Assembly: GCF_003148465.1 (NCBI RefSeq)
Contig: NZ_QGGI01000007.1
Location: 62,001 to 126,000, forward strand
Length of the DNA: 64,000 nt
From: Oceanotoga teriensis
GTDB lineage: Bacteria; Thermotogota; Thermotogae; Petrotogales; Petrotogaceae
Direction of reading: 5' to 3'
In this document: positions 1-64,000 of the stretch, one piece after another
Position numbering within the stretch: the stretch's first letter is position 1
Layout of the letters: each line of letters begins with the position of its first letter
Notes under the pieces: model-generated
Database searches by the model: none
Told to the model about the DNA's origin: nothing
What the model saw: the letters and a program-made list of their open reading frames with translations, nothing else
Made by a program: the position numbers and the translations under genes

Positions 1-287
1 AAGCTGGTGGAACGGGACTAAATTTAACCGCTGCAAACCATGTAATACATTATGATTTATGGTGGAATCCTGCCGTAGAAAATCAAGCAACAGACAGAGT
101 ATTTAGAATAGGACAAGAAAAAAATGTAATAGTACACAGACTAATAACTACGGGAACATTCGAAGAAAAAATAAATGAAATAATAAATAAAAAAGAAAGA
201 TTAACAAAAGAAATAATTACAACATCCGAAAAATGGATAGGAGACTTAACCAATGAAGAACTTAAAAAACTCTTCACATTAAAATAA
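1..287 (+). CDS. SNF2-family DEAD/DEAH helicase, C-terminal end (5' truncated by window)
   Basis: Only the last ~94 codons are in the window (frame beginning at base 3). They start with AGGTGLNLTAANHVIHYD and continue with WWNPAVENQATDRVFRIGQ. These are helicase motifs V and VI of the SNF2/Rad54-like ATPases, including the arginine finger region. The tail is a short charged helix ending LKKLFTLK. The family uses ATP to translocate on double-stranded DNA or remodel DNA-bound proteins; bacterial members include RapA-like and SWIM-containing helicases. The N-terminal half is outside, so the subtype cannot be given. The gene converges on the minus-strand gene after it and shares a stem-loop terminator with it. 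Confidence 0.9.
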   Translation, partial: AGGTGLNLTAANHVIHYDLWWNPAVENQATDRVFRIGQEKNVIVHRLITTGTFEEKINEIINKKERLTKEIITTSEKWIGDLTNEELKKLFTLK

Positions 288-288
288 A

Positions 289-316
289 AACGGGCTTTAA
301 AAGCCCGTTTATTATT
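289..316. terminator. Bidirectional terminator between convergent genes
   Basis: Perfect stem CGGGCTTT/AAAGCCCG centred near 299, flanked by A-run and T-rich sequence on both sides. It serves the plus-strand helicase gene and the minus-strand gene ending at 324. Confidence 0.85.
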
Positions 317-323
317 TTCAAAA

Positions 324-1934
324 TCAATAATTATAATCTGAAGACATAGCCGTCATCAAAAACATAGAAAGTAAATTAACAATATCATCACTCATAAAAT
401 TAACAAAACTAATCTCAGAATCAAAATAATTATCTACATTTAAATAAAAAACTAAATCATTATTTTCAACCTTTAAAAAATCTGTATATTCAGAAATATT
501 ACTTACTATCTCGGATATATTGAAATAACCTTGTTCAAGCTTAGCAAATTCAGACATAACAACATTAAAAATCTCAGGTTTAAACCTTAAATTCATAGCC
601 CCAACATCAAAAGGATCCTTATAAGCTGGATAATTAAATGTCATATTCATATCCAAACCTAAAACTAACGGCTCTACAACTTCTCCTGGTTCTTCATAAC
701 CAGTACTCATATCAATATTAAACATCATTCTAAACTTAAAGTTCATAACATCCTTATAAGAATTTAAAAATTCTTCAACAAAATCTCTAAAATTATAAAC
801 TTTAACACCATTAATAGACATCCAAAATTCAGATACAATATCTTCCAAATCTTCTTCCATCAAAAATTCATCAAAAGAAACATTCAAAAAGCCTAAAATT
901 GGATTAGCATATCTAAAATTATAATTCTCTTTCAAAACTTTATCAAAATCTTCCTTAATCCCATAAGAATCAGGATAATAATAATAAACAAAATCATCTG
1001 CTTCAGATGTATTCATAAAATAATCTACTAAATCTGCATATCTCTTATTAACAAATAAATCAGAAGTTTCAAAATCATCTATCAACAACATCCCTCTCAT
1101 AGCATAATCAGAAATAGTAAAATATTCATAAGAAGGTGGAAGAATCAAAATTTCTGGAATAAATATATCTCTCAAAGAAATCCATTCTGAATCACCATCT
1201 ACAGCAGCTAATTTCTTCAATAAAGGTTCAAAATCCTCTGGTTCTACATACTCCATTTGAGAAAAAACAGAATTAGCTTCAGGTCTTATTAAATCTTCCT
1301 CATCTGGATCTGATTCAAAATAAGAGAAAAAGTTATGATAATACTCCAACATACTTGGATTATCATTCATATAAACAAAAGTATTTGCTAAAATGTCTAA
1401 TATCTTAAGAGTTCTATAATCAAAAGCAAAGTTACCAACTGTTTCATAATCAAATTCTACAAAATATGGATCAGAATCAACATTAATAAATTTCACAAAA
1501 TCATCATAAGCTTCCTTAGATAAAAATACCAAAGAATCCTTATTCTCATCCAAATCTTTCAATTCATCTTTAATAGAAACCATTAAATCATAAACATCAG
1601 AACTTTTTAAACTCTTAAAAAATTCTTCAAGTTTTTCTAAATAATCTTCATCATCAAATTCGCTATCAAAATCTTCAGAATATATATCCTCAGAATACAA
1701 ATTCATGATATCTTCAAGATCTCTCAACAAATACTCATTGCCAGCCCAATCAAAATTATAAAAATCATAAATAACCTTTGCAACATTCAAAGAAAAATTC
1801 CCCTTATCAGTACTCATGGCAGAATTTATCCTATTCAATTCAGAACTATCAAAAGAATTCATAGTATAAGAACTACCAAAAGACAAAATAAAAGTAAAAA
1901 TAATAAACAATAAAACAGTAAGCCTCTTTGACAT
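324..1934 (-). CDS. Acidic exported protein of unknown function
   Basis: About 536 residues. I do not recognise a family. The N-terminus is a classic signal peptide (SKRLTVLLFIIFTFILSFGS) with no lipobox Cys, so the protein is probably periplasmic or secreted. The mature part is strikingly acidic (many D/E runs such as EDIYSEDFDSEFDDEDYLE) and rich in aromatic residues, with no obvious repeats or Cys. I chose the second ATG (1934), because AAGGAG lies 9 bases upstream of it; the first ATG (1943) directly abuts that site. It stands alone, divergent from the following regulator gene. Nothing in the sequence points to an enzymatic role. Confidence 0.75.
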   Translation of the reverse strand: MSKRLTVLLFIIFTFILSFGSSYTMNSFDSSELNRINSAMSTDKGNFSLNVAKVIYDFYNFDWAGNEYLLRDLEDIMNLYSEDIYSEDFDSEFDDEDYLEKLEEFFKSLKSSDVYDLMVSIKDELKDLDENKDSLVFLSKEAYDDFVKFINVDSDPYFVEFDYETVGNFAFDYRTLKILDILANTFVYMNDNPSMLEYYHNFFSYFESDPDEEDLIRPEANSVFSQMEYVEPEDFEPLLKKLAAVDGDSEWISLRDIFIPEILILPPSYEYFTISDYAMRGMLLIDDFETSDLFVNKRYADLVDYFMNTSEADDFVYYYYPDSYGIKEDFDKVLKENYNFRYANPILGFLNVSFDEFLMEEDLEDIVSEFWMSINGVKVYNFRDFVEEFLNSYKDVMNFKFRMMFNIDMSTGYEEPGEVVEPLVLGLDMNMTFNYPAYKDPFDVGAMNLRFKPEIFNVVMSEFAKLEQGYFNISEIVSNISEYTDFLKVENNDLVFYLNVDNYFDSEISFVNFMSDDIVNLLSMFLMTAMSSDYNY

Positions 1935-2042
1935 AATTTTCATCTCCTTAAAAAGTATTAGAATATCTAATAATACACTAATTTCTATACCATTTTACTA
2001 AAAAAATGAAAAAATAATGTAATTTTATAGTAAAATAATAAA

Positions 2043-2050
2043 TGTATACA
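2043..2050. promoter_or_regulatory. Possible operator of the GntR-type regulator (TGTATACA)
   Basis: TGTATACA palindrome 18 bases before the regulator start. It shares the GTATAC core with the tandem sites before the transporter operon, which suggests autoregulation. Short site, so only suggestive. Confidence 0.4.
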
Positions 2051-2067
2051 CAAAAAGAGGTGATTTA

Positions 2068-3117
2068 ATGAAAGAAGCATTACATAAAAAAATAAAAAAA
2101 TACATATTAAGAAAAATTAAGACGGGAGAATTAAAACCAGGCGAACAAATTCCAACAGAAAAAGAACTCGTAGAAAAATTCAATACATCAAGAACAACAG
2201 TTAGAAAAGCTTTAGACGAACTAACAGTAGAAAACTATATATATCGAAAAAGAAAAATTGGATCTTTCGTAAATGAAGATGTAAAAAACTCAAAAAACAT
2301 TGGACTGATATTATCCTACATATCAGATTATCTATCAGGAGAAACGATGGTTGGAATAGAACAAGTACTCAGAGAACATGGATATACCCCAATAGTAGAA
2401 TTCATGAATGAAAATATAGAATTAAACAAAAAAAAGGTAAATGAACTACTAAAAAGGGACTTAAAAGGTCTAATAGCAATACCGAGAATGGAATTTTTTG
2501 ATATAGAAGACTTTTCAGATCTTTTAGAATCAGATTTTCCACTCGTATACATGGATAGAGCTGTCGGATACACAGATAAAATAGTAGTTCAATCTGAAAA
2601 CTATCAAAGCACATATGAATTAACACAAAATCTAATAAAATTTGGAAACTCAAAAAACATAGCCTTCATATCATATGATGAAGTAGTATTAAGCACCGTC
2701 AGAGATAGATTAATGGGAATAAGAGATGCTACAAAAAGATTTGGTGCAAAAACTGGTTACTACATAATAAAAGAAAATCAATTAGAAAATATAGCGGACA
2801 AATTAATAGAATATGACTATGATACAATATTTTGCTGTTATGACACTATAGCAGTAGCCTTAATATCAATAATGCAATCTAAAGGATACAAAATACCAGA
2901 TGATATAAAAATAGTTGGATTTGATGACAGAAAAATTGGAGAACTAATAGTACCCAAATTAACCTCAATAAAACAAAATTTTGAAGAAATGGGAATAAAA
3001 TCTGCTCAAATACTAATAGACTTAATAAATAAAAAAAATATAATAGAATCAGAAATATACATCCCTACCCAAATAATATATAGAGAATCATGTGGAATAA
3101 AAGACAAAATAAAATGA
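2068..3117 (+). CDS. GntR/LacI hybrid (AraR-type) transcriptional regulator
   Basis: 349 aa. Residues ~1-70 are a GntR winged helix-turn-helix (LKPGEQIPTEKELVEKFNTSRTTVRKALDEL). Residues ~75-345 are a periplasmic-binding-protein-like effector domain of the LacI/GalR type (NIGLILSYISDYLSG, YDTIFCCYDTIAVALISIMQ, IKIVGFDD, LTSIKQNFEEMG). This architecture is that of AraR, a repressor released by sugar binding. RBS AGAGGTG precedes the ATG. It is followed by a strong terminator and then the sugar ABC operon, which it most likely controls; tandem GTATATAC sites there fit the HutC/GntR operator consensus GT-N-TA-N-AC. The effector sugar is not deducible. A second protein of the same architecture is at 62334-63338. 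Confidence 0.9.
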   Translation: MKEALHKKIKKYILRKIKTGELKPGEQIPTEKELVEKFNTSRTTVRKALDELTVENYIYRKRKIGSFVNEDVKNSKNIGLILSYISDYLSGETMVGIEQVLREHGYTPIVEFMNENIELNKKKVNELLKRDLKGLIAIPRMEFFDIEDFSDLLESDFPLVYMDRAVGYTDKIVVQSENYQSTYELTQNLIKFGNSKNIAFISYDEVVLSTVRDRLMGIRDATKRFGAKTGYYIIKENQLENIADKLIEYDYDTIFCCYDTIAVALISIMQSKGYKIPDDIKIVGFDDRKIGELIVPKLTSIKQNFEEMGIKSAQILIDLINKKNIIESEIYIPTQIIYRESCGIKDKIK

Positions 3118-3120
3118 TCA

Positions 3121-3157
3121 AAAACGAGTTTATCTTCGAATAAACTCGTTTTTTTAT
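3121..3157 (+). terminator. Rho-independent terminator after the regulator
   Basis: Long stem AAAACGAGTTTA / TAAACTCGTTTT with an 8-nt loop followed by a T-run, directly after the regulator stop. Confidence 0.9.
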
Positions 3158-3230
3158 GTAGAAAATATAATATTTCATATTGTAAACGAGTATAACTTTA
3201 AATTTAAAAGATTTTTACAAAAAAATCACA

Positions 3231-3269
3231 ATAATTATTAGTATATACAAATAATTATTGGTATATACT
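3231..3269 (+). promoter_or_regulatory. Tandem operator and -10 region of the sugar ABC operon
   Basis: Two 18-base direct repeats, ATAATTATT[A/G]GTATATAC, at 3231-3248 and 3251-3268, 20 bases apart (about two helical turns). Each contains the palindrome GTATATAC, matching the GntR/HutC-type consensus. A likely -10 TATACT at 3264-3269 overlaps the second repeat, so a bound regulator would block RNA polymerase. No convincing -35 is visible. The presumed leader is ~60 nt. Confidence 0.7.
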
Positions 3270-3336
3270 TTTGACTAAATTAAAAAAAAACACTAAAATA
3301 AAAATAGTATTATCAAAACGGGGAGGTAGAAAAATT

Positions 3337-4578
3337 ATGAAAAAATTAACTTTATTATTACTATGTTTAGTATTATTATTCAGTATTTCATTTTCAAAAA
3401 CCGTGACTTTAAATTATTTAGAAGTTATGACAAGTCCTGAAAGAACAAAATTATTAAAAGATATGATATCAAAATATGAAAAAGAAAATCCAGATATCAA
3501 AATAAACTTAATATCACCACCTTATGAACAAGCAGATCAAAAAGCAACTTTAATGCTAAACACAAATCAAAAACTCGATATAGTAGAAATAAGAGACTAT
3601 ACATTAAAACAATTTGTAAACAATGGAAAACTCGAAGATTTGAGTAAATACTTTGAAAATTGGAAAGATGCCGAAGATTTGACAGCCGTTGCAAAAAAAG
3701 CAGCTTATACATTAGACAATAAACCATATCTCGTACCTCAATGTATATTCATAAAAGCTCTTTTTGTTAGAGAAGATGTATTAAAACAAAATGGAATAAA
3801 TACATTACCAAAAACAATAGACGAATTAATAGATATAGCTATAAAAATAACAGATCCATCAAAAAACCAATATGGATTCACATGGAGAGGAAAATCTTCA
3901 GAATTCAAATATTCAGATCTATTTGCATCTGCAGAAGTTGAAAACATAAAAAATGAAAAATATATATATTCTACTGAAAAAGAATTTTTTAACACTGAAG
4001 ACTATAAAAGAGGAATGGAAAAATATATAAAACTATTCAAAGAAGCTGTACCAAAAGACGGTGTAAACTGGGGATTCAATGAACAAATAAACAGTTTCGT
4101 ATCAGGAATGACACCTTTCTTAATACAAGATTCAGATGCAATACCTTTGATAAACAACTTAATGGATGAAAATAAATATACAGTAATACCAATTCCTGAA
4201 GGACCTCATGGCTACACATACCTCGATTATGGATTTACTGGAGTAGGAATACCAAGTTATTCAAAAAATAAGACAGAAGCTTGGAATTTCATAAAATGGT
4301 TAAACTCACCAGAACAAAATGGATATTTCAATGAACACTATGGAGCTTTACCAGTACATAAATCGACATATGAAAATAATGAACATTTCAAAAATGAAAA
4401 ATATGCTGCATATGGAAAAGAAATGGTTTCAGAAAAATATATATTTAAAACATACCCTTTAGACTCAGAAAGATGGCCTGGCTGGAGCCAAATTCATGAA
4501 GTCGATATGCAAAACCTCTTACTTGGAAATACAGAATTAAAAAGAGTCCTAAAAAAATGGGAAGCATATTGGAACTAA
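3337..4578 (+). CDS. Sugar ABC transporter, extracellular substrate-binding protein
   Basis: 413 aa, family 1 extracellular solute-binding protein (MalE/UgpB type). Signal peptide MKKLTLLLLCLVLLFSISFS, then TVTLNYLEVMTSPERTKLL and the usual two-lobe SBP layout ending with a Trp-rich C-terminus (RWPGWSQIHEVDMQNLL). Start chosen at the ATG preceded by GGGGAGG; a longer frame upstream has no RBS and would bury the signal peptide. It delivers a sugar or oligosaccharide to the two permeases that follow. No ATPase gene is in the operon, so it probably shares a multitask MsiK/UgpC-like ATPase encoded elsewhere. A hairpin follows the stop codon. The substrate is unknown; the linked PLP lyase and RidA make an amino- or sulfur-bearing sugar conceivable. 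Confidence 0.9.
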   Translation: MKKLTLLLLCLVLLFSISFSKTVTLNYLEVMTSPERTKLLKDMISKYEKENPDIKINLISPPYEQADQKATLMLNTNQKLDIVEIRDYTLKQFVNNGKLEDLSKYFENWKDAEDLTAVAKKAAYTLDNKPYLVPQCIFIKALFVREDVLKQNGINTLPKTIDELIDIAIKITDPSKNQYGFTWRGKSSEFKYSDLFASAEVENIKNEKYIYSTEKEFFNTEDYKRGMEKYIKLFKEAVPKDGVNWGFNEQINSFVSGMTPFLIQDSDAIPLINNLMDENKYTVIPIPEGPHGYTYLDYGFTGVGIPSYSKNKTEAWNFIKWLNSPEQNGYFNEHYGALPVHKSTYENNEHFKNEKYAAYGKEMVSEKYIFKTYPLDSERWPGWSQIHEVDMQNLLLGNTELKRVLKKWEAYWN

Positions 4579-4584
4579 AAAATA

Positions 4585-4614
4585 CTTCAGGCTTGCTGAA
4601 AAGCAAGCCTTGAA
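4585..4614 (+). promoter_or_regulatory. Intra-operon stem-loop after the binding-protein gene
   Basis: AGGCTTGC / GCAAGCCT stem, loop TGAAAA, just after the stop, without a T-run and followed by the next RBS. Probably an mRNA stabiliser or partial attenuator giving excess binding protein over permease. Confidence 0.7.
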
Positions 4615-4631
4615 TTTTAAGAGGTGCAAAA

Positions 4632-5534
4632 ATGCTAAAAAAAAGCCATACTCAAAAAAACAAATTCTTAATATATATATTAATACCTGCATTCTTATTT
4701 CTTGGATTATTCATATACTTTCCAGTTATAAAAGGTATATTCATATCATTCAAAAACTATACATTATTTGATCTATCCAATACACAATTCAATAACTTTC
4801 AAAACTTCAAAAACATATTTACAGATCAAAACTTTAGATTTATACAAATACTATTCAACACAATAATCTGGGTTGTAATATCTTTATTATTTCAATTCAT
4901 ACTTGGATTCATACTTGCATTATTGATGAAAAAACCCTTCAAAGGAAGAGGACTTTATTCAGCTTTAGTATTCTACCCTTGGGCATTATCAGGATTTGCC
5001 ATTGGATTGATATGGGCTTGGATGTTCAATGGACAATTTGGTGTAATAAATGACATTTTATTAAAATTGGGATTAATAAATTCAAATATCGGCTTCTTAT
5101 CAAATCCAAAAATAGCCATGATATCTGTAATAGTGGTAAATATTTGGTATGGTGTACCATTCTTCGCAATAATGCTACTTGCAGCATTACAATCAGTACC
5201 AAATGAATTATACGAAGCTGCAAAAATAGATGGTGCTGGACCTGTTAAACAACTATTTTCAATAACAATACCTTACATAAAACCAACAATAATATCAACA
5301 ACACTATTAAGAACTATTTGGATAATGAATTTTCCAGACATAATATATGCAATGACAAATGGTGGACCAGCAAACAGCACAAATATACTTGCAACACAAA
5401 TGATAAACAAAATATTAAAATTCTACGATTATGGACAAGGATCTGCATATGGAGTAGTAATAATAGCAATACTATTAACTTATGCAATAATTTATTTAAA
5501 AATATCCTCCAAAAAAGGGAATGATAATATATGA
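4632..5534 (+). CDS. Sugar ABC transporter permease (MalF/UgpA type)
   Basis: 300 aa, six predicted membrane segments. The first hydrophobic span is FLIYILIPAFLFLGLFIYFP. The EAA loop that docks the ATPase is EAAKIDGAGPVKQLFSITIP, near residues 195-215. Typical length for carbohydrate uptake transporter family 1 (CUT1) permeases. RBS AAGAGGTG. Its stop overlaps the start of the second permease by 4 bases (ATGA), showing translational coupling. Forms the channel heterodimer with the next gene product in the inner membrane. Confidence 0.92.
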   Translation: MLKKSHTQKNKFLIYILIPAFLFLGLFIYFPVIKGIFISFKNYTLFDLSNTQFNNFQNFKNIFTDQNFRFIQILFNTIIWVVISLLFQFILGFILALLMKKPFKGRGLYSALVFYPWALSGFAIGLIWAWMFNGQFGVINDILLKLGLINSNIGFLSNPKIAMISVIVVNIWYGVPFFAIMLLAALQSVPNELYEAAKIDGAGPVKQLFSITIPYIKPTIISTTLLRTIWIMNFPDIIYAMTNGGPANSTNILATQMINKILKFYDYGQGSAYGVVIIAILLTYAIIYLKISSKKGNDNI

Positions 5535-6358
5535 AAATAATAAAAAACACATTAAAAATAATATTATTATTATTATTCTTAATAATGGCTTTATTTCCTC
5601 TATACTGGGTTATAGTAACTTCATTCAAAGACTATAAAGAAATATATACATTTCCAATAAAATATTTACCTTCAAAAATAAATTTTGAAAATTATAAATA
5701 CCTATTTGAAATAAGTAATTTTGGAATATACTTTAAAAATAGTGTATTAATATCCCTAATATCCGCATTAGGTGCGATGATAATATCTATATTTAGTGGA
5801 TATTCTCTTTCGAGATTCAAATACAACAAAGCAAAAAACACCTTATTATTAGCAATGTATTTCTCACAAATGATACCAACATTCATGATAATGGCACCAT
5901 TATTCACATCATTTGCCAATTTTGGAATGACGGATAGCTTATTTTCATTGATGGTAATATACATTTCAACAATGATAGCTTTTTCAACAATAATGGGAAA
6001 AGGTTTTTTTGATAGAATTCCCGTAGCTCTTGAAGAAGCAGCATTAATAGATGGTTGCAATAATATGCAAACAATAATAAAAATAGTAATACCTTTATCA
6101 TTACCAGGACTTGCTGCAATATTTAGTTTTGCCTTTGTAAACATATGGAATGAACTTTTCCTTGCTGCAATGTTCATGAGTTCTTCGTACAAAATGACAA
6201 TTCCAGTTGCCTTAAATTCCTTCATATCAAAAGCAGGGGTAAGTTGGGGTGTATTGAGTGCTGGAATAGTTGTTGCACTTCTACCAACAATGATAATATT
6301 TGCATTTACACAAAAATACATAGTTCAGGGATTAACTGATGGAGCCGTAAAAGGCTAA
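5531..6358 (+). CDS. Sugar ABC transporter permease (MalG/UgpE type)
   Basis: 275 aa, six predicted membrane spans. Starts with KIIKNTLKIILLLLFLIMALFPLYWVIVTSFK, as is usual for MalG-type permeases. EAA loop EEAALIDGCNNMQTIIKIVIP, and the C-terminus QKYIVQGLTDGAVKG is the canonical CUT1 ending. Overlaps the upstream permease by 4 bases. Inner-membrane partner of that permease in the same importer. Confidence 0.92.
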   Translation: MKIIKNTLKIILLLLFLIMALFPLYWVIVTSFKDYKEIYTFPIKYLPSKINFENYKYLFEISNFGIYFKNSVLISLISALGAMIISIFSGYSLSRFKYNKAKNTLLLAMYFSQMIPTFMIMAPLFTSFANFGMTDSLFSLMVIYISTMIAFSTIMGKGFFDRIPVALEEAALIDGCNNMQTIIKIVIPLSLPGLAAIFSFAFVNIWNELFLAAMFMSSSYKMTIPVALNSFISKAGVSWGVLSAGIVVALLPTMIIFAFTQKYIVQGLTDGAVKG

Positions 6359-6369
6359 AGGAGGAAAAA

Positions 6370-7524
6370 ATGAACGAATTAAATACAACAGATATATTAC
6401 ATCATCTCGGAGAAAACGACTTTCCTTTTGGAGCCGTAAATCCTCCAATATATCAAACATCAATATTTTGCTATAAAAATTTTCAAGACTTCAAAAAAGC
6501 TATATCAGATGAACCAAATAATTATATATACTCTCGCGGAAACAATCCAACAGTAAATCTGTTAGAAGAAAAAATTGCAAAATTAGAACATGGAGAAAGA
6601 GCAAAACTCGTAAGTTCTGGTATATCAGCAATAACAAATTCTATACTTTCTTTTCTAAAATCAGGAGATCATATAGTATGTGTAAAAGATTCTTATAGTT
6701 GGACTAAAAATCTTTTAGAAAAATACCTTCCAAGATTTGGAGTAACTCATACATATGTTGAAGGAACAAATACACAAGAAATAATAGATGCCGTAAAAGA
6801 AAACACAAAAATAATATACCTTGAAAGTCCCACAACATTTACATTCAAACTGCAAAACTTAAAAGAAATATCAGACTTTGCAAAATCAAAAAATATAAAA
6901 ACAATCATAGATAACACATGGGCAACACCAATATATCAAAACCCAATAGACTATGGAATAGATATAGTAGTACATTCAGCATCAAAATATCTCGGTGGAA
7001 ACTCCGATGTAGTAGCAGGAATAATAATTGGAAAAGAACAAGATATAAGACATATATTTCAAACGGAATTTCAAAACATCGGAACAGTACCAGATCCATT
7101 CATGGCTTGGTTAATACTGAGAGGAATAAGAACCTTACATATAAGACTTGAAAAACACTATGAAAATGCTTTAAAAATAATGAACTTTTTAAAACAACAT
7201 CCAAAAATAGAAAATGTTTTATATCCATTCGATCCAGATTTTCCACAATATGAACTTGCAAAAAAACAAATGAAAGGTGGATCTGGTCTAATGTCTTTCA
7301 AATTAAAAACAAATAAAATAGAAAAAGTAATAGAATTTACAAACAGAATAAATTATTTCAAAAGAGCTGTTAGCTGGGGAGGATATGAAAGTTTAATAAT
7401 GCCTTATGCAGTTACAACTGATAACATATCACAAGAACTTTTACCTCTAATAAGAATACACGTTGGATTAGAAGACCCTCAATTACTAATAAATGACTTA
7501 GATGAAGCTTTAAAAATAATATAA
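6370..7524 (+). CDS. Cys/Met-metabolism PLP-dependent lyase/transferase
   Basis: 384 aa, fold-type I PLP enzyme of the cystathionine gamma-synthase / beta-lyase / methionine gamma-lyase family. Visible landmarks: NPPIYQTSIF near the N-terminus, YSRGNNPTVNLLEEKIAKLE, SSGISAI, DNTWATPIYQNP, and the PLP-lysine motif SASKYLGGNSDVVAG. The usual YGGT-type phosphate/aromatic segment reads DSYSWTK here, so substrate preference may differ from standard lyases. It sits 11 bases after the permease with its own AGGAGG RBS, in a sugar-transport operon, and is followed by RidA, which removes reactive enamine/imine released by such enzymes. Beta- or gamma-elimination is therefore likely; the true substrate is unknown. 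Confidence 0.85.
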   Translation: MNELNTTDILHHLGENDFPFGAVNPPIYQTSIFCYKNFQDFKKAISDEPNNYIYSRGNNPTVNLLEEKIAKLEHGERAKLVSSGISAITNSILSFLKSGDHIVCVKDSYSWTKNLLEKYLPRFGVTHTYVEGTNTQEIIDAVKENTKIIYLESPTTFTFKLQNLKEISDFAKSKNIKTIIDNTWATPIYQNPIDYGIDIVVHSASKYLGGNSDVVAGIIIGKEQDIRHIFQTEFQNIGTVPDPFMAWLILRGIRTLHIRLEKHYENALKIMNFLKQHPKIENVLYPFDPDFPQYELAKKQMKGGSGLMSFKLKTNKIEKVIEFTNRINYFKRAVSWGGYESLIMPYAVTTDNISQELLPLIRIHVGLEDPQLLINDLDEALKII

Positions 7525-7572
7525 AATATATTATAATAAAAATACAATAAAAAAAGGGGGATAAAAATAAAA

Positions 7573-7950
7573 ATGAAAAAAACACATAATCCAAAATCTG
7601 CTCCAAAAGCAATAGGGCCTTACTCTATAGCAAATGAATACAATAATCTTATATTCCTTTCTGGTCAATTACCTGTTGATATGGAAACAGGAGAAATGGT
7701 AAAAAATGATGTTGAAAAAGAGACACTAATAATACTAACAAACATAAAAAATATACTCGAAGAACTCGGAAGTTCTATGGATAAAGTTTTAAAAACAACA
7801 GTATACCTAAAAAATATGGATGATTTTACAAAAATGAATGAAATATATGGAAAATTTTTTATGGAAAACCATCCATCAAGATCTGCATTCCAAGTAGCAA
7901 AACTACCAAAAGACTCCGATGTTGAAATAGAAGTAATAGCAATAAAATAA
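7573..7950 (+). CDS. ridA: RidA family enamine/imine deaminase
   Basis: 125 aa, full-length RidA/YjgF/YER057c protein. Conserved IGPYS, FLSGQLPVD, VLKTTVYLKNMDDF, and the active-site segment PSRSAFQVAKLPKD (catalytic Arg) plus VEIEVIA (Glu) are all present. RidA hydrolyses 2-aminoacrylate and related enamines from PLP enzymes to 2-ketoacids. Its place directly after a PLP lyase gene makes that pairing very likely here. An RBS-like G-run lies ~12 bases before the ATG. Last gene of the operon, followed by a strong terminator. Confidence 0.92.
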   Translation: MKKTHNPKSAPKAIGPYSIANEYNNLIFLSGQLPVDMETGEMVKNDVEKETLIILTNIKNILEELGSSMDKVLKTTVYLKNMDDFTKMNEIYGKFFMENHPSRSAFQVAKLPKDSDVEIEVIAIK

Positions 7951-7956
7951 AAATAA

Positions 7957-7993
7957 ACTGCATGACATATTAAAAAGTCATGCAGTTTTTTAT
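7957..7993 (+). terminator. Operon-end terminator
   Basis: Perfect 10-bp stem ACTGCATGAC/GTCATGCAGT followed by TTTTTT. Confidence 0.93.
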
Positions 7994-8325
7994 TAAAAAC
8001 TTCTCTATTCTCATTATCTTCTCTTAATTTAATTAAAAACTTCACTATAAACTATCAAATTTATTAATTCAAGTATTTTTTAATGATTTTTATATTCTCA
8101 ATAAATTAAAAAATTCTATTAATTTGTTAATAAACAATTAATAAATTAAGAAAAAATACTGTAATCATTATTATTCATTTATTTTAAAATACAATAACTA
8201 ATAAATGAATTTTATATTTTTATAGTTTGTTGATAAACTCTGCCGATTAAATAATAAAAAAAACATTGCATAAATGTTGCATAAAATCAAATTAGTAAAA
8301 TATATTTTATGGGAGATGAGAAATA
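7994..8325. other. AT-rich intergenic region with a promoter-proximal repeat
   Basis: About 330 bases without a credible ORF. It holds long A/T runs and, at 8266-8285, a tandem TTGCATAAA-TG-TTGCATAAA that may be an operator for the following transport operon. No regulator gene is adjacent, and no clear -35/-10 pair could be assigned. Confidence 0.5.
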
Positions 8326-8994
8326 ATGGAATTAAATTTATCAAAAAGAAATTTAATAGTTAGTTTACCTGAAAACACTTTAGAATATGCATTAGAAGCA
8401 GAAAAAATGGGAGCTGATGCTGTCAAATTGCATATAAATGTAAAACACAGAGTTACTAAAAAAATTCATGATTCCTGGAATTCAATAAAAAATGAAACTC
8501 AAAGAATTATAAATACTTTAAATATTCCAGTTGGAATAGTTCCAGGAGCTGAATTAATGTGTTCAAAACAGGATATCAAAGAATTTGAAGATTTTAAATT
8601 GGATTTTTTAGATTGTTATATTGAGTATTATCCTATATGGATGAATAACACAAAATTAAAAAAAATGTTTGCAATAAATTATGACGATGATTTAGAACTA
8701 ATAAAAGAAATAGAACATTTTAATCCAGATATAATAGAAGCTTCAATAATAAATCCATCAGAATATGGAAAAAATTATACTATAAAAGATATTCTCAAAT
8801 TTAAAAAAATTATATCAAATACAAAATTACCAGTATATATTCCTTCACAAAAAATAATGGAATATGATGATTTAAAAGAATTTATCAAAATAGGTGCCAA
8901 AGGATTTATAATTGGTCCAATAGTAACAACAACTGAAATAAAAACATTCTCAAAAAAAATTTTTGAAATAAAAAACTGTATTGAAAAATTATAA
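8326..8994 (+). CDS. TIM-barrel protein, possibly NanE-like epimerase
   Basis: 222 aa, alpha/beta pattern of a small TIM barrel. Landmarks: NTLEYALEAEKMGADAVKLHINVKHR near residues 17-42, LNIPVGIVPGAE, LDFLDCYIEYYP, and a phosphate-binding-type end IGAKGFIIGPIVTTT near residues 188-202. Length and layout resemble N-acetylmannosamine-6-phosphate 2-epimerase (NanE) and related phosphate-binding barrels, but the match is distant and catalytic residues cannot be assigned. RBS GGGAGATGAG. It is the first gene of a six-gene operon with an ABC importer, an FAD oxidoreductase and a DUF4127 protein, so a step in catabolism of the imported compound is plausible. Confidence 0.6.
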   Translation: MELNLSKRNLIVSLPENTLEYALEAEKMGADAVKLHINVKHRVTKKIHDSWNSIKNETQRIINTLNIPVGIVPGAELMCSKQDIKEFEDFKLDFLDCYIEYYPIWMNNTKLKKMFAINYDDDLELIKEIEHFNPDIIEASIINPSEYGKNYTIKDILKFKKIISNTKLPVYIPSQKIMEYDDLKEFIKIGAKGFIIGPIVTTTEIKTFSKKIFEIKNCIEKL

Positions 8995-9017
8995 ATATTA
9001 AAATGGAGGGATTTAAA

Positions 9018-10235
9018 ATGAAAAAATTTTTTATAGTATTAATAATTTCTATAACTATTTTTAGTTTCTCAGAAACAATAAAAATTTGGTTTGCTGGAAC
9101 TCAAAAAGAATTAATGGATCTTGTAAATGATGAATTAATACCAAAATTTGAAAAAGAAAATTCCGAAATAAAATTAAGTGTTGAATTTATACCTTGGGGT
9201 CAATTATCTACAAAATTGACAACATCTTTTGCTGGAAATATGGGACCTGATATATTTATGCACGGACAAGCTGCTATCGCTGGATTTGCTGAAAAAGATA
9301 TTTTAATCCCTTTAGATAAATATTTAAAAGATATAGAAGATTACAAAGATTTTGGAAATAGCATAGATACAGGATTATACAATAATAGTCACTATTTTAT
9401 ACCTTTATTCGGTAGTGGAAGACTTCTTGTAGTAAGAGAAGATATTTTAAATGAAAATAATATACCAAATATAAATAATCCTTTAAATTGGAATGATCTT
9501 AAAAATATTGCTGAGAAAGTAACCATAAAAACCGGTAAAAGAATCACAAGATCTGGTTTAGAACTACCTGTTCAAGGAATAGATTTACAACAAGTTTGGA
9601 GTTCTTTTCTATATCAAAATGGTGGTCAATTATTTGACAAAAATGCAGATCCAGTATTTAATGACAAAAAAGGAATTGATGCTTTAAATTATTATTCATC
9701 CTTAATAAATGATGTATGCCCAGAATATGGTGTTTCTTCAATAGGAACTATAAAACCTATAGCAGCAGAAAAATCTGTAATGAGTTTTTTAACTTTAGAA
9801 GATTTAAAAGATATTGAAAAATATTCTCCTGATAAATACGACAAATTAAAAATATTACTTCCACCTGAAAAAGAAAAAAAATCTACATTTTATTCTTTTG
9901 CTGGATTCATGGTAGTAAACAATAAAACAAAAATCCAAACAAAAATAAAAGTTTTAAATTTTTTAACTTCAAAAGATAACATTGTTTCTATTAATAAGGT
10001 TTTAGGAACACTTCCACCAAGACAGTCTTCCTTGTTATATACAGAATTTTCAAATGATGAAACCATAAAAAAATACATTGAAGGATCTTATTTTTCATTT
10101 GGAAATCCAAATATAACTTATTGGTCACAAGCAAGAGATATTCTAATAAAACATCTCGAAAGAGCTATTAAAAAAGTTGAAACTTCTGAAGAAGCTTTAA
10201 ATAAAGCATATGATGAAATAATAAAACTCAAATAA
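9018..10235 (+). CDS. Sugar ABC transporter, extracellular substrate-binding protein
   Basis: 405 aa, family 1 solute-binding protein. Signal peptide MKKFFIVLIISITIFSFSE; mature start TIKIWFAGTQKELMDLVNDELIPKFEKENSEIKL is typical. GNMGPDIFMHGQAAIAGFAEKDILIPLDKYL is the usual domain-1 signature. Start set at the ATG following GGAGGG; an in-frame upstream ATG overlaps that RBS and is rejected. The permeases follow after a hairpin. No ATPase in the cluster. The substrate is unknown; neighbours suggest a modified sugar or sugar acid. Codons are T-richer at third positions than in the transporter operon at 3.3-6.4 kb. Confidence 0.9.
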   Translation: MKKFFIVLIISITIFSFSETIKIWFAGTQKELMDLVNDELIPKFEKENSEIKLSVEFIPWGQLSTKLTTSFAGNMGPDIFMHGQAAIAGFAEKDILIPLDKYLKDIEDYKDFGNSIDTGLYNNSHYFIPLFGSGRLLVVREDILNENNIPNINNPLNWNDLKNIAEKVTIKTGKRITRSGLELPVQGIDLQQVWSSFLYQNGGQLFDKNADPVFNDKKGIDALNYYSSLINDVCPEYGVSSIGTIKPIAAEKSVMSFLTLEDLKDIEKYSPDKYDKLKILLPPEKEKKSTFYSFAGFMVVNNKTKIQTKIKVLNFLTSKDNIVSINKVLGTLPPRQSSLLYTEFSNDETIKKYIEGSYFSFGNPNITYWSQARDILIKHLERAIKKVETSEEALNKAYDEIIKLK

Positions 10236-10259
10236 AATGATCGGTTTTCCGGTCATTTA
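10236..10259 (+). promoter_or_regulatory. Intra-operon stem-loop after the binding-protein gene
   Basis: AAATGATCGG / CCGGTCATTT stem (one G-T pair) directly after the stop, no T-run, ahead of the CGGAGGAATATAATG start region of the permease. Confidence 0.65.
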
Positions 10260-10273
10260 TTCGGAGGAATATA

Positions 10274-11155
10274 ATGACTAAAAAATCAAAAAAGAAAATA
10301 GTAAAAACAGCTATTTTATTCATAATGCCAGTAATAATATACAATATAATATTCAAAATAATTCCAATATTTTATTCTTTAATACTTAGCTTTACAAACT
10401 ATGACGGATTTTCATCTCCAATTTTCATAGGTATTAAAAACTATCTTGAATTATTAAAATCACAAGAATTTGGAAATTCTATTTTAAGGACCGGAATATT
10501 TGCTTTAGAAGTACTTCCATTAAATATGTTAATTTCTTTAATTCTTGCAATAATGATAAATAATAAAATTAAAGGAATAAGTTTTTTTAGAGGTATATAT
10601 TATCTTCCAGTAATAACTCCAATGGTTGCTGTTTCCATAATATGGGTATGGCTATATGATCCTGAATATGGAATAATAAATTTCTTATTATCATTATTTA
10701 ATATACCTCCTGTATACTTTTTGGCTGATTCTTCGACAGCGTTATCTTCTATATCTGTAATGAGAATATGGCGAGGTGTAGGTTGGAATATGATAATATA
10801 TCTTGCAGGTTTACAAAATATTTCAAAAAATGTTTATGAAGCCGCTAAATTAGATGGTGCAACAGAAATACAAAGCTTTTGGAAAATAACTCTTCCACTT
10901 CTAAGACCTGTGCATATTTATGTACTAATAGTGGGAATAATAAGTACATTTCAATCATTTACTGAAATGTACGTTATGACTGGTGGAGGACCTTTAGAAT
11001 CAACTACAACAGTTGGACTTTTAATATATAGAGAAGCTTTTGAATATATGAATATGGGTATGGCTTCTTCAATGTCTTTTATACTGGGAATAATAATTTT
11101 AATCCTATCTTTTATGAGTTTTAAATTAAATTCAAAAAATAATGAAGGTGTTTAA
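10274..11155 (+). CDS. Sugar ABC transporter permease (MalF/UgpA type)
   Basis: 293 aa with six predicted membrane spans. Carries LFIMPVIIYNIIFKIIPIFYSLILSFTNYDGF at the N-terminus, GIYYLPVITPMVAVSIIWVWLYDPEYG, and the EAA loop YEAAKLDGATEIQSFWKITLP near residues 193-213. Also MTGGGPLESTTTVGLLIYREAF, as in CUT1 permeases. RBS GGAGG. Acts with the next permease as the membrane part of the importer whose binding protein is encoded just upstream. Confidence 0.92.
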   Translation: MTKKSKKKIVKTAILFIMPVIIYNIIFKIIPIFYSLILSFTNYDGFSSPIFIGIKNYLELLKSQEFGNSILRTGIFALEVLPLNMLISLILAIMINNKIKGISFFRGIYYLPVITPMVAVSIIWVWLYDPEYGIINFLLSLFNIPPVYFLADSSTALSSISVMRIWRGVGWNMIIYLAGLQNISKNVYEAAKLDGATEIQSFWKITLPLLRPVHIYVLIVGIISTFQSFTEMYVMTGGGPLESTTTVGLLIYREAFEYMNMGMASSMSFILGIIILILSFMSFKLNSKNNEGV

Positions 11156-11156
11156 A

Positions 11157-12008
11157 TTGACAAAAAAAATAAAATTATACATTCTATTAATAATAATTGG
11201 AATAATAATGGCTTTCCCTTTTATATGGACAGTTACATCTTCATTTAAACCAGATAATGAACTATTTTCATTTCCGCCATCATTAATAATTAAAAATTTT
11301 ACTATAAAAAACTATGACTATGTTTTAAATATAAAAGGATTTTCAGGCTATTTTTTTAATAGTATTATAGTTTCCGGACTATCTGTAATAATAAATGTTT
11401 TATTTTGTAGCATGGCTGGTTATGCTTTCGCTCATCTTGAATTTAAACACAAAAATTTTTGGTTTTTTTTATTACTTGCAACAATGATGATTCCAATACA
11501 GATAACTCTTATACCAACATTTTTAATTGCCAAAAATTTCCCACTCATTGGAGGAAATAACCTATTTGGTTATGGTGGAACAGGACTTCTTAATACCTAT
11601 GCTGGATTAATAATTCCACATATAATGTCTGCTTTTGGTGTTTTTATGATGAGACAATTTTATTTACAAATTCCAAAAGAACTTGCAGAATCAGCAAGGA
11701 TTGATGGTGCTAGTGAATCTATAATATTTTTTAAAATATTTTTTCCAATTGGAAAATCTTCTATAGCTGCATTAGCAATATTTACATTCACTCAAGCTTG
11801 GGATGATTTTTTATGGCCATTAATAATAACAAATGATGATTCGATGAGAACCTTGCAACTTGGTTTAGAAATTTTTAAAAGCCAAAATTCAGCCGATTGG
11901 GGTCCTCTAATGTCAGCAACAACTTTAACAATAATTCCTGTTTTAATAATATTTATAATACTTCAAAAATATTTTATAGATATATCTATATCAAGCTCTT
12001 TAAAATAA
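11157..12008 (+). CDS. Sugar ABC transporter permease (MalG/UgpE type)
   Basis: About 283 aa, six predicted spans; MAFPFIWTVTSSFKPDNELF, the EAA loop ELAESARIDGASESIIFFKIFFP, and QKYFIDISISSSLK at the C-terminus are typical. I prefer the TTG start at 11157: GAAGGTG lies 6 bases upstream, while an in-frame ATG at 11142 inside the previous gene has no RBS. If the ATG were used, five residues would be added and the genes would overlap by 14 bases. Partner of the preceding permease. Confidence 0.9.
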   Translation: MTKKIKLYILLIIIGIIMAFPFIWTVTSSFKPDNELFSFPPSLIIKNFTIKNYDYVLNIKGFSGYFFNSIIVSGLSVIINVLFCSMAGYAFAHLEFKHKNFWFFLLLATMMIPIQITLIPTFLIAKNFPLIGGNNLFGYGGTGLLNTYAGLIIPHIMSAFGVFMMRQFYLQIPKELAESARIDGASESIIFFKIFFPIGKSSIAALAIFTFTQAWDDFLWPLIITNDDSMRTLQLGLEIFKSQNSADWGPLMSATTLTIIPVLIIFIILQKYFIDISISSSLK

Positions 12009-12024
12009 AAAAGAGGTGAAAAAC

Positions 12025-13341
12025 TTGAAAAAATATGATGTAATAATAATTGGTGGTGGAATTTCTGGGATTTCTGCAGCAATCTCTTGTTCAAAACTTG
12101 GATTAAAAACATTAATAATAGAAAAAAATAACAATCCTGGTGGAGTACTCACTAATTGTAATGTAATGCCAATGATGACTTTTCACAGTAAAAAAAGACA
12201 AACCATACAAGGTATAGGCCAAGAAATAATTGAAGAATTAAAAAAAGTTAAGGGAACATACGGTCATTTAAAAGATCCTATAGGTTTTGTTGAAAGTATT
12301 ACACCTTTCAAACCAGAAAAAATGAAATTAGTTTTATCAAATCTAATAAAAAAATATAAAATTGATACCGTATTTGGAGTAATTATTAATGAAATAAAAA
12401 TTGAGCAAAACAAAATCAATTACATAAGTATAATAAATGAATATATGGAAGAACATATAAAATCATTATTTTATATAGATGCAACAGGAGATGGAAACTT
12501 TTCTGTGAAAGCGGGAGCAAAAAAAATAACTCAAAATTCAACACCGCAACCTTCAACTATGGTATATAAAATAAAAGGAATAAATAAAGAAAAAATTAAA
12601 GATTATGTATTAAAAAATAAAAAAAATTTTACACTAAATGAGAATACCACTGCTTTAAAAGAATATCTTGCAATATCTGGATATTTTAATGAAATCAAAA
12701 AATTTAAAGATTATAATATCAATTTTAAAAGAGATAGACTTCTTTTTTTTGAAATACCTTTTTCTACAGATGAAATATTGATGAATACTTCAAGATATAA
12801 TTTTGATGGAACAAATCCATATGAAAAAACAAAAAATCAATTAAATTCATTTAAAGACACTGAAAATTTCGAATCTTTTTTAAAAAATGAAATATACGGA
12901 TTTGAAAATATTAATTCAATAGAAACCTCTTCAATAATAGGTATAAGAGAAACTTTTCATGTAAAAGGAAAAAAAATTATTGAATATAAAGATTTATTAA
13001 AAAAAGATATAAATATTAATTCTATAGCAGTCGGAGCTTATCCAATAGATATACACGATTCAGGATCAGATAAAATAATTACAAAAAAAACATCCGAAGA
13101 ATATTATATACCTTTTGAAGCTTTAATACCAGAAACTGTTGAAAATATATCTTTAGCTGGAAGAGCTATTTCTGCAACATCAGAAGCTTTTTCTGCAATT
13201 CGTACAAGTCCACTTGCATGTGCTACTGGTGAAGCAGCTGGAATAATAGCTTATACATATATTAAAAATTCTAAAATAGAAGAATCTTCATACAAAGATA
13301 TTAAAAATATTTTAGATAAAAGGGGCATTATATATAAATGA
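12025..13341 (+). CDS. FAD-dependent oxidoreductase (FAD_oxidored family)
   Basis: About 438 aa. The N-terminal dinucleotide-binding motif KYDVIIIGGGISGISAAIS is followed by the GG doublet region NNPGGVLTNCNVMPMM. DATGDGNFSVKAGAKK near residue 155 and the C-terminal FAD motif ENISLAGRAISATSEAFSAIRTSPLACATGEAAG are hallmarks of the FAD_oxidored family, found often beside sugar ABC transporters. Likely oxidises or reduces the imported substrate in the cytoplasm. Start: TTG at 12025 with AGAGGTG 6-7 bases upstream; a GTG at 12016 lies inside that RBS. It overlaps the next gene by 4 bases. Confidence 0.85.
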   Translation: MKKYDVIIIGGGISGISAAISCSKLGLKTLIIEKNNNPGGVLTNCNVMPMMTFHSKKRQTIQGIGQEIIEELKKVKGTYGHLKDPIGFVESITPFKPEKMKLVLSNLIKKYKIDTVFGVIINEIKIEQNKINYISIINEYMEEHIKSLFYIDATGDGNFSVKAGAKKITQNSTPQPSTMVYKIKGINKEKIKDYVLKNKKNFTLNENTTALKEYLAISGYFNEIKKFKDYNINFKRDRLLFFEIPFSTDEILMNTSRYNFDGTNPYEKTKNQLNSFKDTENFESFLKNEIYGFENINSIETSSIIGIRETFHVKGKKIIEYKDLLKKDININSIAVGAYPIDIHDSGSDKIITKKTSEEYYIPFEALIPETVENISLAGRAISATSEAFSAIRTSPLACATGEAAGIIAYTYIKNSKIEESSYKDIKNILDKRGIIYK

Positions 13342-14690
13342 AAAGAATACTCTTAATACCTCTTGACTCAAGACCAGTAAATATAGATTATGTATATGAA
13401 TTATCAAAAATTTCAGAAAATACCTTAATATATCCACCAAAAAAATTTCTTGATGATTTTTATACTCCTGCAGATATAAATGGAATAATCGAATGGTCAA
13501 AAAATCAAAAATACGATATAGCAATAATTTCAATAGATATGTTAGTATATGGCGGATTAATAAATTCGAGACTTGATAAAATAACTTTAGAAAATGCTTT
13601 AAAAAATTTGCAAAAAATAAAAATTTATAAAAAAGATATATACATATATTCAATAATAAGAAGAGCTCTAATTTCTGTAAAAAATAAAGAAGATGAAATA
13701 TTATACAATGAATTAAAAAAATATTTTATAACTAAAGATAAAAAATATATTGAAAATCTCCCATCGAAATTCAAAGAAGATTATAAAAAACTTAGAAAAA
13801 GAAATCATATAATAAATTTAGAAGTATTAAAATATGAAAATGAAAAGAATGTAAAAAAAATTATATTTGGGGTTGAAGATACTTTTAAACATAGCCCCAC
13901 AAAAAAGGAAGAATTAGAATTAATTAAAAATTCAAAATATTACAATTCAAAAACATTCATATACAATGGTGCTGATGAAATATCTCAAGAATTATTTTCT
14001 CATATCATAAAAAATAATTCCGTAGATCTTAATATATTGACAGATGAAACAAACACATTAAAAAATATATATGATTATGAAGATAGACCTTTAGAAAAAA
14101 ACTTAAAAACACGTCTAATCATGCACAATATAAAGATAACAAAAAATTCAATAAATACTTTAATAATAATAAACAAAAATATAGAAAATGGAAAAAAACT
14201 TATTCTAAATGAAATTCAAAATAATAAAAAAATATATATTTTAGATGCTTTAAATGTAAATAAATGTAATGAAAAATTAATTAATTTTCTTATAAATGAA
14301 AAATTATTAAATAAAATCAAATTTTATAGTTCTTGGAACACCATTTCAAATAGATTGGGAACTATTATAAGTATGATAATAGCTTGTAATAATAATCATA
14401 ATGAAAAAGAAGCTCAAAAATTTCTTTTAGAATGTTTATTAGAAGATTATCTATATCAGACAAAAACAAGAAACATTTTAAAAAAAATAATTCAAGAAAA
14501 AAATGAAAATATATATGATGTAAAAAAAGAAACTTTAGATTATTTTTATAAAAACATTTTTTTAAGAGAATTAGAACCTTTAAAAATAAAATTGATGAAA
14601 AATATGAACCTAAAATCGTTAAAAGTAGAAAAATTTATACTACCTTGGAATAGAATATTTGAATGTAAAATAAAAATAAAGGTGATTTGA
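13338..14690 (+). CDS. DUF4127 family protein
   Basis: 450 aa. Strong DUF4127 signatures: ILLIPLDSRPVNIDYVYEL at the start, ISIDMLVYGGLINSR near residue 70, IYNGADEISQELFSHI in the middle, and FYSSWNTISNRLGT near residue 330. The biochemical function of the family is not established to my knowledge. In many bacteria such genes sit with sugar ABC transporters and FAD oxidoreductases, as here. Overlaps the upstream FAD gene by 4 bases (ATGA) with AAAAGGGG as RBS, so the two are translationally coupled. The stop codon is embedded in the terminator hairpin. The protein is very Lys/Asn/Ile-rich, in line with composition. Confidence 0.85.
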   Translation: MKRILLIPLDSRPVNIDYVYELSKISENTLIYPPKKFLDDFYTPADINGIIEWSKNQKYDIAIISIDMLVYGGLINSRLDKITLENALKNLQKIKIYKKDIYIYSIIRRALISVKNKEDEILYNELKKYFITKDKKYIENLPSKFKEDYKKLRKRNHIINLEVLKYENEKNVKKIIFGVEDTFKHSPTKKEELELIKNSKYYNSKTFIYNGADEISQELFSHIIKNNSVDLNILTDETNTLKNIYDYEDRPLEKNLKTRLIMHNIKITKNSINTLIIINKNIENGKKLILNEIQNNKKIYILDALNVNKCNEKLINFLINEKLLNKIKFYSSWNTISNRLGTIISMIIACNNNHNEKEAQKFLLECLLEDYLYQTKTRNILKKIIQEKNENIYDVKKETLDYFYKNIFLRELEPLKIKLMKNMNLKSLKVEKFILPWNRIFECKIKIKVI

Positions 14691-14711
14691 TTTCTCAAAT
14701 CACCTTTATAA
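14678..14711. terminator. Bidirectional terminator between convergent operons
   Basis: Stem AAAGGTGATTTGA / TCAAATCACCTTT with a 4-base loop at 14678-14707. The DUF4127 stop lies in the left arm; the minus-strand kinase gene ends just beyond. Confidence 0.85.
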
Positions 14712-14725
14712 TTTATCATTATCTA

Positions 14726-17700
14726 TCATTTTTTCTTATTGTTTTTTATAGAAAAATAAAAAACAGTTCCTTTACCAAGCTGGGACTCAACCCATACCTT
14801 ACCATTAAAACTATCAACTATTTTTTTAACTATGGCAAGTCCTATACCAGTACTATCACTATCCTCTTTAGAAGAAAGCGTTTGAAATATTTTAAAAATC
14901 TTTTCATGGTACTTCTCATCTATACCAGGACCATTATCTTTAATATAAAAAATATTATAATCTGGTTTTGAATTACACCCTATATTAATAACACATTTAT
15001 CTTTATCATTATACTTAACGGCATTAGAAATAATATTTTGAAAAAGTTGAGTAATCTTAGTCCTATCAACCTCAACAATTGGAAGTTCATTATCTATAAT
15101 TATTTCTATATACTCATCATTATAAATATTACTTCTTATATCTTCAACAACTTCATTTGTATCTACTTTTTCTATATCATCAACACGTCTTCCAACACGT
15201 GAATAACTCAAAATACCCTCTATAAGAGTATTCATCCTCTCAGTTCTATTATACAAAAGATCGAGAAGTTCTTTTCCATCGTCATTTAAAGATTCATGAT
15301 AATCAGTAATTATCCATTGGGCTATCTGTCCTATTCCCCTCAAAGGAGCTTTTAAATCATGAGAGACAATATAGGCAAAATCTTTAAGTTCATCATTCAA
15401 TTGAACAAGTTTATCATTATTATTTCTCAATTCAATAGTCTTCTCCATAACTTTTTCTTCAAGTTCATCATTATACTTTTTAACCTTGAACATTCTCCAT
15501 TCAATAAATAAAAATACAAAAAAAGCTATTAAAGAAATCATTAAAAGATAAAACCATATAGTCTTATAAAAAGGTGGAATTATTTTCACTTTCAAAATAA
15601 CTTCTCTATTACTCCAAGAACCATATCTATCAGTTCCCCTAACTCTAAAAGTATAAGAACCAGGATTTAAATTGGTATAAACTGCCATATTTCTATTTCC
15701 AGAATAAATCCAATTTTTGTCAAAACCTTCCATTTTATAAGAATAAACATTTTGAGATAAGAAATTTAAAGAAGAAAATTCAAAAGATATCATATTATAT
15801 TTTTCAGGAAGTTCTATATAATCTGTATAATAAATACTATTCTCCAAAAAAATATGATTATCATATGGAATACCCGGAAAAATTCTTTCATTAAAAATAT
15901 AAATATCAGTTAATACTACATTAGAATCATAATCTTCAGGTATTATATTATTTGGATCAAAAACAGTTAATCCATGATCTCCACCAAAATAAAATATACC
16001 ATTAGAATCTTTCAAATAAGATTTACCAAAAAACTGTTCATTGAGGATACCATTAGTTGAATCATAATTTATAAAAATTTCATCTTTTATATTGAATTTA
16101 GAAAGCCCCGAATTAGTACTAAACCATATATCATCACCATTTATCAAAAAACCCAATACATGATCACTCAAAAGTCTATTCTTTTCAGTATATACTTTAT
16201 ATTCATTATTATCTGGATTATAAAAACTAATTCCACCCCCATAAGTCCCTATTATGAGAGTTCCATCATCAATTTCATCTATTTTAACTACATAATCATT
16301 CGTTAAAAAATTACTATTATCAGAATTATAAATATCCACAAATCCATTATTTATATCAAAAAGATAAATACCTCCACCAACCGTTCCAACCCATAGTCTA
16401 TTTTTAGAATCTTTAAAAAAATTATATATAAAATTTGGACTTGTATTGGAATTGAAATTAAGATACATATCAAACTTAAAATTATCCAAAAGTTCTCTTT
16501 TATCATAATCGTAAACAAACAATCCGTTATAACGAGTTCCTATCAAATAAATACCTTCAGAATATTCATAAAATGCCCAAATATCATAATCTTTCAAATC
16601 ATCTATAATCAAAATATTCCTCAAAGAATCAGGATCATATATCTGAACTCCTTTATCAGTTCCTATCCAAACTCTTCTCTTAGAGTCTTGCATCAAAGAC
16701 CAAACATTATAACTCATCAACTCTTCATCATTTTCAAAAAATCTCAAAGTTTCAGGATCATAAATATCTAACCCTCCACCTCTTGTACCTATCCAAATGA
16801 GACCTGTATCAATTTCCAACATGCCTGCAATAGAATTATGAGATAATTGTCCAACTGATTTTGTATAATTTTTAAAGTCTTCAACATATGGATCAAAATA
16901 TATAACTCCATTACCTTGAGTTCCAAGCCACATCAATCCAGAACTATCTTGAAAAATACTCATAATATTTGTATTAATTATAGAATCTTCAATCTTAAGA
17001 TCATAAGTTATAATATCAAAATCCAAATGCATATCAATTTTATATATACTACTCGAATGTGTCCCTATCCAAAGATCTTTCTTAGAATCTAAAAATAAAG
17101 TAGAAATATATAATTCTTTTAATATACTTTTTAACTCATTATTTTCATTATCCAAGAAAAAAAGTCCTTTATCGGTTGCAAAATAAAAATGTTCACATTC
17201 AATACAAATATCATTTATTTTATATCCATTTAATAAATCAAAATTTCTAATCTTACCATCATTGTATATTTTAATTCCAGAATTCGTACCAAGCCAAACT
17301 TCATCTTCTCTAAAAGCCACAGAATTAATATCATTCAAAAAAACGACATTTATAAAAGAATCAGTATCTTTATCAAAATAAAAAAGTCCATGATTTTTTA
17401 TAACAATCCATAATATATTAGTATTTTTATTCAAAGTCATAAAAGTAACATTATCATCTGGAAGTTTTCCATTTTCAACAGAATAATATCTAAAATGATC
17501 TTTTATGGGGTCATAAACTGAAATTCCTTTATCCATAGTAGAAATCCATATATTTCCATGAGAACATTTAATTAAATTATTTATAAAATTACCGCTTACA
17601 CTATTATCACCATTAGCTTTTTTATAAACAGTCATTTTATTTCCATCCCATTTATTAAGACCATTATTAGTTGCAAACCACATAAAACCTTTATCATCTT

Positions 17701-17833
17701 CTAAAGAATCATTAACACTACTATTTGACATATTATTTTCATTGTTCAACACAAAAAATCGAAAAAATTTATCATGAGAAAAAATCAAAACAGAAAATAA
17801 AAATAAAAAAATCAAAACAAAAAATTTATTCAT
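14726..17833 (-). CDS. Two-component sensor histidine kinase with N-terminal propeller
   Basis: 1035 aa. Signal sequence, then residues ~30-640 built of repeated regulator-propeller units (WFATNNGLNKWDG, WIGTRGGGLDIYDP, WVGTVGGGIYLFD, etc.) forming two seven-bladed sensor propellers. A Y_Y_Y domain (YSYKMEGFDKNWIYSGN, YTFRVRGTDRYGSWSN) comes at ~670-750. One membrane span FYLLMISLIAFFVFLFIEW, a coiled coil, then HisKA with phospho-acceptor His825 (FAYIVSHDLKAPLRG) and a HATPase (NAVKYND, DNGPGI, TGIGLAIVKK). There is no fused response-regulator or DNA-binding domain, unlike Bacteroides hybrid systems. The last gene of a three-gene minus-strand operon; its partners are the two response regulators just upstream. 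Senses an extracytoplasmic signal, probably a carbohydrate (inference). Confidence 0.93.
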   Translation of the reverse strand: MNKFFVLIFLFLFSVLIFSHDKFFRFFVLNNENNMSNSSVNDSLEDDKGFMWFATNNGLNKWDGNKMTVYKKANGDNSVSGNFINNLIKCSHGNIWISTMDKGISVYDPIKDHFRYYSVENGKLPDDNVTFMTLNKNTNILWIVIKNHGLFYFDKDTDSFINVVFLNDINSVAFREDEVWLGTNSGIKIYNDGKIRNFDLLNGYKINDICIECEHFYFATDKGLFFLDNENNELKSILKELYISTLFLDSKKDLWIGTHSSSIYKIDMHLDFDIITYDLKIEDSIINTNIMSIFQDSSGLMWLGTQGNGVIYFDPYVEDFKNYTKSVGQLSHNSIAGMLEIDTGLIWIGTRGGGLDIYDPETLRFFENDEELMSYNVWSLMQDSKRRVWIGTDKGVQIYDPDSLRNILIIDDLKDYDIWAFYEYSEGIYLIGTRYNGLFVYDYDKRELLDNFKFDMYLNFNSNTSPNFIYNFFKDSKNRLWVGTVGGGIYLFDINNGFVDIYNSDNSNFLTNDYVVKIDEIDDGTLIIGTYGGGISFYNPDNNEYKVYTEKNRLLSDHVLGFLINGDDIWFSTNSGLSKFNIKDEIFINYDSTNGILNEQFFGKSYLKDSNGIFYFGGDHGLTVFDPNNIIPEDYDSNVVLTDIYIFNERIFPGIPYDNHIFLENSIYYTDYIELPEKYNMISFEFSSLNFLSQNVYSYKMEGFDKNWIYSGNRNMAVYTNLNPGSYTFRVRGTDRYGSWSNREVILKVKIIPPFYKTIWFYLLMISLIAFFVFLFIEWRMFKVKKYNDELEEKVMEKTIELRNNNDKLVQLNDELKDFAYIVSHDLKAPLRGIGQIAQWIITDYHESLNDDGKELLDLLYNRTERMNTLIEGILSYSRVGRRVDDIEKVDTNEVVEDIRSNIYNDEYIEIIIDNELPIVEVDRTKITQLFQNIISNAVKYNDKDKCVINIGCNSKPDYNIFYIKDNGPGIDEKYHEKIFKIFQTLSSKEDSDSTGIGLAIVKKIVDSFNGKVWVESQLGKGTVFYFSIKNNKKK

Positions 17834-17837
17834 GCTA

Positions 17838-18980
17838 TCATTCCTCTGAATTATAGAATTCTTTTATCTTAACAAAATCATCGTAATTTTCTTCAAAAAC
17901 CTTGAAAATATAAGGATCAAAAGCTTCGCCTTCATCTTCTTTCATTATTTCAAAAGTTTTTTCATAAGTAAATGCAGGTTTATAAATCCTTTTACTTGTA
18001 AGAGCATCAAAAACATCTGCAAAACTAACAATTCTTGCACTCAAAGGTATATCTTCTTTACAAAGTTTTTCTGGATATCCTCTTCCATTCCACTTCTCAT
18101 GATGACTCTTAGCAATATCATAAGCCATTTTCAAAGAAGTAAAATCAGGATACTTAGAAATAACTTTTTCAAGAGTATGTGCCCCTATCAAAGTATGAGT
18201 TTTTATAACTTCAAACTCTTCATCAGTAAGTTTACCTGGTTTAAGCAAAATAGAATCAGGAATACCAACCTTACCAATATCATGCAAAATACTTGATTCA
18301 TAAATATCCTCTATAAAAATTGTATCTATAATACTTTTAAATTTAGAATTTTTTGAAAGAAGAATAGAAAGATGTTTACAATACTCTCTAATTCTAATAA
18401 GATGAAGACCCGTCTCATAATCGCGAGATTCGGTAAGCTCTGCTAAAGAAAGAATCAATGCATTTTTTGCATCTTTAAAATTTTCCTGTAAAATTCTTAA
18501 AGATTCTTCTATTTTTTTTCTCTCATGAATTTCCTCTATAAGATTATTAGTTCTCTCAAGTACAAGTGATTCAAGATGTTTTTTATAATTTTCAAGTTCA
18601 GTTTCATTCTGTTTATTTTTAATCGCATTTTCTATGGTTATTTCAATAGTTTTAAAATAATTATAGTCCATATCTTTGATTACATAATCATAAGCACCTT
18701 TTTTCATAGCTTGTACAGCTATTTCCTCATTACCAGCTCCAGTAACAATTATTATTGGGATATCATCAACAAAATCAAAAAAATCAAAAGCCGTATTAAT
18801 ACCAAGATTAAAATCTGTAACTATTGCAACATATTCATTATACTTAAGCTTATCAACAACATCATCATAACTCATAGAAAAATCAACAATATACTTAAAA
18901 TTGCTTCTTTCAATAAATCTTTTAAAAGATTTCAAATCTATTATATTATCTTCTACAAAAAGAATCTTCAAAGAATTCAT
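17838..18980 (-). CDS. Response regulator with HD-GYP c-di-GMP phosphodiesterase domain
   Basis: 380 aa. REC domain at residues ~1-120 with acidic pocket E10/D11 and phospho-acceptor D56 (IVTDFNLG). A coiled-coil linker at ~125-165 is followed by an HD-GYP domain at ~180-375. HD-GYP signatures are complete: SSILHDIGKVGIPDSIL, KTHTLIGAHTLE, SHHEKWNGRGYPEKL, and SFADVFDALTSKRIYK. Members hydrolyse cyclic di-GMP. Four bases from the kinase gene and 17 from the single-domain regulator, so co-transcribed. This gives the kinase a second-messenger output rather than a transcriptional one. Confidence 0.93.
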   Translation of the reverse strand: MNSLKILFVEDNIIDLKSFKRFIERSNFKYIVDFSMSYDDVVDKLKYNEYVAIVTDFNLGINTAFDFFDFVDDIPIIIVTGAGNEEIAVQAMKKGAYDYVIKDMDYNYFKTIEITIENAIKNKQNETELENYKKHLESLVLERTNNLIEEIHERKKIEESLRILQENFKDAKNALILSLAELTESRDYETGLHLIRIREYCKHLSILLSKNSKFKSIIDTIFIEDIYESSILHDIGKVGIPDSILLKPGKLTDEEFEVIKTHTLIGAHTLEKVISKYPDFTSLKMAYDIAKSHHEKWNGRGYPEKLCKEDIPLSARIVSFADVFDALTSKRIYKPAFTYEKTFEIMKEDEGEAFDPYIFKVFEENYDDFVKIKEFYNSEE

Positions 18981-18997
18981 ATTATAACCCCCTTAAA

Positions 18998-19411
18998 TCA
19001 GGGAAGTTCGCTGAGACTCCAATATAAATCTATGGTTTTAATAACATCAACAAACTGTTTATAATCCACAGGTTTTATCATAAATCCAGAAACTCCCAAA
19101 GAAAAAGAATTAACTCTGTCCTGTTCTTCCCTTGAAGTAGTTAAAACAATAGTTGGTATTAATTTTAAATTATCATATTTTATTCTCTCTCTAAGAAAAT
19201 CAATACCATTCATCTTTGGCATATTCAAATCAAGTAATATAATACAGGGAATTTCATTTTCGGAATCAAGAAGATATTTCAATGCTTCTTCACCATTATT
19301 TCTTATAATTAAATCATTAACAATCTTAAGCTCTTGAAGAGATCTTTTTACACTCATAGCATCTATTCTATCATCTTCAACAAGCAAAATGGGTTTTTTA
19401 GAGTTCAACAT
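18998..19411 (-). CDS. Single-domain response regulator (Rcp1/CheY type)
   Basis: 137 aa, REC domain only. E12/D13 acidic pair, phospho-acceptor D61 in ILLDLNMPKMNG, T91/T92 and K113 (IKPVD) are all present. The sequence style (GEEALKYLL, LNMPKMNGIDFLRE, PTIVLTTSREEQD) matches Rcp1-type regulators that pair with phytochrome-like kinases, whose HisKA segment is like that of the propeller kinase here. First gene of the three-gene operon; RBS AAGGAGG. Possibly a phosphate shuttle or sink between the kinase and the HD-GYP protein. Confidence 0.92.
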   Translation of the reverse strand: MLNSKKPILLVEDDRIDAMSVKRSLQELKIVNDLIIRNNGEEALKYLLDSENEIPCIILLDLNMPKMNGIDFLRERIKYDNLKLIPTIVLTTSREEQDRVNSFSLGVSGFMIKPVDYKQFVDVIKTIDLYWSLSELP

Positions 19412-19589
19412 GTTCGCCTCCTTTATATCATTTTAAATTATAACATATTATTAATAATTTTTAAATATATAAAAATATTATATTTGAAAATATCATAAAA
19501 TGACAGATAATTATTCAAAAAAGCCTTTTCATCAAAAAGCATTTGCAAAAAAAATTAATACATACTAAAATAAAGCTGGAGGTGAAAAA

Positions 19590-20555
19590 ATGAAAAAAAT
19601 TATAATGATTTCATTAATAGCTATAATTGCAATAATAGGTAATAGCAGTAAAATGATAACTGGAGAATTAAACTTAGAAAAATTTGAAAAAATCAGAGTA
19701 GATCTTGGAATAGCAGATTTAGAAATAATAGGATCAAATAATAATAAATTATTCTACAGTTATGAAGATAATGATAAAATAGAATATGATTATTATGTAT
19801 CAAACAATAAATTCAATCTAATAGAAAGCAAAAGAGCACAATTCTTTAACTTTTATACACCAAAAAATGAATTTATAATAAATACCTATTATGATCAAGA
19901 ATATATGGATATAAAAGGAGCAACATCAGATATAACAATAAAAAATATATACTCTTATAAAACTGATATAGACACAAGCACAGGAGATATTGAAATATAT
20001 GATTCAGATGGAGAATATATAAAAATAAAAACAAGTACAGGAGATCAAGAACTATATGAAACAACTTATAAAGAAATAGAATTAAAAAGTTCTACAGGAG
20101 ACATCGAAATTGAAAGAACAAATTCAGAAATAATAGACCTAGAAAGTTCAACAGGAGAACAAGAAATATCAAATACAAAAACTAAAAAACTATACACAAA
20201 AACAACAACTGGTGATCAAGAAATAGAAAATACACAAGCAGATATAATGAACTTAAGAACTTCGATTGGAGAAATAACAGTAAAAAATTCGAACACAAAT
20301 AAATTAAAGATAAATGCAACAACAGGAAGCATATACATAAATCTAAACAATAATCCAGAAACCATAGAATTATCTACAACAATTGGAGAAATAATGATAA
20401 ATAATTTAGATCTAAACCAGTATAAAATAAGAATAAATACTTCTATTGGAGATATAAAAACACCTTATGGAAACTTTGAAAAACAATTCGAATATGGAAA
20501 TGGACAAAAAACTATAGAAATAAGAACAACTACGGGAGATATAATTTTAAAATAA
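19590..20555 (+). CDS. DUF4097 family beta-strand-repeat exported protein
   Basis: 321 aa. Signal peptide KKIIMISLIAIIAIIGNSSK, then about a dozen ~18-20-residue repeats with the core TSTGD / TTTGD / SSTGE (e.g. DTSTGDIEIYDSDGEYIKI). They should stack as a right-handed parallel beta-helix, as in DUF4097 (putative adhesin) proteins. Function unknown; likely surface or periplasmic. RBS GGAGGTG. Single gene, divergent from the signalling operon. No lipobox. Confidence 0.85.
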   Translation: MKKIIMISLIAIIAIIGNSSKMITGELNLEKFEKIRVDLGIADLEIIGSNNNKLFYSYEDNDKIEYDYYVSNNKFNLIESKRAQFFNFYTPKNEFIINTYYDQEYMDIKGATSDITIKNIYSYKTDIDTSTGDIEIYDSDGEYIKIKTSTGDQELYETTYKEIELKSSTGDIEIERTNSEIIDLESSTGEQEISNTKTKKLYTKTTTGDQEIENTQADIMNLRTSIGEITVKNSNTNKLKINATTGSIYINLNNNPETIELSTTIGEIMINNLDLNQYKIRINTSIGDIKTPYGNFEKQFEYGNGQKTIEIRTTTGDIILK

Positions 20556-20694
20556 AAGGAAATACAATATATAATCAAATAATAAACTCAAATAATAAAA
20601 CTTTAAAATCAATACTAAAAAAATATATACAATAAAATTTATGCTCTTTAACCCAAATGGTGCAAAAGTCACAATTGAAATTCCAATATAATAA

Positions 20695-21837
20695 TTATTT
20701 TTTAAAATAAGTCGAAAATTCATTATCAAGCCATACTTCAATACTATCACCAATATTTAATATTGAATCATCCAAAGAAAAACGAAATCCCTGACATCCT
20801 CGTTGACAAGGTTCATTATATAATTTTCTATCACAACCATATCCCTTTTCAATTTTTTTCTGCAAAACTGAAGGAAATTTTTCAATTACATCTAAATATT
20901 TATCTGTTTTTTTAGATCTTACAACTAAACAATAATCATGTCTGACAGATAAAGCAAACTCCCACATTCGCATTTGATATATATCTTTTACAGATAATTT
21001 CCTATTTTTATTCTTTATATAAGAATAAGCAAAATGAACTTCAAATATAGATATTATAGGTACACAAACCATTCCCATATCTATACAATGTCTATGTAAC
21101 TTCAAAGACATCTCTTGAACTTTTTCAGGCAATGGATATAAAAAATCTTTCAAAATATCTATTACATCAGTATCTTCCGTTTTTATTAATCTATAATCAC
21201 AAATTAAAAGATTATCATGATTATAATCATGCTTATACCTCTTTTTTCGCAATTCTATATCTGCAATAGACATGATTTTTAATCCCGTTAATAAAATAGG
21301 ATTTTTTGGATATGATACTTCTAAAAACTCTAAATCTGAGATATTAACCTTTTTTTCTTTTAAGTCAATGCCATTAAAAACAAAACCACAAAATTCCAAA
21401 AACCTCAAACACTTAATCAACTTAGTTCCAGAATTCTTAGGCTTGATTTTATTTCCATTATCATCAATAACTGCGATAAATGATGGTAATTCAGTTACCA
21501 ATAATGAATTATTATTATCTGATAATTTACTATGATAACCAATATTAGATAAAAGATCTGTTATTTCATACAAAAACGGATAATCTGTTTCATTAACTGG
21601 TTTCTTTTTCAAACTAAAATATAAATGCCCATCTGAATTTAAATAATCACAAAATAAATATAAAAAATTTCTGTAAGCAATAATACCTTCTCTTATACTT
21701 TTTTCATTTGCAATACCCTTAAACATAGCATTTATAGAGTAATTTTCAGGTATATTTGCTGGTATCAATTTTTTTATATATTTAGCAATTTCATCAATAG
21801 GTTTTAAAATTACTGGACCTCCATGATGTGTACTCAT
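20695..21837 (-). CDS. Conserved hypothetical protein with C-terminal Cys cluster
   Basis: 380 aa; I cannot name the family. No signal peptide or membrane span. It starts MSTHHGGPVILKPIDEI and ends with a compact Cys-rich segment, GYGCDRKLYNEPCQRGCQGF (Cys at ~341, 350 and 354), that could bind metal or an Fe-S cluster. The middle has alternating helical and hydrophobic segments (LRFLEFCGFVFNGIDL; LKIMSIADIEL). RBS AAGGGGGG. Isolated between unrelated genes. The sequence looks like a real cytoplasmic protein: uniform codon use, good RBS, no frame breaks. Confidence 0.7.
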   Translation of the reverse strand: MSTHHGGPVILKPIDEIAKYIKKLIPANIPENYSINAMFKGIANEKSIREGIIAYRNFLYLFCDYLNSDGHLYFSLKKKPVNETDYPFLYEITDLLSNIGYHSKLSDNNNSLLVTELPSFIAVIDDNGNKIKPKNSGTKLIKCLRFLEFCGFVFNGIDLKEKKVNISDLEFLEVSYPKNPILLTGLKIMSIADIELRKKRYKHDYNHDNLLICDYRLIKTEDTDVIDILKDFLYPLPEKVQEMSLKLHRHCIDMGMVCVPIISIFEVHFAYSYIKNKNRKLSVKDIYQMRMWEFALSVRHDYCLVVRSKKTDKYLDVIEKFPSVLQKKIEKGYGCDRKLYNEPCQRGCQGFRFSLDDSILNIGDSIEVWLDNEFSTYFKK

Positions 21838-21918
21838 ATTTTCCCCCCTTTTTTACTAATCATATAAAATTTTTTCAAAACTTTTAATAAATTATACACC
21901 TTTATACTAAAAATAAAA

Positions 21919-21955
21919 AACTGTTGGAATTAAAAATCAAAATTCCAACAGTTCA
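21919..21955 (-). terminator. Terminator of the nfn operon
   Basis: Perfect stem AACTGTTGGAATT / AATTCCAACAGTT, followed in the minus-strand direction by a T-run. Confidence 0.9.
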
Positions 21956-21964
21956 CTATATTAA

Positions 21965-23347
21965 TTATTTATTTTTTATCATATCATCAATAGCTTTTGC
22001 AGCACTCTTACCAGCACCCATAGCTAAAATAACAGTAGCTGCACCAGTAACAATATCTCCACCAGCAAAAACTCTATTTTTAGATGTTCTTCCATCATCA
22101 TCTGCAATAATACATCCTTTTTTATTCGTCTCAATATCCGATGTAGTAGAAGATATCAAAGGATTTGGTGTAGTACCTATAGACATAATAACAGAATCAA
22201 CATCTATAACAAACTCAGAATCTTCTATTGGTACAGGCCTTCTTCTACCTGAAGAATCAGCTTCTCCCAATTTCATTCTGATACATCTAATACCTTTAAC
22301 CCAACCATTCTCATCAGATAAAATTTCAACAGGATTAGTCAAAAGTTCAAAATTAATTCCTTCTTCTTTTGCATGATGAACCTCTTCACGTCTTGCAGGA
22401 AGTTCCTCTTCACTTCTTCTATAAACAATATAAACTTCACTTCCAAGTCTCAAAGCCGTTCTTGCAGCATCCATAGCCACATTTCCTCCACCAACAACAG
22501 CTGTCCTTTTACCAGGCTTTATAGGCGTATCATAATCATCTCTATAAGCCTTCATAAGATTAGCTCTTGTCAAAAACTCATTGGCAGAAAAAACTCCTTT
22601 TGCATTCTCACCAGGAATATTCATAAATCTCGGTAATCCTGCACCTGAACCAATATAAACTGCTTCAAAACCTTCTTCAGAAATAAGTTCATCTATAGTA
22701 ACAGTTCTACCAACAATAACATTAGTTTCTATTTTAACTCCAAGATCTTTAAGTTTATCAACTTCAGGCTTAACAACCTTATCCTTTGGAAGTCTAAATT
22801 CAGGAATTCCATAAGTCAAAACTCCTCCTGCTTCATGAAGTGCTTCAAAAATTGTAACTTCATAACCAAGTTTTGCAAGATCTCCAGCACATGTTAATCC
22901 AGAAGGTCCACTCCCTATAACAGCAACCTTATGACCATTGAAAACTATATCAGAATCAACTTTAAAATTATTCTCAAGAGCCCAATCAGCTACAAATCTT
23001 TCGAGTTTTCCAATGGCAACAGGTTCACCTCTAATACCCAAAACACATTTACTCTCACACTGAACCTCTTGTGGACAAACCCTTCCACAAACAGCTGGTA
23101 AAGAAGTATATTTACTCAAAATCTCATAAGCTTTATCAAAATTTCTCTCTTTGACAAAACTTATAAAACCTGGAATATCTATAGAAACAGGACATTTAGA
23201 AACACACATAGGTCTTTTACAATTCAGACATCTCGATGCTTCTAAAACAGCTTCCTCTTCATTATAACCAAAAGAAACCTCTTCAAAATTAGATCTTCTA
23301 ATATCTGGTGACTGTTCTCTAACTGGTACTCTATCAATCTTAGACAT
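21965..23347 (-). CDS. nfnL: NfnL/GltA-type NADPH-binding large subunit of transhydrogenase
   Basis: 460 aa. The N-terminal domain carries two [4Fe-4S]-type Cys sets (CLNCKRPMCVSKCPVSI and CGRVCPQEVQCESKC). The FAD motif AVIGSGPSGLTCAGDLA and the NADP motif AVVGGGNVAMDAARTALRLG follow, with a C-terminal AGGDIVTGAATVILAMGAGKSAA. Commonly annotated as glutamate synthase small chain GltA. Because it overlaps by 8 bases with the NfnS-like gene and no large glutamate synthase subunit is present, NfnAB (ferredoxin- and NADH-linked NADP reductase) is the better call. Electron bifurcation between NADH, ferredoxin and NADPH fits a fermentative Thermotogota lifestyle. SudA is the main alternative name. 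Confidence 0.88.
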   Translation of the reverse strand: MSKIDRVPVREQSPDIRRSNFEEVSFGYNEEEAVLEASRCLNCKRPMCVSKCPVSIDIPGFISFVKERNFDKAYEILSKYTSLPAVCGRVCPQEVQCESKCVLGIRGEPVAIGKLERFVADWALENNFKVDSDIVFNGHKVAVIGSGPSGLTCAGDLAKLGYEVTIFEALHEAGGVLTYGIPEFRLPKDKVVKPEVDKLKDLGVKIETNVIVGRTVTIDELISEEGFEAVYIGSGAGLPRFMNIPGENAKGVFSANEFLTRANLMKAYRDDYDTPIKPGKRTAVVGGGNVAMDAARTALRLGSEVYIVYRRSEEELPARREEVHHAKEEGINFELLTNPVEILSDENGWVKGIRCIRMKLGEADSSGRRRPVPIEDSEFVIDVDSVIMSIGTTPNPLISSTTSDIETNKKGCIIADDDGRTSKNRVFAGGDIVTGAATVILAMGAGKSAAKAIDDMIKNK

Positions 23348-24188
23348 TCAAATCACCATCCAATCTACATTTATGATTTTCCTCTTCCTTATAAGTAGAT
23401 TGTCTACTCATAGCCTCGTCAAAATCTACCAAATGTGCATCAAACTCTGGACCATCCACACAAGTAAACTTAATTTCATCATTAACTGAAACTCTACATC
23501 CGCCACACATACCAGTACCATCGACCATCAAAGTATTAAGACTTGCTATAGTTTTAATATCATATTTTTTTGTGAGTTCAGCAACAAACTTCATCATAAT
23601 CATCGGTCCAATTGTCACAACAATATCAATATTTTTAGACTTAATAAGTTCTTCAAGTTTATCAGTAACAAGTCCTTTAAATCCAAAACTACCATCATCT
23701 GTACAAAAATGAACATTGGCATTAAGACTCTCAAACTCATTCTTTAAAATAACAAAATTTTCATTTTTAAAACCTAAAACAACATCTGTACAAATACCTA
23801 AATCAGAAAAAAATTTCACTTGTGGATAAACTGGAGCCGCTCCAACTCCACCACCAACAAAAACTACTTTTTTATTTCTCAATAATTCAAAATCTTCAGA
23901 AATAAAATCTGAGGCATTTCCCAAAGGTCCTGCAAAATCCTTTACAAACTCTCCAGAACCAAGAGAAACCAATTTCTTAGTAGAATGACCTAAAGCCTGA
24001 ACAACAATCTGAACAGAACCTCTTTCAGAATCAAAATCTGAAATAGTCAAAGGTACTCTTTCACCTTTATCATCAACTCTAACAATGATAAACTGCCCAG
24101 GCTTAGCTGATTTAGCAACCCTTGGTGCTAAAATATCCATTTTATAAATATTTTCAGCAATCATTTCATTAGATAAAATTTTAAACAT
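23340..24188 (-). CDS. nfnS: NfnS-type small subunit (sulfide dehydrogenase/DHOD electron-transfer family)
   Basis: 282 aa, ferredoxin-NADP reductase fold. FAD-binding ERVPLTISDFDSERGSV, NAD-binding VVFVGGGVGAAPVYPQV, and the C-terminal 2Fe-2S motif DGTGMCGGCRVSVNDEIKFTC followed by VDGPEFDAHLVDF. Start set at the ATG with GGAGGAG seven bases upstream; an in-frame upstream start lacks an RBS. Couples to NfnL by an 8-base overlap. Site of the bifurcating-type FAD and NAD(H) in NfnAB complexes (established for the Thermotoga enzyme). Confidence 0.88.
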   Translation of the reverse strand: MFKILSNEMIAENIYKMDILAPRVAKSAKPGQFIIVRVDDKGERVPLTISDFDSERGSVQIVVQALGHSTKKLVSLGSGEFVKDFAGPLGNASDFISEDFELLRNKKVVFVGGGVGAAPVYPQVKFFSDLGICTDVVLGFKNENFVILKNEFESLNANVHFCTDDGSFGFKGLVTDKLEELIKSKNIDIVVTIGPMIMMKFVAELTKKYDIKTIASLNTLMVDGTGMCGGCRVSVNDEIKFTCVDGPEFDAHLVDFDEAMSRQSTYKEEENHKCRLDGDLNV

Positions 24189-24223
24189 ATAAACTCCTCC
24201 TGCAAAAAAATCCAATCAAACAA

Positions 24224-24232
24224 AATATATCA
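24224..24232 (-). promoter_or_regulatory. Probable extended -10 promoter of nfnS-nfnL
   Basis: Read on the minus strand: TG-A-TATATT, about 35 bases before the nfnS start. No good -35, as expected for extended -10 promoters. Confidence 0.45.
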
Positions 24233-24284
24233 CAGGAAAAAAATATATTAAATAATACCCTGTTAAGGTATGATAACAAAAAAA

Positions 24285-25655
24285 TTATTTTTCAGAATAC
24301 ACTGGATCATTAGCTATTTTAGTTTTCATTATCTTATTCTCTTTCAACACAAAATAAAGTGTTATAAGAGCTGAAAGACCGTCTGAAATTGGAAATGATA
24401 ACCAAATACCCAAAAGTCCAAATAAATTAGACATTAAAAATGCCATAGGAATAAAAATTAAAATTTGTCTTGACATAGATAAAATCAATGCTGGTCCAGC
24501 TTTACCAATAGCCTGAAAAAGTGATGAACCTATAACTTGAAATCCAACTACCCATATACAAGCTGAAGCTATTCTCAAAGCTGGAGCTCCTTGAGAAATA
24601 AGTTCCAAATCCTTACTAAAAATTCCTATTAAAAAATGTGGAAAAAACTGTAAAATAATAAATCCAGTTGTAGAAAAAATACTCGTAACAATCATAGAAA
24701 GGCTCATGACCTCTTTAACCCTATCAAATTTCTTAGCACCATAATTAAAGCCTGAAATAGGTAAATAACCTTGAGCAACACCAAAAAGTGGCATCAAAGT
24801 AAACATTATAAGTCTATTTATAACTCCATAAATAGCTATAGACAAATCTCCACCATAAACAGCTAACAAATTATTCAAAACTATTGCCATGACACTTCCT
24901 GCAACCTGTCTTGCAAAAGCAGAAGAACCTATAGCAAAAGTCTCGATAATGATCTTAAAATTCCATTTAAACGGATTAAAATTAAAATTCAAAATACCTT
25001 TATTTGTAAGATAATACAAAAGTAAAAAACTAAAACCAATAATTTGGGAAATAACAGTTGCAAGAGCTGCTCCTCTTATACCCATATCAAAAGTAAAAAT
25101 AAAAATAGGATCGAGAATAATATTCATACCAGCAGAAATCAATAAACTAAACATAGAAATATTAGCAGCACCTTCTGCCCTTACAGTATTATTAAAAATC
25201 ATACCCAAAACAAAAAATACACTCCCATATATTATGACTTGCATATAATCTTTAGCATAAGGTAAAATAGTTTCGGTTGCTCCAAATAAAGATAAAAGCT
25301 GATCCAAAAACAAACTTCCAAAAATAGTTATAATCAAACCCATAACAATACCTGTAGAAACCATATTTCCAAAAGTAAGCTCTGCTTTATCCTTATCTTT
25401 TGCTCCAAGACTTCTCGAAATAATAGAAGCTCCACCAATACCTATCATCTGCCCAAAAGCCATAACAACCATTTGAATAGGAAATCCTATTGAAATAGCT
25501 GCAATTCCTAAAGTTCCAACTCCTCTACCAATAAAAATAGTATCAACAAAATTATAAAGAGCCTGAACCATCATAGCAATTGTAGCTGGCAAGGAAAGCT
25601 TCAAAAGAAGCTTTCCAATAGATTCATTCTCCATCATCTTTTCTCTATCTGTCAT
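24285..25655 (-). CDS. MATE family multidrug efflux transporter
   Basis: About 456 aa with twelve predicted membrane spans in two homologous halves. N-terminal IGKLLLKLSLPATIAMMVQALYNFVDTIFIGRGVG and QMIGIGGASIISRSLGA are MATE hallmarks; the second half repeats FGVAQGYLPISGFNYGAKKFDRVKEV. Exports cationic drugs or metabolites using Na+ or H+. Start set at the ATG with AGGAG 9 bases before; an upstream GTG has no RBS. Lies 12 bases after the MarR gene and is surely co-transcribed and controlled by it. Confidence 0.92.
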   Translation of the reverse strand: MTDREKMMENESIGKLLLKLSLPATIAMMVQALYNFVDTIFIGRGVGTLGIAAISIGFPIQMVVMAFGQMIGIGGASIISRSLGAKDKDKAELTFGNMVSTGIVMGLIITIFGSLFLDQLLSLFGATETILPYAKDYMQVIIYGSVFFVLGMIFNNTVRAEGAANISMFSLLISAGMNIILDPIFIFTFDMGIRGAALATVISQIIGFSFLLLYYLTNKGILNFNFNPFKWNFKIIIETFAIGSSAFARQVAGSVMAIVLNNLLAVYGGDLSIAIYGVINRLIMFTLMPLFGVAQGYLPISGFNYGAKKFDRVKEVMSLSMIVTSIFSTTGFIILQFFPHFLIGIFSKDLELISQGAPALRIASACIWVVGFQVIGSSLFQAIGKAGPALILSMSRQILIFIPMAFLMSNLFGLLGIWLSFPISDGLSALITLYFVLKENKIMKTKIANDPVYSEK

Positions 25656-25667
25656 AAAAAACACTCC

Positions 25668-26111
25668 TCATGTATCACTCTTATTAAGTTCTAAAATATT
25701 GTTTATCATAATATCCAAAGTATTCAAAAATTTTTCAATATCATCATCAGAAATTCCTTTAGTTATAGCATTTTCCCATGCAATTATCTCTTTTCTGATG
25801 AGTTTTTCATATTTAATGGCTTTCTCAGTAACATAAATTCTATTCTTTCTCTTATCTTTATCATCAACCTTCTTAACAACATAACCCTCTTTCATAAGTT
25901 TCTTAATAGCTCTTGCAGTATTAGATTTATCTATTTCCAATATCCGACTCAAATCTTCTTGAGTCAATCCATCCTCTTCTCTAACCAAATAAATTAAAAA
26001 ATGAATCTGTCCCTTTCCAAGATTGTATTTACCTATTATATCCAAAAAAACATGATGTGAATTTCTCGATAAACAGGACAATCTTCTCCCTATATATTTC
26101 AAATCATCCAT
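25668..26111 (-). CDS. MarR family transcriptional regulator
   Basis: 147 aa. Winged helix with EEDGLTQEDLSRILEIDKSNTARAIKKLMKEGYVVKKVDDKDKRKNRIYVTEKA, i.e. recognition helix plus wing. Start at the ATG preceded by GGAGGG; the in-frame GTG/CTG extension upstream is rejected. Two inverted repeats in its own promoter strongly suggest autorepression and control of the downstream MATE pump, with release by a small ligand, as is usual in this family. Confidence 0.93.
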   Translation of the reverse strand: MDDLKYIGRRLSCLSRNSHHVFLDIIGKYNLGKGQIHFLIYLVREEDGLTQEDLSRILEIDKSNTARAIKKLMKEGYVVKKVDDKDKRKNRIYVTEKAIKYEKLIRKEIIAWENAITKGISDDDIEKFLNTLDIMINNILELNKSDT

Positions 26112-26134
26112 AAAAAATCCCTCCGTACAAGCCA

Positions 26135-26199
26135 AAATAGTTGCGATTACAACTATTTAAAAATTATACACAAAATTGGTTGCGATTGCAACTAATTTT
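26135..26199 (-). promoter_or_regulatory. marR-MATE promoter with two MarR operators
   Basis: Operator 1: AAATAGTTG-N6-CAACTATTT at 26135-26158 (perfect arms). Operator 2: AAAATTGGTTG-N6-CAACTAATTTT at 26172-26199 (one mismatch). Between and under them, on the minus strand, is a near-consensus promoter: -35 TTGCAA (26191-26186), 17-bp spacer, -10 TATAAT (26168-26163). Operator 2 covers the -35 and operator 1 the start site. Confidence 0.85.
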
Positions 26200-26257
26200 A
26201 TGTTAAAAAATAAAAAACATTGTAGTCTACTTTACAAAAAATAAAAAAATATTGAGG

Positions 26258-26263
26258 TATAAT
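26258..26263 (+). promoter_or_regulatory. Likely -10 box of the DUF969 operon
   Basis: Perfect TATAAT about 57 bases before the DUF969 start; no well-spaced -35 found. Confidence 0.4.
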
Positions 26264-26319
26264 TTGTAATAATATACTAACTCAAAATTAACGTAATCAC
26301 TAAAAAAGGAGGGAACAAC

Positions 26320-27000
26320 ATGCTTTCGCTGATTGGGGTAGCGATAATAATCATAGGATTCATATTAAAATTAGATACAATAGCCGTAGTTCTTGTTGCT
26401 GGAGTTATAACTGGTTTAACAGGTGGACTTAGCATTATGGAAATATTAAGTATAATAGGTCAAACCTTCATAGATACGAGATATATGTCATTATTTCTTT
26501 TAACCCTTCCTGTAATAGGGGTACTTGAAAGATATGGTTTAAGAGAAAAGGCTGCAGACATGATAAAAAATATGAAATCAGTTACAACTGGAAGAGTTTT
26601 AACAATATACTTATTAATAAGAGAACTCGCAGCAGCTCTTTCATTAAGACTTGGTGGTCATGTACAATTTATAAGACCTCTTGTAAATCCAATGGCATAT
26701 GGTGCTGCAGAAAAAAATTATGGTGATATCGATGAAAAAACAGAAGACGAAATAAAAGGATTCTCCGCAATGGCAGAAAATCTTGGAAACTTTTTTGGCC
26801 AAAATGTATTCGTTGCAGCAGGTGGAGTATTACTAATAGTTGCAACTCTACAAGAACAAGGAATAGAAATAAAACCTCTTGATGTTGCAAAAGCTTCTAT
26901 ACCAATAGCAATATTTGCTTTCTTATACGGAGTAATACAACATTATATTTTGGATAAAAAAATACAAAAAAAACTATCCAAAAAAAATGGAGGTAAATAA
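26320..27000 (+). CDS. DUF969 family membrane protein (putative 5-oxoproline transporter subunit)
   Basis: 226 aa, hydrophobic with about five to six spans. DUF969 pattern: MLSLIGVAIIIIGFILKLDTIAVVLVAGVITGL, GVLERYGLREKAADMI, RLGGHVQFIRPLVNPMAYGAAE, and ENLGNFFGQNVFVAAGGVLLI. The family is nearly always next to a DUF979 gene and often next to pyroglutamyl peptidase, as here. A role in uptake of 5-oxoproline or pyroglutamyl peptides is inferred from context. RBS AGGAGGG; two bases separate it from DUF979. Confidence 0.85.
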   Translation: MLSLIGVAIIIIGFILKLDTIAVVLVAGVITGLTGGLSIMEILSIIGQTFIDTRYMSLFLLTLPVIGVLERYGLREKAADMIKNMKSVTTGRVLTIYLLIRELAAALSLRLGGHVQFIRPLVNPMAYGAAEKNYGDIDEKTEDEIKGFSAMAENLGNFFGQNVFVAAGGVLLIVATLQEQGIEIKPLDVAKASIPIAIFAFLYGVIQHYILDKKIQKKLSKKNGGK

Positions 27001-27002
27001 AA

Positions 27003-27920
27003 ATGAAAAATACATTATTAGAAATATTTTATATAATATCTGGACTAATATCAATAACAGCGGCTTTTTACAGTTTAAAAGATAAAAAACACCCTCATAG
27101 ATTAGAAACTGCATTATTCTGGTCAATATTTGGATTTATATTTATAGCTGGAAAATATATACCCTCATGGATAGTTGGAATACTAATACTAATAATGGGT
27201 ATATTAACGGCAACCAAAAGAGTAACTTTTGGTTCACTCATAAACTCAACAGAAGAATTCAGAGAAAAATCATCAAAATTAATTGGGGGAAAAATATTCA
27301 TACCTGCTTTAACAATAGGAATAATAGCCTTTGCTGTTGCCCAAGGAATACCTTCACTTGGTGGTTTAGTTGGTCTTGGATTTGGTGCATTAGCTGCTAC
27401 AATAATCTCATTCTTTATAACAAAAGCAAAACCAAAAGAATTTACATACGATAGCTCAAGATTATTATTACAGATAGGAGCTGCTAGCATACTTCCACAA
27501 TTATTAACAGCACTTGGTGCATTATTCACAAAAGCCGGAGTAGGAACTGTAATATCTGATGGAATAGGAAATTTTGTACAACAAGGAAACATACTTGGTG
27601 GAGTAATAGCCTACTGCCTTGGAATGGCTATATTCACAATGATAATGGGAAATGCATTCGCCGCATTTGCAGTAATAACAGCTGGAATAGGAATACCATT
27701 TGTATATTCACAAGGTGCAAACCCTGCAATTGCAGGATCATTAGCTCTAACTGCAGGATATTGTGGAACATTGATGACACCAATGGCAGCAAACTTCAAT
27801 ATAGTTCCAGCAGCAATATTACAAACAAAAAATAAAAATAGAGTTATAATCTCTCAATTTCCTATTGCAATAGCATTATTAATAACTCATATACTATTAA
27901 TGTATTATTGGGCTTTCTAA
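27003..27920 (+). CDS. DUF979 family membrane protein (partner of DUF969)
   Basis: 305 aa, about nine predicted spans. Signatures: [100 protein letters not shown]. The GN-AFAAF and [11 protein letters not shown] segments look like re-entrant loop motifs of secondary ion-coupled transporters. Together with DUF969 it presumably forms one transporter. RBS GGAGG lies in the end of the previous gene. Confidence 0.85.
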
Positions 27921-27937
27921 AAAAAGGAGATGAAAAA

Positions 27938-28579
27938 ATGAAAGTATTAATAACAGGTTTTGATCCATTTGGTGGAGAAAAAATAAACCCTGCTTATGAA
28001 GCTGTAAAAAGACTTCCAGATGAAATAGAAAACTCAGAAATAATAAAAATAGAAATACCTACAGTATTCAAAAAATCTTATCAAAAACTCGAAGAAAATA
28101 TAAAAATTCATAATCCTGATATAGTAATATGTATAGGACAAGCTGGAGGAAGATTTGAAATAACCCCTGAAAGAGTTGCAATAAATATAGATGATGCGAG
28201 AATAAAAGACAATGAAGGAAATCAACCAATAGATCAAAAAATATTCGAAGATGGTGATTCAGCATATTTTTCAACTCTTCCAATAAAAGCAATGGTCAAA
28301 GAAATAAAATTACAAAATATTCCAGCTTCAATATCAAACACAGCTGGAACATTCGTATGTAATCACATAATGTACTCATTATTATATTTAATAAACAAAA
28401 AATATCCAAACATAAAAGGTGGATTCATACATGTACCTTTTATAAATGAACAAATTATTGATAAAAGAAATACACCATACATGAACTTAAATGATATAAT
28501 AATAGGCTTAACCTCAGCAGTAAAAGCCGCTATAAAGTATAAAGATGATATAAAAACAATTGGAGGAAAACTCCATTAA
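27938..28579 (+). CDS. pcp: Pyrrolidone-carboxylate (pyroglutamyl) peptidase
   Basis: 213 aa, full-length C15 cysteine peptidase. Catalytic triad visible: Glu78 (ITPERVAIN), Cys141 ([13 protein letters not shown]), His165 (GGFIHVPF). N-terminal [21 protein letters not shown] is diagnostic. Removes N-terminal pyroglutamate from peptides in the cytoplasm. Start at the ATG after AAAGGAGATG. Third gene of the DUF969-DUF979-pcp operon, ended by a GC-rich terminator. Confidence 0.95.
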
Positions 28580-28592
28580 TATCATCCAAATG

Positions 28593-28616
28593 CCCCCTTA
28601 AAGGGGGTTTTTTTAT
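28593..28616 (+). terminator. Terminator after pcp
   Basis: CCCCC-TTAAA-GGGGG stem followed by TTTTTTT. Confidence 0.9.
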
Positions 28617-28629
28617 TATATAAATAATT

Positions 28630-28683
28630 TTGAAATATCATATTTTTATGATATACTTTTATAGAGACCATACGGTCTCTATA
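28630..28683 (+). promoter_or_regulatory. Promoter and TetR-type operator of the hydrolase-tetR operon
   Basis: -35 TTGAAA (28630-28635), 16-bp spacer, extended -10 TG-A-TATACT (28649-28657). Immediately downstream is a perfect inverted repeat with arms TATAGAGACC and GGTCTCTATA and spacer ATAC (28660-28683), the classic GACC-N4-GGTC layout of TetR operators, covering the expected start site. Confidence 0.85.
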
Positions 28684-28695
28684 AGGAGGGATAAA

Positions 28696-29487
28696 ATGAG
28701 TAAAGTATTAAAAATAAAAAATGATATTTTTGATTATTTAACTTTTGGAAAAGGAGATAATATATTAATAATGATTCCTGGACTCGATGATGGATTTTCT
28801 TCAGTTAAAGGAAAAGGTTTAATATTTTCTCACTCATTAAAAAAATTCAAAAAAAATTTCAAAGTCTATATAATTTCAAGAAAGAGAAATATGCCTAAAA
28901 ATTATAGTACCTTAGACATGGCAAATGATTTAAATAATTTTATAGAAAAATTAAATATAAATCATTTCAATCTATTAGGTACATCTATGGGTGGTGCAAT
29001 AGCACAATATTTTGCAATAAATCATCCAAAAAAATTAAAAAAATTATGTTTAGCCGTTACTTTCACTGGAAAATATGATACATTAAAATATATATGTAAT
29101 TATTGGAAAAAACTTGCTCAAGAAAAAAACGGTTATGAACTCATGAAAAGTTCTTCTGAATATTCATATACAGAAAATGAACTAAAAAAACAAAGAAAAT
29201 ACTTTCCTTTAATGAAACTATTAAAATTCAATATAAACTATGAAAGATTTTTAATACAAATCAATGCCTGTATAAATCATAATACTGAAAACATAATACA
29301 TAAAATAAATACTCCTACTTTAATAATAGGGGGAAAAAATGATAAAATAGTAGGAAATAAAGAAGCTATTTTTATGAACTCCGAAATAAAAAACTCTTTA
29401 TTATACCAATCAGAATACGGACATGCATTAATGGCAGAAGAAAAACAAAATTATGAAAATACAATAATAAATTTTTTTAAGGAGTAA
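28696..29487 (+). CDS. Alpha/beta-hydrolase
   Basis: 263 aa. Nucleophile elbow GTSMGGAIAQYFAI (Ser in G-T-S-M-G), acid loop LIIGGKNDKIVGN (Asp) and SEYGHALMAEE (His) make a complete triad. MIPGLDDGFSSVKGKG is the oxyanion-hole strand. Probably a cytoplasmic esterase or lipase of unknown substrate. Start at the ATG after AAGGAGGG; the longer frame upstream runs through the operator and promoter and is rejected. Co-transcribed with the TetR gene 4 bases later, which likely represses both. Confidence 0.88.
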   Translation: MSKVLKIKNDIFDYLTFGKGDNILIMIPGLDDGFSSVKGKGLIFSHSLKKFKKNFKVYIISRKRNMPKNYSTLDMANDLNNFIEKLNINHFNLLGTSMGGAIAQYFAINHPKKLKKLCLAVTFTGKYDTLKYICNYWKKLAQEKNGYELMKSSSEYSYTENELKKQRKYFPLMKLLKFNINYERFLIQINACINHNTENIIHKINTPTLIIGGKNDKIVGNKEAIFMNSEIKNSLLYQSEYGHALMAEEKQNYENTIINFFKE

Positions 29488-29491
29488 TCAA

Positions 29492-30052
29492 ATGAAAAAA
29501 GCCTTTTATAATATATCAGAAGAAAAACAAAACAAAATTATAAAAATCTCTATTGAAGAATTCTCCAAAAATGGCTATAAAAATACATCCTTAAATACAA
29601 TTATAAAAAAAGTTGATATATCTAAAGGAGGCATGTATAAATATATAGATTCAAAATTTGAATTATTTGAATATATAATAAATATTTCTACTGAAAAAAT
29701 ACTAAAAAATATGCCCTCATTTAAAGGAAATAATATATATGATGATCTCATAACATATGCAATATGGGAATATGATTTTTACAAAGAAAACCCAAAAATA
29801 TACTCATTATTTGAAAAAATAATTTTATATCCTTCATGCAAAGAAGAAAAAATAATACATGAAAATATTATCAAAACATCAAATACATATTTTTTTGATA
29901 TCATAAAAAAATACAATATATCAACAGAAAAATCTAATATCATATTTTGGACTCTAAAAGGTTTAAATGAACTATATATAAAAAATATAATCGAAAAAGA
30001 ATCCTATATATCACAACTAATGAAATATATTAATATATTAAAAAAAATATAA
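29492..30052 (+). CDS. TetR family transcriptional regulator
   Basis: 186 aa. N-terminal HTH at residues ~8-50: KIIKISIEEFSKNGYKNTSLNTIIKKVDISKGGMYKYIDSKFELFEYII is textbook TetR. The C-terminal ligand domain is all-helical and divergent. RBS AAGGAG four bases after the hydrolase stop. The palindrome at 28660-28683 in the shared promoter is its probable operator. Inducer unknown. Confidence 0.93.
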   Translation: MKKAFYNISEEKQNKIIKISIEEFSKNGYKNTSLNTIIKKVDISKGGMYKYIDSKFELFEYIINISTEKILKNMPSFKGNNIYDDLITYAIWEYDFYKENPKIYSLFEKIILYPSCKEEKIIHENIIKTSNTYFFDIIKKYNISTEKSNIIFWTLKGLNELYIKNIIEKESYISQLMKYINILKKI

Positions 30053-30072
30053 ACTAAAATATAAAAATTATC

Positions 30073-30110
30073 TAATCGAGCTGATCAATTAGCTCGATTA
30101 ATTTTTTTAT
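30073..30110 (+). terminator. Terminator after tetR
   Basis: TAATCGAGCT / AGCTCGATTA stem, 8-nt loop, then ATTTTTTT. Confidence 0.92.
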
Positions 30111-30126
30111 TCAAAAACAAAATAAA

Positions 30127-30135
30127 TGGTATAAT
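30127..30135 (+). promoter_or_regulatory. Extended -10 promoter of the Crp/Fnr gene
   Basis: TG-G-TATAAT, 29 bases before the start codon; poor -35. Confidence 0.55.
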
Positions 30136-30163
30136 AAAAAAAATATTCTATGGAGGGAAAAAT

Positions 30164-30862
30164 ATGAAAGAAGCTGATATGTTCAACAAAATGTTCAGTA
30201 AAAAATTACAAGAAAAAATGACGGATAAATTATTAAATTATATAGCCCCTCTTGGCAAACAAAAAAATTACTCAAAAAATCAAATAGTTGAAATATGCGA
30301 CTCAAATCACATATACATAGTAACAAATGGTTATTTCAAAGAACTCGTATACTCTCCTGAAGGAAAAGAAATAAGTTTTTACAGATTAAATGCTGGAACA
30401 ATATTTGGAGAAATGGATTTCTTTGATAATCAAAAAACATTTGGAATAGTAAAATCATTAGAAGAAAACTCATCAATATCCGCAGTAAACAGAAAAATAA
30501 TAGAAGAAATGTTAATCACAGACAAAGAATTATACTGGTGTTTTATGCATTCAATAATAAGAAAATTTAGAATAATATCTTTAAACTATGTAAACTCATT
30601 ATCAAACGACTCAACTGGAAAATTAGCTGGTTTTCTCATTGCTTTAATAGCACAACATGGTCAAAAATGTACACAAGAAAGCAAAATAATTCCATATCCA
30701 TACACACATCAAGAAATTGCAAACGCACTTGGAATATCAAGAATAACCATAACAAAATCGATAAATGAACTAAAAAAACTTGGTTTAATAACATATTATG
30801 GTAAATATATAAAAATAGAAAATCCAAAAGAACTAATGAAACTATACAAAACAGTATGGTAA
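30164..30862 (+). CDS. Crp/Fnr family transcriptional regulator
   Basis: 232 aa. cNMP-binding-like beta-roll at ~30-140 (IYIVTNGYFKELVYSPEGKEISFYRLNAGTIFGEMDFF). The canonical cAMP-binding RS pair after the GE motif is absent, so cAMP is unlikely to be the ligand. C-terminal HTH at ~180-215: YTHQEIANALGISRITITKSINELKKLGLI. No Fe-S Cys cluster of FNR type (only scattered Cys). RBS TGGAGGG. Monocistronic, between the tetR terminator and the ribose regulon; its targets are not apparent. Confidence 0.9.
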   Translation: MKEADMFNKMFSKKLQEKMTDKLLNYIAPLGKQKNYSKNQIVEICDSNHIYIVTNGYFKELVYSPEGKEISFYRLNAGTIFGEMDFFDNQKTFGIVKSLEENSSISAVNRKIIEEMLITDKELYWCFMHSIIRKFRIISLNYVNSLSNDSTGKLAGFLIALIAQHGQKCTQESKIIPYPYTHQEIANALGISRITITKSINELKKLGLITYYGKYIKIENPKELMKLYKTVW

Positions 30863-31000
30863 AAATATTTTCAAATAAAACTAAGAAAAAATAAAATAAA
30901 TGCAAATAAGTAGTCTTATACAAAAATAATCAATCACAATAACATATAAATAACTTAGAAAACAAAAAATTATCATGATAACATAAATTTGAAAACATTC

Positions 31001-31101
31001 TGAAATCGATTGCATATCATTATTAAAATTAATCAATCCTTTAAAAACCTATTCAATAGAGTATTTTCATTTTTTTAATCCCTCTATGAAATCGATTGCA
31101 T
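31001..31101. promoter_or_regulatory. rbsO: Paired LacI-type operators before rbsR
   Basis: TGAAATCGATTGCAT occurs identically at 31001-31015 and 31087-31101, 86 bases apart (about eight helical turns). The core is a near-palindrome centred on ATCGAT, typical for LacI/RbsR/CcpA-type sites. Spacing allows DNA looping by a tetrameric or paired repressor. These are the likely autoregulatory and operon operators. Confidence 0.75.
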
Positions 31102-31138
31102 GATATTTGTATATTATTATTAAGGTGGATGAATACTT

Positions 31139-32116
31139 ATGGATAAAAAAATTACAATAAAAGATATTGCTAAAAAAGCTGGTGTAAGTACCTCTACAGT
31201 TTCAAGAGTACTAAATGATACATTACCAGTAAAAAAAGAAACAAAAGAAATAATAATAAAAACAATAAAAGAATTAAACTACTATCCAGATTCATTGGCA
31301 AGAAGTTTGAGAATGGGTAGTACAAAAACAATAGGAATAATAATTCCAGATATATCAAACCCATTTTTTTCTATGCTCGTAAAAGGATCAGAAGACTATC
31401 TAAGAGAACAAAACTATTCAACAATAATATGTAATTCAGATAATAAAAAAGAAGATGAAAAAATAGTAAAACTACTACTCGAAAAAAAAGTAGATGCAAT
31501 ACTATATGCTGGTATTGGAAATCTTGAAAAATTCAAAAAAATAAAAACTCCGATCATATACATAGACAGAATAGAAAAAAACTCAAATTCATCCTACATA
31601 GTATCAAACAATTATCAAGGAATGACTACATTACTCGATTATCTTCTAAAAAACAATCATAAAACATATATATTCATCTCCGGAGATGAAAACATATTTT
31701 CAGCAAGTGAAAGACTCAGAGCATTTACAGATTTTTCAAAAAAACATAAAATAAAAAATCAAATAATACAAGCTGATTACACATTCCAATCGGGAATAAG
31801 AATTGCAGAAAAAATTCAAACAATACCAGATGCAATAGTATGCTCAAACGATTTAATGGCCTATGGAATAATTCAAGGTCTAAAAAACAGAAAAATAAAT
31901 GTACCAAAAGATGTAAGTGTTACAGGATATGATGACATACTATTCAGTGCAATGTTCAACCCACCATTGACAACCATAAAACAACCAATATATCAAATGG
32001 GAAGAACGGCCTCAGAAATAGTAATACAAATATTACAAAAAAAAGTAAAAGAAAACCCTATAAAAATGTTCAAAAACGAATTAATACTAAGAAACAGCGT
32101 ATTAAAAAGAAAATGA
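31139..32116 (+). CDS. rbsR: LacI family repressor of the ribose operon
   Basis: 325 aa. DNA-binding domain ITIKDIAKKAGVSTSTVSRVLNDTLPVKKETK with hinge helix PDSLARSLRMGSTKTIGIIIPDISNPFFSMLVKG, then a ribose-binding-type effector domain (DAIVCSNDLMAYGIIQGL, VSVTGYDDILFSAMFNPPLTTIKQPIYQMG). Heads the rbs operon and is 9 bases from rbsD, so its effector is very probably ribose. RBS AAGGTGG. Two identical operators upstream suggest autorepression. Confidence 0.92.
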   Translation: MDKKITIKDIAKKAGVSTSTVSRVLNDTLPVKKETKEIIIKTIKELNYYPDSLARSLRMGSTKTIGIIIPDISNPFFSMLVKGSEDYLREQNYSTIICNSDNKKEDEKIVKLLLEKKVDAILYAGIGNLEKFKKIKTPIIYIDRIEKNSNSSYIVSNNYQGMTTLLDYLLKNNHKTYIFISGDENIFSASERLRAFTDFSKKHKIKNQIIQADYTFQSGIRIAEKIQTIPDAIVCSNDLMAYGIIQGLKNRKINVPKDVSVTGYDDILFSAMFNPPLTTIKQPIYQMGRTASEIVIQILQKKVKENPIKMFKNELILRNSVLKRK

Positions 32117-32125
32117 GGTGAAAAG

Positions 32126-32518
32126 ATGAAAAAAACTGGAATATACAACTCAATAATATCCTCAGAAATTGCAAAAATGGGACATACCGACATATTGACA
32201 ATAGTTGATATGGGATATCCTATACCAAAAGAATCAAAATATGTCGATATAGTACTAGACAAAGGGAAACCCTCCTTCAAAGAGGTGCTTCAAATAGTTC
32301 TAAAAGAATTAGAAATAGAGCAAGTAATAATAGCATCAGAAATAAAAGAAAAAAACAAAGAACAATATGAATACATAACAAAAAATATAAAAACCACCAT
32401 AAAAGAACTAACACATGAAGAATTTAAAAAACATGCAAAAGATTCAAGATTCTTCATAAGAACAGGAGAAGCCAGCCCTTACTCAAATATAATGTTAATC
32501 TCAGGAGTAATATTCTAA
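32126..32518 (+). CDS. rbsD: D-ribose pyranase
   Basis: 130 aa, complete RbsD. KKTGIYNSIISSEIAKMGHTDILTIVDMGYPIP at the start contains the catalytic His20 and Asp; FFIRTGEASPYSNIMLISGVIF is the conserved C-terminus. Converts beta-pyranose to beta-furanose ribose for the kinase. Its stop overlaps the rbsA start (TAATG). Confidence 0.97.
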   Translation: MKKTGIYNSIISSEIAKMGHTDILTIVDMGYPIPKESKYVDIVLDKGKPSFKEVLQIVLKELEIEQVIIASEIKEKNKEQYEYITKNIKTTIKELTHEEFKKHAKDSRFFIRTGEASPYSNIMLISGVIF

Positions 32519-34014
32519 TGCTGTTAAAAATGGAAAAAATCTGCAAAGATTTTTCAGGTGTAAAAGCATTAAAAAGTGTAGATTTTCAACTCGAAAAAGG
32601 AGAAATACACTCATTACTTGGAGAAAACGGAGCTGGAAAAAGCACATTAATAAAAATACTTGGTGGTGTATATACGGCAACTTCAGGTGAAATATACTTA
32701 GAAAATCAAAAAATGAACTTCAAAAATCCTTTAGACTCACAAAAAAAAGGTATAGCCATAATTCATCAAGAACTTATGCTCGCCGAAAACTTAAGCATAG
32801 CTGAAAATATATTTCTTGGCAAAAAAATAGGAACCATATTCAACACAAACATAAAAAAAATGATACAAGAATCAAAAAAATACTTAAACATGCTTGGCTT
32901 TGAAATAGACCCTTCAGAAAAAGTAAAAAATTTAAATGTATCCCAAAAACAACTCGTAGAAATAGCCAAAGCATTATCATACAACTCAAAAATAATAGTG
33001 ATGGATGAACCAACAGCAACAATAACAGAACATGAAGTAAAAAAACTATTCAAAATAATGAAAGATCTAAAAAAAGAAGGTATATCCATAATATTTATAA
33101 CTCACAGAATGGATGAAGTATATGAAATATCAGACAAAGTAACAGTATTAAGAGATGGAGAATTCATAGGATCTGGTGAACTAAAAAACTATGAAAAAGA
33201 CACTTTAATAAAAATGATGGTTGGAAGAGAAGTAAAAGACATGTATCCAAAATTCAATAAAATAGAAGACGAAATAATATTTGAACTAAAAAATTTTGAA
33301 GTAGAAAATCATATAAAACCCTTAAGTTTCAAAATTAAAAAAGGTGAAATATTTGGAATAACAGGACTTGTTGGATGTGGAAAATCAGAACTTGCAATGG
33401 GACTCTTTGGAATAATGAAAAACAAATTTGAAAAAATGATCATAAAATCAAAAGAAATAAAACATTTAAAAAATCCTTTAGAAGCATTAAAAAATGGAAT
33501 AATAATAATTCCAGAAGAAAGAAAAAGTCAAGGAATAATACCAGGATTAGATATAACAAAAAACATAATACTACCAAACATAAAAAAATTTGGAACTTCA
33601 TACTCCATAAATTGGAAAAAAGCTGAAAAAACAGCTCAAGAAGAAATTCAAAAATTCAGAATAAAAACACCTAATCAAAGACAAAAATTAAAAAAATTAT
33701 CTGGTGGAAATCAACAAAAAGTAGTAATCTCAAAATATTTAATGAGACAACCTGAACTTGCAATATTCGTAGAACCAACAAGAGGAATCGATGTTGGTGC
33801 AAAAATAGAAGTATACAATCTCATAAATCAACTTGCAAATCAGGGAATAGTAGTAATACTAATATCTTCAGAAATTCCTGAAATAGTTGGACTATGCGAT
33901 AGAACTATGGTGATGCACAGAGGAAAAGTATCTGGAATAATAAACTCCAAAGATATGGATCCAGAAAAAATACTAAAAGCAGGAACGGGGTTGACAGAAA
34001 ATGACAAAAAATAA
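32518..34014 (+). CDS. rbsA: Ribose ABC transporter ATP-binding protein
   Basis: 498 aa, two fused ABC domains. First: Walker A GENGAGKST, Walker B IIVMDEPTA, signature-region LNVSQKQLVEIAKAL. Second: relaxed Walker A GLVGCGKSE, signature LSGGNQQKVVISKYL, FVEPTRGIDVGAK. The degenerate second P-loop is normal for RbsA/MglA proteins. Start ATG overlaps the rbsD stop by one base; its end overlaps rbsC by 14. Cytoplasmic motor of the ribose importer. Confidence 0.96.
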   Translation: MLLKMEKICKDFSGVKALKSVDFQLEKGEIHSLLGENGAGKSTLIKILGGVYTATSGEIYLENQKMNFKNPLDSQKKGIAIIHQELMLAENLSIAENIFLGKKIGTIFNTNIKKMIQESKKYLNMLGFEIDPSEKVKNLNVSQKQLVEIAKALSYNSKIIVMDEPTATITEHEVKKLFKIMKDLKKEGISIIFITHRMDEVYEISDKVTVLRDGEFIGSGELKNYEKDTLIKMMVGREVKDMYPKFNKIEDEIIFELKNFEVENHIKPLSFKIKKGEIFGITGLVGCGKSELAMGLFGIMKNKFEKMIIKSKEIKHLKNPLEALKNGIIIIPEERKSQGIIPGLDITKNIILPNIKKFGTSYSINWKKAEKTAQEEIQKFRIKTPNQRQKLKKLSGGNQQKVVISKYLMRQPELAIFVEPTRGIDVGAKIEVYNLINQLANQGIVVILISSEIPEIVGLCDRTMVMHRGKVSGIINSKDMDPEKILKAGTGLTENDKK

Positions 34015-34927
34015 AATTTTAACATTCTTAAGAAAAAATCCAGCTTTAGTTGGTTTTATAGGAATATTTATAATACTATCCATAATATCTGACAGCTTTT
34101 TAAGCATATACAATATAACAAACATATTGAGACAAACATCGATAATATCAATAATTGGATTTGGAATGACACTTGTAATACTAACTGGTGGAATAGACTT
34201 ATCTGTTGGATCAACATTCGCATTAAGTGCAGTCATAATGGCAAGTATTGTAAAAGCTGGAAACCCAATACTTGGAATAATAGTTGCTTTATTAGTTGGT
34301 TCAGCAATAGGGGCATTAAATGGAATAATAATATCAAAAGGAAAAATACAACCATTCATAGTAACACTCGCAATGATGGCAATAGCAAGAAGTTTAACCC
34401 TTGGATTCACTGAAGGAATACCGATATCAGGATTCAGTTCAGGATTCAGATTTCTTGGCAGAGGTGACTTTCTTGGAATACCAATGCCTATAATAATAAT
34501 GTTCATAGTATTCTTCATAACCTATTATATACTCAAAAAAACAAGACTTGGACTATATACATACTCAATAGGCGGAAATGAAGAAGCTACAAAACTATCT
34601 GGAGTAAATGTAGACAAATACAAAATAATAATATATATGATAAGTGGATTATTTTCAGCAATCAGTGCAATCATACTTACAGCAAGACTAAACTCTGCTC
34701 AACCAACCTTTGGAACAGGTTATGAATTAGATGCGATAGCAACCGTTGTACTAGGTGGAGCCTCATTAGCTGGTGGATATGGCGGAGTATTTGGAACATT
34801 ATTTGGAGCACTGCTACTCGGAACCATAAACAATGGAATGAATTTATTAAACGTATCTCCATTCTATCAAGATGCAGTAAAAGGAGTAATAATACTAATA
34901 GCGGTACTTCTTGAAAAAGAAGACTAA
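34001..34927 (+). CDS. rbsC: Ribose ABC transporter permease
   Basis: 308 aa, eight or more predicted spans. FGMTLVILTGGIDLSVGSTFALSAVIMASIV, LNGIIISKGKIQPFIVTLAMMAIARSL, YSIGGNEEATKLSGVNVDKYK and ATVVLGGASLAGGYGGVFGTLFGALLLGTINNGMNLL are characteristic of RbsC. Overlaps rbsA by 14 bases with RBS-like GGAACGGGG upstream. Confidence 0.96.
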   Translation: MTKNKILTFLRKNPALVGFIGIFIILSIISDSFLSIYNITNILRQTSIISIIGFGMTLVILTGGIDLSVGSTFALSAVIMASIVKAGNPILGIIVALLVGSAIGALNGIIISKGKIQPFIVTLAMMAIARSLTLGFTEGIPISGFSSGFRFLGRGDFLGIPMPIIIMFIVFFITYYILKKTRLGLYTYSIGGNEEATKLSGVNVDKYKIIIYMISGLFSAISAIILTARLNSAQPTFGTGYELDAIATVVLGGASLAGGYGGVFGTLFGALLLGTINNGMNLLNVSPFYQDAVKGVIILIAVLLEKED

Positions 34928-34948
34928 TATAAGGAGGTTGTTTTCAGT

Positions 34949-35815
34949 ATGAAAAAAACATTATTAACATTATTAGCCTTAACCCTCATCATGAGTATTG
35001 GATTCTCATTCACATTAGGTTTATCCGTATCAACACTCAACAACCCTTTCTTTGTAGCATTAAAAGACGGTGCAGTAGAAAAAGCCGAAGAATTAAATAT
35101 AGATCTAATAGTTGCAGATGCAAGAGATAACCCTGCAAAACAGTTAAATGATATAGAAGATATGATTCAGAGAAAAGTAGATCTAATAATAATAAACCCT
35201 ACAGACTCAGATGCAATAGCATCATCAGTTGAAGAAGCAAACGATGCAAATATACCAGTAATAACTGTAGACAGAGGCTCAAATGGTGGAAAAGTATTAT
35301 TACATATAGCTTCTGACAATATAGCTGGTGGAGCAATGGCTGCAGAATTTATAGCAGAAAAATTAAATCAAAAGGGAAAAGTAATAGAATTAGTAGGAAT
35401 ACCTGGAACATCTGCAGCAAGAGATAGAGGAGCAGGATTCGATCAAGGAATATCAAAATACAAAGATATAAAAGTTGTAGCAAGACAAACAGCAAACTTC
35501 AACAGAGCAGAAGGATTAGTAGTAATGGAAAATCTATTACAATCAAATCCAGATGTAAATGCAGTATTTGCTCAAAATGATGAAATGGCATTAGGTGCAA
35601 TAGAAGCTTTAAAATCTGCAGGAAAACTAAAAAATGTAGTTGTAGTAGGTTTTGATGCAGTACCAGATGCTGTAAAATCTGTTCAAAATAAAGAAATGGC
35701 CGCAACAATAGCTCAACAACCAGAAAAAATGGGAGGACTCGCAGTAACAAAAGCAGTAGAATATCTAAACACAATGACAGTATACTTCCCTGTTGACTTA
35801 AAACTTGTAAAATAA
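34949..35815 (+). CDS. rbsB: D-ribose-binding periplasmic protein
   Basis: 288 aa. Signal peptide KKTLLTLLALTLIMSIGFSF, then LGLSVSTLNNPFFVALKDGAVEKAEELNIDLIVADARDNPAKQLNDIEDMI, nearly identical in style to RbsB. Ribose-contact segments (NNPFF, RGSNGGKVLLHIASDN, ARDRGAGF, NDEMALGAIEAL, GFDAVPDAV) are all present. Feeds RbsC and probably also the chemoreceptor encoded next. RBS AAGGAGG. Followed by a strong stem-loop without a T-run. Confidence 0.96.
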   Translation: MKKTLLTLLALTLIMSIGFSFTLGLSVSTLNNPFFVALKDGAVEKAEELNIDLIVADARDNPAKQLNDIEDMIQRKVDLIIINPTDSDAIASSVEEANDANIPVITVDRGSNGGKVLLHIASDNIAGGAMAAEFIAEKLNQKGKVIELVGIPGTSAARDRGAGFDQGISKYKDIKVVARQTANFNRAEGLVVMENLLQSNPDVNAVFAQNDEMALGAIEALKSAGKLKNVVVVGFDAVPDAVKSVQNKEMAATIAQQPEKMGGLAVTKAVEYLNTMTVYFPVDLKLVK

Positions 35816-35821
35816 ATAAAA

Positions 35822-35845
35822 AGCGGAGCTATTTTTAGCTCCGCT
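35822..35845 (+). promoter_or_regulatory. Stem-loop after rbsB
   Basis: AGCGGAGCTA / TAGCTCCGCT with loop TTTT; no T-run. Same position as the stem-loops after the other three binding-protein genes; probably protects the rbsB mRNA 3' end. Confidence 0.7.
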
Positions 35846-35879
35846 ATCGACTTAATGTCAAAAGCGGGGGTGTAAAAGC

Positions 35880-37856
35880 ATGAAAATGAAATTATTTACA
35901 AGAATCTTACTATCATTCCTAATAATATCTATAATACCTATAACCTTACTAATATATATGCAATACACCGAAACAAGCGAAATATTAAAAAACGACACAT
36001 ATCAAACATTAAACTCAATAAATGATGAAAAATTACAAAAAATAGAAAACATATTAAACAAAGCTAAAACAGATATAAACCACATAACAAACATAAAAGA
36101 AACACAAGATGCTTTCACTATGTTCAAAGGTGGATTAAGACTTGGTGGAAAAGAAAGCAGCTCCTATCAAAATGCATTAAAAGACTTCAAACCCTTCTTC
36201 GATAACTATATAACATCTTATCAATATTCAGATATAATACTAATAGAAAAAAGCGGTCAAATACTATACAATACGACACAAAATGAAATGATAAATCAAA
36301 ACATAAACGAAACAAATCAAACAATAAAACAACTATTAGACATATCACAAGAAAAAACAAACATATCAGACTATATAAAAATACAAAATCAAAACTATAT
36401 ATACATAATATCTCCAATAAACTCATATGGAAGATTTGCAGGATGGGTAATGCTTGAAATACCCGAACAAAAAATAAATCAAATAATACAAAATACAGAA
36501 AACAAAAAATATACCAGCTATATAACAAACTCAAACTCAATTCTAAAAACACCTTATAAAAATCAAAAAATAAATGAAAAAATACAAACAAACACCAATT
36601 CCCAAGAATTAATAACCTCAAATTCTCTTTTGAACATAGACGAAAACAAAAAATGGACAATAACAACTCAAGTAGATAAAAACGAAGCTTTCAAAACTCT
36701 AAATTCATTCATACAAAAATTACTAATAATAGCTATAATAATAATAGTAATAGTTATAACAATAGCTATAATAATAACGAGAACAATAACAAACCCAATA
36801 AAAAACATGGTAAAAATAACTCAATCAATATCAAATGGAGACCTCTCCCAAAAAATAGAACAAACAAGAAAAGATGAAATAGGACAACTCGCACAATCCT
36901 TCAACAAAATGATAAAAAACATATCAACAATAATAGAAAACATAAAACAAAGTTCAGAAACAGTATCATCATCCAGTGAAGAACTTTCATCTGCAACTCA
37001 AGAAGGAAGTGCAAACTCAAAAATAGTTTCAAACAACATAGAAAAAATAAAACAAGCCATGGATACACAACTCGAAAAAATTCAAAATTCTGAATCAACC
37101 TTAGAAGAATTCTTAGATGAAATAAAAATATTAAATACACAATCACAAAAAATAGAACAAAACACAAATTTAATACTAACATCATCAGACAAAGGAAAAA
37201 ATAATATAGAAAAATCAATAAATCAAATAAAAAACATAAATCAATCAACAGAAAATTCAAACAAATTAATAACAGAATTCTCAAGCTTAACAAACAATAT
37301 AGGATCAATAGTAGACAGAATAGAAAACATATCACAACAAATAAACCTACTTGGATTAAATGCATCCATAGAAGCAGCGAGAGCTGGAGAATTCGGAAAA
37401 GGATTCTCAGTAGTTGCAGAAGAAATAAGAACACTATCAGAAGATGCATCCAAAGCCACAAAAGAAATAAATTCAATAGTAGAAAACATCAAAAAACAAT
37501 CCAATAAAATTCAAAACTCCATGAAACAATCTGTAGATGATGTATCATCGGGAATAAAAATAATAAACAATACCAATGAAACATTTGAAGAAATATTAAG
37601 TTCAATACAAAAAATAAATCAACAAATAAAAACGCAAAATGAAATAATAAAAACACTAAATCAAAACAGCCAAAAAGTAAAAATATCGAATGACTCAATA
37701 AAAAATTCGATAATAGAATCAATAAACACATCAGATGAAGTACAAGAAATAGCAACAAATCAAACAAATATAAATGAAGAAATTGCTGAATCATCAAACA
37801 ACCTTTCAAAACTTGTATTTGAACTAACCGAAATGATAGAAAAATTCAAACTATAA
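35880..37856 (+). CDS. Methyl-accepting chemotaxis protein in the rbs operon
   Basis: 658 aa. First span [20 protein letters not shown], an extracytoplasmic Cache-like sensor (~30-270), second span [20 protein letters not shown], then a HAMP domain ([38 protein letters not shown]) and a long cytoplasmic signalling coil. The kinase-contact hairpin is [40 protein letters not shown]. No C-terminal CheR pentapeptide. RBS GGGGGTG. Placement between rbsB and rbsK suggests ribose (directly or through RbsB) as the attractant; this link is inference. Confidence 0.92.
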
Positions 37857-37874
37857 ACGGGAGAGTGGAAAAAA

Positions 37875-38792
37875 ATGATAGGAGTTATAGGAAGTACAAA
37901 TATAGACATAGTACTAAGTGTACACCACTTCACCGCACCTGGTGAAACACAAAAATCAGATATAATAGATACAAATTTTGGTGGAAAAGGAGCTAATCAA
38001 GCAATAACAGCTGCAAAACTGACAAAAAATCCAGTATATTTCTGTACAGTTATTGGTGATGATGAATACGGTAAAAAAATAGAAAAAGAATTCAAAAAAA
38101 ACAATATAGAAGGATACTGCATAGAAAAAGACACCAACACAGGAAGAGCTTATATAGAGGTCTCACAAGAAGGAGAAAATAGAATAATAATACATCCTGG
38201 AGCAAATGATAAAATATCAACACAAAAAGTTGATAACTTTTTAGAAAAATATTCCGACAAAATAAAATACTGTATGATACAAAACGAAATGCCAGAAACA
38301 ACAATAAACTATGCAATAAAAAAACTAAAAGAAAAAAACATCAAAATAATATATGATCCAGCACCAAAAGAAGCAACAAATATAGAAAATCTTAAAGATA
38401 TAGACTTTCTAACTCCAAATGAAACAGAATTTGAATATTTATTCAGAAAAGTCTCAAATAAAATAGATTTAGACCTTAGAGAAAAAGGATTATTATTCAA
38501 AAAATTAACTGGAGTAAAAAATCTAATAATGAAAATGGGGTCAAAAGGAAGTCTATTAATAGATGAAAAAAATCAATTATCAACAATAAAATCAATAAAA
38601 GTAAAAGCAGTAGATTCAACTGCAGCAGGAGATATATACAATGGATCATTTGTATCAGCACTCTCAGACAAAAATTCAATAGAAAAAAGTCTAATATTCG
38701 CAGCAGTATCGGCAGGAATTTCAGTCACAAAAAAAGGGGCTCAAACATCTATACCAACAAGAGAAGAAATAATATCAAAAATAAATTCATAA
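37875..38792 (+). CDS. rbsK: Ribokinase
   Basis: 305 aa PfkB-family kinase. GSTNIDIVLSVHHFTAPGETQKS and NFGGKGANQAITAAKL are the sugar-binding signatures; VDSTAAGDIYNGSFVSAL holds the anion hole and catalytic Asp. Phosphorylates ribose at O5. Last gene of the rbs operon, 18 bases after the chemoreceptor gene, and followed by a strong bidirectional terminator. RBS GGGAGAGTGG. Confidence 0.95.
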   Translation: MIGVIGSTNIDIVLSVHHFTAPGETQKSDIIDTNFGGKGANQAITAAKLTKNPVYFCTVIGDDEYGKKIEKEFKKNNIEGYCIEKDTNTGRAYIEVSQEGENRIIIHPGANDKISTQKVDNFLEKYSDKIKYCMIQNEMPETTINYAIKKLKEKNIKIIYDPAPKEATNIENLKDIDFLTPNETEFEYLFRKVSNKIDLDLREKGLLFKKLTGVKNLIMKMGSKGSLLIDEKNQLSTIKSIKVKAVDSTAAGDIYNGSFVSALSDKNSIEKSLIFAAVSAGISVTKKGAQTSIPTREEIISKINS

Positions 38793-38825
38793 AAAACGGA
38801 TAAGTTATAAACTTATCCGTTTTAA
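38793..38825. terminator. Bidirectional terminator between rbsK and the PrcB-like gene
   Basis: AAAACGGATAAGTT / AACTTATCCGTTTT stem, flanked by A-run and T-run. Confidence 0.9.
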
Positions 38826-38827
38826 TT

Positions 38828-39343
38828 TTATTCATAATCAAAAAATTTAAACATATTCTGATTCATCAACTTATCTTTTAAAATAACCTTTATCTGATAC
38901 CTACCCTTATCGAGTTCTGTCAAAATTCTAAAACTAATACAAGGATATGTAAAAGCCTGTGTCACTGGTTCAGATCCAGGTTCCTTTAAATTAATTTCAG
39001 CAGTTATAATATCATCATTAATATAAATCTTATCAACACTCAAATCATAACCACCTGTACTTTTCTTACCAATACAAACACTTATCAACCTACCATTCTC
39101 ATCTATTAAAATTTCAGGTAATTCACTTCTTGATTTTTTATCAACAATCTCATAAACCAAAACTTCTCCCATATCATTCATATCCTTCAATTCAAACTTA
39201 TCACCCTCAACATCAAAAGTCTTAACCTTAGGGTTTTCTTTTTTTAAATTATCACTATTATCATCTTTTAAATTACCCAAAAAAACCAATCCCCCCAATA
39301 AAACGACAACACCACCGATCAAAAAAATCAATTTCATATCCAT
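38828..39343 (-). CDS. Membrane-anchored protein with PrcB-type C-terminal domain
   Basis: 171 aa. One N-terminal span (LIFLIGGVVVLLGGLVFLG) anchors an exported domain. The C-terminal ~75 residues fit the PrcB_C pattern: ISVCIGKKSTGGYDLSVDKI, ITAEINLKEPGSEPVTQAFTYPCISFRI. PrcB is the small accessory subunit of dentilisin, a Treponema surface subtilisin. The neighbouring minus-strand gene encodes a subtilisin-like lipoprotein, so a protease-associated role is likely (inference). Own RBS (CGGAGGTG), and a terminator separates it from the protease gene, so it has a separate promoter. Confidence 0.8.
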   Translation of the reverse strand: MDMKLIFLIGGVVVLLGGLVFLGNLKDDNSDNLKKENPKVKTFDVEGDKFELKDMNDMGEVLVYEIVDKKSRSELPEILIDENGRLISVCIGKKSTGGYDLSVDKIYINDDIITAEINLKEPGSEPVTQAFTYPCISFRILTELDKGRYQIKVILKDKLMNQNMFKFFDYE

Positions 39344-39397
39344 GATCTCACCTCCGATCGATTAAATTATATAAAAAATAATTAAATAATAATTAAA

Positions 39398-39421
39398 AAA
39401 GCGGCTTTAAAAGCCGCTTAA
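39398..39421 (-). terminator. Terminator of the protease operon
   Basis: AGCGGCTTT/AAAGCCGCT stem at 39400-39419; minus-strand T-run follows. Confidence 0.9.
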
Positions 39422-39431
39422 ATAAACTTAT

Positions 39432-41777
39432 TTAAAAAACTATAAATGGAAGTTCATTTATAGGATCATCATCTATAATAAATCCATTATAAAGAGATTG
39501 TTGCAATGAAATTCTTTCGCCATTTATTTTTATATATCCTGAAACATTATAATCAGCATAATTATCAGGTAATTTTATTATTTCAATATTATCTATCCAT
39601 GCAGTATCCATATTTGAAGAAGCTGCACTATCTTTAGAATATTCAAATTCTATTTTATTTTCTCCTTGTTCAAGAGGAATAGAAGCTGTTTCCCAATCTA
39701 AATTTCCTGAAACTTTAAATACAATTTCATCATTTATTTTAACAAATAAATAATCATAATCAGCTTCACTTGAAACTTTATAATCAAAATTCATTATATA
39801 ACCATATTTTGAATTTGGCAACGTAGTTGTTGTACTAAAATTAGATACTTCATCATCATCTATATCAGCAAATTTTACAACATTATCATGAACTCCAGCT
39901 ACATCAACAATAAATGGAGCATTTGAACTAAGTTCCCAAGACATTTTAGAAAAATCTCCTGTTTCAAAATTATCTGATAAAGTAGGAGGATTCAAAGGTG
40001 GTAAAGAATCTGGTTCTACTTTAATATAAAATACCATAGTTCCCGGATCTGTTATAGTTGTTATAGAAGTTAATGGTTCAGAATAAACTTCTGTAACCTT
40101 ATCTGCACCTAAAAGTTTCAAAGTATAATTTCCTGAAGCCATTGGTTTAGCCATTGATAATTCAAAAGTAGATTTCATAGTATAATTAATTTTAGTATCT
40201 TCATCAACTTTAACATCTTTAACTGTTATAGAATTTTGTTCTGCACTTCTGAATGCTAAAGAATTTGTATCTAATAAATCAGGTCCACCCATTATAACAT
40301 CGTATGTATCAGGATCTATTTGATAAAATCCACAAACTCCGTTAGCATTAGTTCTTGCATAATAACTTGGTCCATTATTTCTCTTTAAAGTTACATAAAT
40401 TCCAGCAAGTGGTACTTTTCCAGTACTATCTGTAACAGTAATTTCTAAATTACCACCAGTATGAGAAGGAAGTTCTGCACTTAAAGCTTCTAAAGGATCT
40501 ATTCTTCCATAACCAGATTTTTCATCCCAACCAGTTACTCCAATATCTTTAGCTGTTAATTCCATAAGTTTTCTTATTTGATATCCAGTTGCATTTGGAT
40601 ATTTTTCAAATAATAAAGCAGCTAAAGCTGAAACATATGGAGAAGCCATAGATGTACCATTATAAAAAGAATAAGGTCCATAAATATTACTTAATTCAAT
40701 ACTATTATGAGCTATAGTTGATAATATTTGATAACCAGGAGCTATTACAGAAACTGAATCTCCTCCAGTTGAAAAATCTGTAACATTATCATCCGGTCCA
40801 CTAGCACCAACACCTATTATACCTGGTAATGAATTAGGACTTCCCCAATTTTCTTCAATGTGAGTATTACCAGTAGAAACAACTACTAAGACATTATTTC
40901 TTAAAGCATAATCAAAACCTTCTTTTAAAGTATCAGAATAACCAGGTCCACCCCAACTATTTTGAAGGATTTTTGCACCATTTATAACAGACCATTGTGC
41001 ATTTAAAGCAACATTAAAATCCCCTACAAAATCAGGAGCAAAAACAGGAGCTACCATTAATTTTGCATCTGGTGAAAGACCTTTTATACCTGTTCCATTT
41101 TCAAAATTTCCAGTACCAGCAACTATACCAGAAACATGTGTTCCATGATCTCCATAAGGAACTGAAGTTCCTGCAGGGATTGTTTTTTTATTATAATAAT
41201 CTATTCCATCAACATATTGTCCTTGCAAATCTGGATGTGCTGAATCAGAACCACCATCCATTATAGAAACAATTACATCTTTTCCAGTATATCCTAAATT
41301 CCAAACTTCTTCAGCTTTAAGCTTTTTTAAAGCCCATTGTGAACTATATCTTGAAGGTGCTTTTGAACTTATATCTACTATATCTACTTTTTCATAAGGT
41401 GTTATTTCTCTTTTAAAATTTGGTTCTGCAAATCTTATACCTTCAACCTTATTTTTTATTAAAACTTCTAAAGCTTTTTTAGTAGAAATATCTAAAGTTA
41501 AATTTGCTATTTTTAAATTTTCAGCTTTTTCTATATCTTCAGCCTTTAATAATTTTACTATTTTATCCAAAGCTTCTTCGTTTTCATAACCTACATTTAT
41601 TTGATTATCAAAATATTCATACAAATCTAATTCATCTATTCTTTTACTTATTAAATCTTCAAATCTATAATTTTTTGATATATCATTATTATTTTCATTA
41701 TTTTTTTCTTTTGGCATCATACAACTACTTAAAATTAAAGCAGTTAATACTAATAAAACAATAAATAGTTTTTTCAC
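39432..41777 (-). CDS. Subtilisin-like (S8) serine protease lipoprotein
   Basis: 781 aa. Lipoprotein signal FIVLLVLTALILSSC with lipobox Cys19. A propeptide-like region (~20-140) is followed by a subtilase domain with a full catalytic set: Asp174 (IVSIMDGGSDSAHPDL), His211 (DHGTHVSGIVAG), Asn304 (STGNTH), Ser376 (NGTSMASPYVSA). After ~445 come a carboxypeptidase-regulatory-like domain (GNLEITVTDSTGKVPLAGIYVTL) and a C-terminal jelly-roll-type domain (~600-730). Surface-anchored, likely for peptide nutrition. Start is GTG with GGGGGGTG just upstream. Co-transcribed with the 683-aa lipoprotein 15 bases upstream. Resembles fervidolysin/dentilisin-type proteases in layout. Confidence 0.92.
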   Translation of the reverse strand: MKKLFIVLLVLTALILSSCMMPKEKNNENNNDISKNYRFEDLISKRIDELDLYEYFDNQINVGYENEEALDKIVKLLKAEDIEKAENLKIANLTLDISTKKALEVLIKNKVEGIRFAEPNFKREITPYEKVDIVDISSKAPSRYSSQWALKKLKAEEVWNLGYTGKDVIVSIMDGGSDSAHPDLQGQYVDGIDYYNKKTIPAGTSVPYGDHGTHVSGIVAGTGNFENGTGIKGLSPDAKLMVAPVFAPDFVGDFNVALNAQWSVINGAKILQNSWGGPGYSDTLKEGFDYALRNNVLVVVSTGNTHIEENWGSPNSLPGIIGVGASGPDDNVTDFSTGGDSVSVIAPGYQILSTIAHNSIELSNIYGPYSFYNGTSMASPYVSALAALLFEKYPNATGYQIRKLMELTAKDIGVTGWDEKSGYGRIDPLEALSAELPSHTGGNLEITVTDSTGKVPLAGIYVTLKRNNGPSYYARTNANGVCGFYQIDPDTYDVIMGGPDLLDTNSLAFRSAEQNSITVKDVKVDEDTKINYTMKSTFELSMAKPMASGNYTLKLLGADKVTEVYSEPLTSITTITDPGTMVFYIKVEPDSLPPLNPPTLSDNFETGDFSKMSWELSSNAPFIVDVAGVHDNVVKFADIDDDEVSNFSTTTTLPNSKYGYIMNFDYKVSSEADYDYLFVKINDEIVFKVSGNLDWETASIPLEQGENKIEFEYSKDSAASSNMDTAWIDNIEIIKLPDNYADYNVSGYIKINGERISLQQSLYNGFIIDDDPINELPFIVF

Positions 41778-41792
41778 TACAACTCACCCCCC

Positions 41793-43844
41793 TTAATTTA
41801 ACGTCTCAGTTGTAAAATCAGCATGTAAATCAGGTTCCATACCATATGGATAAGGATCTACTCCCCAACCTTTATCTCTATATCTAAAATCTGCCGAAAT
41901 AGAATATGATTCACTATCATCATCTATAGAAATAGCGTAAGCAATATTTATTCCCCAGTTATAAGACTTTCCATTTTCAAGTTTATCAGATTTATAAAGA
42001 GAATTATCTCCACTTACAAATATTCCATAAGGATTAATTACATGCCAATTTAAACCATCTTTTTCAACATTTCCAGTAAATTCTACAGATACATCTTCTT
42101 TTCCCAATGTAGCAAATGTATAACCAAATGGTTCTGTTGAAGTATCGGAAACAGGAACAAATAATCCATTATTCGATTGATTCCAATCATATACAAAAAG
42201 GTTATAAGCATATACAACATCAGAATCGGAAACCAATTCTTTATCTGGTCCCCATTTAAATACAGGGTTCACAGAAACATCCATAGAATTATGTTCAGGA
42301 GATTTTAATTCTATATTAAATTGATCCATAGGAACTACAGATCCTAATTTTGTCATATTTCCTTCATATCCATTATATTTAGGTTTTATACCATACCATA
42401 CTTCTTCTCCTGGAGTTAACTGTGATGATTGATCTACAAAATTAGCCAAAGGTTTACTTTGTAATATTCTATAAGTTGTATAAGAAGATCTAACAGTACC
42501 TATTTTTACATAATTTATATCATCAAAAGATCTATAAACATTGTATGCCTCAGGTTCTTCATAATCATCTGGACCTTCTATAAGTGAATTAGCTTTTAAT
42601 ATTTCATAGCTATCAAAATCTATCCAGAATAATTCAATATATAAATTAGAATCTGTTTGAATTCCATTCATATCTACTTCTAATTCAGGAATATTTAATG
42701 AAATAGAATTATCAAAAGTTCTATTTTTTCCTGTCAAATCTACAGGATCATTATAATAAGCTAAACCTCTTCTTCTCATCCAAGAAATCATATTTTTTTG
42801 ATTTAAAATTGCAACATCTGTTGCTTTCATCACATTATAAGGTGTTGCTGGTGCTGTATCTAATACTCTTTGAACATTTACATAATCTATATTCAAAACC
42901 AAATTATCATTATGATCATAAACCGCAGTAAATAAAGCATTTTCACCATTTGATAGACCTGTTAAACTTATATTTGAAGTGGTTTTAGTTGATTCACTCG
43001 AATAAGTAGCAGTTCTATCAGATATCATAGCTCCTGAACCAGGAATTCTATTCCAATTTGTGAGATATGTTATATAATGAAATTCTTCTTTTTGTAAAAT
43101 TTCTAAAGAAGCTTTAAAATTTTGTGTAGCTGGTGTAGTATCAATATTAAATGGAGTATCATCAGAATTATAATAATTAATAGTTACTTCATTTAATTCT
43201 ATATCTGATGAATCTTCCCATAAAGAAGCTTTTCTTGAATAAATTTCTAAAGGTTCTTTATTTAAAAAATATGTTGGTTTTAAATTTTTTACAACTGTTT
43301 TAGCATTACCCTCTTTAGTTATAACAAGTTCTACTTTTTCAGGTATATTTGGTATATTTATATCAGCATAACCCTCTTCATCTGCTATAAATTCACCGAG
43401 TTTTGAATCATTAGACGAATTAAAAACCTCTATTTTTCCCTCTGAAACTCTTGGACCAGAATTATATTTAACTAATAATACTTCTAAGCCTTTAGTCCAA
43501 AATTCATAAACATCACTTGAAACTTTTTGAGAACCATCTGAAACTTCAATTTTCCAATAATATCTCTTATTAGGTTCTGTTTGAATATCATAATAGTTAT
43601 TAGTTAATTTTTCAGCTACTTTATTTAAATTAGTTTCTGATTCTCCAACATAAACAGCATAAGTTAGAGGTACATTAGATTCTGATTTTTTCCAAGTCAA
43701 TCTAACAGTACCTTCTAAATGTTTTGTTCCATTTTCTGGAGTAAACTTATTCTCTATTACTGGTGGCTTCTGAGTTTGAGTACAAGATACCAGTAATATT
43801 CCAGCCATGATAGTTAACATGATTAAAAAAAGTACTTTTTTCAC
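41793..43844 (-). CDS. Large lipoprotein with Ig/FN3-like N-terminal domain
   Basis: 683 aa. Signal VLFLIMLTIMAGILLVSC with lipobox Cys21. Residues ~30-120 look like a fibronectin-III/Ig-like fold (ENGTKHLEGTVRLTWKKSESNVPLTYAVYVGESETNLNKVAEKL, KRYYWKIEVSDGSQKV), and ~510-600 repeat that style (SPEHNSMDVSVNPVFKWGPDKEL). The centre is unrecognised, beta-rich and acidic. No catalytic motif seen. Start is GTG after GGGGGG, the same unusual start context as the protease gene, with which it forms an operon. May be a structural partner of the protease; its size and position recall PrcA of the dentilisin complex, but I see no sequence proof. Confidence 0.8.
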   Translation of the reverse strand: MKKVLFLIMLTIMAGILLVSCTQTQKPPVIENKFTPENGTKHLEGTVRLTWKKSESNVPLTYAVYVGESETNLNKVAEKLTNNYYDIQTEPNKRYYWKIEVSDGSQKVSSDVYEFWTKGLEVLLVKYNSGPRVSEGKIEVFNSSNDSKLGEFIADEEGYADINIPNIPEKVELVITKEGNAKTVVKNLKPTYFLNKEPLEIYSRKASLWEDSSDIELNEVTINYYNSDDTPFNIDTTPATQNFKASLEILQKEEFHYITYLTNWNRIPGSGAMISDRTATYSSESTKTTSNISLTGLSNGENALFTAVYDHNDNLVLNIDYVNVQRVLDTAPATPYNVMKATDVAILNQKNMISWMRRRGLAYYNDPVDLTGKNRTFDNSISLNIPELEVDMNGIQTDSNLYIELFWIDFDSYEILKANSLIEGPDDYEEPEAYNVYRSFDDINYVKIGTVRSSYTTYRILQSKPLANFVDQSSQLTPGEEVWYGIKPKYNGYEGNMTKLGSVVPMDQFNIELKSPEHNSMDVSVNPVFKWGPDKELVSDSDVVYAYNLFVYDWNQSNNGLFVPVSDTSTEPFGYTFATLGKEDVSVEFTGNVEKDGLNWHVINPYGIFVSGDNSLYKSDKLENGKSYNWGINIAYAISIDDDSESYSISADFRYRDKGWGVDPYPYGMEPDLHADFTTETLN

Positions 43845-44623
43845 TTAAATCCCCCCTTAATGAGTAATTTTTATGACTTTCTCTTTAATTTTTGAATTTT
43901 CATTTAATTCAAAACATATAAAATTCAAAAAAAATTAATAATCTTAACTTTATATTATTATACAACTTTAAAATAAAAAAATCAATTTTTAATAAAAAAT
44001 GAATAAAATTACTTATTGTAAATTATTTTTGAATTTTTTTTCATATGTAAATGATGTGTTTCTTTTCATACTTTATTGTAAAATATAATAGCAATAAAAT
44101 TTTTATAAATTATTAATCAAATGACATATAAAAAAACTTATCAACTTATCGACATTGGTTAAATCTTTGTTAGTTTATAAAATACTTACATTTTTTTTAT
44201 TTTTATTCAAGATTTAAGTTATAAACTATCAACGTTGATAAGTTGATTTAGTTGATAACTTTCAAAAATATCTCAAATACATTATTTAATAAGTTATGAA
44301 CTTTTAAATTAAAAAAATATCAACAAAAAATGTCTATAACTATGTTATCGACATGATTTTCGATAACTCAGTCGATAATTATGTCGATACAAAAAACTAT
44401 CAACATGATAATAATATACAAAAGTGTACTTATAAGTTATCAACAAAAATGAGTTGATAACAATAATAATAAGTTGATAAGTTATAGACTTAATTTAATA
44501 AGAATTCAAGCTAATTTGAATCACTTTTCAACTATCAACATCATATCACTATCACTACTACCATATATATATAAGAGACTATAAAAATTATAAACAATAA
44601 AAAAATTCGAAAGGGGTAATAAA
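43845..44623. repeat. Gene-free region with a two-strand array of TATCRAC motifs
   Basis: About 780 bases without an ORF. Between 44138 and 44539 I count 14 copies of TATC[A/G]AC on either strand. Starts of the 8-base units: 44138, 44146, 44226, 44234(-), 44251(-), 44317, 44345, 44371(-), 44383(-), 44397, 44437, 44453(-), 44473(-), 44532. Ten have the A form and four the G form. Two are tandem (44138/44146), and one pair forms the perfect palindrome TATCAACGTTGATA (44227-44240). The first ~290 bases are plain A/T-rich. The units resemble relaxed DnaA boxes (TTATCAACA at 44437, TTATCGACA at 44146 and 44345 each differ by one base from TTATCCACA). An operator array for the downstream operon is the alternative. 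Confidence 0.8.
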
Positions 44624-45217
44624 ATGAAAAGTGGAAGACTTGTATTAATAGTAGGACCTATGTACTCTGGAAAAACATCTGAATTACTATCATATGTTGA
44701 AATATATCATTTAGGAAAAAAGAATTACAAAGCTTTCAAACCATCAATAGATAACAGATATGATGAAACATTCATAGTATCTCATAACAATACAAGAGTA
44801 AAAGCATATCCTATAAAAGAACCAAAAGAAATATTTAAAATACTTGAAGGAAATGAAAAAGCAGTATTTATAGATGAAATACAATTCATATCAGAAGAAT
44901 TAAAAGACATAATACTAAATCTAATTGATAAAGGAATAGATGTATTCTGCTCAGGATTAGACTTAAGTTTTAAAAACAATATATTTCCAACAACAAGTAT
45001 ATTAATGGGATATGCAGATGAAGTAATAAAGAAAAAAGCAGTATGTCACGAATGTGGAGAATACACAGGAACTATATCTTATAAAACCATTGAAAATGGT
45101 GGAGAAATAGATATAGGTGGATTTGATAAATATATAGCTGTGTGTAGAGACTGCTATAAAAAATTGAATGAAAAACAAAAAAAAGAACAAAAGATAAACA
45201 TGAACAAATTATTTTAA
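44624..45217 (+). CDS. tdk: Thymidine kinase (type II)
   Basis: 197 aa. P-loop LIVGPMYSGKTSELLS, Walker-B-like KAVFIDEIQFI, the lasso-loop region CSGLDLSFKNNIFPTTSILMGYADEV, and a four-Cys zinc site (CHECGEY and CRDCYKK). Phosphorylates thymidine for dTMP salvage. RBS AAAGGGG. First ORF after the TATCRAC array and only 22 bases from the next gene, so it appears to lead the DUF4132 operon. That link between a salvage enzyme and a MoxR-VWA system may be only positional. Confidence 0.95.
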   Translation: MKSGRLVLIVGPMYSGKTSELLSYVEIYHLGKKNYKAFKPSIDNRYDETFIVSHNNTRVKAYPIKEPKEIFKILEGNEKAVFIDEIQFISEELKDIILNLIDKGIDVFCSGLDLSFKNNIFPTTSILMGYADEVIKKKAVCHECGEYTGTISYKTIENGGEIDIGGFDKYIAVCRDCYKKLNEKQKKEQKINMNKLF

Positions 45218-45239
45218 TTAAAAAAGGGAGTTACTAATA

Positions 45240-48200
45240 TTGAATTATAAAGAAAAATATTTTGAACCAATAAAAAATAAACTCAACAAAGAAGAAATAA
45301 ATATATTAGAATCATACTACAAAAATTCAGAAAATTTCATAGAAACTAAAAATAAGATAAAAACAAATACAAATTTTTCATACTTCAATTTTTTCTTATA
45401 CACTCCAAAAGAAGAATTAAAAGAAAACTATTACAAAGTATTTAAAATACTTTCCTTAATTACAAATGATGTAGACTTAGCTTTAGAAATATTGAAAGAA
45501 AGCAATGAAAATCTAGATATTGAATATATAGAAAAAACAGATGAAACATTCTTCACATATTTAAATATAATAATGAACACAATAAAATATACAAAACAAA
45601 TACTTATAAACAAAGAAATTCCAAAAAATTTAAATGATGAAAAAGAATATAAAAAACATATAAAAAATATGGATAAAATATATAATACAACAAATTCAAA
45701 CGATTTAAAAATACAAATATTATACATAAAATACATACATGATCAAAATGAAAAATACTTAGATGAAATAAAAAAAATTATAAATTTATCAAAAATAAAC
45801 AAACAAAAAGATTTCATCATGTTGATAACTTACACATTATACAAAATAAACAAAATCCATGGAAAAGAAATAGAAGAAAAAATACAACAAATATTTATAA
45901 ATCACTCAACAACAATATACTCAATATATTCAAATATCTCATATTCTTCAATAGAAAGAATGAATTTTTATATGAACGAATTCAACGACTTATCAACAAA
46001 AATGAAATTAAATGAAAAACTATTAAAAACATTCTTAAAAAATGTAATAATATTCAGTTATGGTGAAAAAAAGATATTAAAAGAACTTATGAATCATCAG
46101 ATAAATCAAGAATATATAGAACAACTATTAGAAATAATAAAAACTTTTGACAAAAAAGAAGATATGATAAAAACACTAATAATACATGCATACCTAATAA
46201 AAAAAGCAAAAGATCTAAATATAAAAATAGAAAAACACATAAAATATTTTGAAGACAAATTTATAAACAATATATTTAAAGCATTAAAAGAAAAAAAAGA
46301 ATATCAAGAAATAAAACAATTATTAAAAACAAAAAATATATTAGAACATGATTATCAAAAAATATCATATTTCATACATGATTTATCATACTCATTATAT
46401 TTTGAAATATCAGCTTACTTATTATTAGAAGAATCAAATATATGTGGAAATTATATAAAACTAAATTATCACTTAAGCGAATACATATTAAACATCATAG
46501 GACTAAAATATCAATCAAAAAATGTAATAGATCAAATAATATCAATAGGTGAAAATCAAGAATATATAATAAACTTAATAGAAAGTGATTGGATACATGT
46601 TCAAAATTTAAGTGATGATATAAAAAAAGATTATTTAGAATACATAGAAAAAAATGAACTATTAGAAAAAAAATTAAACAAAAATACAAATTATATAATA
46701 TACAAAGATATATTCAATTACTACATAAAAAAACCAATAATAAACAAAAAAATAATAGTTGAATCATTAAATTCAAAATCCAAAAAAATCAGAGATTTAA
46801 TAATAGAAAACTTAAAAGGAAAAAATGAATATGATGAAGAACTACAAAAACTTTCAAAACAAAAATTACCCAAAGCAAACAAAGAAGAATTAGAATATCT
46901 TATAACATACAATAAAATAAACAAATTCGATACAAAAAACAATTCAATAGTCAATCTGATAAAAGAATTATACAATCCAAAAATAATAGATAAAAAATTA
47001 GAAAAATTAAATATAATAGATATACCAAAAATAAAATATGAACAAAAAAATGAATATATAGATGAAATAGTTATAAAATATTACATATCCTCATTCCTTT
47101 TAAGTCCAAAAGTGGAACTACCTTTACTTGCAAATGAAATAAAAGAAAAATTATCTAAAAATGATTTAAACACATTAGGAAGATATGTATACAATATATG
47201 GCAAAACAATGGAGCAAAAGCAAAAGAAAAAATGGCTATGGTATTTGCTGTTTATAACTGTGATGATGAATTCATAATAGAATTCAAAAAACAAATAGAC
47301 GATTGGGCTTTAAATATGAGAGGTGCAATAGCAGCGGAAGGAATAAAAGCATTATCATTTCATGGAAGTGATTATGCACTGATGCAACTCGATACAATAA
47401 GTAGAAAATACAAACACAAAAAAGTAAAAGAAACTGCAAAAGAATACTTTTATATAGCAGCTAAAAATATGGGATTAACCTCTGAAGAGCTCTCAGATAA
47501 AGTAATACCCAATCTTGGATTCAATACAAAAGGTGAAATAGAACTAAATTATGGAAATAGAAAATTCATAGGAAAATTAAATAAAGATCTAACAATACAA
47601 ATATATGATCAAGAAGGAAAAAAATTAAAAACTCTTCCAAAACCAAATAAATCTGATGATGAACAAATAGCAAAAACAACAAAAAAAGAATTTACAAACC
47701 TAAAAAAACAATTAAAAACGGTCATAGAATCTCAAAAATTAAGATTAGAAAGAGCAATATTCATAACAAGAAAATGGAATTCAAAAACATTCAAAGAAGT
47801 ATTCAAAGACAATCCAATAATGAATATATTTGCAACAGGACTTATATGGGGCATAATAGACCAAAATCAAAAAATACAAAAAACATTCAGATATATGGAA
47901 GATGGAACATTCGAAAACCAAGAATATGATCAAATAAAACTCAAATCAGAAGATCAAATAGTACTAATACACCCATTTGATATAACAGAAAAACAAATAA
48001 ATGAATGGAAAGAAAATTTACAAGACAATGAAATAGAGCAACCTGTAAATCAATTAAACATAAAACTAATAAAATTAACCCAAGAAGAACAAGAAAAACA
48101 CTTTTTAAAAAGATATAAAGGTAAAAAAATGTATGTTGCAACCCTAATAAATAGATTAGAAAAATTGGGATGGAGTAAAAATTCAATAACCGATGGTGGT

Positions 48201-48452
48201 GGATATAGCGGATTTCATCTACAATTTGATGAACTTAAATATGGAGCACAAATACATGGTTCTGATTTATACATAGGTGGAATTGATGAAACAACAGAAA
48301 TAGAAGAACTTGCATTCTATAAAAAAGAAGAAATAGAAAGAGGATCCTATTTATATGATGACCTAAACGAAAATAATACATATAAAATAAAAAATGTAGA
48401 CAAAAAATTTCTAAATGCTGTATTAAACCAATTAGATGAAGTAATAAAATAA
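45240..48452 (+). CDS. DUF4132-containing giant protein of a MoxR-VWA system
   Basis: 1070 aa. Residues ~1-780 are Lys/Asn/Ile-rich helical repeats of HEAT-like appearance (e.g. GSDYALMQLDTISRKYKHKKVKETAKEYF near 705-735). Residues ~800-1070 match DUF4132: LRLERAIFITRKWNSKTFKEVFKDNPIMNIFATGLIWG (K845 onward), LIHPFDI, and GWSKNSITDGGGYSGFHLQFDEL. Start is TTG with GGGAG 9 bases upstream; no ATG nearby. The family occurs with MoxR ATPase, DUF5682, VWA and SWIM proteins, as here. Biochemical function unknown. A scaffold or substrate-recognition role within the complex is inference. A stable hairpin separates it from the MoxR gene. Confidence 0.85.
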   Translation: MNYKEKYFEPIKNKLNKEEINILESYYKNSENFIETKNKIKTNTNFSYFNFFLYTPKEELKENYYKVFKILSLITNDVDLALEILKESNENLDIEYIEKTDETFFTYLNIIMNTIKYTKQILINKEIPKNLNDEKEYKKHIKNMDKIYNTTNSNDLKIQILYIKYIHDQNEKYLDEIKKIINLSKINKQKDFIMLITYTLYKINKIHGKEIEEKIQQIFINHSTTIYSIYSNISYSSIERMNFYMNEFNDLSTKMKLNEKLLKTFLKNVIIFSYGEKKILKELMNHQINQEYIEQLLEIIKTFDKKEDMIKTLIIHAYLIKKAKDLNIKIEKHIKYFEDKFINNIFKALKEKKEYQEIKQLLKTKNILEHDYQKISYFIHDLSYSLYFEISAYLLLEESNICGNYIKLNYHLSEYILNIIGLKYQSKNVIDQIISIGENQEYIINLIESDWIHVQNLSDDIKKDYLEYIEKNELLEKKLNKNTNYIIYKDIFNYYIKKPIINKKIIVESLNSKSKKIRDLIIENLKGKNEYDEELQKLSKQKLPKANKEELEYLITYNKINKFDTKNNSIVNLIKELYNPKIIDKKLEKLNIIDIPKIKYEQKNEYIDEIVIKYYISSFLLSPKVELPLLANEIKEKLSKNDLNTLGRYVYNIWQNNGAKAKEKMAMVFAVYNCDDEFIIEFKKQIDDWALNMRGAIAAEGIKALSFHGSDYALMQLDTISRKYKHKKVKETAKEYFYIAAKNMGLTSEELSDKVIPNLGFNTKGEIELNYGNRKFIGKLNKDLTIQIYDQEGKKLKTLPKPNKSDDEQIAKTTKKEFTNLKKQLKTVIESQKLRLERAIFITRKWNSKTFKEVFKDNPIMNIFATGLIWGIIDQNQKIQKTFRYMEDGTFENQEYDQIKLKSEDQIVLIHPFDITEKQINEWKENLQDNEIEQPVNQLNIKLIKLTQEEQEKHFLKRYKGKKMYVATLINRLEKLGWSKNSITDGGGYSGFHLQFDELKYGAQIHGSDLYIGGIDETTEIEELAFYKKEEIERGSYLYDDLNENNTYKIKNVDKKFLNAVLNQLDEVIK

Positions 48453-48457
48453 AATAA

Positions 48458-48490
48458 TTAGTCAAGTGGTAAAAATTACTACTTGACTAA
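48458..48490 (+). promoter_or_regulatory. Stem-loop between DUF4132 and moxR genes
   Basis: TTAGTCAAGT-G-GTAA / TTAC-T-ACTTGACTAA forms a ~15-bp stem with loop AAA. There is no T-run after it, so it is more likely a processing or stability element than a full terminator. Confidence 0.65.
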
Positions 48491-48510
48491 TATTATATAG
48501 AGGTGCATAA

Positions 48511-49578
48511 ATGCAAATAATAAAACAACCAATGGAAATACAATACAAAGAAGAAATACAAAAACTTATAAAAAATGAAAAAGAAGACAAACCAGAAGGG
48601 TGGCAAATGTCTCCATTATCTGTAAAAAAATTCATACTTGGAGATAAAAAATTACAAATAAGCAAAAAAATATATGGAAATGATGACATAGTAGAAAGAT
48701 CAATAGTTACACTTGCAACAGACAGAGGACTACTGTTAACAGGTGTCCCAGGAACAGCTAAAACAATGCTCAGCGAACTTTTAACTGCTGCTATATGTAA
48801 TGATTCATTGAACACAATACAAGGCAATATAGGTACAAATGAAGCCGATTTAAAATACTCTTGGAATTACTCATTATTAATTTCAAATGGTCCAAATAAA
48901 AAATCAATGATAAAATCACCTGTATTAAAAGCCATGGAAAAAGGTTCAATAGTAAGATTTGAAGAAATAACAAGAAGTCCTCAAGAAGTACAAGACATGC
49001 TAATATCAATAATGAGTGATAAATTGATACAAATACCAGAACTAAAAGAAAACAACACAATATTTGCAAAAAAAGGATTCAATATAATAGCTACAGCCAA
49101 CACATTAGATAAAGGTGTAAATGAAATGAGTAGTGCATTAAAGAGAAGATTTAATATAGAACATATAAAACCCTTAAACAACATAAAATTAGAACAAGAA
49201 ATAGTAAAAAATCAAATAATAAAAATGGATGAAAAAAACAAAATAGACGAAAACATAATAGAAATATTGACAACAATATACAATGACTTAAGAACTGGAA
49301 TAACGATAGAAGGAGATTTAATAGAAAAACCTGAAAAAAACTTATCAACTGCAGAACTTGTAAATGTATATCATGAATGTATGATACATGCAAAATTCTT
49401 TTCAAATTCAGAAATAGATGCAAATATAGTTTTTGATAAATTAATAAACAGTTTTGATGAAAACAATGAAAATGATATAAGAGCTTTAAATTACTACTTT
49501 GAAAAAACAATAAAACTAAGATCATCAACAAATGAAATATACAATAAATTATATAAAAATATGGTAAAAATAAAATGA
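48511..49578 (+). CDS. MoxR family AAA+ ATPase
   Basis: 355 aa. Walker A GVPGTAKT at 78-85, Walker B SIVRFEEIT (Glu151/Glu152), sensor-1 IIATANTLDKGVNEMSSALKRRFN with arginine finger region. Typical MoxR/RavA-like cores act as chaperone-type ATPases with VWA proteins, remodelling or activating a target complex. RBS AGAGGTG. Overlaps the DUF5682 gene by 4 bases. Its VWA partner is two genes downstream. Confidence 0.93.
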   Translation: MQIIKQPMEIQYKEEIQKLIKNEKEDKPEGWQMSPLSVKKFILGDKKLQISKKIYGNDDIVERSIVTLATDRGLLLTGVPGTAKTMLSELLTAAICNDSLNTIQGNIGTNEADLKYSWNYSLLISNGPNKKSMIKSPVLKAMEKGSIVRFEEITRSPQEVQDMLISIMSDKLIQIPELKENNTIFAKKGFNIIATANTLDKGVNEMSSALKRRFNIEHIKPLNNIKLEQEIVKNQIIKMDEKNKIDENIIEILTTIYNDLRTGITIEGDLIEKPEKNLSTAELVNVYHECMIHAKFFSNSEIDANIVFDKLINSFDENNENDIRALNYYFEKTIKLRSSTNEIYNKLYKNMVKIK

Positions 49579-51806
49579 ACTTAAAAAAATATATAAATCA
49601 AAACCATTTCTTTTTTCCAATAAGACATCATAGTATAATAAGTTCAAATTTTTTAAAAAAAGCATTAAAAGAATATAAACCAAAAACAATATTAATAGAG
49701 GGACCATCAGATGCAAATAAACACATACAAAACATTGCAAAATCAAAACCACCAATATCCATATATGGAATAAATCAAAACATAGAAAATATAGGAATAA
49801 ACTACCCATTTTTCAATACATCGCCAGAATATATAGCAATAAAATACGCATATGAAAAAAAAATAGAAACAAAATTCATAGACATACCGATATATGATTA
49901 TCAGATAATAAAAGAAAAACAAAACTTTGAATACTCACAATACATAAAAGAAATAATAAAAAAATTAAAATTAAAATCATTTGATGAATTTTATGAAAAA
50001 TACTTTGAAATAAACTTACAAAGCAAAACAATAGAAAACTATATAAAACAAATGCTTGCGTACTGTGAAATAACAAGAAAACTAACACCAACACAAACAT
50101 TCAATCAATTAAGAGAAAAATATATGGCAGAAAATATAATAAAATATAGTACAGAAAAAACATTAATAATAACTGGAGGATTTCACACAGTAATACTACC
50201 AGAACTAATAAAAACTCAAATAAAAATCTCTAAAAAAGAAATAAATAAAATAACAGATAAAAATAAAAATTACTTAATACCATATAACACAAAAAATATC
50301 TCATCATTAAATGGATATCCTGCCGGAATAAATTATCCTGAATACTCAAAAATAATGCTAAAAAACAGTATGAATACAACGCAAACATTCACAGAAATAC
50401 TAATAAAATATGCTCAAAAAAATAAAATAAAAACACCTATGAGCAAAATAATAGATGGAATAAATATGGCAAATGGACTTGCTAAAATAAGAAAAAAAAT
50501 TAAACCAGGAGTATATGAACTAATAGACAGTTCAGTAACAACATACTCAGACAGTATATATTATGATGACTCAGAACAAATAAAACAAAATTTCAAAAAA
50601 TTTCTAATAGGAGAAAATTATGGAAAAACATACGATGAAACCACATTACCACCGATAGTTCAAGACTTCATACTAACAACAAAAAAATATAAAATAAAAG
50701 AAAATTCAATAATTACATTAAACATACTAAATTCAGAAAAAGCTTTACAAAAATCGATATACCTATATAAATTAGACTATTTAAACATAGAATATTCAAC
50801 TCAAACAAAAGGAATAAATTTATACAAAATAGACCTTAATCAAAACATAAATCAAACATTCAAAATAACAAACAAAGAAAAAATAATACATCAACTAATA
50901 GATAATGCGTACTTAGGAAATACAATAGACAATTGTATAAACACAAAAATAAAAAATCAATTAAAAAATTCAACAAATCTATATCAATCAATCAATATAT
51001 TAAAAATAATGACAATATTAAAAAATAAAACAAACGAAATATATAAAAAAATAAATGAATACATAATAAATGAACACAATATATCAAATATGATAGATTC
51101 ATTCTATGAACTAATAAACATAATAAATTACTCAAAAACATTCAATCAAAATATAGAAGAAGATATAAAAATAATAATAAATAATCTATACATAAAAATA
51201 CTTACACAAATAAAGACAATAGACAAAATAAACATAAAGTTAGAAAACAAAATATCAAACTTCATAAATGAACTAAACACTTTTATAAATAACAACAACA
51301 TAATAAAATTGAACAAAAAAATATTTATAAACACATTAAAAATAATAACAAAAAAAACATGGACATCTTCATTAAAAGGAATATCAGTATCAATACAATA
51401 CACTCAAAATATAATAGAAGAAAAACAACTATACAAAATAATAAACAACAACTTCAAGACAACTGAATTCGGAATAATACACACATCAAACTTTCTAAAA
51501 TATTTAATAATAAACAACCATCAAATATTATTCAAAGATGACAAATTCATAAAAATAATCAATCAATTTATAGAAACACTGACAGAAGAACAATTTTTTC
51601 AAATACTACCAGAATTAAGAAAAATATTTATAAACTTAAAACCAATAGAAACCGTAAAACTATCTCAAAAAATAAAAAATTTAAACAATACAACAGAAAA
51701 TATACTAATACAAATAAACACAACACAACAACAAATAATAAACAACATAAAAATACAAAAAAAAGCTATAGAAACACTTGAAAAAAGAGGAATAAAATAT
51801 GGATAA
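49575..51806 (+). CDS. DUF5682 family protein
   Basis: 743 aa. Signature FFFPIRHHSIISS at residues ~12-24, KTILIEGPSDANKHI (~37-51), and GGFHTVILPELI (~204-215), all standard for DUF5682, whose N-terminal part resembles the ChaN/EreA/TIKI-like metal-hydrolase fold with paired His. Residues ~370-743 are a long helical, Asn/Ile/Lys-rich region without motifs. Overlaps moxR by 4 bases and the VWA gene by 8, so strictly coupled. Enzymatic activity unproven; the invariant HH and EGP motifs make a hydrolase plausible. Confidence 0.85.
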   Translation: MNLKKYINQNHFFFPIRHHSIISSNFLKKALKEYKPKTILIEGPSDANKHIQNIAKSKPPISIYGINQNIENIGINYPFFNTSPEYIAIKYAYEKKIETKFIDIPIYDYQIIKEKQNFEYSQYIKEIIKKLKLKSFDEFYEKYFEINLQSKTIENYIKQMLAYCEITRKLTPTQTFNQLREKYMAENIIKYSTEKTLIITGGFHTVILPELIKTQIKISKKEINKITDKNKNYLIPYNTKNISSLNGYPAGINYPEYSKIMLKNSMNTTQTFTEILIKYAQKNKIKTPMSKIIDGINMANGLAKIRKKIKPGVYELIDSSVTTYSDSIYYDDSEQIKQNFKKFLIGENYGKTYDETTLPPIVQDFILTTKKYKIKENSIITLNILNSEKALQKSIYLYKLDYLNIEYSTQTKGINLYKIDLNQNINQTFKITNKEKIIHQLIDNAYLGNTIDNCINTKIKNQLKNSTNLYQSINILKIMTILKNKTNEIYKKINEYIINEHNISNMIDSFYELINIINYSKTFNQNIEEDIKIIINNLYIKILTQIKTIDKINIKLENKISNFINELNTFINNNNIIKLNKKIFINTLKIITKKTWTSSLKGISVSIQYTQNIIEEKQLYKIINNNFKTTEFGIIHTSNFLKYLIINNHQILFKDDKFIKIINQFIETLTEEQFFQILPELRKIFINLKPIETVKLSQKIKNLNNTTENILIQINTTQQQIINNIKIQKKAIETLEKRGIKYG

Positions 51807-52878
51807 TAAAACAAAATGGAGACTAATACTTGGAAAATACTCAAAAGAAAATTTAAATCAAAACATAACAAAAGAACAACAAAACATAGAAACACTATTA
51901 GATACAGTATATGATAATGAATATACAAAAAATAAACAAATGTATGGAACAAAATCAAATGGAATAACCATAATAGAAACTATAAACAAAGTAAAAAATA
52001 TATTAAATCAAGAAACAATAAACAAAATAGCTTTAGATGCATTTGAAGAATATGGAATATATGAACTAATAACAGATAAAAACTACATAAAAAACATAAA
52101 ACCAGACATAAACCTATTAAAAAATTTAATAATGTACAAAAACTATACAAAAACAGAAGAACAAGAAAAAATAAAATACATGATAAAAAAAATAGCAAAT
52201 GAAATAAAACTAAAAATGTTAAAAAATATAGACCTATCATCAGTTGGGACTACAAACAAAACAATATCAACAAAATACCAAAAATCAAAAAATATTGATA
52301 TAAACAAAACCATAAAAACAAATATAAAAAATTACAACAAAGAACAAAAAAAATTATATATAGAAAACATATACTTCTATCCAAATAAAGCAATAAAAAA
52401 AACAAAAAATATAATACTAATAGTAGATTGTTCTGGTAGTATGATAAAAAGTTTAATATACTCAGCAATAATATCCTCAATATTCTATAATATAAATCAT
52501 ATAAACATAAAAATAATATTATTTGATACAAGAATAGTAGATTTATCTCAAATAAAACAAGATCCAATAGAAATACTATTAAATGTAACACTTGGCGGAG
52601 GTACAGATATATCAAAAGCATTAAAATACTCACAAAAACTAATAAAAAACAAACAATATACAGAAATAATAATGATAACAGACTTATTTTCAGAAGAAAA
52701 AACAATGTTAAAAGAATTTGAAAACATAAAATCAATGGTAAATAAAATACTAATATTAACGGGAATAGAAGATGATGGAAAAACCTATTATAATAACAAT
52801 ATTGCAAAAAAATTAGAAAAATTAAATATATCAGTCAAATCATATACAGTAAAACAACTCGTGAACTACATAAAGTAA
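51799..52878 (+). CDS. VWA-domain protein of the MoxR system
   Basis: 359 aa. N-terminal half helical; VWA domain at ~200-355 with a complete MIDAS: D210-C-S212-G-S214, T269 (LGGGTD) and D295 (IMITDLF). So it can bind a divalent metal and a partner acidic residue. MoxR ATPases characteristically work with such VWA proteins. Start overlaps DUF5682 by 8 bases; the gap to the SWIM gene is 21 bases with RBS AGGAG. No signal peptide; cytoplasmic. Confidence 0.92.
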   Translation: MDNKTKWRLILGKYSKENLNQNITKEQQNIETLLDTVYDNEYTKNKQMYGTKSNGITIIETINKVKNILNQETINKIALDAFEEYGIYELITDKNYIKNIKPDINLLKNLIMYKNYTKTEEQEKIKYMIKKIANEIKLKMLKNIDLSSVGTTNKTISTKYQKSKNIDINKTIKTNIKNYNKEQKKLYIENIYFYPNKAIKKTKNIILIVDCSGSMIKSLIYSAIISSIFYNINHINIKIILFDTRIVDLSQIKQDPIEILLNVTLGGGTDISKALKYSQKLIKNKQYTEIIMITDLFSEEKTMLKEFENIKSMVNKILILTGIEDDGKTYYNNNIAKKLEKLNISVKSYTVKQLVNYIK

Positions 52879-52899
52879 AAAAATTTTAGGAGTAAAAAA

Positions 52900-54345
52900 A
52901 TGATAAATAAACAAATAAACTCATTAAATGAAGAATATATAATAGACTTAACAAATAAAGGAATGTATAAAAGAGCTTTAAAATCTTTAGAAAAAAATCA
53001 AATAATAAAAATAAATGAAAATCATTATAAAACAGAATCATACAATATAAAATTCAAAAATAACATATTTGATTTTACATGTGATTGTGAAGCTGTTGGA
53101 TACTGTAAACACGTAATAATGATATACATATATCTCATGAACAATAAAGAAAGTCAAAAAATAACCCTAAAAGATTATGAACAAATAAATGAAATAGACA
53201 ATTCAAAACTAAAAAAATATACAAATCAAGACAAAATAAATGAAACCATAATAAATTATGATCAAACAAAAATAACACATCAAATAGAAGAAAATTTAAA
53301 AATAAACATAAAAGAAAAAACATATATAATAGACTATCCATTTGATATAGAAATGCTAATAAAAAAATATGAAATACAAGAAATAATAATTATAATAAAA
53401 TATATACAAACTCTAAACAACCTACAAAAAATAAAAATAGAATACAAACCCAAAAATATAAACACATTAAAAAATTCTATAAAATTATTACACACATTAT
53501 TAGAAAAAGGATTATATAATTTAAATACAATAGATATAAATGAAATAAATTATATGAGTATAGAACTAAAAATGAAAAATTATAATATATATTATAAAAA
53601 ATTACAATATCTAAAAACAAAAATAAATGACTATTTAAACTCCAAAATAAATTCAAACCTCATAAATATAAATGAAAATATAATAAATATATTAAAAGAA
53701 TTATACATATTAACTTCAGATGCAGATGACTATTATAAATACAAAATAATAAACAAAACAATAAAAAATCAAATAAATGAAATAAATGCATATGTATTAA
53801 ATTACCATATAATAAAATTAATCAACAATAATATACTAATAAATCTACTACTATTAAATACAAAAGATAAAAAAATATATACATTAAGCAATATAAGAAA
53901 AAATACAAAAAATATACAAAACAAACCATTATTCATAAACGATGAATATACAGCTGAATATTTAAAAAACAAACAAATAAAACTAAAAAATTGTATAATA
54001 AAAAATCAAATACAAATATTAAATTCAAACAAAATGGAAATACAAATAATAGAAAATAAAATAAATATAGATCAATATACCGAAACTATAGAACAATCAA
54101 AAAAACAATATATAAAACAAAATATTCAATACCATATAATAAAAAATCCTCAAAATAAAATGTTTAAATTCAATGAAATAAAACAAAGAATAGAGTTACA
54201 AATAGAAGAAACAACAATATACTATAACTACTCAGAAGAACAAAAAAACATTATGGAAAAAATGCTAAAAACAAAAAATATAGATAAAATACTTGTGAAA
54301 TTTCAAAATAATGAAAGAAAAATAGAAGCAGAAGTGATTATTTGA
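52900..54345 (+). CDS. SWIM zinc-finger protein
   Basis: 481 aa. SWIM motif at residues 61-71: C61-x-C63-x5-C69-x-H71 (CDCEAVGYCKH). SWIM domains bind DNA or protein. The rest (~80-480) is a highly Asn/Ile/Lys-rich region without recognisable domains; long poly-charged stretches reflect extreme A-richness of the gene. Fourth of five coupled members of this MoxR-VWA operon; SWIM proteins are regular members of the conserved set. Confidence 0.88.
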   Translation: MINKQINSLNEEYIIDLTNKGMYKRALKSLEKNQIIKINENHYKTESYNIKFKNNIFDFTCDCEAVGYCKHVIMIYIYLMNNKESQKITLKDYEQINEIDNSKLKKYTNQDKINETIINYDQTKITHQIEENLKINIKEKTYIIDYPFDIEMLIKKYEIQEIIIIIKYIQTLNNLQKIKIEYKPKNINTLKNSIKLLHTLLEKGLYNLNTIDINEINYMSIELKMKNYNIYYKKLQYLKTKINDYLNSKINSNLININENIINILKELYILTSDADDYYKYKIINKTIKNQINEINAYVLNYHIIKLINNNILINLLLLNTKDKKIYTLSNIRKNTKNIQNKPLFINDEYTAEYLKNKQIKLKNCIIKNQIQILNSNKMEIQIIENKINIDQYTETIEQSKKQYIKQNIQYHIIKNPQNKMFKFNEIKQRIELQIEETTIYYNYSEEQKNIMEKMLKTKNIDKILVKFQNNERKIEAEVII

Positions 54346-54363
54346 TTTACTTTACTGTAAATC
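54344..54363 (+). promoter_or_regulatory. Small stem-loop after the SWIM gene
   Basis: GATTTAC-N6-GTAAATC stem just after the stop, without a T-run. Confidence 0.45.
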
Positions 54364-54382
54364 AATATCAATGGAGGAAAAA

Positions 54383-54619
54383 ATGGATAATACACAATTA
54401 ATAATCCAATTAAATAAACTATTACAACAAATATCAGAAATAGGAATAAACAATATAGAAAAACTAAACCCTGAATTTATAAAAGAATTTAAATATTATA
54501 CAAAAATATTTAAAGAAATAGGATTTACAAAAATATCAGAATTATGTCAAAATCTTATAGAAACTCCCGATATACAAACATATGTAAAATTAAAAATACT
54601 ATTAAAAGAAATACAATAA
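54383..54619 (+). CDS. Small hypothetical protein at the end of the MoxR-VWA operon
   Basis: 78 aa. Starts at the ATG with GGAGG five bases upstream; a longer in-frame start at 54371 overlaps that RBS and is rejected. Helical, soluble, with a Leu-heptad-like N-terminus (TQLIIQLNKLLQQISEIGINNIEKL). No family recognised. It lies 37 bases after the SWIM gene and before the macro-domain promoter, so it is probably the last cistron of the system. Confidence 0.65.
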   Translation: MDNTQLIIQLNKLLQQISEIGINNIEKLNPEFIKEFKYYTKIFKEIGFTKISELCQNLIETPDIQTYVKLKILLKEIQ

Positions 54620-54647
54620 ATCCCCTTAAAAATCAAAACTAAAAAAA

Positions 54648-54656
54648 TGATATAAT
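54648..54656 (+). promoter_or_regulatory. Extended -10 promoter of the macro-domain gene
   Basis: TG-A-TATAAT, 43 bases before the start codon, suggesting independent transcription. Confidence 0.55.
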
Positions 54657-54698
54657 AGAATTAGATATGTAATTAAAATTCTAAAAGGGGGATTAAAT

Positions 54699-55241
54699 AT
54701 GAACGAAACGATAAAAACAATAAAACTTAAAAATATCATAATAAAAATAATAATTGGAGATATAACAATTGAAAAGACAGATGCGATAGTAAATGCTGCA
54801 AACTCAACATTACAACATGGTGGTGGTGTTGCAAAAATAATATCGGATAAAGGAAATCTTCAAAAAGAATCAGATCAATACATAAAAGAAAAAGGAAAAA
54901 TAAGAACAGGTGAAGTAGGTGTAACATCAGCTGGCGATTTACCTTCAAAATATGTAATACATGCAGTAGGACCGATATGGTATGGTGGAAGCAAAGATGA
55001 AGCAGAATACTTATATATGGCAATTTTTAACTCATTAAAAAGAGCTGAAGAATTACAATTAAATTCTATAGCATTCCCTGCGATATCGGCTGGAATATTT
55101 GGATATCCAATTGAAAAAGCTGTAAAACAATATAAAAAAGCTGTAGACAACTTTGATAATCAAAATCCTGAACATATAAAAGAAATAAAATGGATAATAT
55201 ATGACAAAAAATTTATAGATCATTTCTTAAAAGAATTTTAA
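54699..55241 (+). CDS. Macro-domain protein (ADP-ribose-binding / deacylase type)
   Basis: 180 aa, single macro domain. ADP-ribose loop 1 DAIVNAANSTLQHGGGVAKII, GVTSAGDLPSKYVIHAVGPIW, and loop 2 AFPAISAGIFGYPIEKA are complete. Close in layout to YmdB/TM0508-like O-acetyl-ADP-ribose deacylases. RBS AAGGGGG. It has its own promoter and terminator but directly follows the MoxR-VWA operon; macro domains often remove or read ADP-ribose marks, so a functional tie is possible but not shown. Confidence 0.93.
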   Translation: MNETIKTIKLKNIIIKIIIGDITIEKTDAIVNAANSTLQHGGGVAKIISDKGNLQKESDQYIKEKGKIRTGEVGVTSAGDLPSKYVIHAVGPIWYGGSKDEAEYLYMAIFNSLKRAEELQLNSIAFPAISAGIFGYPIEKAVKQYKKAVDNFDNQNPEHIKEIKWIIYDKKFIDHFLKEF

Positions 55242-55271
55242 AAACCTCTCAAATTAGAGAGGTTTTCTTTA
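55241..55271 (+). terminator. Terminator after the macro-domain gene
   Basis: AAAACCTCTC / GAGAGGTTTT stem, loop AAATTA, then CTTT. Confidence 0.9.
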
Positions 55272-55315
55272 AATTAAAACAAAAAATGAATACAGGGGAC
55301 AGGGAGGGATTAAAA

Positions 55316-56533
55316 TTGTTAAACAAAGTTATAATAATTGGTGCAGGAACAGCAGGTTTAGCAGCAGGAATAAGACTTCAAAACAATGGATATGATGTTG
55401 AAATCTTTGAAAAAAATCCCAAAATAGGTGGAAAAATGTATCAAATACAAGAAAAAGGATTCAGATCGGCAAAAGACTTCTATAATCCAAAAACACTCTT
55501 AAATGCTTTAAAATTAAAAACATTTAACAATGCATACAATGAAATATCAAAATATGTAGATGATGAAAGACTAATGAAAATGTTAAGTTTCCAAACACTT
55601 TATATAGGAATATCACCTCATAATGGTCCATCAATATACACAATAATACCTATGATAGAAACAATATATGGAGTATGGTATATAAAAGGTGGAATGTACA
55701 CCATGGCAACAGCTATGGCAAAACTATTTCAAGAACTTGGGGGAAAAATACATTTAGAATCAAATGTAGAAGAAATAATAATAGAAAATAATAAAGCAAA
55801 AGCAATAGTTATAAATGGAGAAGTAATAGAATCAGACTATATAATTGTAAATGCAGATTTCCCTTATGCTATGAAAAATCTAATAAAAAATGAAAAAAAT
55901 AGAGGAAAATACACAAACAAAAAAATAGAAAATATGGACTACTCATGCTCATGTTTCTTAATGTATCTTGGATTAAACAAAAAAATAAGTGATGATACAA
56001 GACTCCATAACATAATATTTGCAGAAGACTTTGAAAAAAACATATCAGACATATTCAATGGAAATGATCCAAAAGAACCTTCAATATATATGTATATACC
56101 TACTAAAATAGATGAAACACTCGCTCCAAAAGATAAAGAAACATTATATGTACTTGCACCAGTACCAGAATTAAAAACGAGAGGACATAAATGGACTTCA
56201 GATGAAATAAATGAATACAAAAAAATAATATATGACAAAATAAAAACAAAAAAAGGACTTGAAAACATAGAAAACTTAGTAGAAGTAGAAAAAATATATA
56301 CACCAAATAATTTTGAAAGCAATTTCAATGCTATGAATGGAGCTACTTTTGGGCTTGCACCAACATTATTGCAAAGTAATTATTTCAGACCACATAACAA
56401 ATTCAAATACTGTGAAAACCTATACTTTGCAGGAAGTTCTGTACACCCTGGAGCTGGAGTACCAATAGCATTAACTTCTGGAAAAATAGCTGCAGATGAA
56501 TTAATGAAAGATGATATAAACGGTGATAATTAA
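55316..56533 (+). CDS. CrtI-like phytoene desaturase family FAD oxidoreductase
   Basis: 405 aa, shorter than the usual ~490-510 aa of CrtI. N-terminal LLNKVIIIGAGTAGLAAGIRLQNNGYDVEIFEKNPKIGGKMYQ and C-terminal LYFAGSSVHPGAGVPIALTSGKIAADEL are hallmark FAD motifs of the phytoene-desaturase branch; LLSFQTLYIGISPHNGPSIYTIIPMIETIYGVWYIKGGMYTMATAMAKLFQELGG also fits. Start is TTG with GGGAGGG seven bases before; an upstream ATG has no RBS. Its stop overlaps the start of the next ORF (TAATG), as crtI-crtB pairs often do. Isoprenoid desaturation is the family role; with crtB apparently deleted here, its present substrate is uncertain. Confidence 0.85.
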   Translation: MLNKVIIIGAGTAGLAAGIRLQNNGYDVEIFEKNPKIGGKMYQIQEKGFRSAKDFYNPKTLLNALKLKTFNNAYNEISKYVDDERLMKMLSFQTLYIGISPHNGPSIYTIIPMIETIYGVWYIKGGMYTMATAMAKLFQELGGKIHLESNVEEIIIENNKAKAIVINGEVIESDYIIVNADFPYAMKNLIKNEKNRGKYTNKKIENMDYSCSCFLMYLGLNKKISDDTRLHNIIFAEDFEKNISDIFNGNDPKEPSIYMYIPTKIDETLAPKDKETLYVLAPVPELKTRGHKWTSDEINEYKKIIYDKIKTKKGLENIENLVEVEKIYTPNNFESNFNAMNGATFGLAPTLLQSNYFRPHNKFKYCENLYFAGSSVHPGAGVPIALTSGKIAADELMKDDINGDN

Positions 56534-56844
56534 TGAGTTTAAATGATGATTATAAACAATGCAAAAAAATAATAAAACAAAATTCAAAAACATTCTATAA
56601 AGCATTTTCAATGTTAAATACAGAAAAATCAATAGAAGGATCTTTAACCATGTTCATAATATCATTCATAATAACGATTATATTCTCATCAATATCAGCT
56701 CAAAATAATATAATAATAACATCATTATTAATAGCAACAATATCAACAATAATAGAAATACTATCACCATTTGGAATAGACAACTTAACAGTGCCAATAA
56801 TAACATCCATAACTTATGAAATATTAACAAATATCATAAAATAA
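56533..56844 (+). pseudogene. Chimeric remnant: crtB 5' end fused in frame to a phytol/dolichol-kinase-like 3' end
   Basis: 103-aa ORF. Residues 1-28 (DDYKQCKKIIKQNSKTFYKAFSML) match the start of squalene/phytoene synthases (CrtM/CrtB: Y-x-C-x-x-I-x-K-x-x-SKxFxxAF-x-L). The catalytic DDxxD helices that should follow are absent. Residues ~31-100 (EKSIEGSLTMFIISFI and IATISTIIEILSPFGIDNLTVPII) match the C-terminal part of CTP-dependent phytol/dolichol/diacylglycerol kinases, with three membrane segments. Join near 56617. It looks like an internal deletion that fused two neighbouring isoprenoid/lipid genes in frame. The ORF keeps an RBS and is coupled to the crtI-like gene, so it may still be expressed as a small membrane protein. 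Confidence 0.7.
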
Positions 56845-56870
56845 AAATCCCCTAATTAAGGGGATTTTAT
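56844..56870 (+). terminator. Terminator after the crtI-like pair
   Basis: AAAATCCCCT / AGGGGATTTT stem around AATTA, then T-rich sequence. Confidence 0.88.
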
Positions 56871-57083
56871 ATATTATTCAAAAAAAATATCTCGACTTTA
56901 AATGCTTAAAATTGTCCAAAACAAATATATTAAAAAAATATAAATTATATCTAAACAAAAAGTAAAGATAAACAAATCAAAAAGCAAAAAAATAAAGAAA
57001 AAACAAAAAAACCGTAAAAGGATTATCAAATCATAAATAGAAATAATATATAGAGATAAAAAATATAAAAATGGAGGATATAA

Positions 57084-58202
57084 ATGAAAAAAATACTGTA
57101 CATATTACTTACTCTAAGTATACTAATATTATTAAGCTCATGTATATTAAACGAAAAAGAATTAAAGAAATATGAAGATGATATAAAGTTCTCAAAATTG
57201 AACACAAACTCAAGAAATGAACTTGTAAAACTGATATATGCAGCATATAATCAAGGTGCTGAATGTTCATATCAAGAGTTAAAAAAAAATGAATCAAAAA
57301 TGCATAACACTAAACAAGTACTTGCATACTATCAATACTTCATGAATGAAATAACCTTAGATGAAACAATAAGTAAAGCCTTTGGAGAAAGATTAAGTCC
57401 AACTGATTTTAGATTAAGAAATTATGTTGGAAATATAATAAAAAATGCAGATGATGGATCATCAACAAATTGGTTAATAGACTATGTAGATCAAGAAGTA
57501 CCGGTAAAACCTCAAAGTACAGATAGAACATTTGAAGAATTAAATCCTAAGAAAATAACAAATTTCGATAAAAAAGAAATGTTAACTGAAAAAGTAGAAC
57601 AAATAATAAAATACACATCAGAAAAGGGAAGATTTTGGGATGTATGGTTAAAATTCTATGGACAAGATTATACAGAATCTGGAAAAACATATCCAAAAAT
57701 AACTCCAAATGAAAGTCTAACAAATCAACAAATAAAAGAATATGCTCAATACATAGTAGAAATGGCATATACATACACACATTCTGATATAATGCTAAAT
57801 CAAAGTATAAGTGAATCAGAATTATGGAAAAAAGAAATATACTTCGATCATATACCTGTTGAACTATTACTTGCAGTATTGACACAAGAATCATATTTAT
57901 TACCACTCACATACAGAGCAGAAATATCAGGTGGAAAAATATATGCAGTATCATTTGGACTTGCACATACACTTGTAAATGCAGACAATATAGTGATAAG
58001 TAAAGATCATTATGATATAGGCAATGGAAAATCAGATCAAAGAAATTTTGAAACTATATCAAAACTCTATATAAACAAAAGTGGAACAGAATATGAAAAA
58101 TACTTCTCAGACTGGGATTTAACTATGGTAAGAGGAAGTATGATATACTCCCTCACATACTTAGATATAATATATCAAAAATTAATAGTAGAATACGAAT
58201 AA
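57084..58202 (+). CDS. Lipoprotein with lytic-transglycosylase-like C-terminal half
   Basis: 372 aa. Lipoprotein signal KILYILLTLSILILLSSC with lipobox Cys20. Residues ~255-300 read IPVELLLAVLTQESYLLPLTYRAEISGGKIYAVSFGLAHTLV, reminiscent of SLT transglycosylases (catalytic Glu in QES, followed by the S-x-GL(M/A) turn). The usual GLMQ reads GLAH, and the intervening spacing is long. A cell-wall-cleaving role is therefore possible but uncertain. The first 200 residues are unrecognised, helical and charged. RBS TGGAGG. Single gene between two terminators. Confidence 0.75.
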   Translation: MKKILYILLTLSILILLSSCILNEKELKKYEDDIKFSKLNTNSRNELVKLIYAAYNQGAECSYQELKKNESKMHNTKQVLAYYQYFMNEITLDETISKAFGERLSPTDFRLRNYVGNIIKNADDGSSTNWLIDYVDQEVPVKPQSTDRTFEELNPKKITNFDKKEMLTEKVEQIIKYTSEKGRFWDVWLKFYGQDYTESGKTYPKITPNESLTNQQIKEYAQYIVEMAYTYTHSDIMLNQSISESELWKKEIYFDHIPVELLLAVLTQESYLLPLTYRAEISGGKIYAVSFGLAHTLVNADNIVISKDHYDIGNGKSDQRNFETISKLYINKSGTEYEKYFSDWDLTMVRGSMIYSLTYLDIIYQKLIVEYE

Positions 58203-58245
58203 TCCCCTTGTGAAAATATATATATTAGATGCAAAATCTCACCAA

Positions 58246-58271
58246 AAAAACCGGCTAAAAGCCGGTTTTTC
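58246..58271 (+). terminator. Terminator after the SLT-like lipoprotein gene
   Basis: ACCGGC-TAAAA-GCCGGT stem flanked by A-run and TTTTT. Confidence 0.93.
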
Positions 58272-58306
58272 ATAATAATATGATAAAATAAATATCATAT
58301 AAAAAA

Positions 58307-59194
58307 GTGGTGATAAAAATAAAAAATAAAAAATTCAAAAAAATATACATAGAAATAACAAATATATGTGATTTAAAATGTTCATTTTGCAATATAGATA
58401 AAAGACCAAAAAAACACATAGAAATATCAAAATTTCAAAAATACATACAAAAAACATCCAAATATACAGACTATTACACTTTATATGTAAAAGGTGAACC
58501 ATTATTACATCCAGAATTACAAAAAATACTCGATATAGCAAAACAAAACAATAAAAAAATAACACTATCTACAAATGGATACAATATACAACAAAAAGCA
58601 AAAAAAATAACAGACTACACAGCAATATATAGAATAAATATATCACTTCATAGCTATATGCAACAAAATCCGTATAAAATAAATTCTGAACAATATACAA
58701 AACAAATAATTGAATTCATAGAAAATGCATCAAAAAATAGCTACATATCTTTAAGAATATGGAGAAAACAAAATCAACAGACACAACAAATATTAAAATA
58801 CATAGAACAATACTACAAAATACAAATACCAATAAAAAACAATGAAAGAGACTACTATAAAATAAAGGACAAAATATATATAAATTATGATAAAGAATTT
58901 CAATGGCCAGATATAACAGAACAACAACAAACAGAAAAAGGATTTTGCTATGGCCTAAGAGATCATGTAGCAATACTTAATGATGGTACAGTTGTTCCAT
59001 GTTGTCTCGATGAAAATGGAATTATAAATCTTGGAAACTTAAATGAACAAGAATTTTCAGAAATAATCAACTCAAAAAGATCTAAAGCTATATATGACAA
59101 CTTTTCTCAAAACATTGCAATAGAAGAACTATGTAAAAAATGTACATATAAAAATAAATTCATAAAAAAACAAAAGATTTTAGCCTCTAAATAA
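58307..59194 (+). CDS. Radical SAM protein with SPASM-like C-terminus
   Basis: 295 aa. [4Fe-4S]-SAM motif C21-x3-C25-x2-C28 (NICDLKCSFCNID), then LYVKGEPLLHPELQKIL and KITLSTNGYN, both core radical-SAM strands. C-terminal CYGLRDHVAILNDGTVVPCCLDENGIINLGNLNE with LCKKCTYKN supplies extra Cys for an auxiliary cluster as in SPASM proteins. Substrate unknown; no precursor peptide gene seen beside it. The start is unclear: GTG at 58307 or 58310 lacks an upstream RBS. The string AGTGGTGATAAAA itself looks like an RBS feeding an ATA at 58319. Confidence 0.87.
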   Translation: MVIKIKNKKFKKIYIEITNICDLKCSFCNIDKRPKKHIEISKFQKYIQKTSKYTDYYTLYVKGEPLLHPELQKILDIAKQNNKKITLSTNGYNIQQKAKKITDYTAIYRINISLHSYMQQNPYKINSEQYTKQIIEFIENASKNSYISLRIWRKQNQQTQQILKYIEQYYKIQIPIKNNERDYYKIKDKIYINYDKEFQWPDITEQQQTEKGFCYGLRDHVAILNDGTVVPCCLDENGIINLGNLNEQEFSEIINSKRSKAIYDNFSQNIAIEELCKKCTYKNKFIKKQKILASK

Positions 59195-59272
59195 AAATAT
59201 ACATGTATATATAAGTAAATACAACTGTGATAAAATTTGCATAAAAACTGTTTCAATGAAAAAATATACATG
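59194..59272. promoter_or_regulatory. Possible operators of the third sugar ABC operon
   Basis: AAAATATACATG occurs at 59194-59205 and again at 59261-59272. The first copy extends into the 14-base palindrome ATATACATGTATAT (59197-59210). These are candidate sites for the AraR-like regulator encoded at the operon's end. Confidence 0.5.
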
Positions 59273-59294
59273 AAAAGATTAGGAGGTGTTAATA

Positions 59295-60554
59295 ATGAAA
59301 AAGGGGATACTCTCATTATTAGTAATTTTAATGGTAATATTTGCCTACTCAACAGAAATAATAGTATGGCATGGAATTACTGATCCAAAGGGAAAAGCTG
59401 TATTGGATAAACTTGTTAAAGACTTTGAAGAAGAAAATCCTGGAATAACAGTAAGATTACAGGCATCAATTGGGAACAATGATGGAGATGACACAAAATT
59501 AATAGCTTCAGTTGCTGCACAACAGGTACCTGATGTATATTATATAGACAGATTCGTAATAGCTCAAAGAGCTTATAACAAAGTTGTACAACCAATAGAT
59601 GTACAATTAGAAAAAGCTGGATATGATGTAAAAAAAATCAAAAATGAATTTTTTGATTTTGCAATAGCGGAATGTGAATTTAATGGAGCATTATATGGAC
59701 TTCCATTTGAAACAGATACAAGAGTAATGTTCTACAACAAAGACTTAATAAAAGCTGCAGGTGGAGATCCAGAAAAACCACCAAGAACAGTAAAAGAAGT
59801 TGAAGAACTTGCAAACAAAATAACTAAAAAAATTGGAAGAAGAGTAGTACAAATAGGATTCATACCATGGGCATATCAAGGTTGGCCATATACATATGGA
59901 TGGGCTTTTGGTGGAGAATTTTATGATGTAAACACAAAAAAATTCATATTTGCAGAAGATGAAAATGTAATAAAATCATTTGAATGGCAAAAAGAATATG
60001 CAAAAAACCATGACAAAAATAGCTTAGATGCTTTTATATCGATGAATGCTGGAGACTTAAATCCATTCAAAGCAAACAGAATGGGAATGATGGTAGATGG
60101 AAACTGGTCATTAAGAGGAATACAAGATCTTGGTATAAACTATGGAATAGCACCAGTCCCTGGAACAGATCCAAATCATATATCAACATGGGCAGGTGGA
60201 CATGGTTGGGTAATACCTAAAAAAGCAAATCATCCATTAGAAGCTGCAAAATTCATATACTTCATGTCAACAAAAGGACAAATAGAATATGCAGTAGACA
60301 GAGGATACTTACCAACAATAAAAGAAGCTGTACCAAAATTAATAGAAAAAGATCCATCATTAAAACCATTCACAGATGTACTTCCATATGCAAAATCAAG
60401 ACCAGCAGTACCAATTGGATCACTTGCATGGGATGAATTAACAAAAGCAAGAGATCAAATATTAGATGGTGCAGATGTAAGAGAAACATTAAAACATGCA
60501 CAAAAAGTATTAAATGATGAAATGGAAAAAATAGAAAAAGAGCTCTCTAAATGA
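59295..60554 (+). CDS. Sugar ABC transporter, extracellular substrate-binding protein
   Basis: 419 aa. Signal peptide MKKGILSLLVILMVIFAYS; mature TEIIVWHGITDPKGKAVLDKLVKDFEEENPGITVRL. Aromatic-rich carbohydrate-site segments (IPWAYQGWPYTYGWAFGG, TWAGGHGWVIPKKANHP) suggest an oligosaccharide ligand. Start at the ATG after AGGAGGTG; an upstream ATG overlaps that RBS. Followed by a stem-loop then two permeases, an AraR-like regulator and a GH38 alpha-mannosidase, so mannose-containing oligosaccharides are the likely substrate (inference). Confidence 0.92.
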   Translation: MKKGILSLLVILMVIFAYSTEIIVWHGITDPKGKAVLDKLVKDFEEENPGITVRLQASIGNNDGDDTKLIASVAAQQVPDVYYIDRFVIAQRAYNKVVQPIDVQLEKAGYDVKKIKNEFFDFAIAECEFNGALYGLPFETDTRVMFYNKDLIKAAGGDPEKPPRTVKEVEELANKITKKIGRRVVQIGFIPWAYQGWPYTYGWAFGGEFYDVNTKKFIFAEDENVIKSFEWQKEYAKNHDKNSLDAFISMNAGDLNPFKANRMGMMVDGNWSLRGIQDLGINYGIAPVPGTDPNHISTWAGGHGWVIPKKANHPLEAAKFIYFMSTKGQIEYAVDRGYLPTIKEAVPKLIEKDPSLKPFTDVLPYAKSRPAVPIGSLAWDELTKARDQILDGADVRETLKHAQKVLNDEMEKIEKELSK

Positions 60555-60564
60555 GAGGGCTCTT
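60539..60564 (+). promoter_or_regulatory. Stem-loop at the end of the binding-protein gene
   Basis: AGAGCTCTCT / AGAGGGCTCT (one G-T pair) with the stop codon in the loop; no T-run. Fourth example in this window of a hairpin right behind a binding-protein gene. Confidence 0.7.
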
Positions 60565-60594
60565 CTTCAGATATAAACCTGAGGTGATAAAAAA

Positions 60595-61470
60595 ATGAAA
60601 AGCCGTACAAGAACAAATACAATAGGACTGTTATTTGCATTACCATGGCTCATAGGATTCTTAGTATTTGTACTATATCCTATATGTGCATCTTTATTCT
60701 ACTCATTCACAGAGTATCATATAACAGACACACCTAAATTTGTAGGATTTTCAAACTACATAAAAATGTTTCAGGATAATATATTTTTAAAATCAATAAC
60801 GAACACGTTATTCTATACAATATTTCTTGTACCAGTGGGTTTAATTGTGGGAATAGGTCTTGCAATTCTCTTAGTACAGCCATTCAAAGAAGTTGCAACA
60901 TACAGGGCATTAACATATTTTCCAAGTATAGTGCCTGGATATGCATTTGCTGTAATATCATTATTTTTCTTTCATCCATATCTTGGATTTGTAAACAATC
61001 TATTGGCACAATTCGGAATAGAAGGACCATTATGGTTAAATGATCCAAATTGGGTAAAACCTACAATAATACTACTATCTCAATGGGGTGCTGGTGGAAC
61101 TGCATTAATAATGATGGCTGCACTAAAAGACATACCAAAAGAACTATATGAAGCTGCATCAATAGATGGAGCTTCGAGATGGAAACAATTTTGGAAAATA
61201 ACATTACCTTTAATAACACCAAGTATTCTATTCTATTTAATAACAGCAACATTTGGAGCATTACAAATATTCGATCTTCCTATGCTTATGACAAAAGGTG
61301 GTCCAAATAATGCATCATTAACATATTCAATGTACCTCTATAAACAAGCTTTCTCATACATGAACATGGGATATGCATCAGCAATGGCTTGGATAATGTT
61401 CCTAATAGCAATAGTATTTACATTAATATACTTTGGAACATCAAAAAAATGGGTAAATTATTTTGGATAA
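60595..61470 (+). CDS. Sugar ABC transporter permease (MalF/UgpA type)
   Basis: 291 aa, six predicted spans. LLFALPWLIGFLVFVLYPICASLFYSFTEYHI start, YFPSIVPGYAFAVISLFFF, EAA loop LYEAASIDGASRWKQFWKITLP (~184-205), and MTKGGPNNASLTYSMYLYKQAF. RBS GAGGTGAT. Membrane subunit of the putative manno-oligosaccharide importer. Confidence 0.93.
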   Translation: MKSRTRTNTIGLLFALPWLIGFLVFVLYPICASLFYSFTEYHITDTPKFVGFSNYIKMFQDNIFLKSITNTLFYTIFLVPVGLIVGIGLAILLVQPFKEVATYRALTYFPSIVPGYAFAVISLFFFHPYLGFVNNLLAQFGIEGPLWLNDPNWVKPTIILLSQWGAGGTALIMMAALKDIPKELYEAASIDGASRWKQFWKITLPLITPSILFYLITATFGALQIFDLPMLMTKGGPNNASLTYSMYLYKQAFSYMNMGYASAMAWIMFLIAIVFTLIYFGTSKKWVNYFG

Positions 61471-61488
61471 AAATAAGAGGTGACATAT

Positions 61489-62325
61489 ATGAAAGCCAAA
61501 ACAAAAGAAAAAACAAGAATAAATATAATGAGAATAATAACCATATTAGTATGTATAATATATGCATTACCATTAATATGGATGGTAACAACATCTTTAA
61601 AAACAGATGCCGAAATAATGGCATTTCCCCCACAATGGTTACCAGATAAACCAATATGGGACAATTATGTTCAGGCTACAAATTACTTTCCATTTTGGAA
61701 ATATTTTGGTAACAGTATTATAATAACATTTGGATGTGTTATAGGATCATTAATAAGTTGTCCCATGATAGCCTATAGTTTCTCAAAAATAAACTGGTGG
61801 GGCAAAAATATATTCTTTTACATGATGCTTGGAACCATGATGCTACCAATGGTAGTGACAATGATACCAACATTCGTTATATTCAGTAAACTTGGTTGGA
61901 TAAACACGTATTTACCATTAATAATACCCGCATTCACAGGAACACCAGCCTTCATATTCTTGTTAAGACAATTCTTTAAAACCGTGCCAAATGCTTTATT
62001 AGAAGCGGCAAGAATAGATGGTGCAAGTGAATTTACAATATTCAGAAAAATAATGTTACCATTATCTAAACCAATATTATTTCTTATAGCATTGCAACAA
62101 TTTGTCGGATCATGGAATAACTATTTTATGCCATTAATATACTTAAACGATGAAAATTTATTCCCGCTTGCACTTGGATTACCATTATTTCAAGGAAAAT
62201 ATGAAACGCATTGGAACTGGTCTATGGCAGCATCTACAATATCACTGATACCGACACTAATATTCTTCCTAATAGCACAAAAATACCTAATAGAAGGAAT
62301 AAAAATACAAGGTATGAAAGGATAG
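61489..62325 (+). CDS. Sugar ABC transporter permease (MalG/UgpE type)
   Basis: 278 aa, six predicted spans. ALPLIWMVTTSLKTDAEIMAFPPQWLPDKP near residues 27-56, FFKTVPNALLEAARIDGASEFTIFRKIMLP EAA loop, and QKYLIEGIKIQGMKG terminus. I use the ATG at 61489 with AGAGGTG upstream; a GTG at 61480 lies inside that RBS. No ATPase follows. Confidence 0.93.
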   Translation: MKAKTKEKTRINIMRIITILVCIIYALPLIWMVTTSLKTDAEIMAFPPQWLPDKPIWDNYVQATNYFPFWKYFGNSIIITFGCVIGSLISCPMIAYSFSKINWWGKNIFFYMMLGTMMLPMVVTMIPTFVIFSKLGWINTYLPLIIPAFTGTPAFIFLLRQFFKTVPNALLEAARIDGASEFTIFRKIMLPLSKPILFLIALQQFVGSWNNYFMPLIYLNDENLFPLALGLPLFQGKYETHWNWSMAASTISLIPTLIFFLIAQKYLIEGIKIQGMKG

Positions 62326-62333
62326 TGTAAAAG

Positions 62334-63338
62334 GTGAAACCAAAATACGAAAGAATATATGACTACCTCGAATCATTAATAATTGAAGAAAAAATTAAAG
62401 CCGGAGAAAAAATACCATCTGAAAAAGAAGTTGCCGACATGTTTGAAACCACAAGAGTGACAGTGAGAAAAGCACTCTCAAAACTCGAACATGAAGGATT
62501 AATAACTAAATTAAAAGGTGTAGGCTCTTTCGTAACGAGTTCAGATCCACTCTCAAGAAAAAAAATTGGAGTAATAGTACAAAACAATGACATAGTAAGG
62601 GGAATAATAAAAAATACATCAAAATATGGAATAAAAACATATGCATTAGATTATTCATTCAATGTAAAAGAAGAAGAAAAACTAATAATAGACTTATTAG
62701 AAAAAGAAATAGATGGACTAATATTACAACCGACAACATCATCATTAACAAATGGAATACTAAGAAGTTTAATAAAAGAAAGTTTTCCAATAGTATTTGT
62801 AGACAGACCTCTACCCAATCATTATGAAATACCATTGATATGGAGCGATAATGAAGAAGGTGGAAGAATAATGGCACAACATGCAAAAGAATTAAAAATA
62901 AAAAATCCAATATTCATAACTCATGGAGACTTTCAAATACAATCAGTAAAAAGTAGATATATAGGATTCTGTGAAGAATATGGAAAACAAATACAAAATA
63001 TAGATTCAGAAGAAATAAATACACATGATCTTTTAAAAAAAATAAAAGAAGAAAAAATTGATTTCATATTCTTTTGTAATGATACAACAGCTATAAAAAT
63101 TCATAACACATTAATATATAACGGAATAAACATCCCGCATCAGATAAAAGTTGCGGGATTTGATGACATAGAAACTGCTATAATGTTATATCCAGAATTA
63201 ACAACTGTAAAACAAAACTTTGAACAAATAGGTGAAAATGCCGTATCAACAATAATAAAAATATTAAAAAATGAAAAAACACAAAAAGAAATAAAAATAC
63301 CAGTACAAATAAAAAAAAGAAAATCAACAAGCATTTAA
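62334..63338 (+). CDS. GntR/LacI hybrid (AraR-type) transcriptional regulator
   Basis: 334 aa. GntR winged helix at ~1-70 (IKAGEKIPSEKEVADMFETTRVTVRKALSKLEHEGL) and LacI-type effector domain (~76-330: KIGVIVQNNDIVRGI, DGLILQPTTSSLTNG, DFIFFCNDTTAIKIHNTL, IKVAGFDDIETAIMLYPELTTVKQNFEQIG). Same architecture as the regulator at 2068-3117. GTG start, with AAAGG close upstream. Sits between the permease and mannosidase genes and so likely governs this operon; the palindrome near 59200 is a candidate site. Confidence 0.9.
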   Translation: MKPKYERIYDYLESLIIEEKIKAGEKIPSEKEVADMFETTRVTVRKALSKLEHEGLITKLKGVGSFVTSSDPLSRKKIGVIVQNNDIVRGIIKNTSKYGIKTYALDYSFNVKEEEKLIIDLLEKEIDGLILQPTTSSLTNGILRSLIKESFPIVFVDRPLPNHYEIPLIWSDNEEGGRIMAQHAKELKIKNPIFITHGDFQIQSVKSRYIGFCEEYGKQIQNIDSEEINTHDLLKKIKEEKIDFIFFCNDTTAIKIHNTLIYNGINIPHQIKVAGFDDIETAIMLYPELTTVKQNFEQIGENAVSTIIKILKNEKTQKEIKIPVQIKKRKSTSI

Positions 63339-63356
63339 AAACGAGGAGGCGAAAAA

Positions 63357-64000
63357 ATGTACTTAAAACCAGAACAAATAAAAGATAGATACCTTGCAAT
63401 GATAAGTGAAATATTCCCATACACAATAAACAAAAGAGAAAATTTAAACAACTGGACATACAGTTCAAAAGATGAAACAAAACAAAACATAAACGAAGGA
63501 TTTACATGGGATGATAAACAACTCCCCGTATATTTTGAAAACACAATAAAAATAGACAAACCTCAAAAAGATCAATGGATATACTTAGATCTATGGATGG
63601 GTGGAGAAAGTCTTGTAATAATAGACGATTTTCCATATGGAGAAATAAATCCATACCATAGACAATTAAACATAACAAAATTCGCCGATGGTAAAGAACA
63701 TAAAATAAAAATACAAACAGTACCAAAAAAATTATTTGGAGAACATCAAAAAACACCTACATTAACAACATCAAAAATATTAACAATAGACAAAAACATA
63801 CAAACATCATTATTAAAATTCAAAACAGCAATAGAAATAATGGCTGCAACACCAGATAAAACATTAGCTGAAAAAATAAAAAAACAATTAGATGAAGGAA
63901 TAAAACAAATACATATACCGAGAAATTCAGAAAATTACTTCAAAGGAACAAAAGACAATCCAGCTATATATGAAATGGTAAATGGAATATGGGATCCAGA
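63357..64000 (+). CDS. GH38 family alpha-mannosidase, N-terminal part (truncated by window)
   Basis: First 214 codons only. The N-terminus YLKPEQIKDRYLAMISEIFPYTINKRENLNNW, then WIYLDLWMGGESLVIIDDFPYGEINPYHRQLNI, is the N-terminal beta-sandwich typical of bacterial/archaeal GH38 alpha-mannosidases such as the Thermotoga type. The catalytic domain (HxHxD) lies outside the window, so activity is inferred from this N-terminal match. RBS GAGGAGG, 19 bases after the regulator gene. With the upstream importer it suggests use of alpha-mannosides. Confidence 0.8.
   Translation, partial: MYLKPEQIKDRYLAMISEIFPYTINKRENLNNWTYSSKDETKQNINEGFTWDDKQLPVYFENTIKIDKPQKDQWIYLDLWMGGESLVIIDDFPYGEINPYHRQLNITKFADGKEHKIKIQTVPKKLFGEHQKTPTLTTSKILTIDKNIQTSLLKFKTAIEIMAATPDKTLAEKIKKQLDEGIKQIHIPRNSENYFKGTKDNPAIYEMVNGIWDP

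Follow-up and report, generated by a model that had tools for sequence, protein, structure and literature searches.

Related replication origins

According to previous studies, the tandem DnaA boxes in oriC of B. subtilis are followed by a short spacer and then by TAG-rich DnaA-trios (PMC8287927, PMC10316083), and a basal unwinding system (BUS) was defined by a box that departs from TTATCCACA at two positions at most and lies no more than 16 bp away from the trios, which comprise at least three consecutive NAN triplets (PMC8287927). In T. maritima, three TAG repeats are needed in the unwinding element of oriC (PMC10316083). As for Petrotogaceae, no published oriC, either experimental or predicted, was found in the literature searched.

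The stretch of DNA analysed here (64,000 nucleotides, hereafter the window) corresponds to positions 62001-126000 of contig C7 in the genome of a Petrotogaceae bacterium (G000; 2.79 Mb, 45 contigs, assembly 99.9% complete). Window positions 44138 to about 44610 are predicted, with high probability, to be the chromosomal oriC of this bacterium, and the array that they contain is assigned to the bacterial DnaA-type oriC, with a family-specific box, according to its architecture, its conservation and its position in a relative.

Like oriC of T. maritima (tma-oriC, PMC10316083), which comes from the same phylum, the locus has several boxes in both directions, a non-canonical box and a TAG-rich element flanked by AT-rich DNA and a box (TAG-TAG-TAG, termed 'eTrio', in T. 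maritima), but it carries TATCRAC in place of ACCTACCAC, its TAG series is interrupted by TGA, and its array is longer, with 14 units against 10 boxes. No cluster of ACCTACCAC was found in the window, in contig C1 or in the dnaA region, and only two scattered matches (at most one mismatch) are present in the window, neither of them in the array. With the BUS of B. subtilis (boxes 6/7 and DnaA-trios; PMC8287927, PMC10316083), the locus shares the order of tandem boxes, short spacer, TAG-rich trios and AT-rich DNA, whereas its box is one or two bases away from TTATCCACA, its spacer is not GC-rich, dnaA is not adjacent, and its trios depart from the strict rule. As in datA and the titration clusters of E. 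coli, DnaA-box-like sites are clustered away from dnaA; unlike datA, however, a module of the window type marks the skew switch in a relative (G003). To our knowledge, DnaA titration sites have no unwinding module, nor do they mark a skew switch.

The TATCRAC array and its surroundings

The gene-free gap in the window measures 779 bp (43845-44623), in agreement with the approximately 780 bp given in a sequence-only reading of this DNA. It separates a leftward putative lipoprotein gene (41793-43844, - strand), which has no Pfam match and is a left neighbour not conserved at the predicted origin, from the rightward thymidine kinase gene tdk (44624-45217, + strand; Pfam TK, 2.4e-39), which is the right neighbour of the array both here and in G004. 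Directly after tdk, a set of DUF4132, MoxR-type AAA, DUF5682 and CoxE-type VWA genes occupies 45240-52875, and a DHH/CBS/nucleotidyltransferase-like gene is found in place of the DUF4132 set in G004.

Fourteen exact copies of TATCRAC are present within 402 bp (about 44138-44540), eight on the + strand (first base of the 7-mer at 44139, 44147, 44227, 44318, 44346, 44398, 44438 and 44533) and six on the - strand (44234, 44251, 44371, 44383, 44453 and 44473). According to the window sequence and the unit counts in relatives, three variant units can be added, namely TATGAAC at 44295-44301 (+) and TATAGAC at 44332-44338 (-) and 44483-44489 (+), since TATGAAC, TATAAAC and TATAGAC are the remaining unit spellings in related origins. 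The genome's own TATCRAC rate (0.326/kb over 1.62 Mb) predicts only 0.13 copies for a stretch of 402 bp (Poisson P about 5e-24), and 5000 dinucleotide shuffles of the array stretch gave a mean of 0.17 and a maximum of 3. No rival TATCRAC cluster was found in the 1.62 Mb scanned (58% of the genome), where every other 450-bp stretch held at most three copies. The dense two-strand array described in the sequence-only reading, and its excess over random sequence, are thus borne out. If TATCRAC is read as the box, the array represents a genome-unique cluster of boxes, as in a DnaA-type oriC.

The palindromic pairs noted in that reading were recovered as well, with three of the eight inverted pairs of the form TATCRAC-N0-30-GTYGATA in the whole genome lying inside the array. 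A search with a same-strand triple-unit pattern gave no match, because the units of the array are spaced too irregularly. Where the sequence-only reading gave several units one base away from the DnaA box, only three were found to differ from TTATCCACA by at most one base.

The gene dnaA of the window genome is located on contig C2, not on the contig of the array, and its region (C2:180-220 kb) contains no box cluster. The domain IV loop of the encoded DnaA is KRNHSTISHSIKKI; NHSTI is common to G000, G001 and G003, while the comparison chains carry DHTTV in B. subtilis and Aquifex and SHPVV in T. maritima. The box spellings (TTATCCACA, TTATCAACA-like and ACCTACCAC) vary in parallel with the loop, and judging from these sequences, loop and box probably change together. 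TATCRAC would represent a third box spelling in the phylum-level comparison, and the recognition loop of DnaA differs correspondingly.

The end module

At its 3' end, directly after the last copy, the array passes into a conserved element (44530-44562), which was overlooked in the sequence-only reading. The array end is laid out as CTATCAACA, spacer, CTATCACTACTACC and AT-rich DNA, or, in letters, CTATCAACA TCATATCA CTATCACTACTA CC followed by a sequence of 88% AT. The tandem unwinding-proximal boxes TTTTCAAC and TATCAACA (44525-44540, + strand) are kept in eight genomes of six genera. According to the window sequence and the module comparison, a spacer at 44541-44548 (+ strand) leads from the last box to a DnaA-trio-like element at 44549-44560 on the - strand, where CTA TCA CTA CTA of the + strand reads 5'-TAG-TAG-TGA-TAG-3'. 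The neighbouring sequence at 44563-44610, with 88% AT, is a putative unwinding element by its base composition, and such a neighbour is also expected for a DnaA-type oriC. Of the 1657 box-like sites (TAT[CA][AG]AC) in 1.62 Mb, only two have three CTA within four triplets at the same distance, one of them being the window module.

In terms of the BUS (PMC8287927), CTATCAACA agrees with the box definition, having two mismatches to TTATCCACA and an 8-bp gap to the first CTA. The trios of the window depart from the strict rule because TGA breaks the TAG series, and among the genomes compared only G006 agrees with it. The end module probably works like a BUS by analogy, but it was not filed as a strict member because the window lacks at least three consecutive NAN triplets. 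TAG repeats as in the T. maritima-type oriC are present in the form of three TAG in four triplets, not three in tandem.

If the locus is oriC, DnaA with the NHSTI loop would read TATCRAC as its box and ATP-DnaA would assemble on the array. The protein bound to the last tandem boxes (TTTTCAAC-CTATCAACA) might deliver DnaA to the - strand at its TAG triplets, and the AT-rich DNA on the tdk side would melt and serve for helicase loading. The flanking genes would play no part in this mechanism.

Recurrence in related genomes

Using window positions 44200-44600 as a blastn query, the end module was matched in seven further genomes (G004, G006, G008, G003, G001, G014 and G018) with E values of at most 3e-5, at query positions of about 324-393. 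Array and end module were found together in six genomes besides that of the window, which represent five additional genera of Petrotogaceae, plus G012. In the reverse direction, an independent query from G014 retrieved the window module as its best match in the window genome (E 1.3e-5).

G004, which belongs to another genus (tdk 74% identical), has both array and module in the corresponding position ahead of tdk, and its array is 71% identical to that of the window over 373 bp, so that the conservation at the same tdk locus for which the sequence-only reading had looked is indeed found. A pfkB sugar kinase gene adjoins the module and its array, composed of TATCRAC, TATGAAC and TATAAAC units, in G003, G006, G008, G014, G018 and G012, with homoserine dehydrogenase (hom) on the other flank, or one gene further off in G003. 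In G001, module and array have a hypothetical gene on one side and a pilC-like gene on the other. The locus provides a family-wide and testable origin candidate for Petrotogaceae.

GC skew and fork direction

The GC skew was measured at third codon positions (GC3), with gene strand and side of the array fitted separately and genes bootstrapped. In the complete genome of G003, it amounts to -0.134 left and +0.132 right of the module over 100 kb on each side (side-term CI 0.111-0.152), and the breakpoint, when fitted freely, is best placed at 590-592 kb, compared with 593.1 kb for the module. Around the chromosome, the samples are negative between about 1.56 Mb and the module, across position zero, and positive between the module and about 1.52 Mb, forming one negative and one positive half apart from one stray sample at 1.84 Mb. 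The gene dnaA begins at base 1 of the record (L153:1-1362), 593 kb from the module, and shows no skew switch. These data identify the module as the replication origin of G003, a two-replichore chromosome. The absence of dnaA and dnaN nearby, which the sequence-only reading had counted against oriC, thus loses its force, as the same module sits at the G003 skew switch at such a distance from dnaA. The record of G001, also a complete genome, starts its numbering close to dnaA (L092:451-1812), and its module is likewise about 590 kb away from that gene. Skew steps of the same sign as in G003 were obtained for G004 (0.051, CI 0.010-0.081), where the step is small, and for G001 (0.068, CI -0.003 to 0.140), where it is borderline. 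The origin seems to stay intact while its gene neighbours change across genera, far from dnaA, and numbering a genome from dnaA, as in the G003 record, would misplace it.

In the window genome, the 106 kb left of the array show a GC3 skew of -0.46 and the 42 kb right of it one of -0.49, with a side term of -0.013 (CI -0.061 to 0.049). A minus-to-plus switch, which is a diagnostic criterion of an origin and not part of its mechanism, is therefore absent at the array, as had been judged by eye, and this still stands as a true objection to oriC. Contig C7 has the strongest strand bias of the contigs sampled, with an A/C-rich + strand and a GC3 composite of about -0.5 to -0.6; the bias drops to about -0.3 at both contig ends and does not change sign across the array. 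Replication forks appear to move leftward along all of C7.

As a guess, the uniform skew of C7 might come from a rearrangement beside the origin, since the flank genes of the G004 origin are shuffled in the window genome. A single simple inversion of the right flank was considered and does not fit the comparison with G004, because genes from both sides of the G004 origin are interleaved within 40 kb right of the window array and the gene that follows tdk has not changed orientation. Synteny between the window genome and G003 is heavily scrambled. It is unlikely that, in the window genus, unidirectional (leftward) firing or a dominant second origin to the right imposes the same bias on both flanks; if so, an oriC that is ordinary in other respects would have lost or changed its replication polarity. 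The lack of a skew switch leaves the fork direction in the window genome open to a direct test.

A minus-to-plus skew change at about 225-250 kb of contig C1 (L079-L080) was also considered as a rival origin and rejected. It is likelier to reflect foreign composition or an inversion edge, because it has no box cluster and its right part is a cobalamin-type biosynthesis operon.

Function of the array

The array might be a DnaA-binding site that is not an active origin here, either a retired origin or a site that titrates DnaA as datA does, across which forks pass leftward from an origin elsewhere, though we regard this as quite improbable. Strong skew of one sign on both sides is what would be expected if a single fork direction crosses the array. 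However, a retired origin should decay, while the module is intact (one base different in 33 bp compared with G004) and the window array is the densest among the relatives compared; a titration site, in turn, needs neither trios nor an AT-rich element. Moreover, two different blastn queries revealed no second module copy in the 99.9%-complete assembly, and no rival box cluster appeared in the 58% scanned. Between the two kinds of DnaA cluster proposed in the sequence-only reading, oriC is supported, and a datA-like titration site keeps only this small probability.

It is very improbable that the array is a multi-copy operator for tdk and the DUF4132/MoxR-VWA genes. The array does lie between a leftward gene and the rightward tdk, whose start is about 60 bp away, but the same module and unit types are found beside unrelated genes in G003, G006, G008, G014, G012 and G001, and DUF4132 does not follow tdk in G004. 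No array adjoins tdk in the pfkB-type genomes or in G001; the array is tied to the module and not to tdk, because in these genomes it accompanies the module elsewhere and leaves tdk bare. The shifting gene context largely refutes the operator reading. As regards regulation, the earlier view that such an array is at least as likely as oriC is not supported, as the array keeps its form in genera with neighbours other than the tdk, DUF4132 and MoxR-VWA genes. A parS-like partition site is scarcely credible, and so is an iteron site belonging to a plasmid or an integrated element, since the repeated units on both strands are iteron-like but resemble DnaA boxes, and the module marks the chromosomal skew switch in G003.

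A chromosomal oriC therefore remains the preferred reading. It is held to be highly probable, and not firmer, because the module is intact and unique, yet the window genome has no skew switch; the latter, the departure from the strict BUS rule and the location of dnaA on another contig constitute the evidence against it.

Related loci in genus g6

An intergenic array of TATAAAC and TATCAAC units, ending in ATCACTATAGCACCTATACC and AT-rich DNA, is present in G017 (genus g6, a group of Marinitoga-like genomes; L088:1320-1750). By its sequence, it is a probable diverged form of the window-type origin, and it was left out of the claimed set because its end module is too diverged. In the same genus, tdk matches (L034, L035, L036, L037 and L039) carry in-frame stops in several genomes, which may represent a pseudogene, a frame error or read-through of the match ends.
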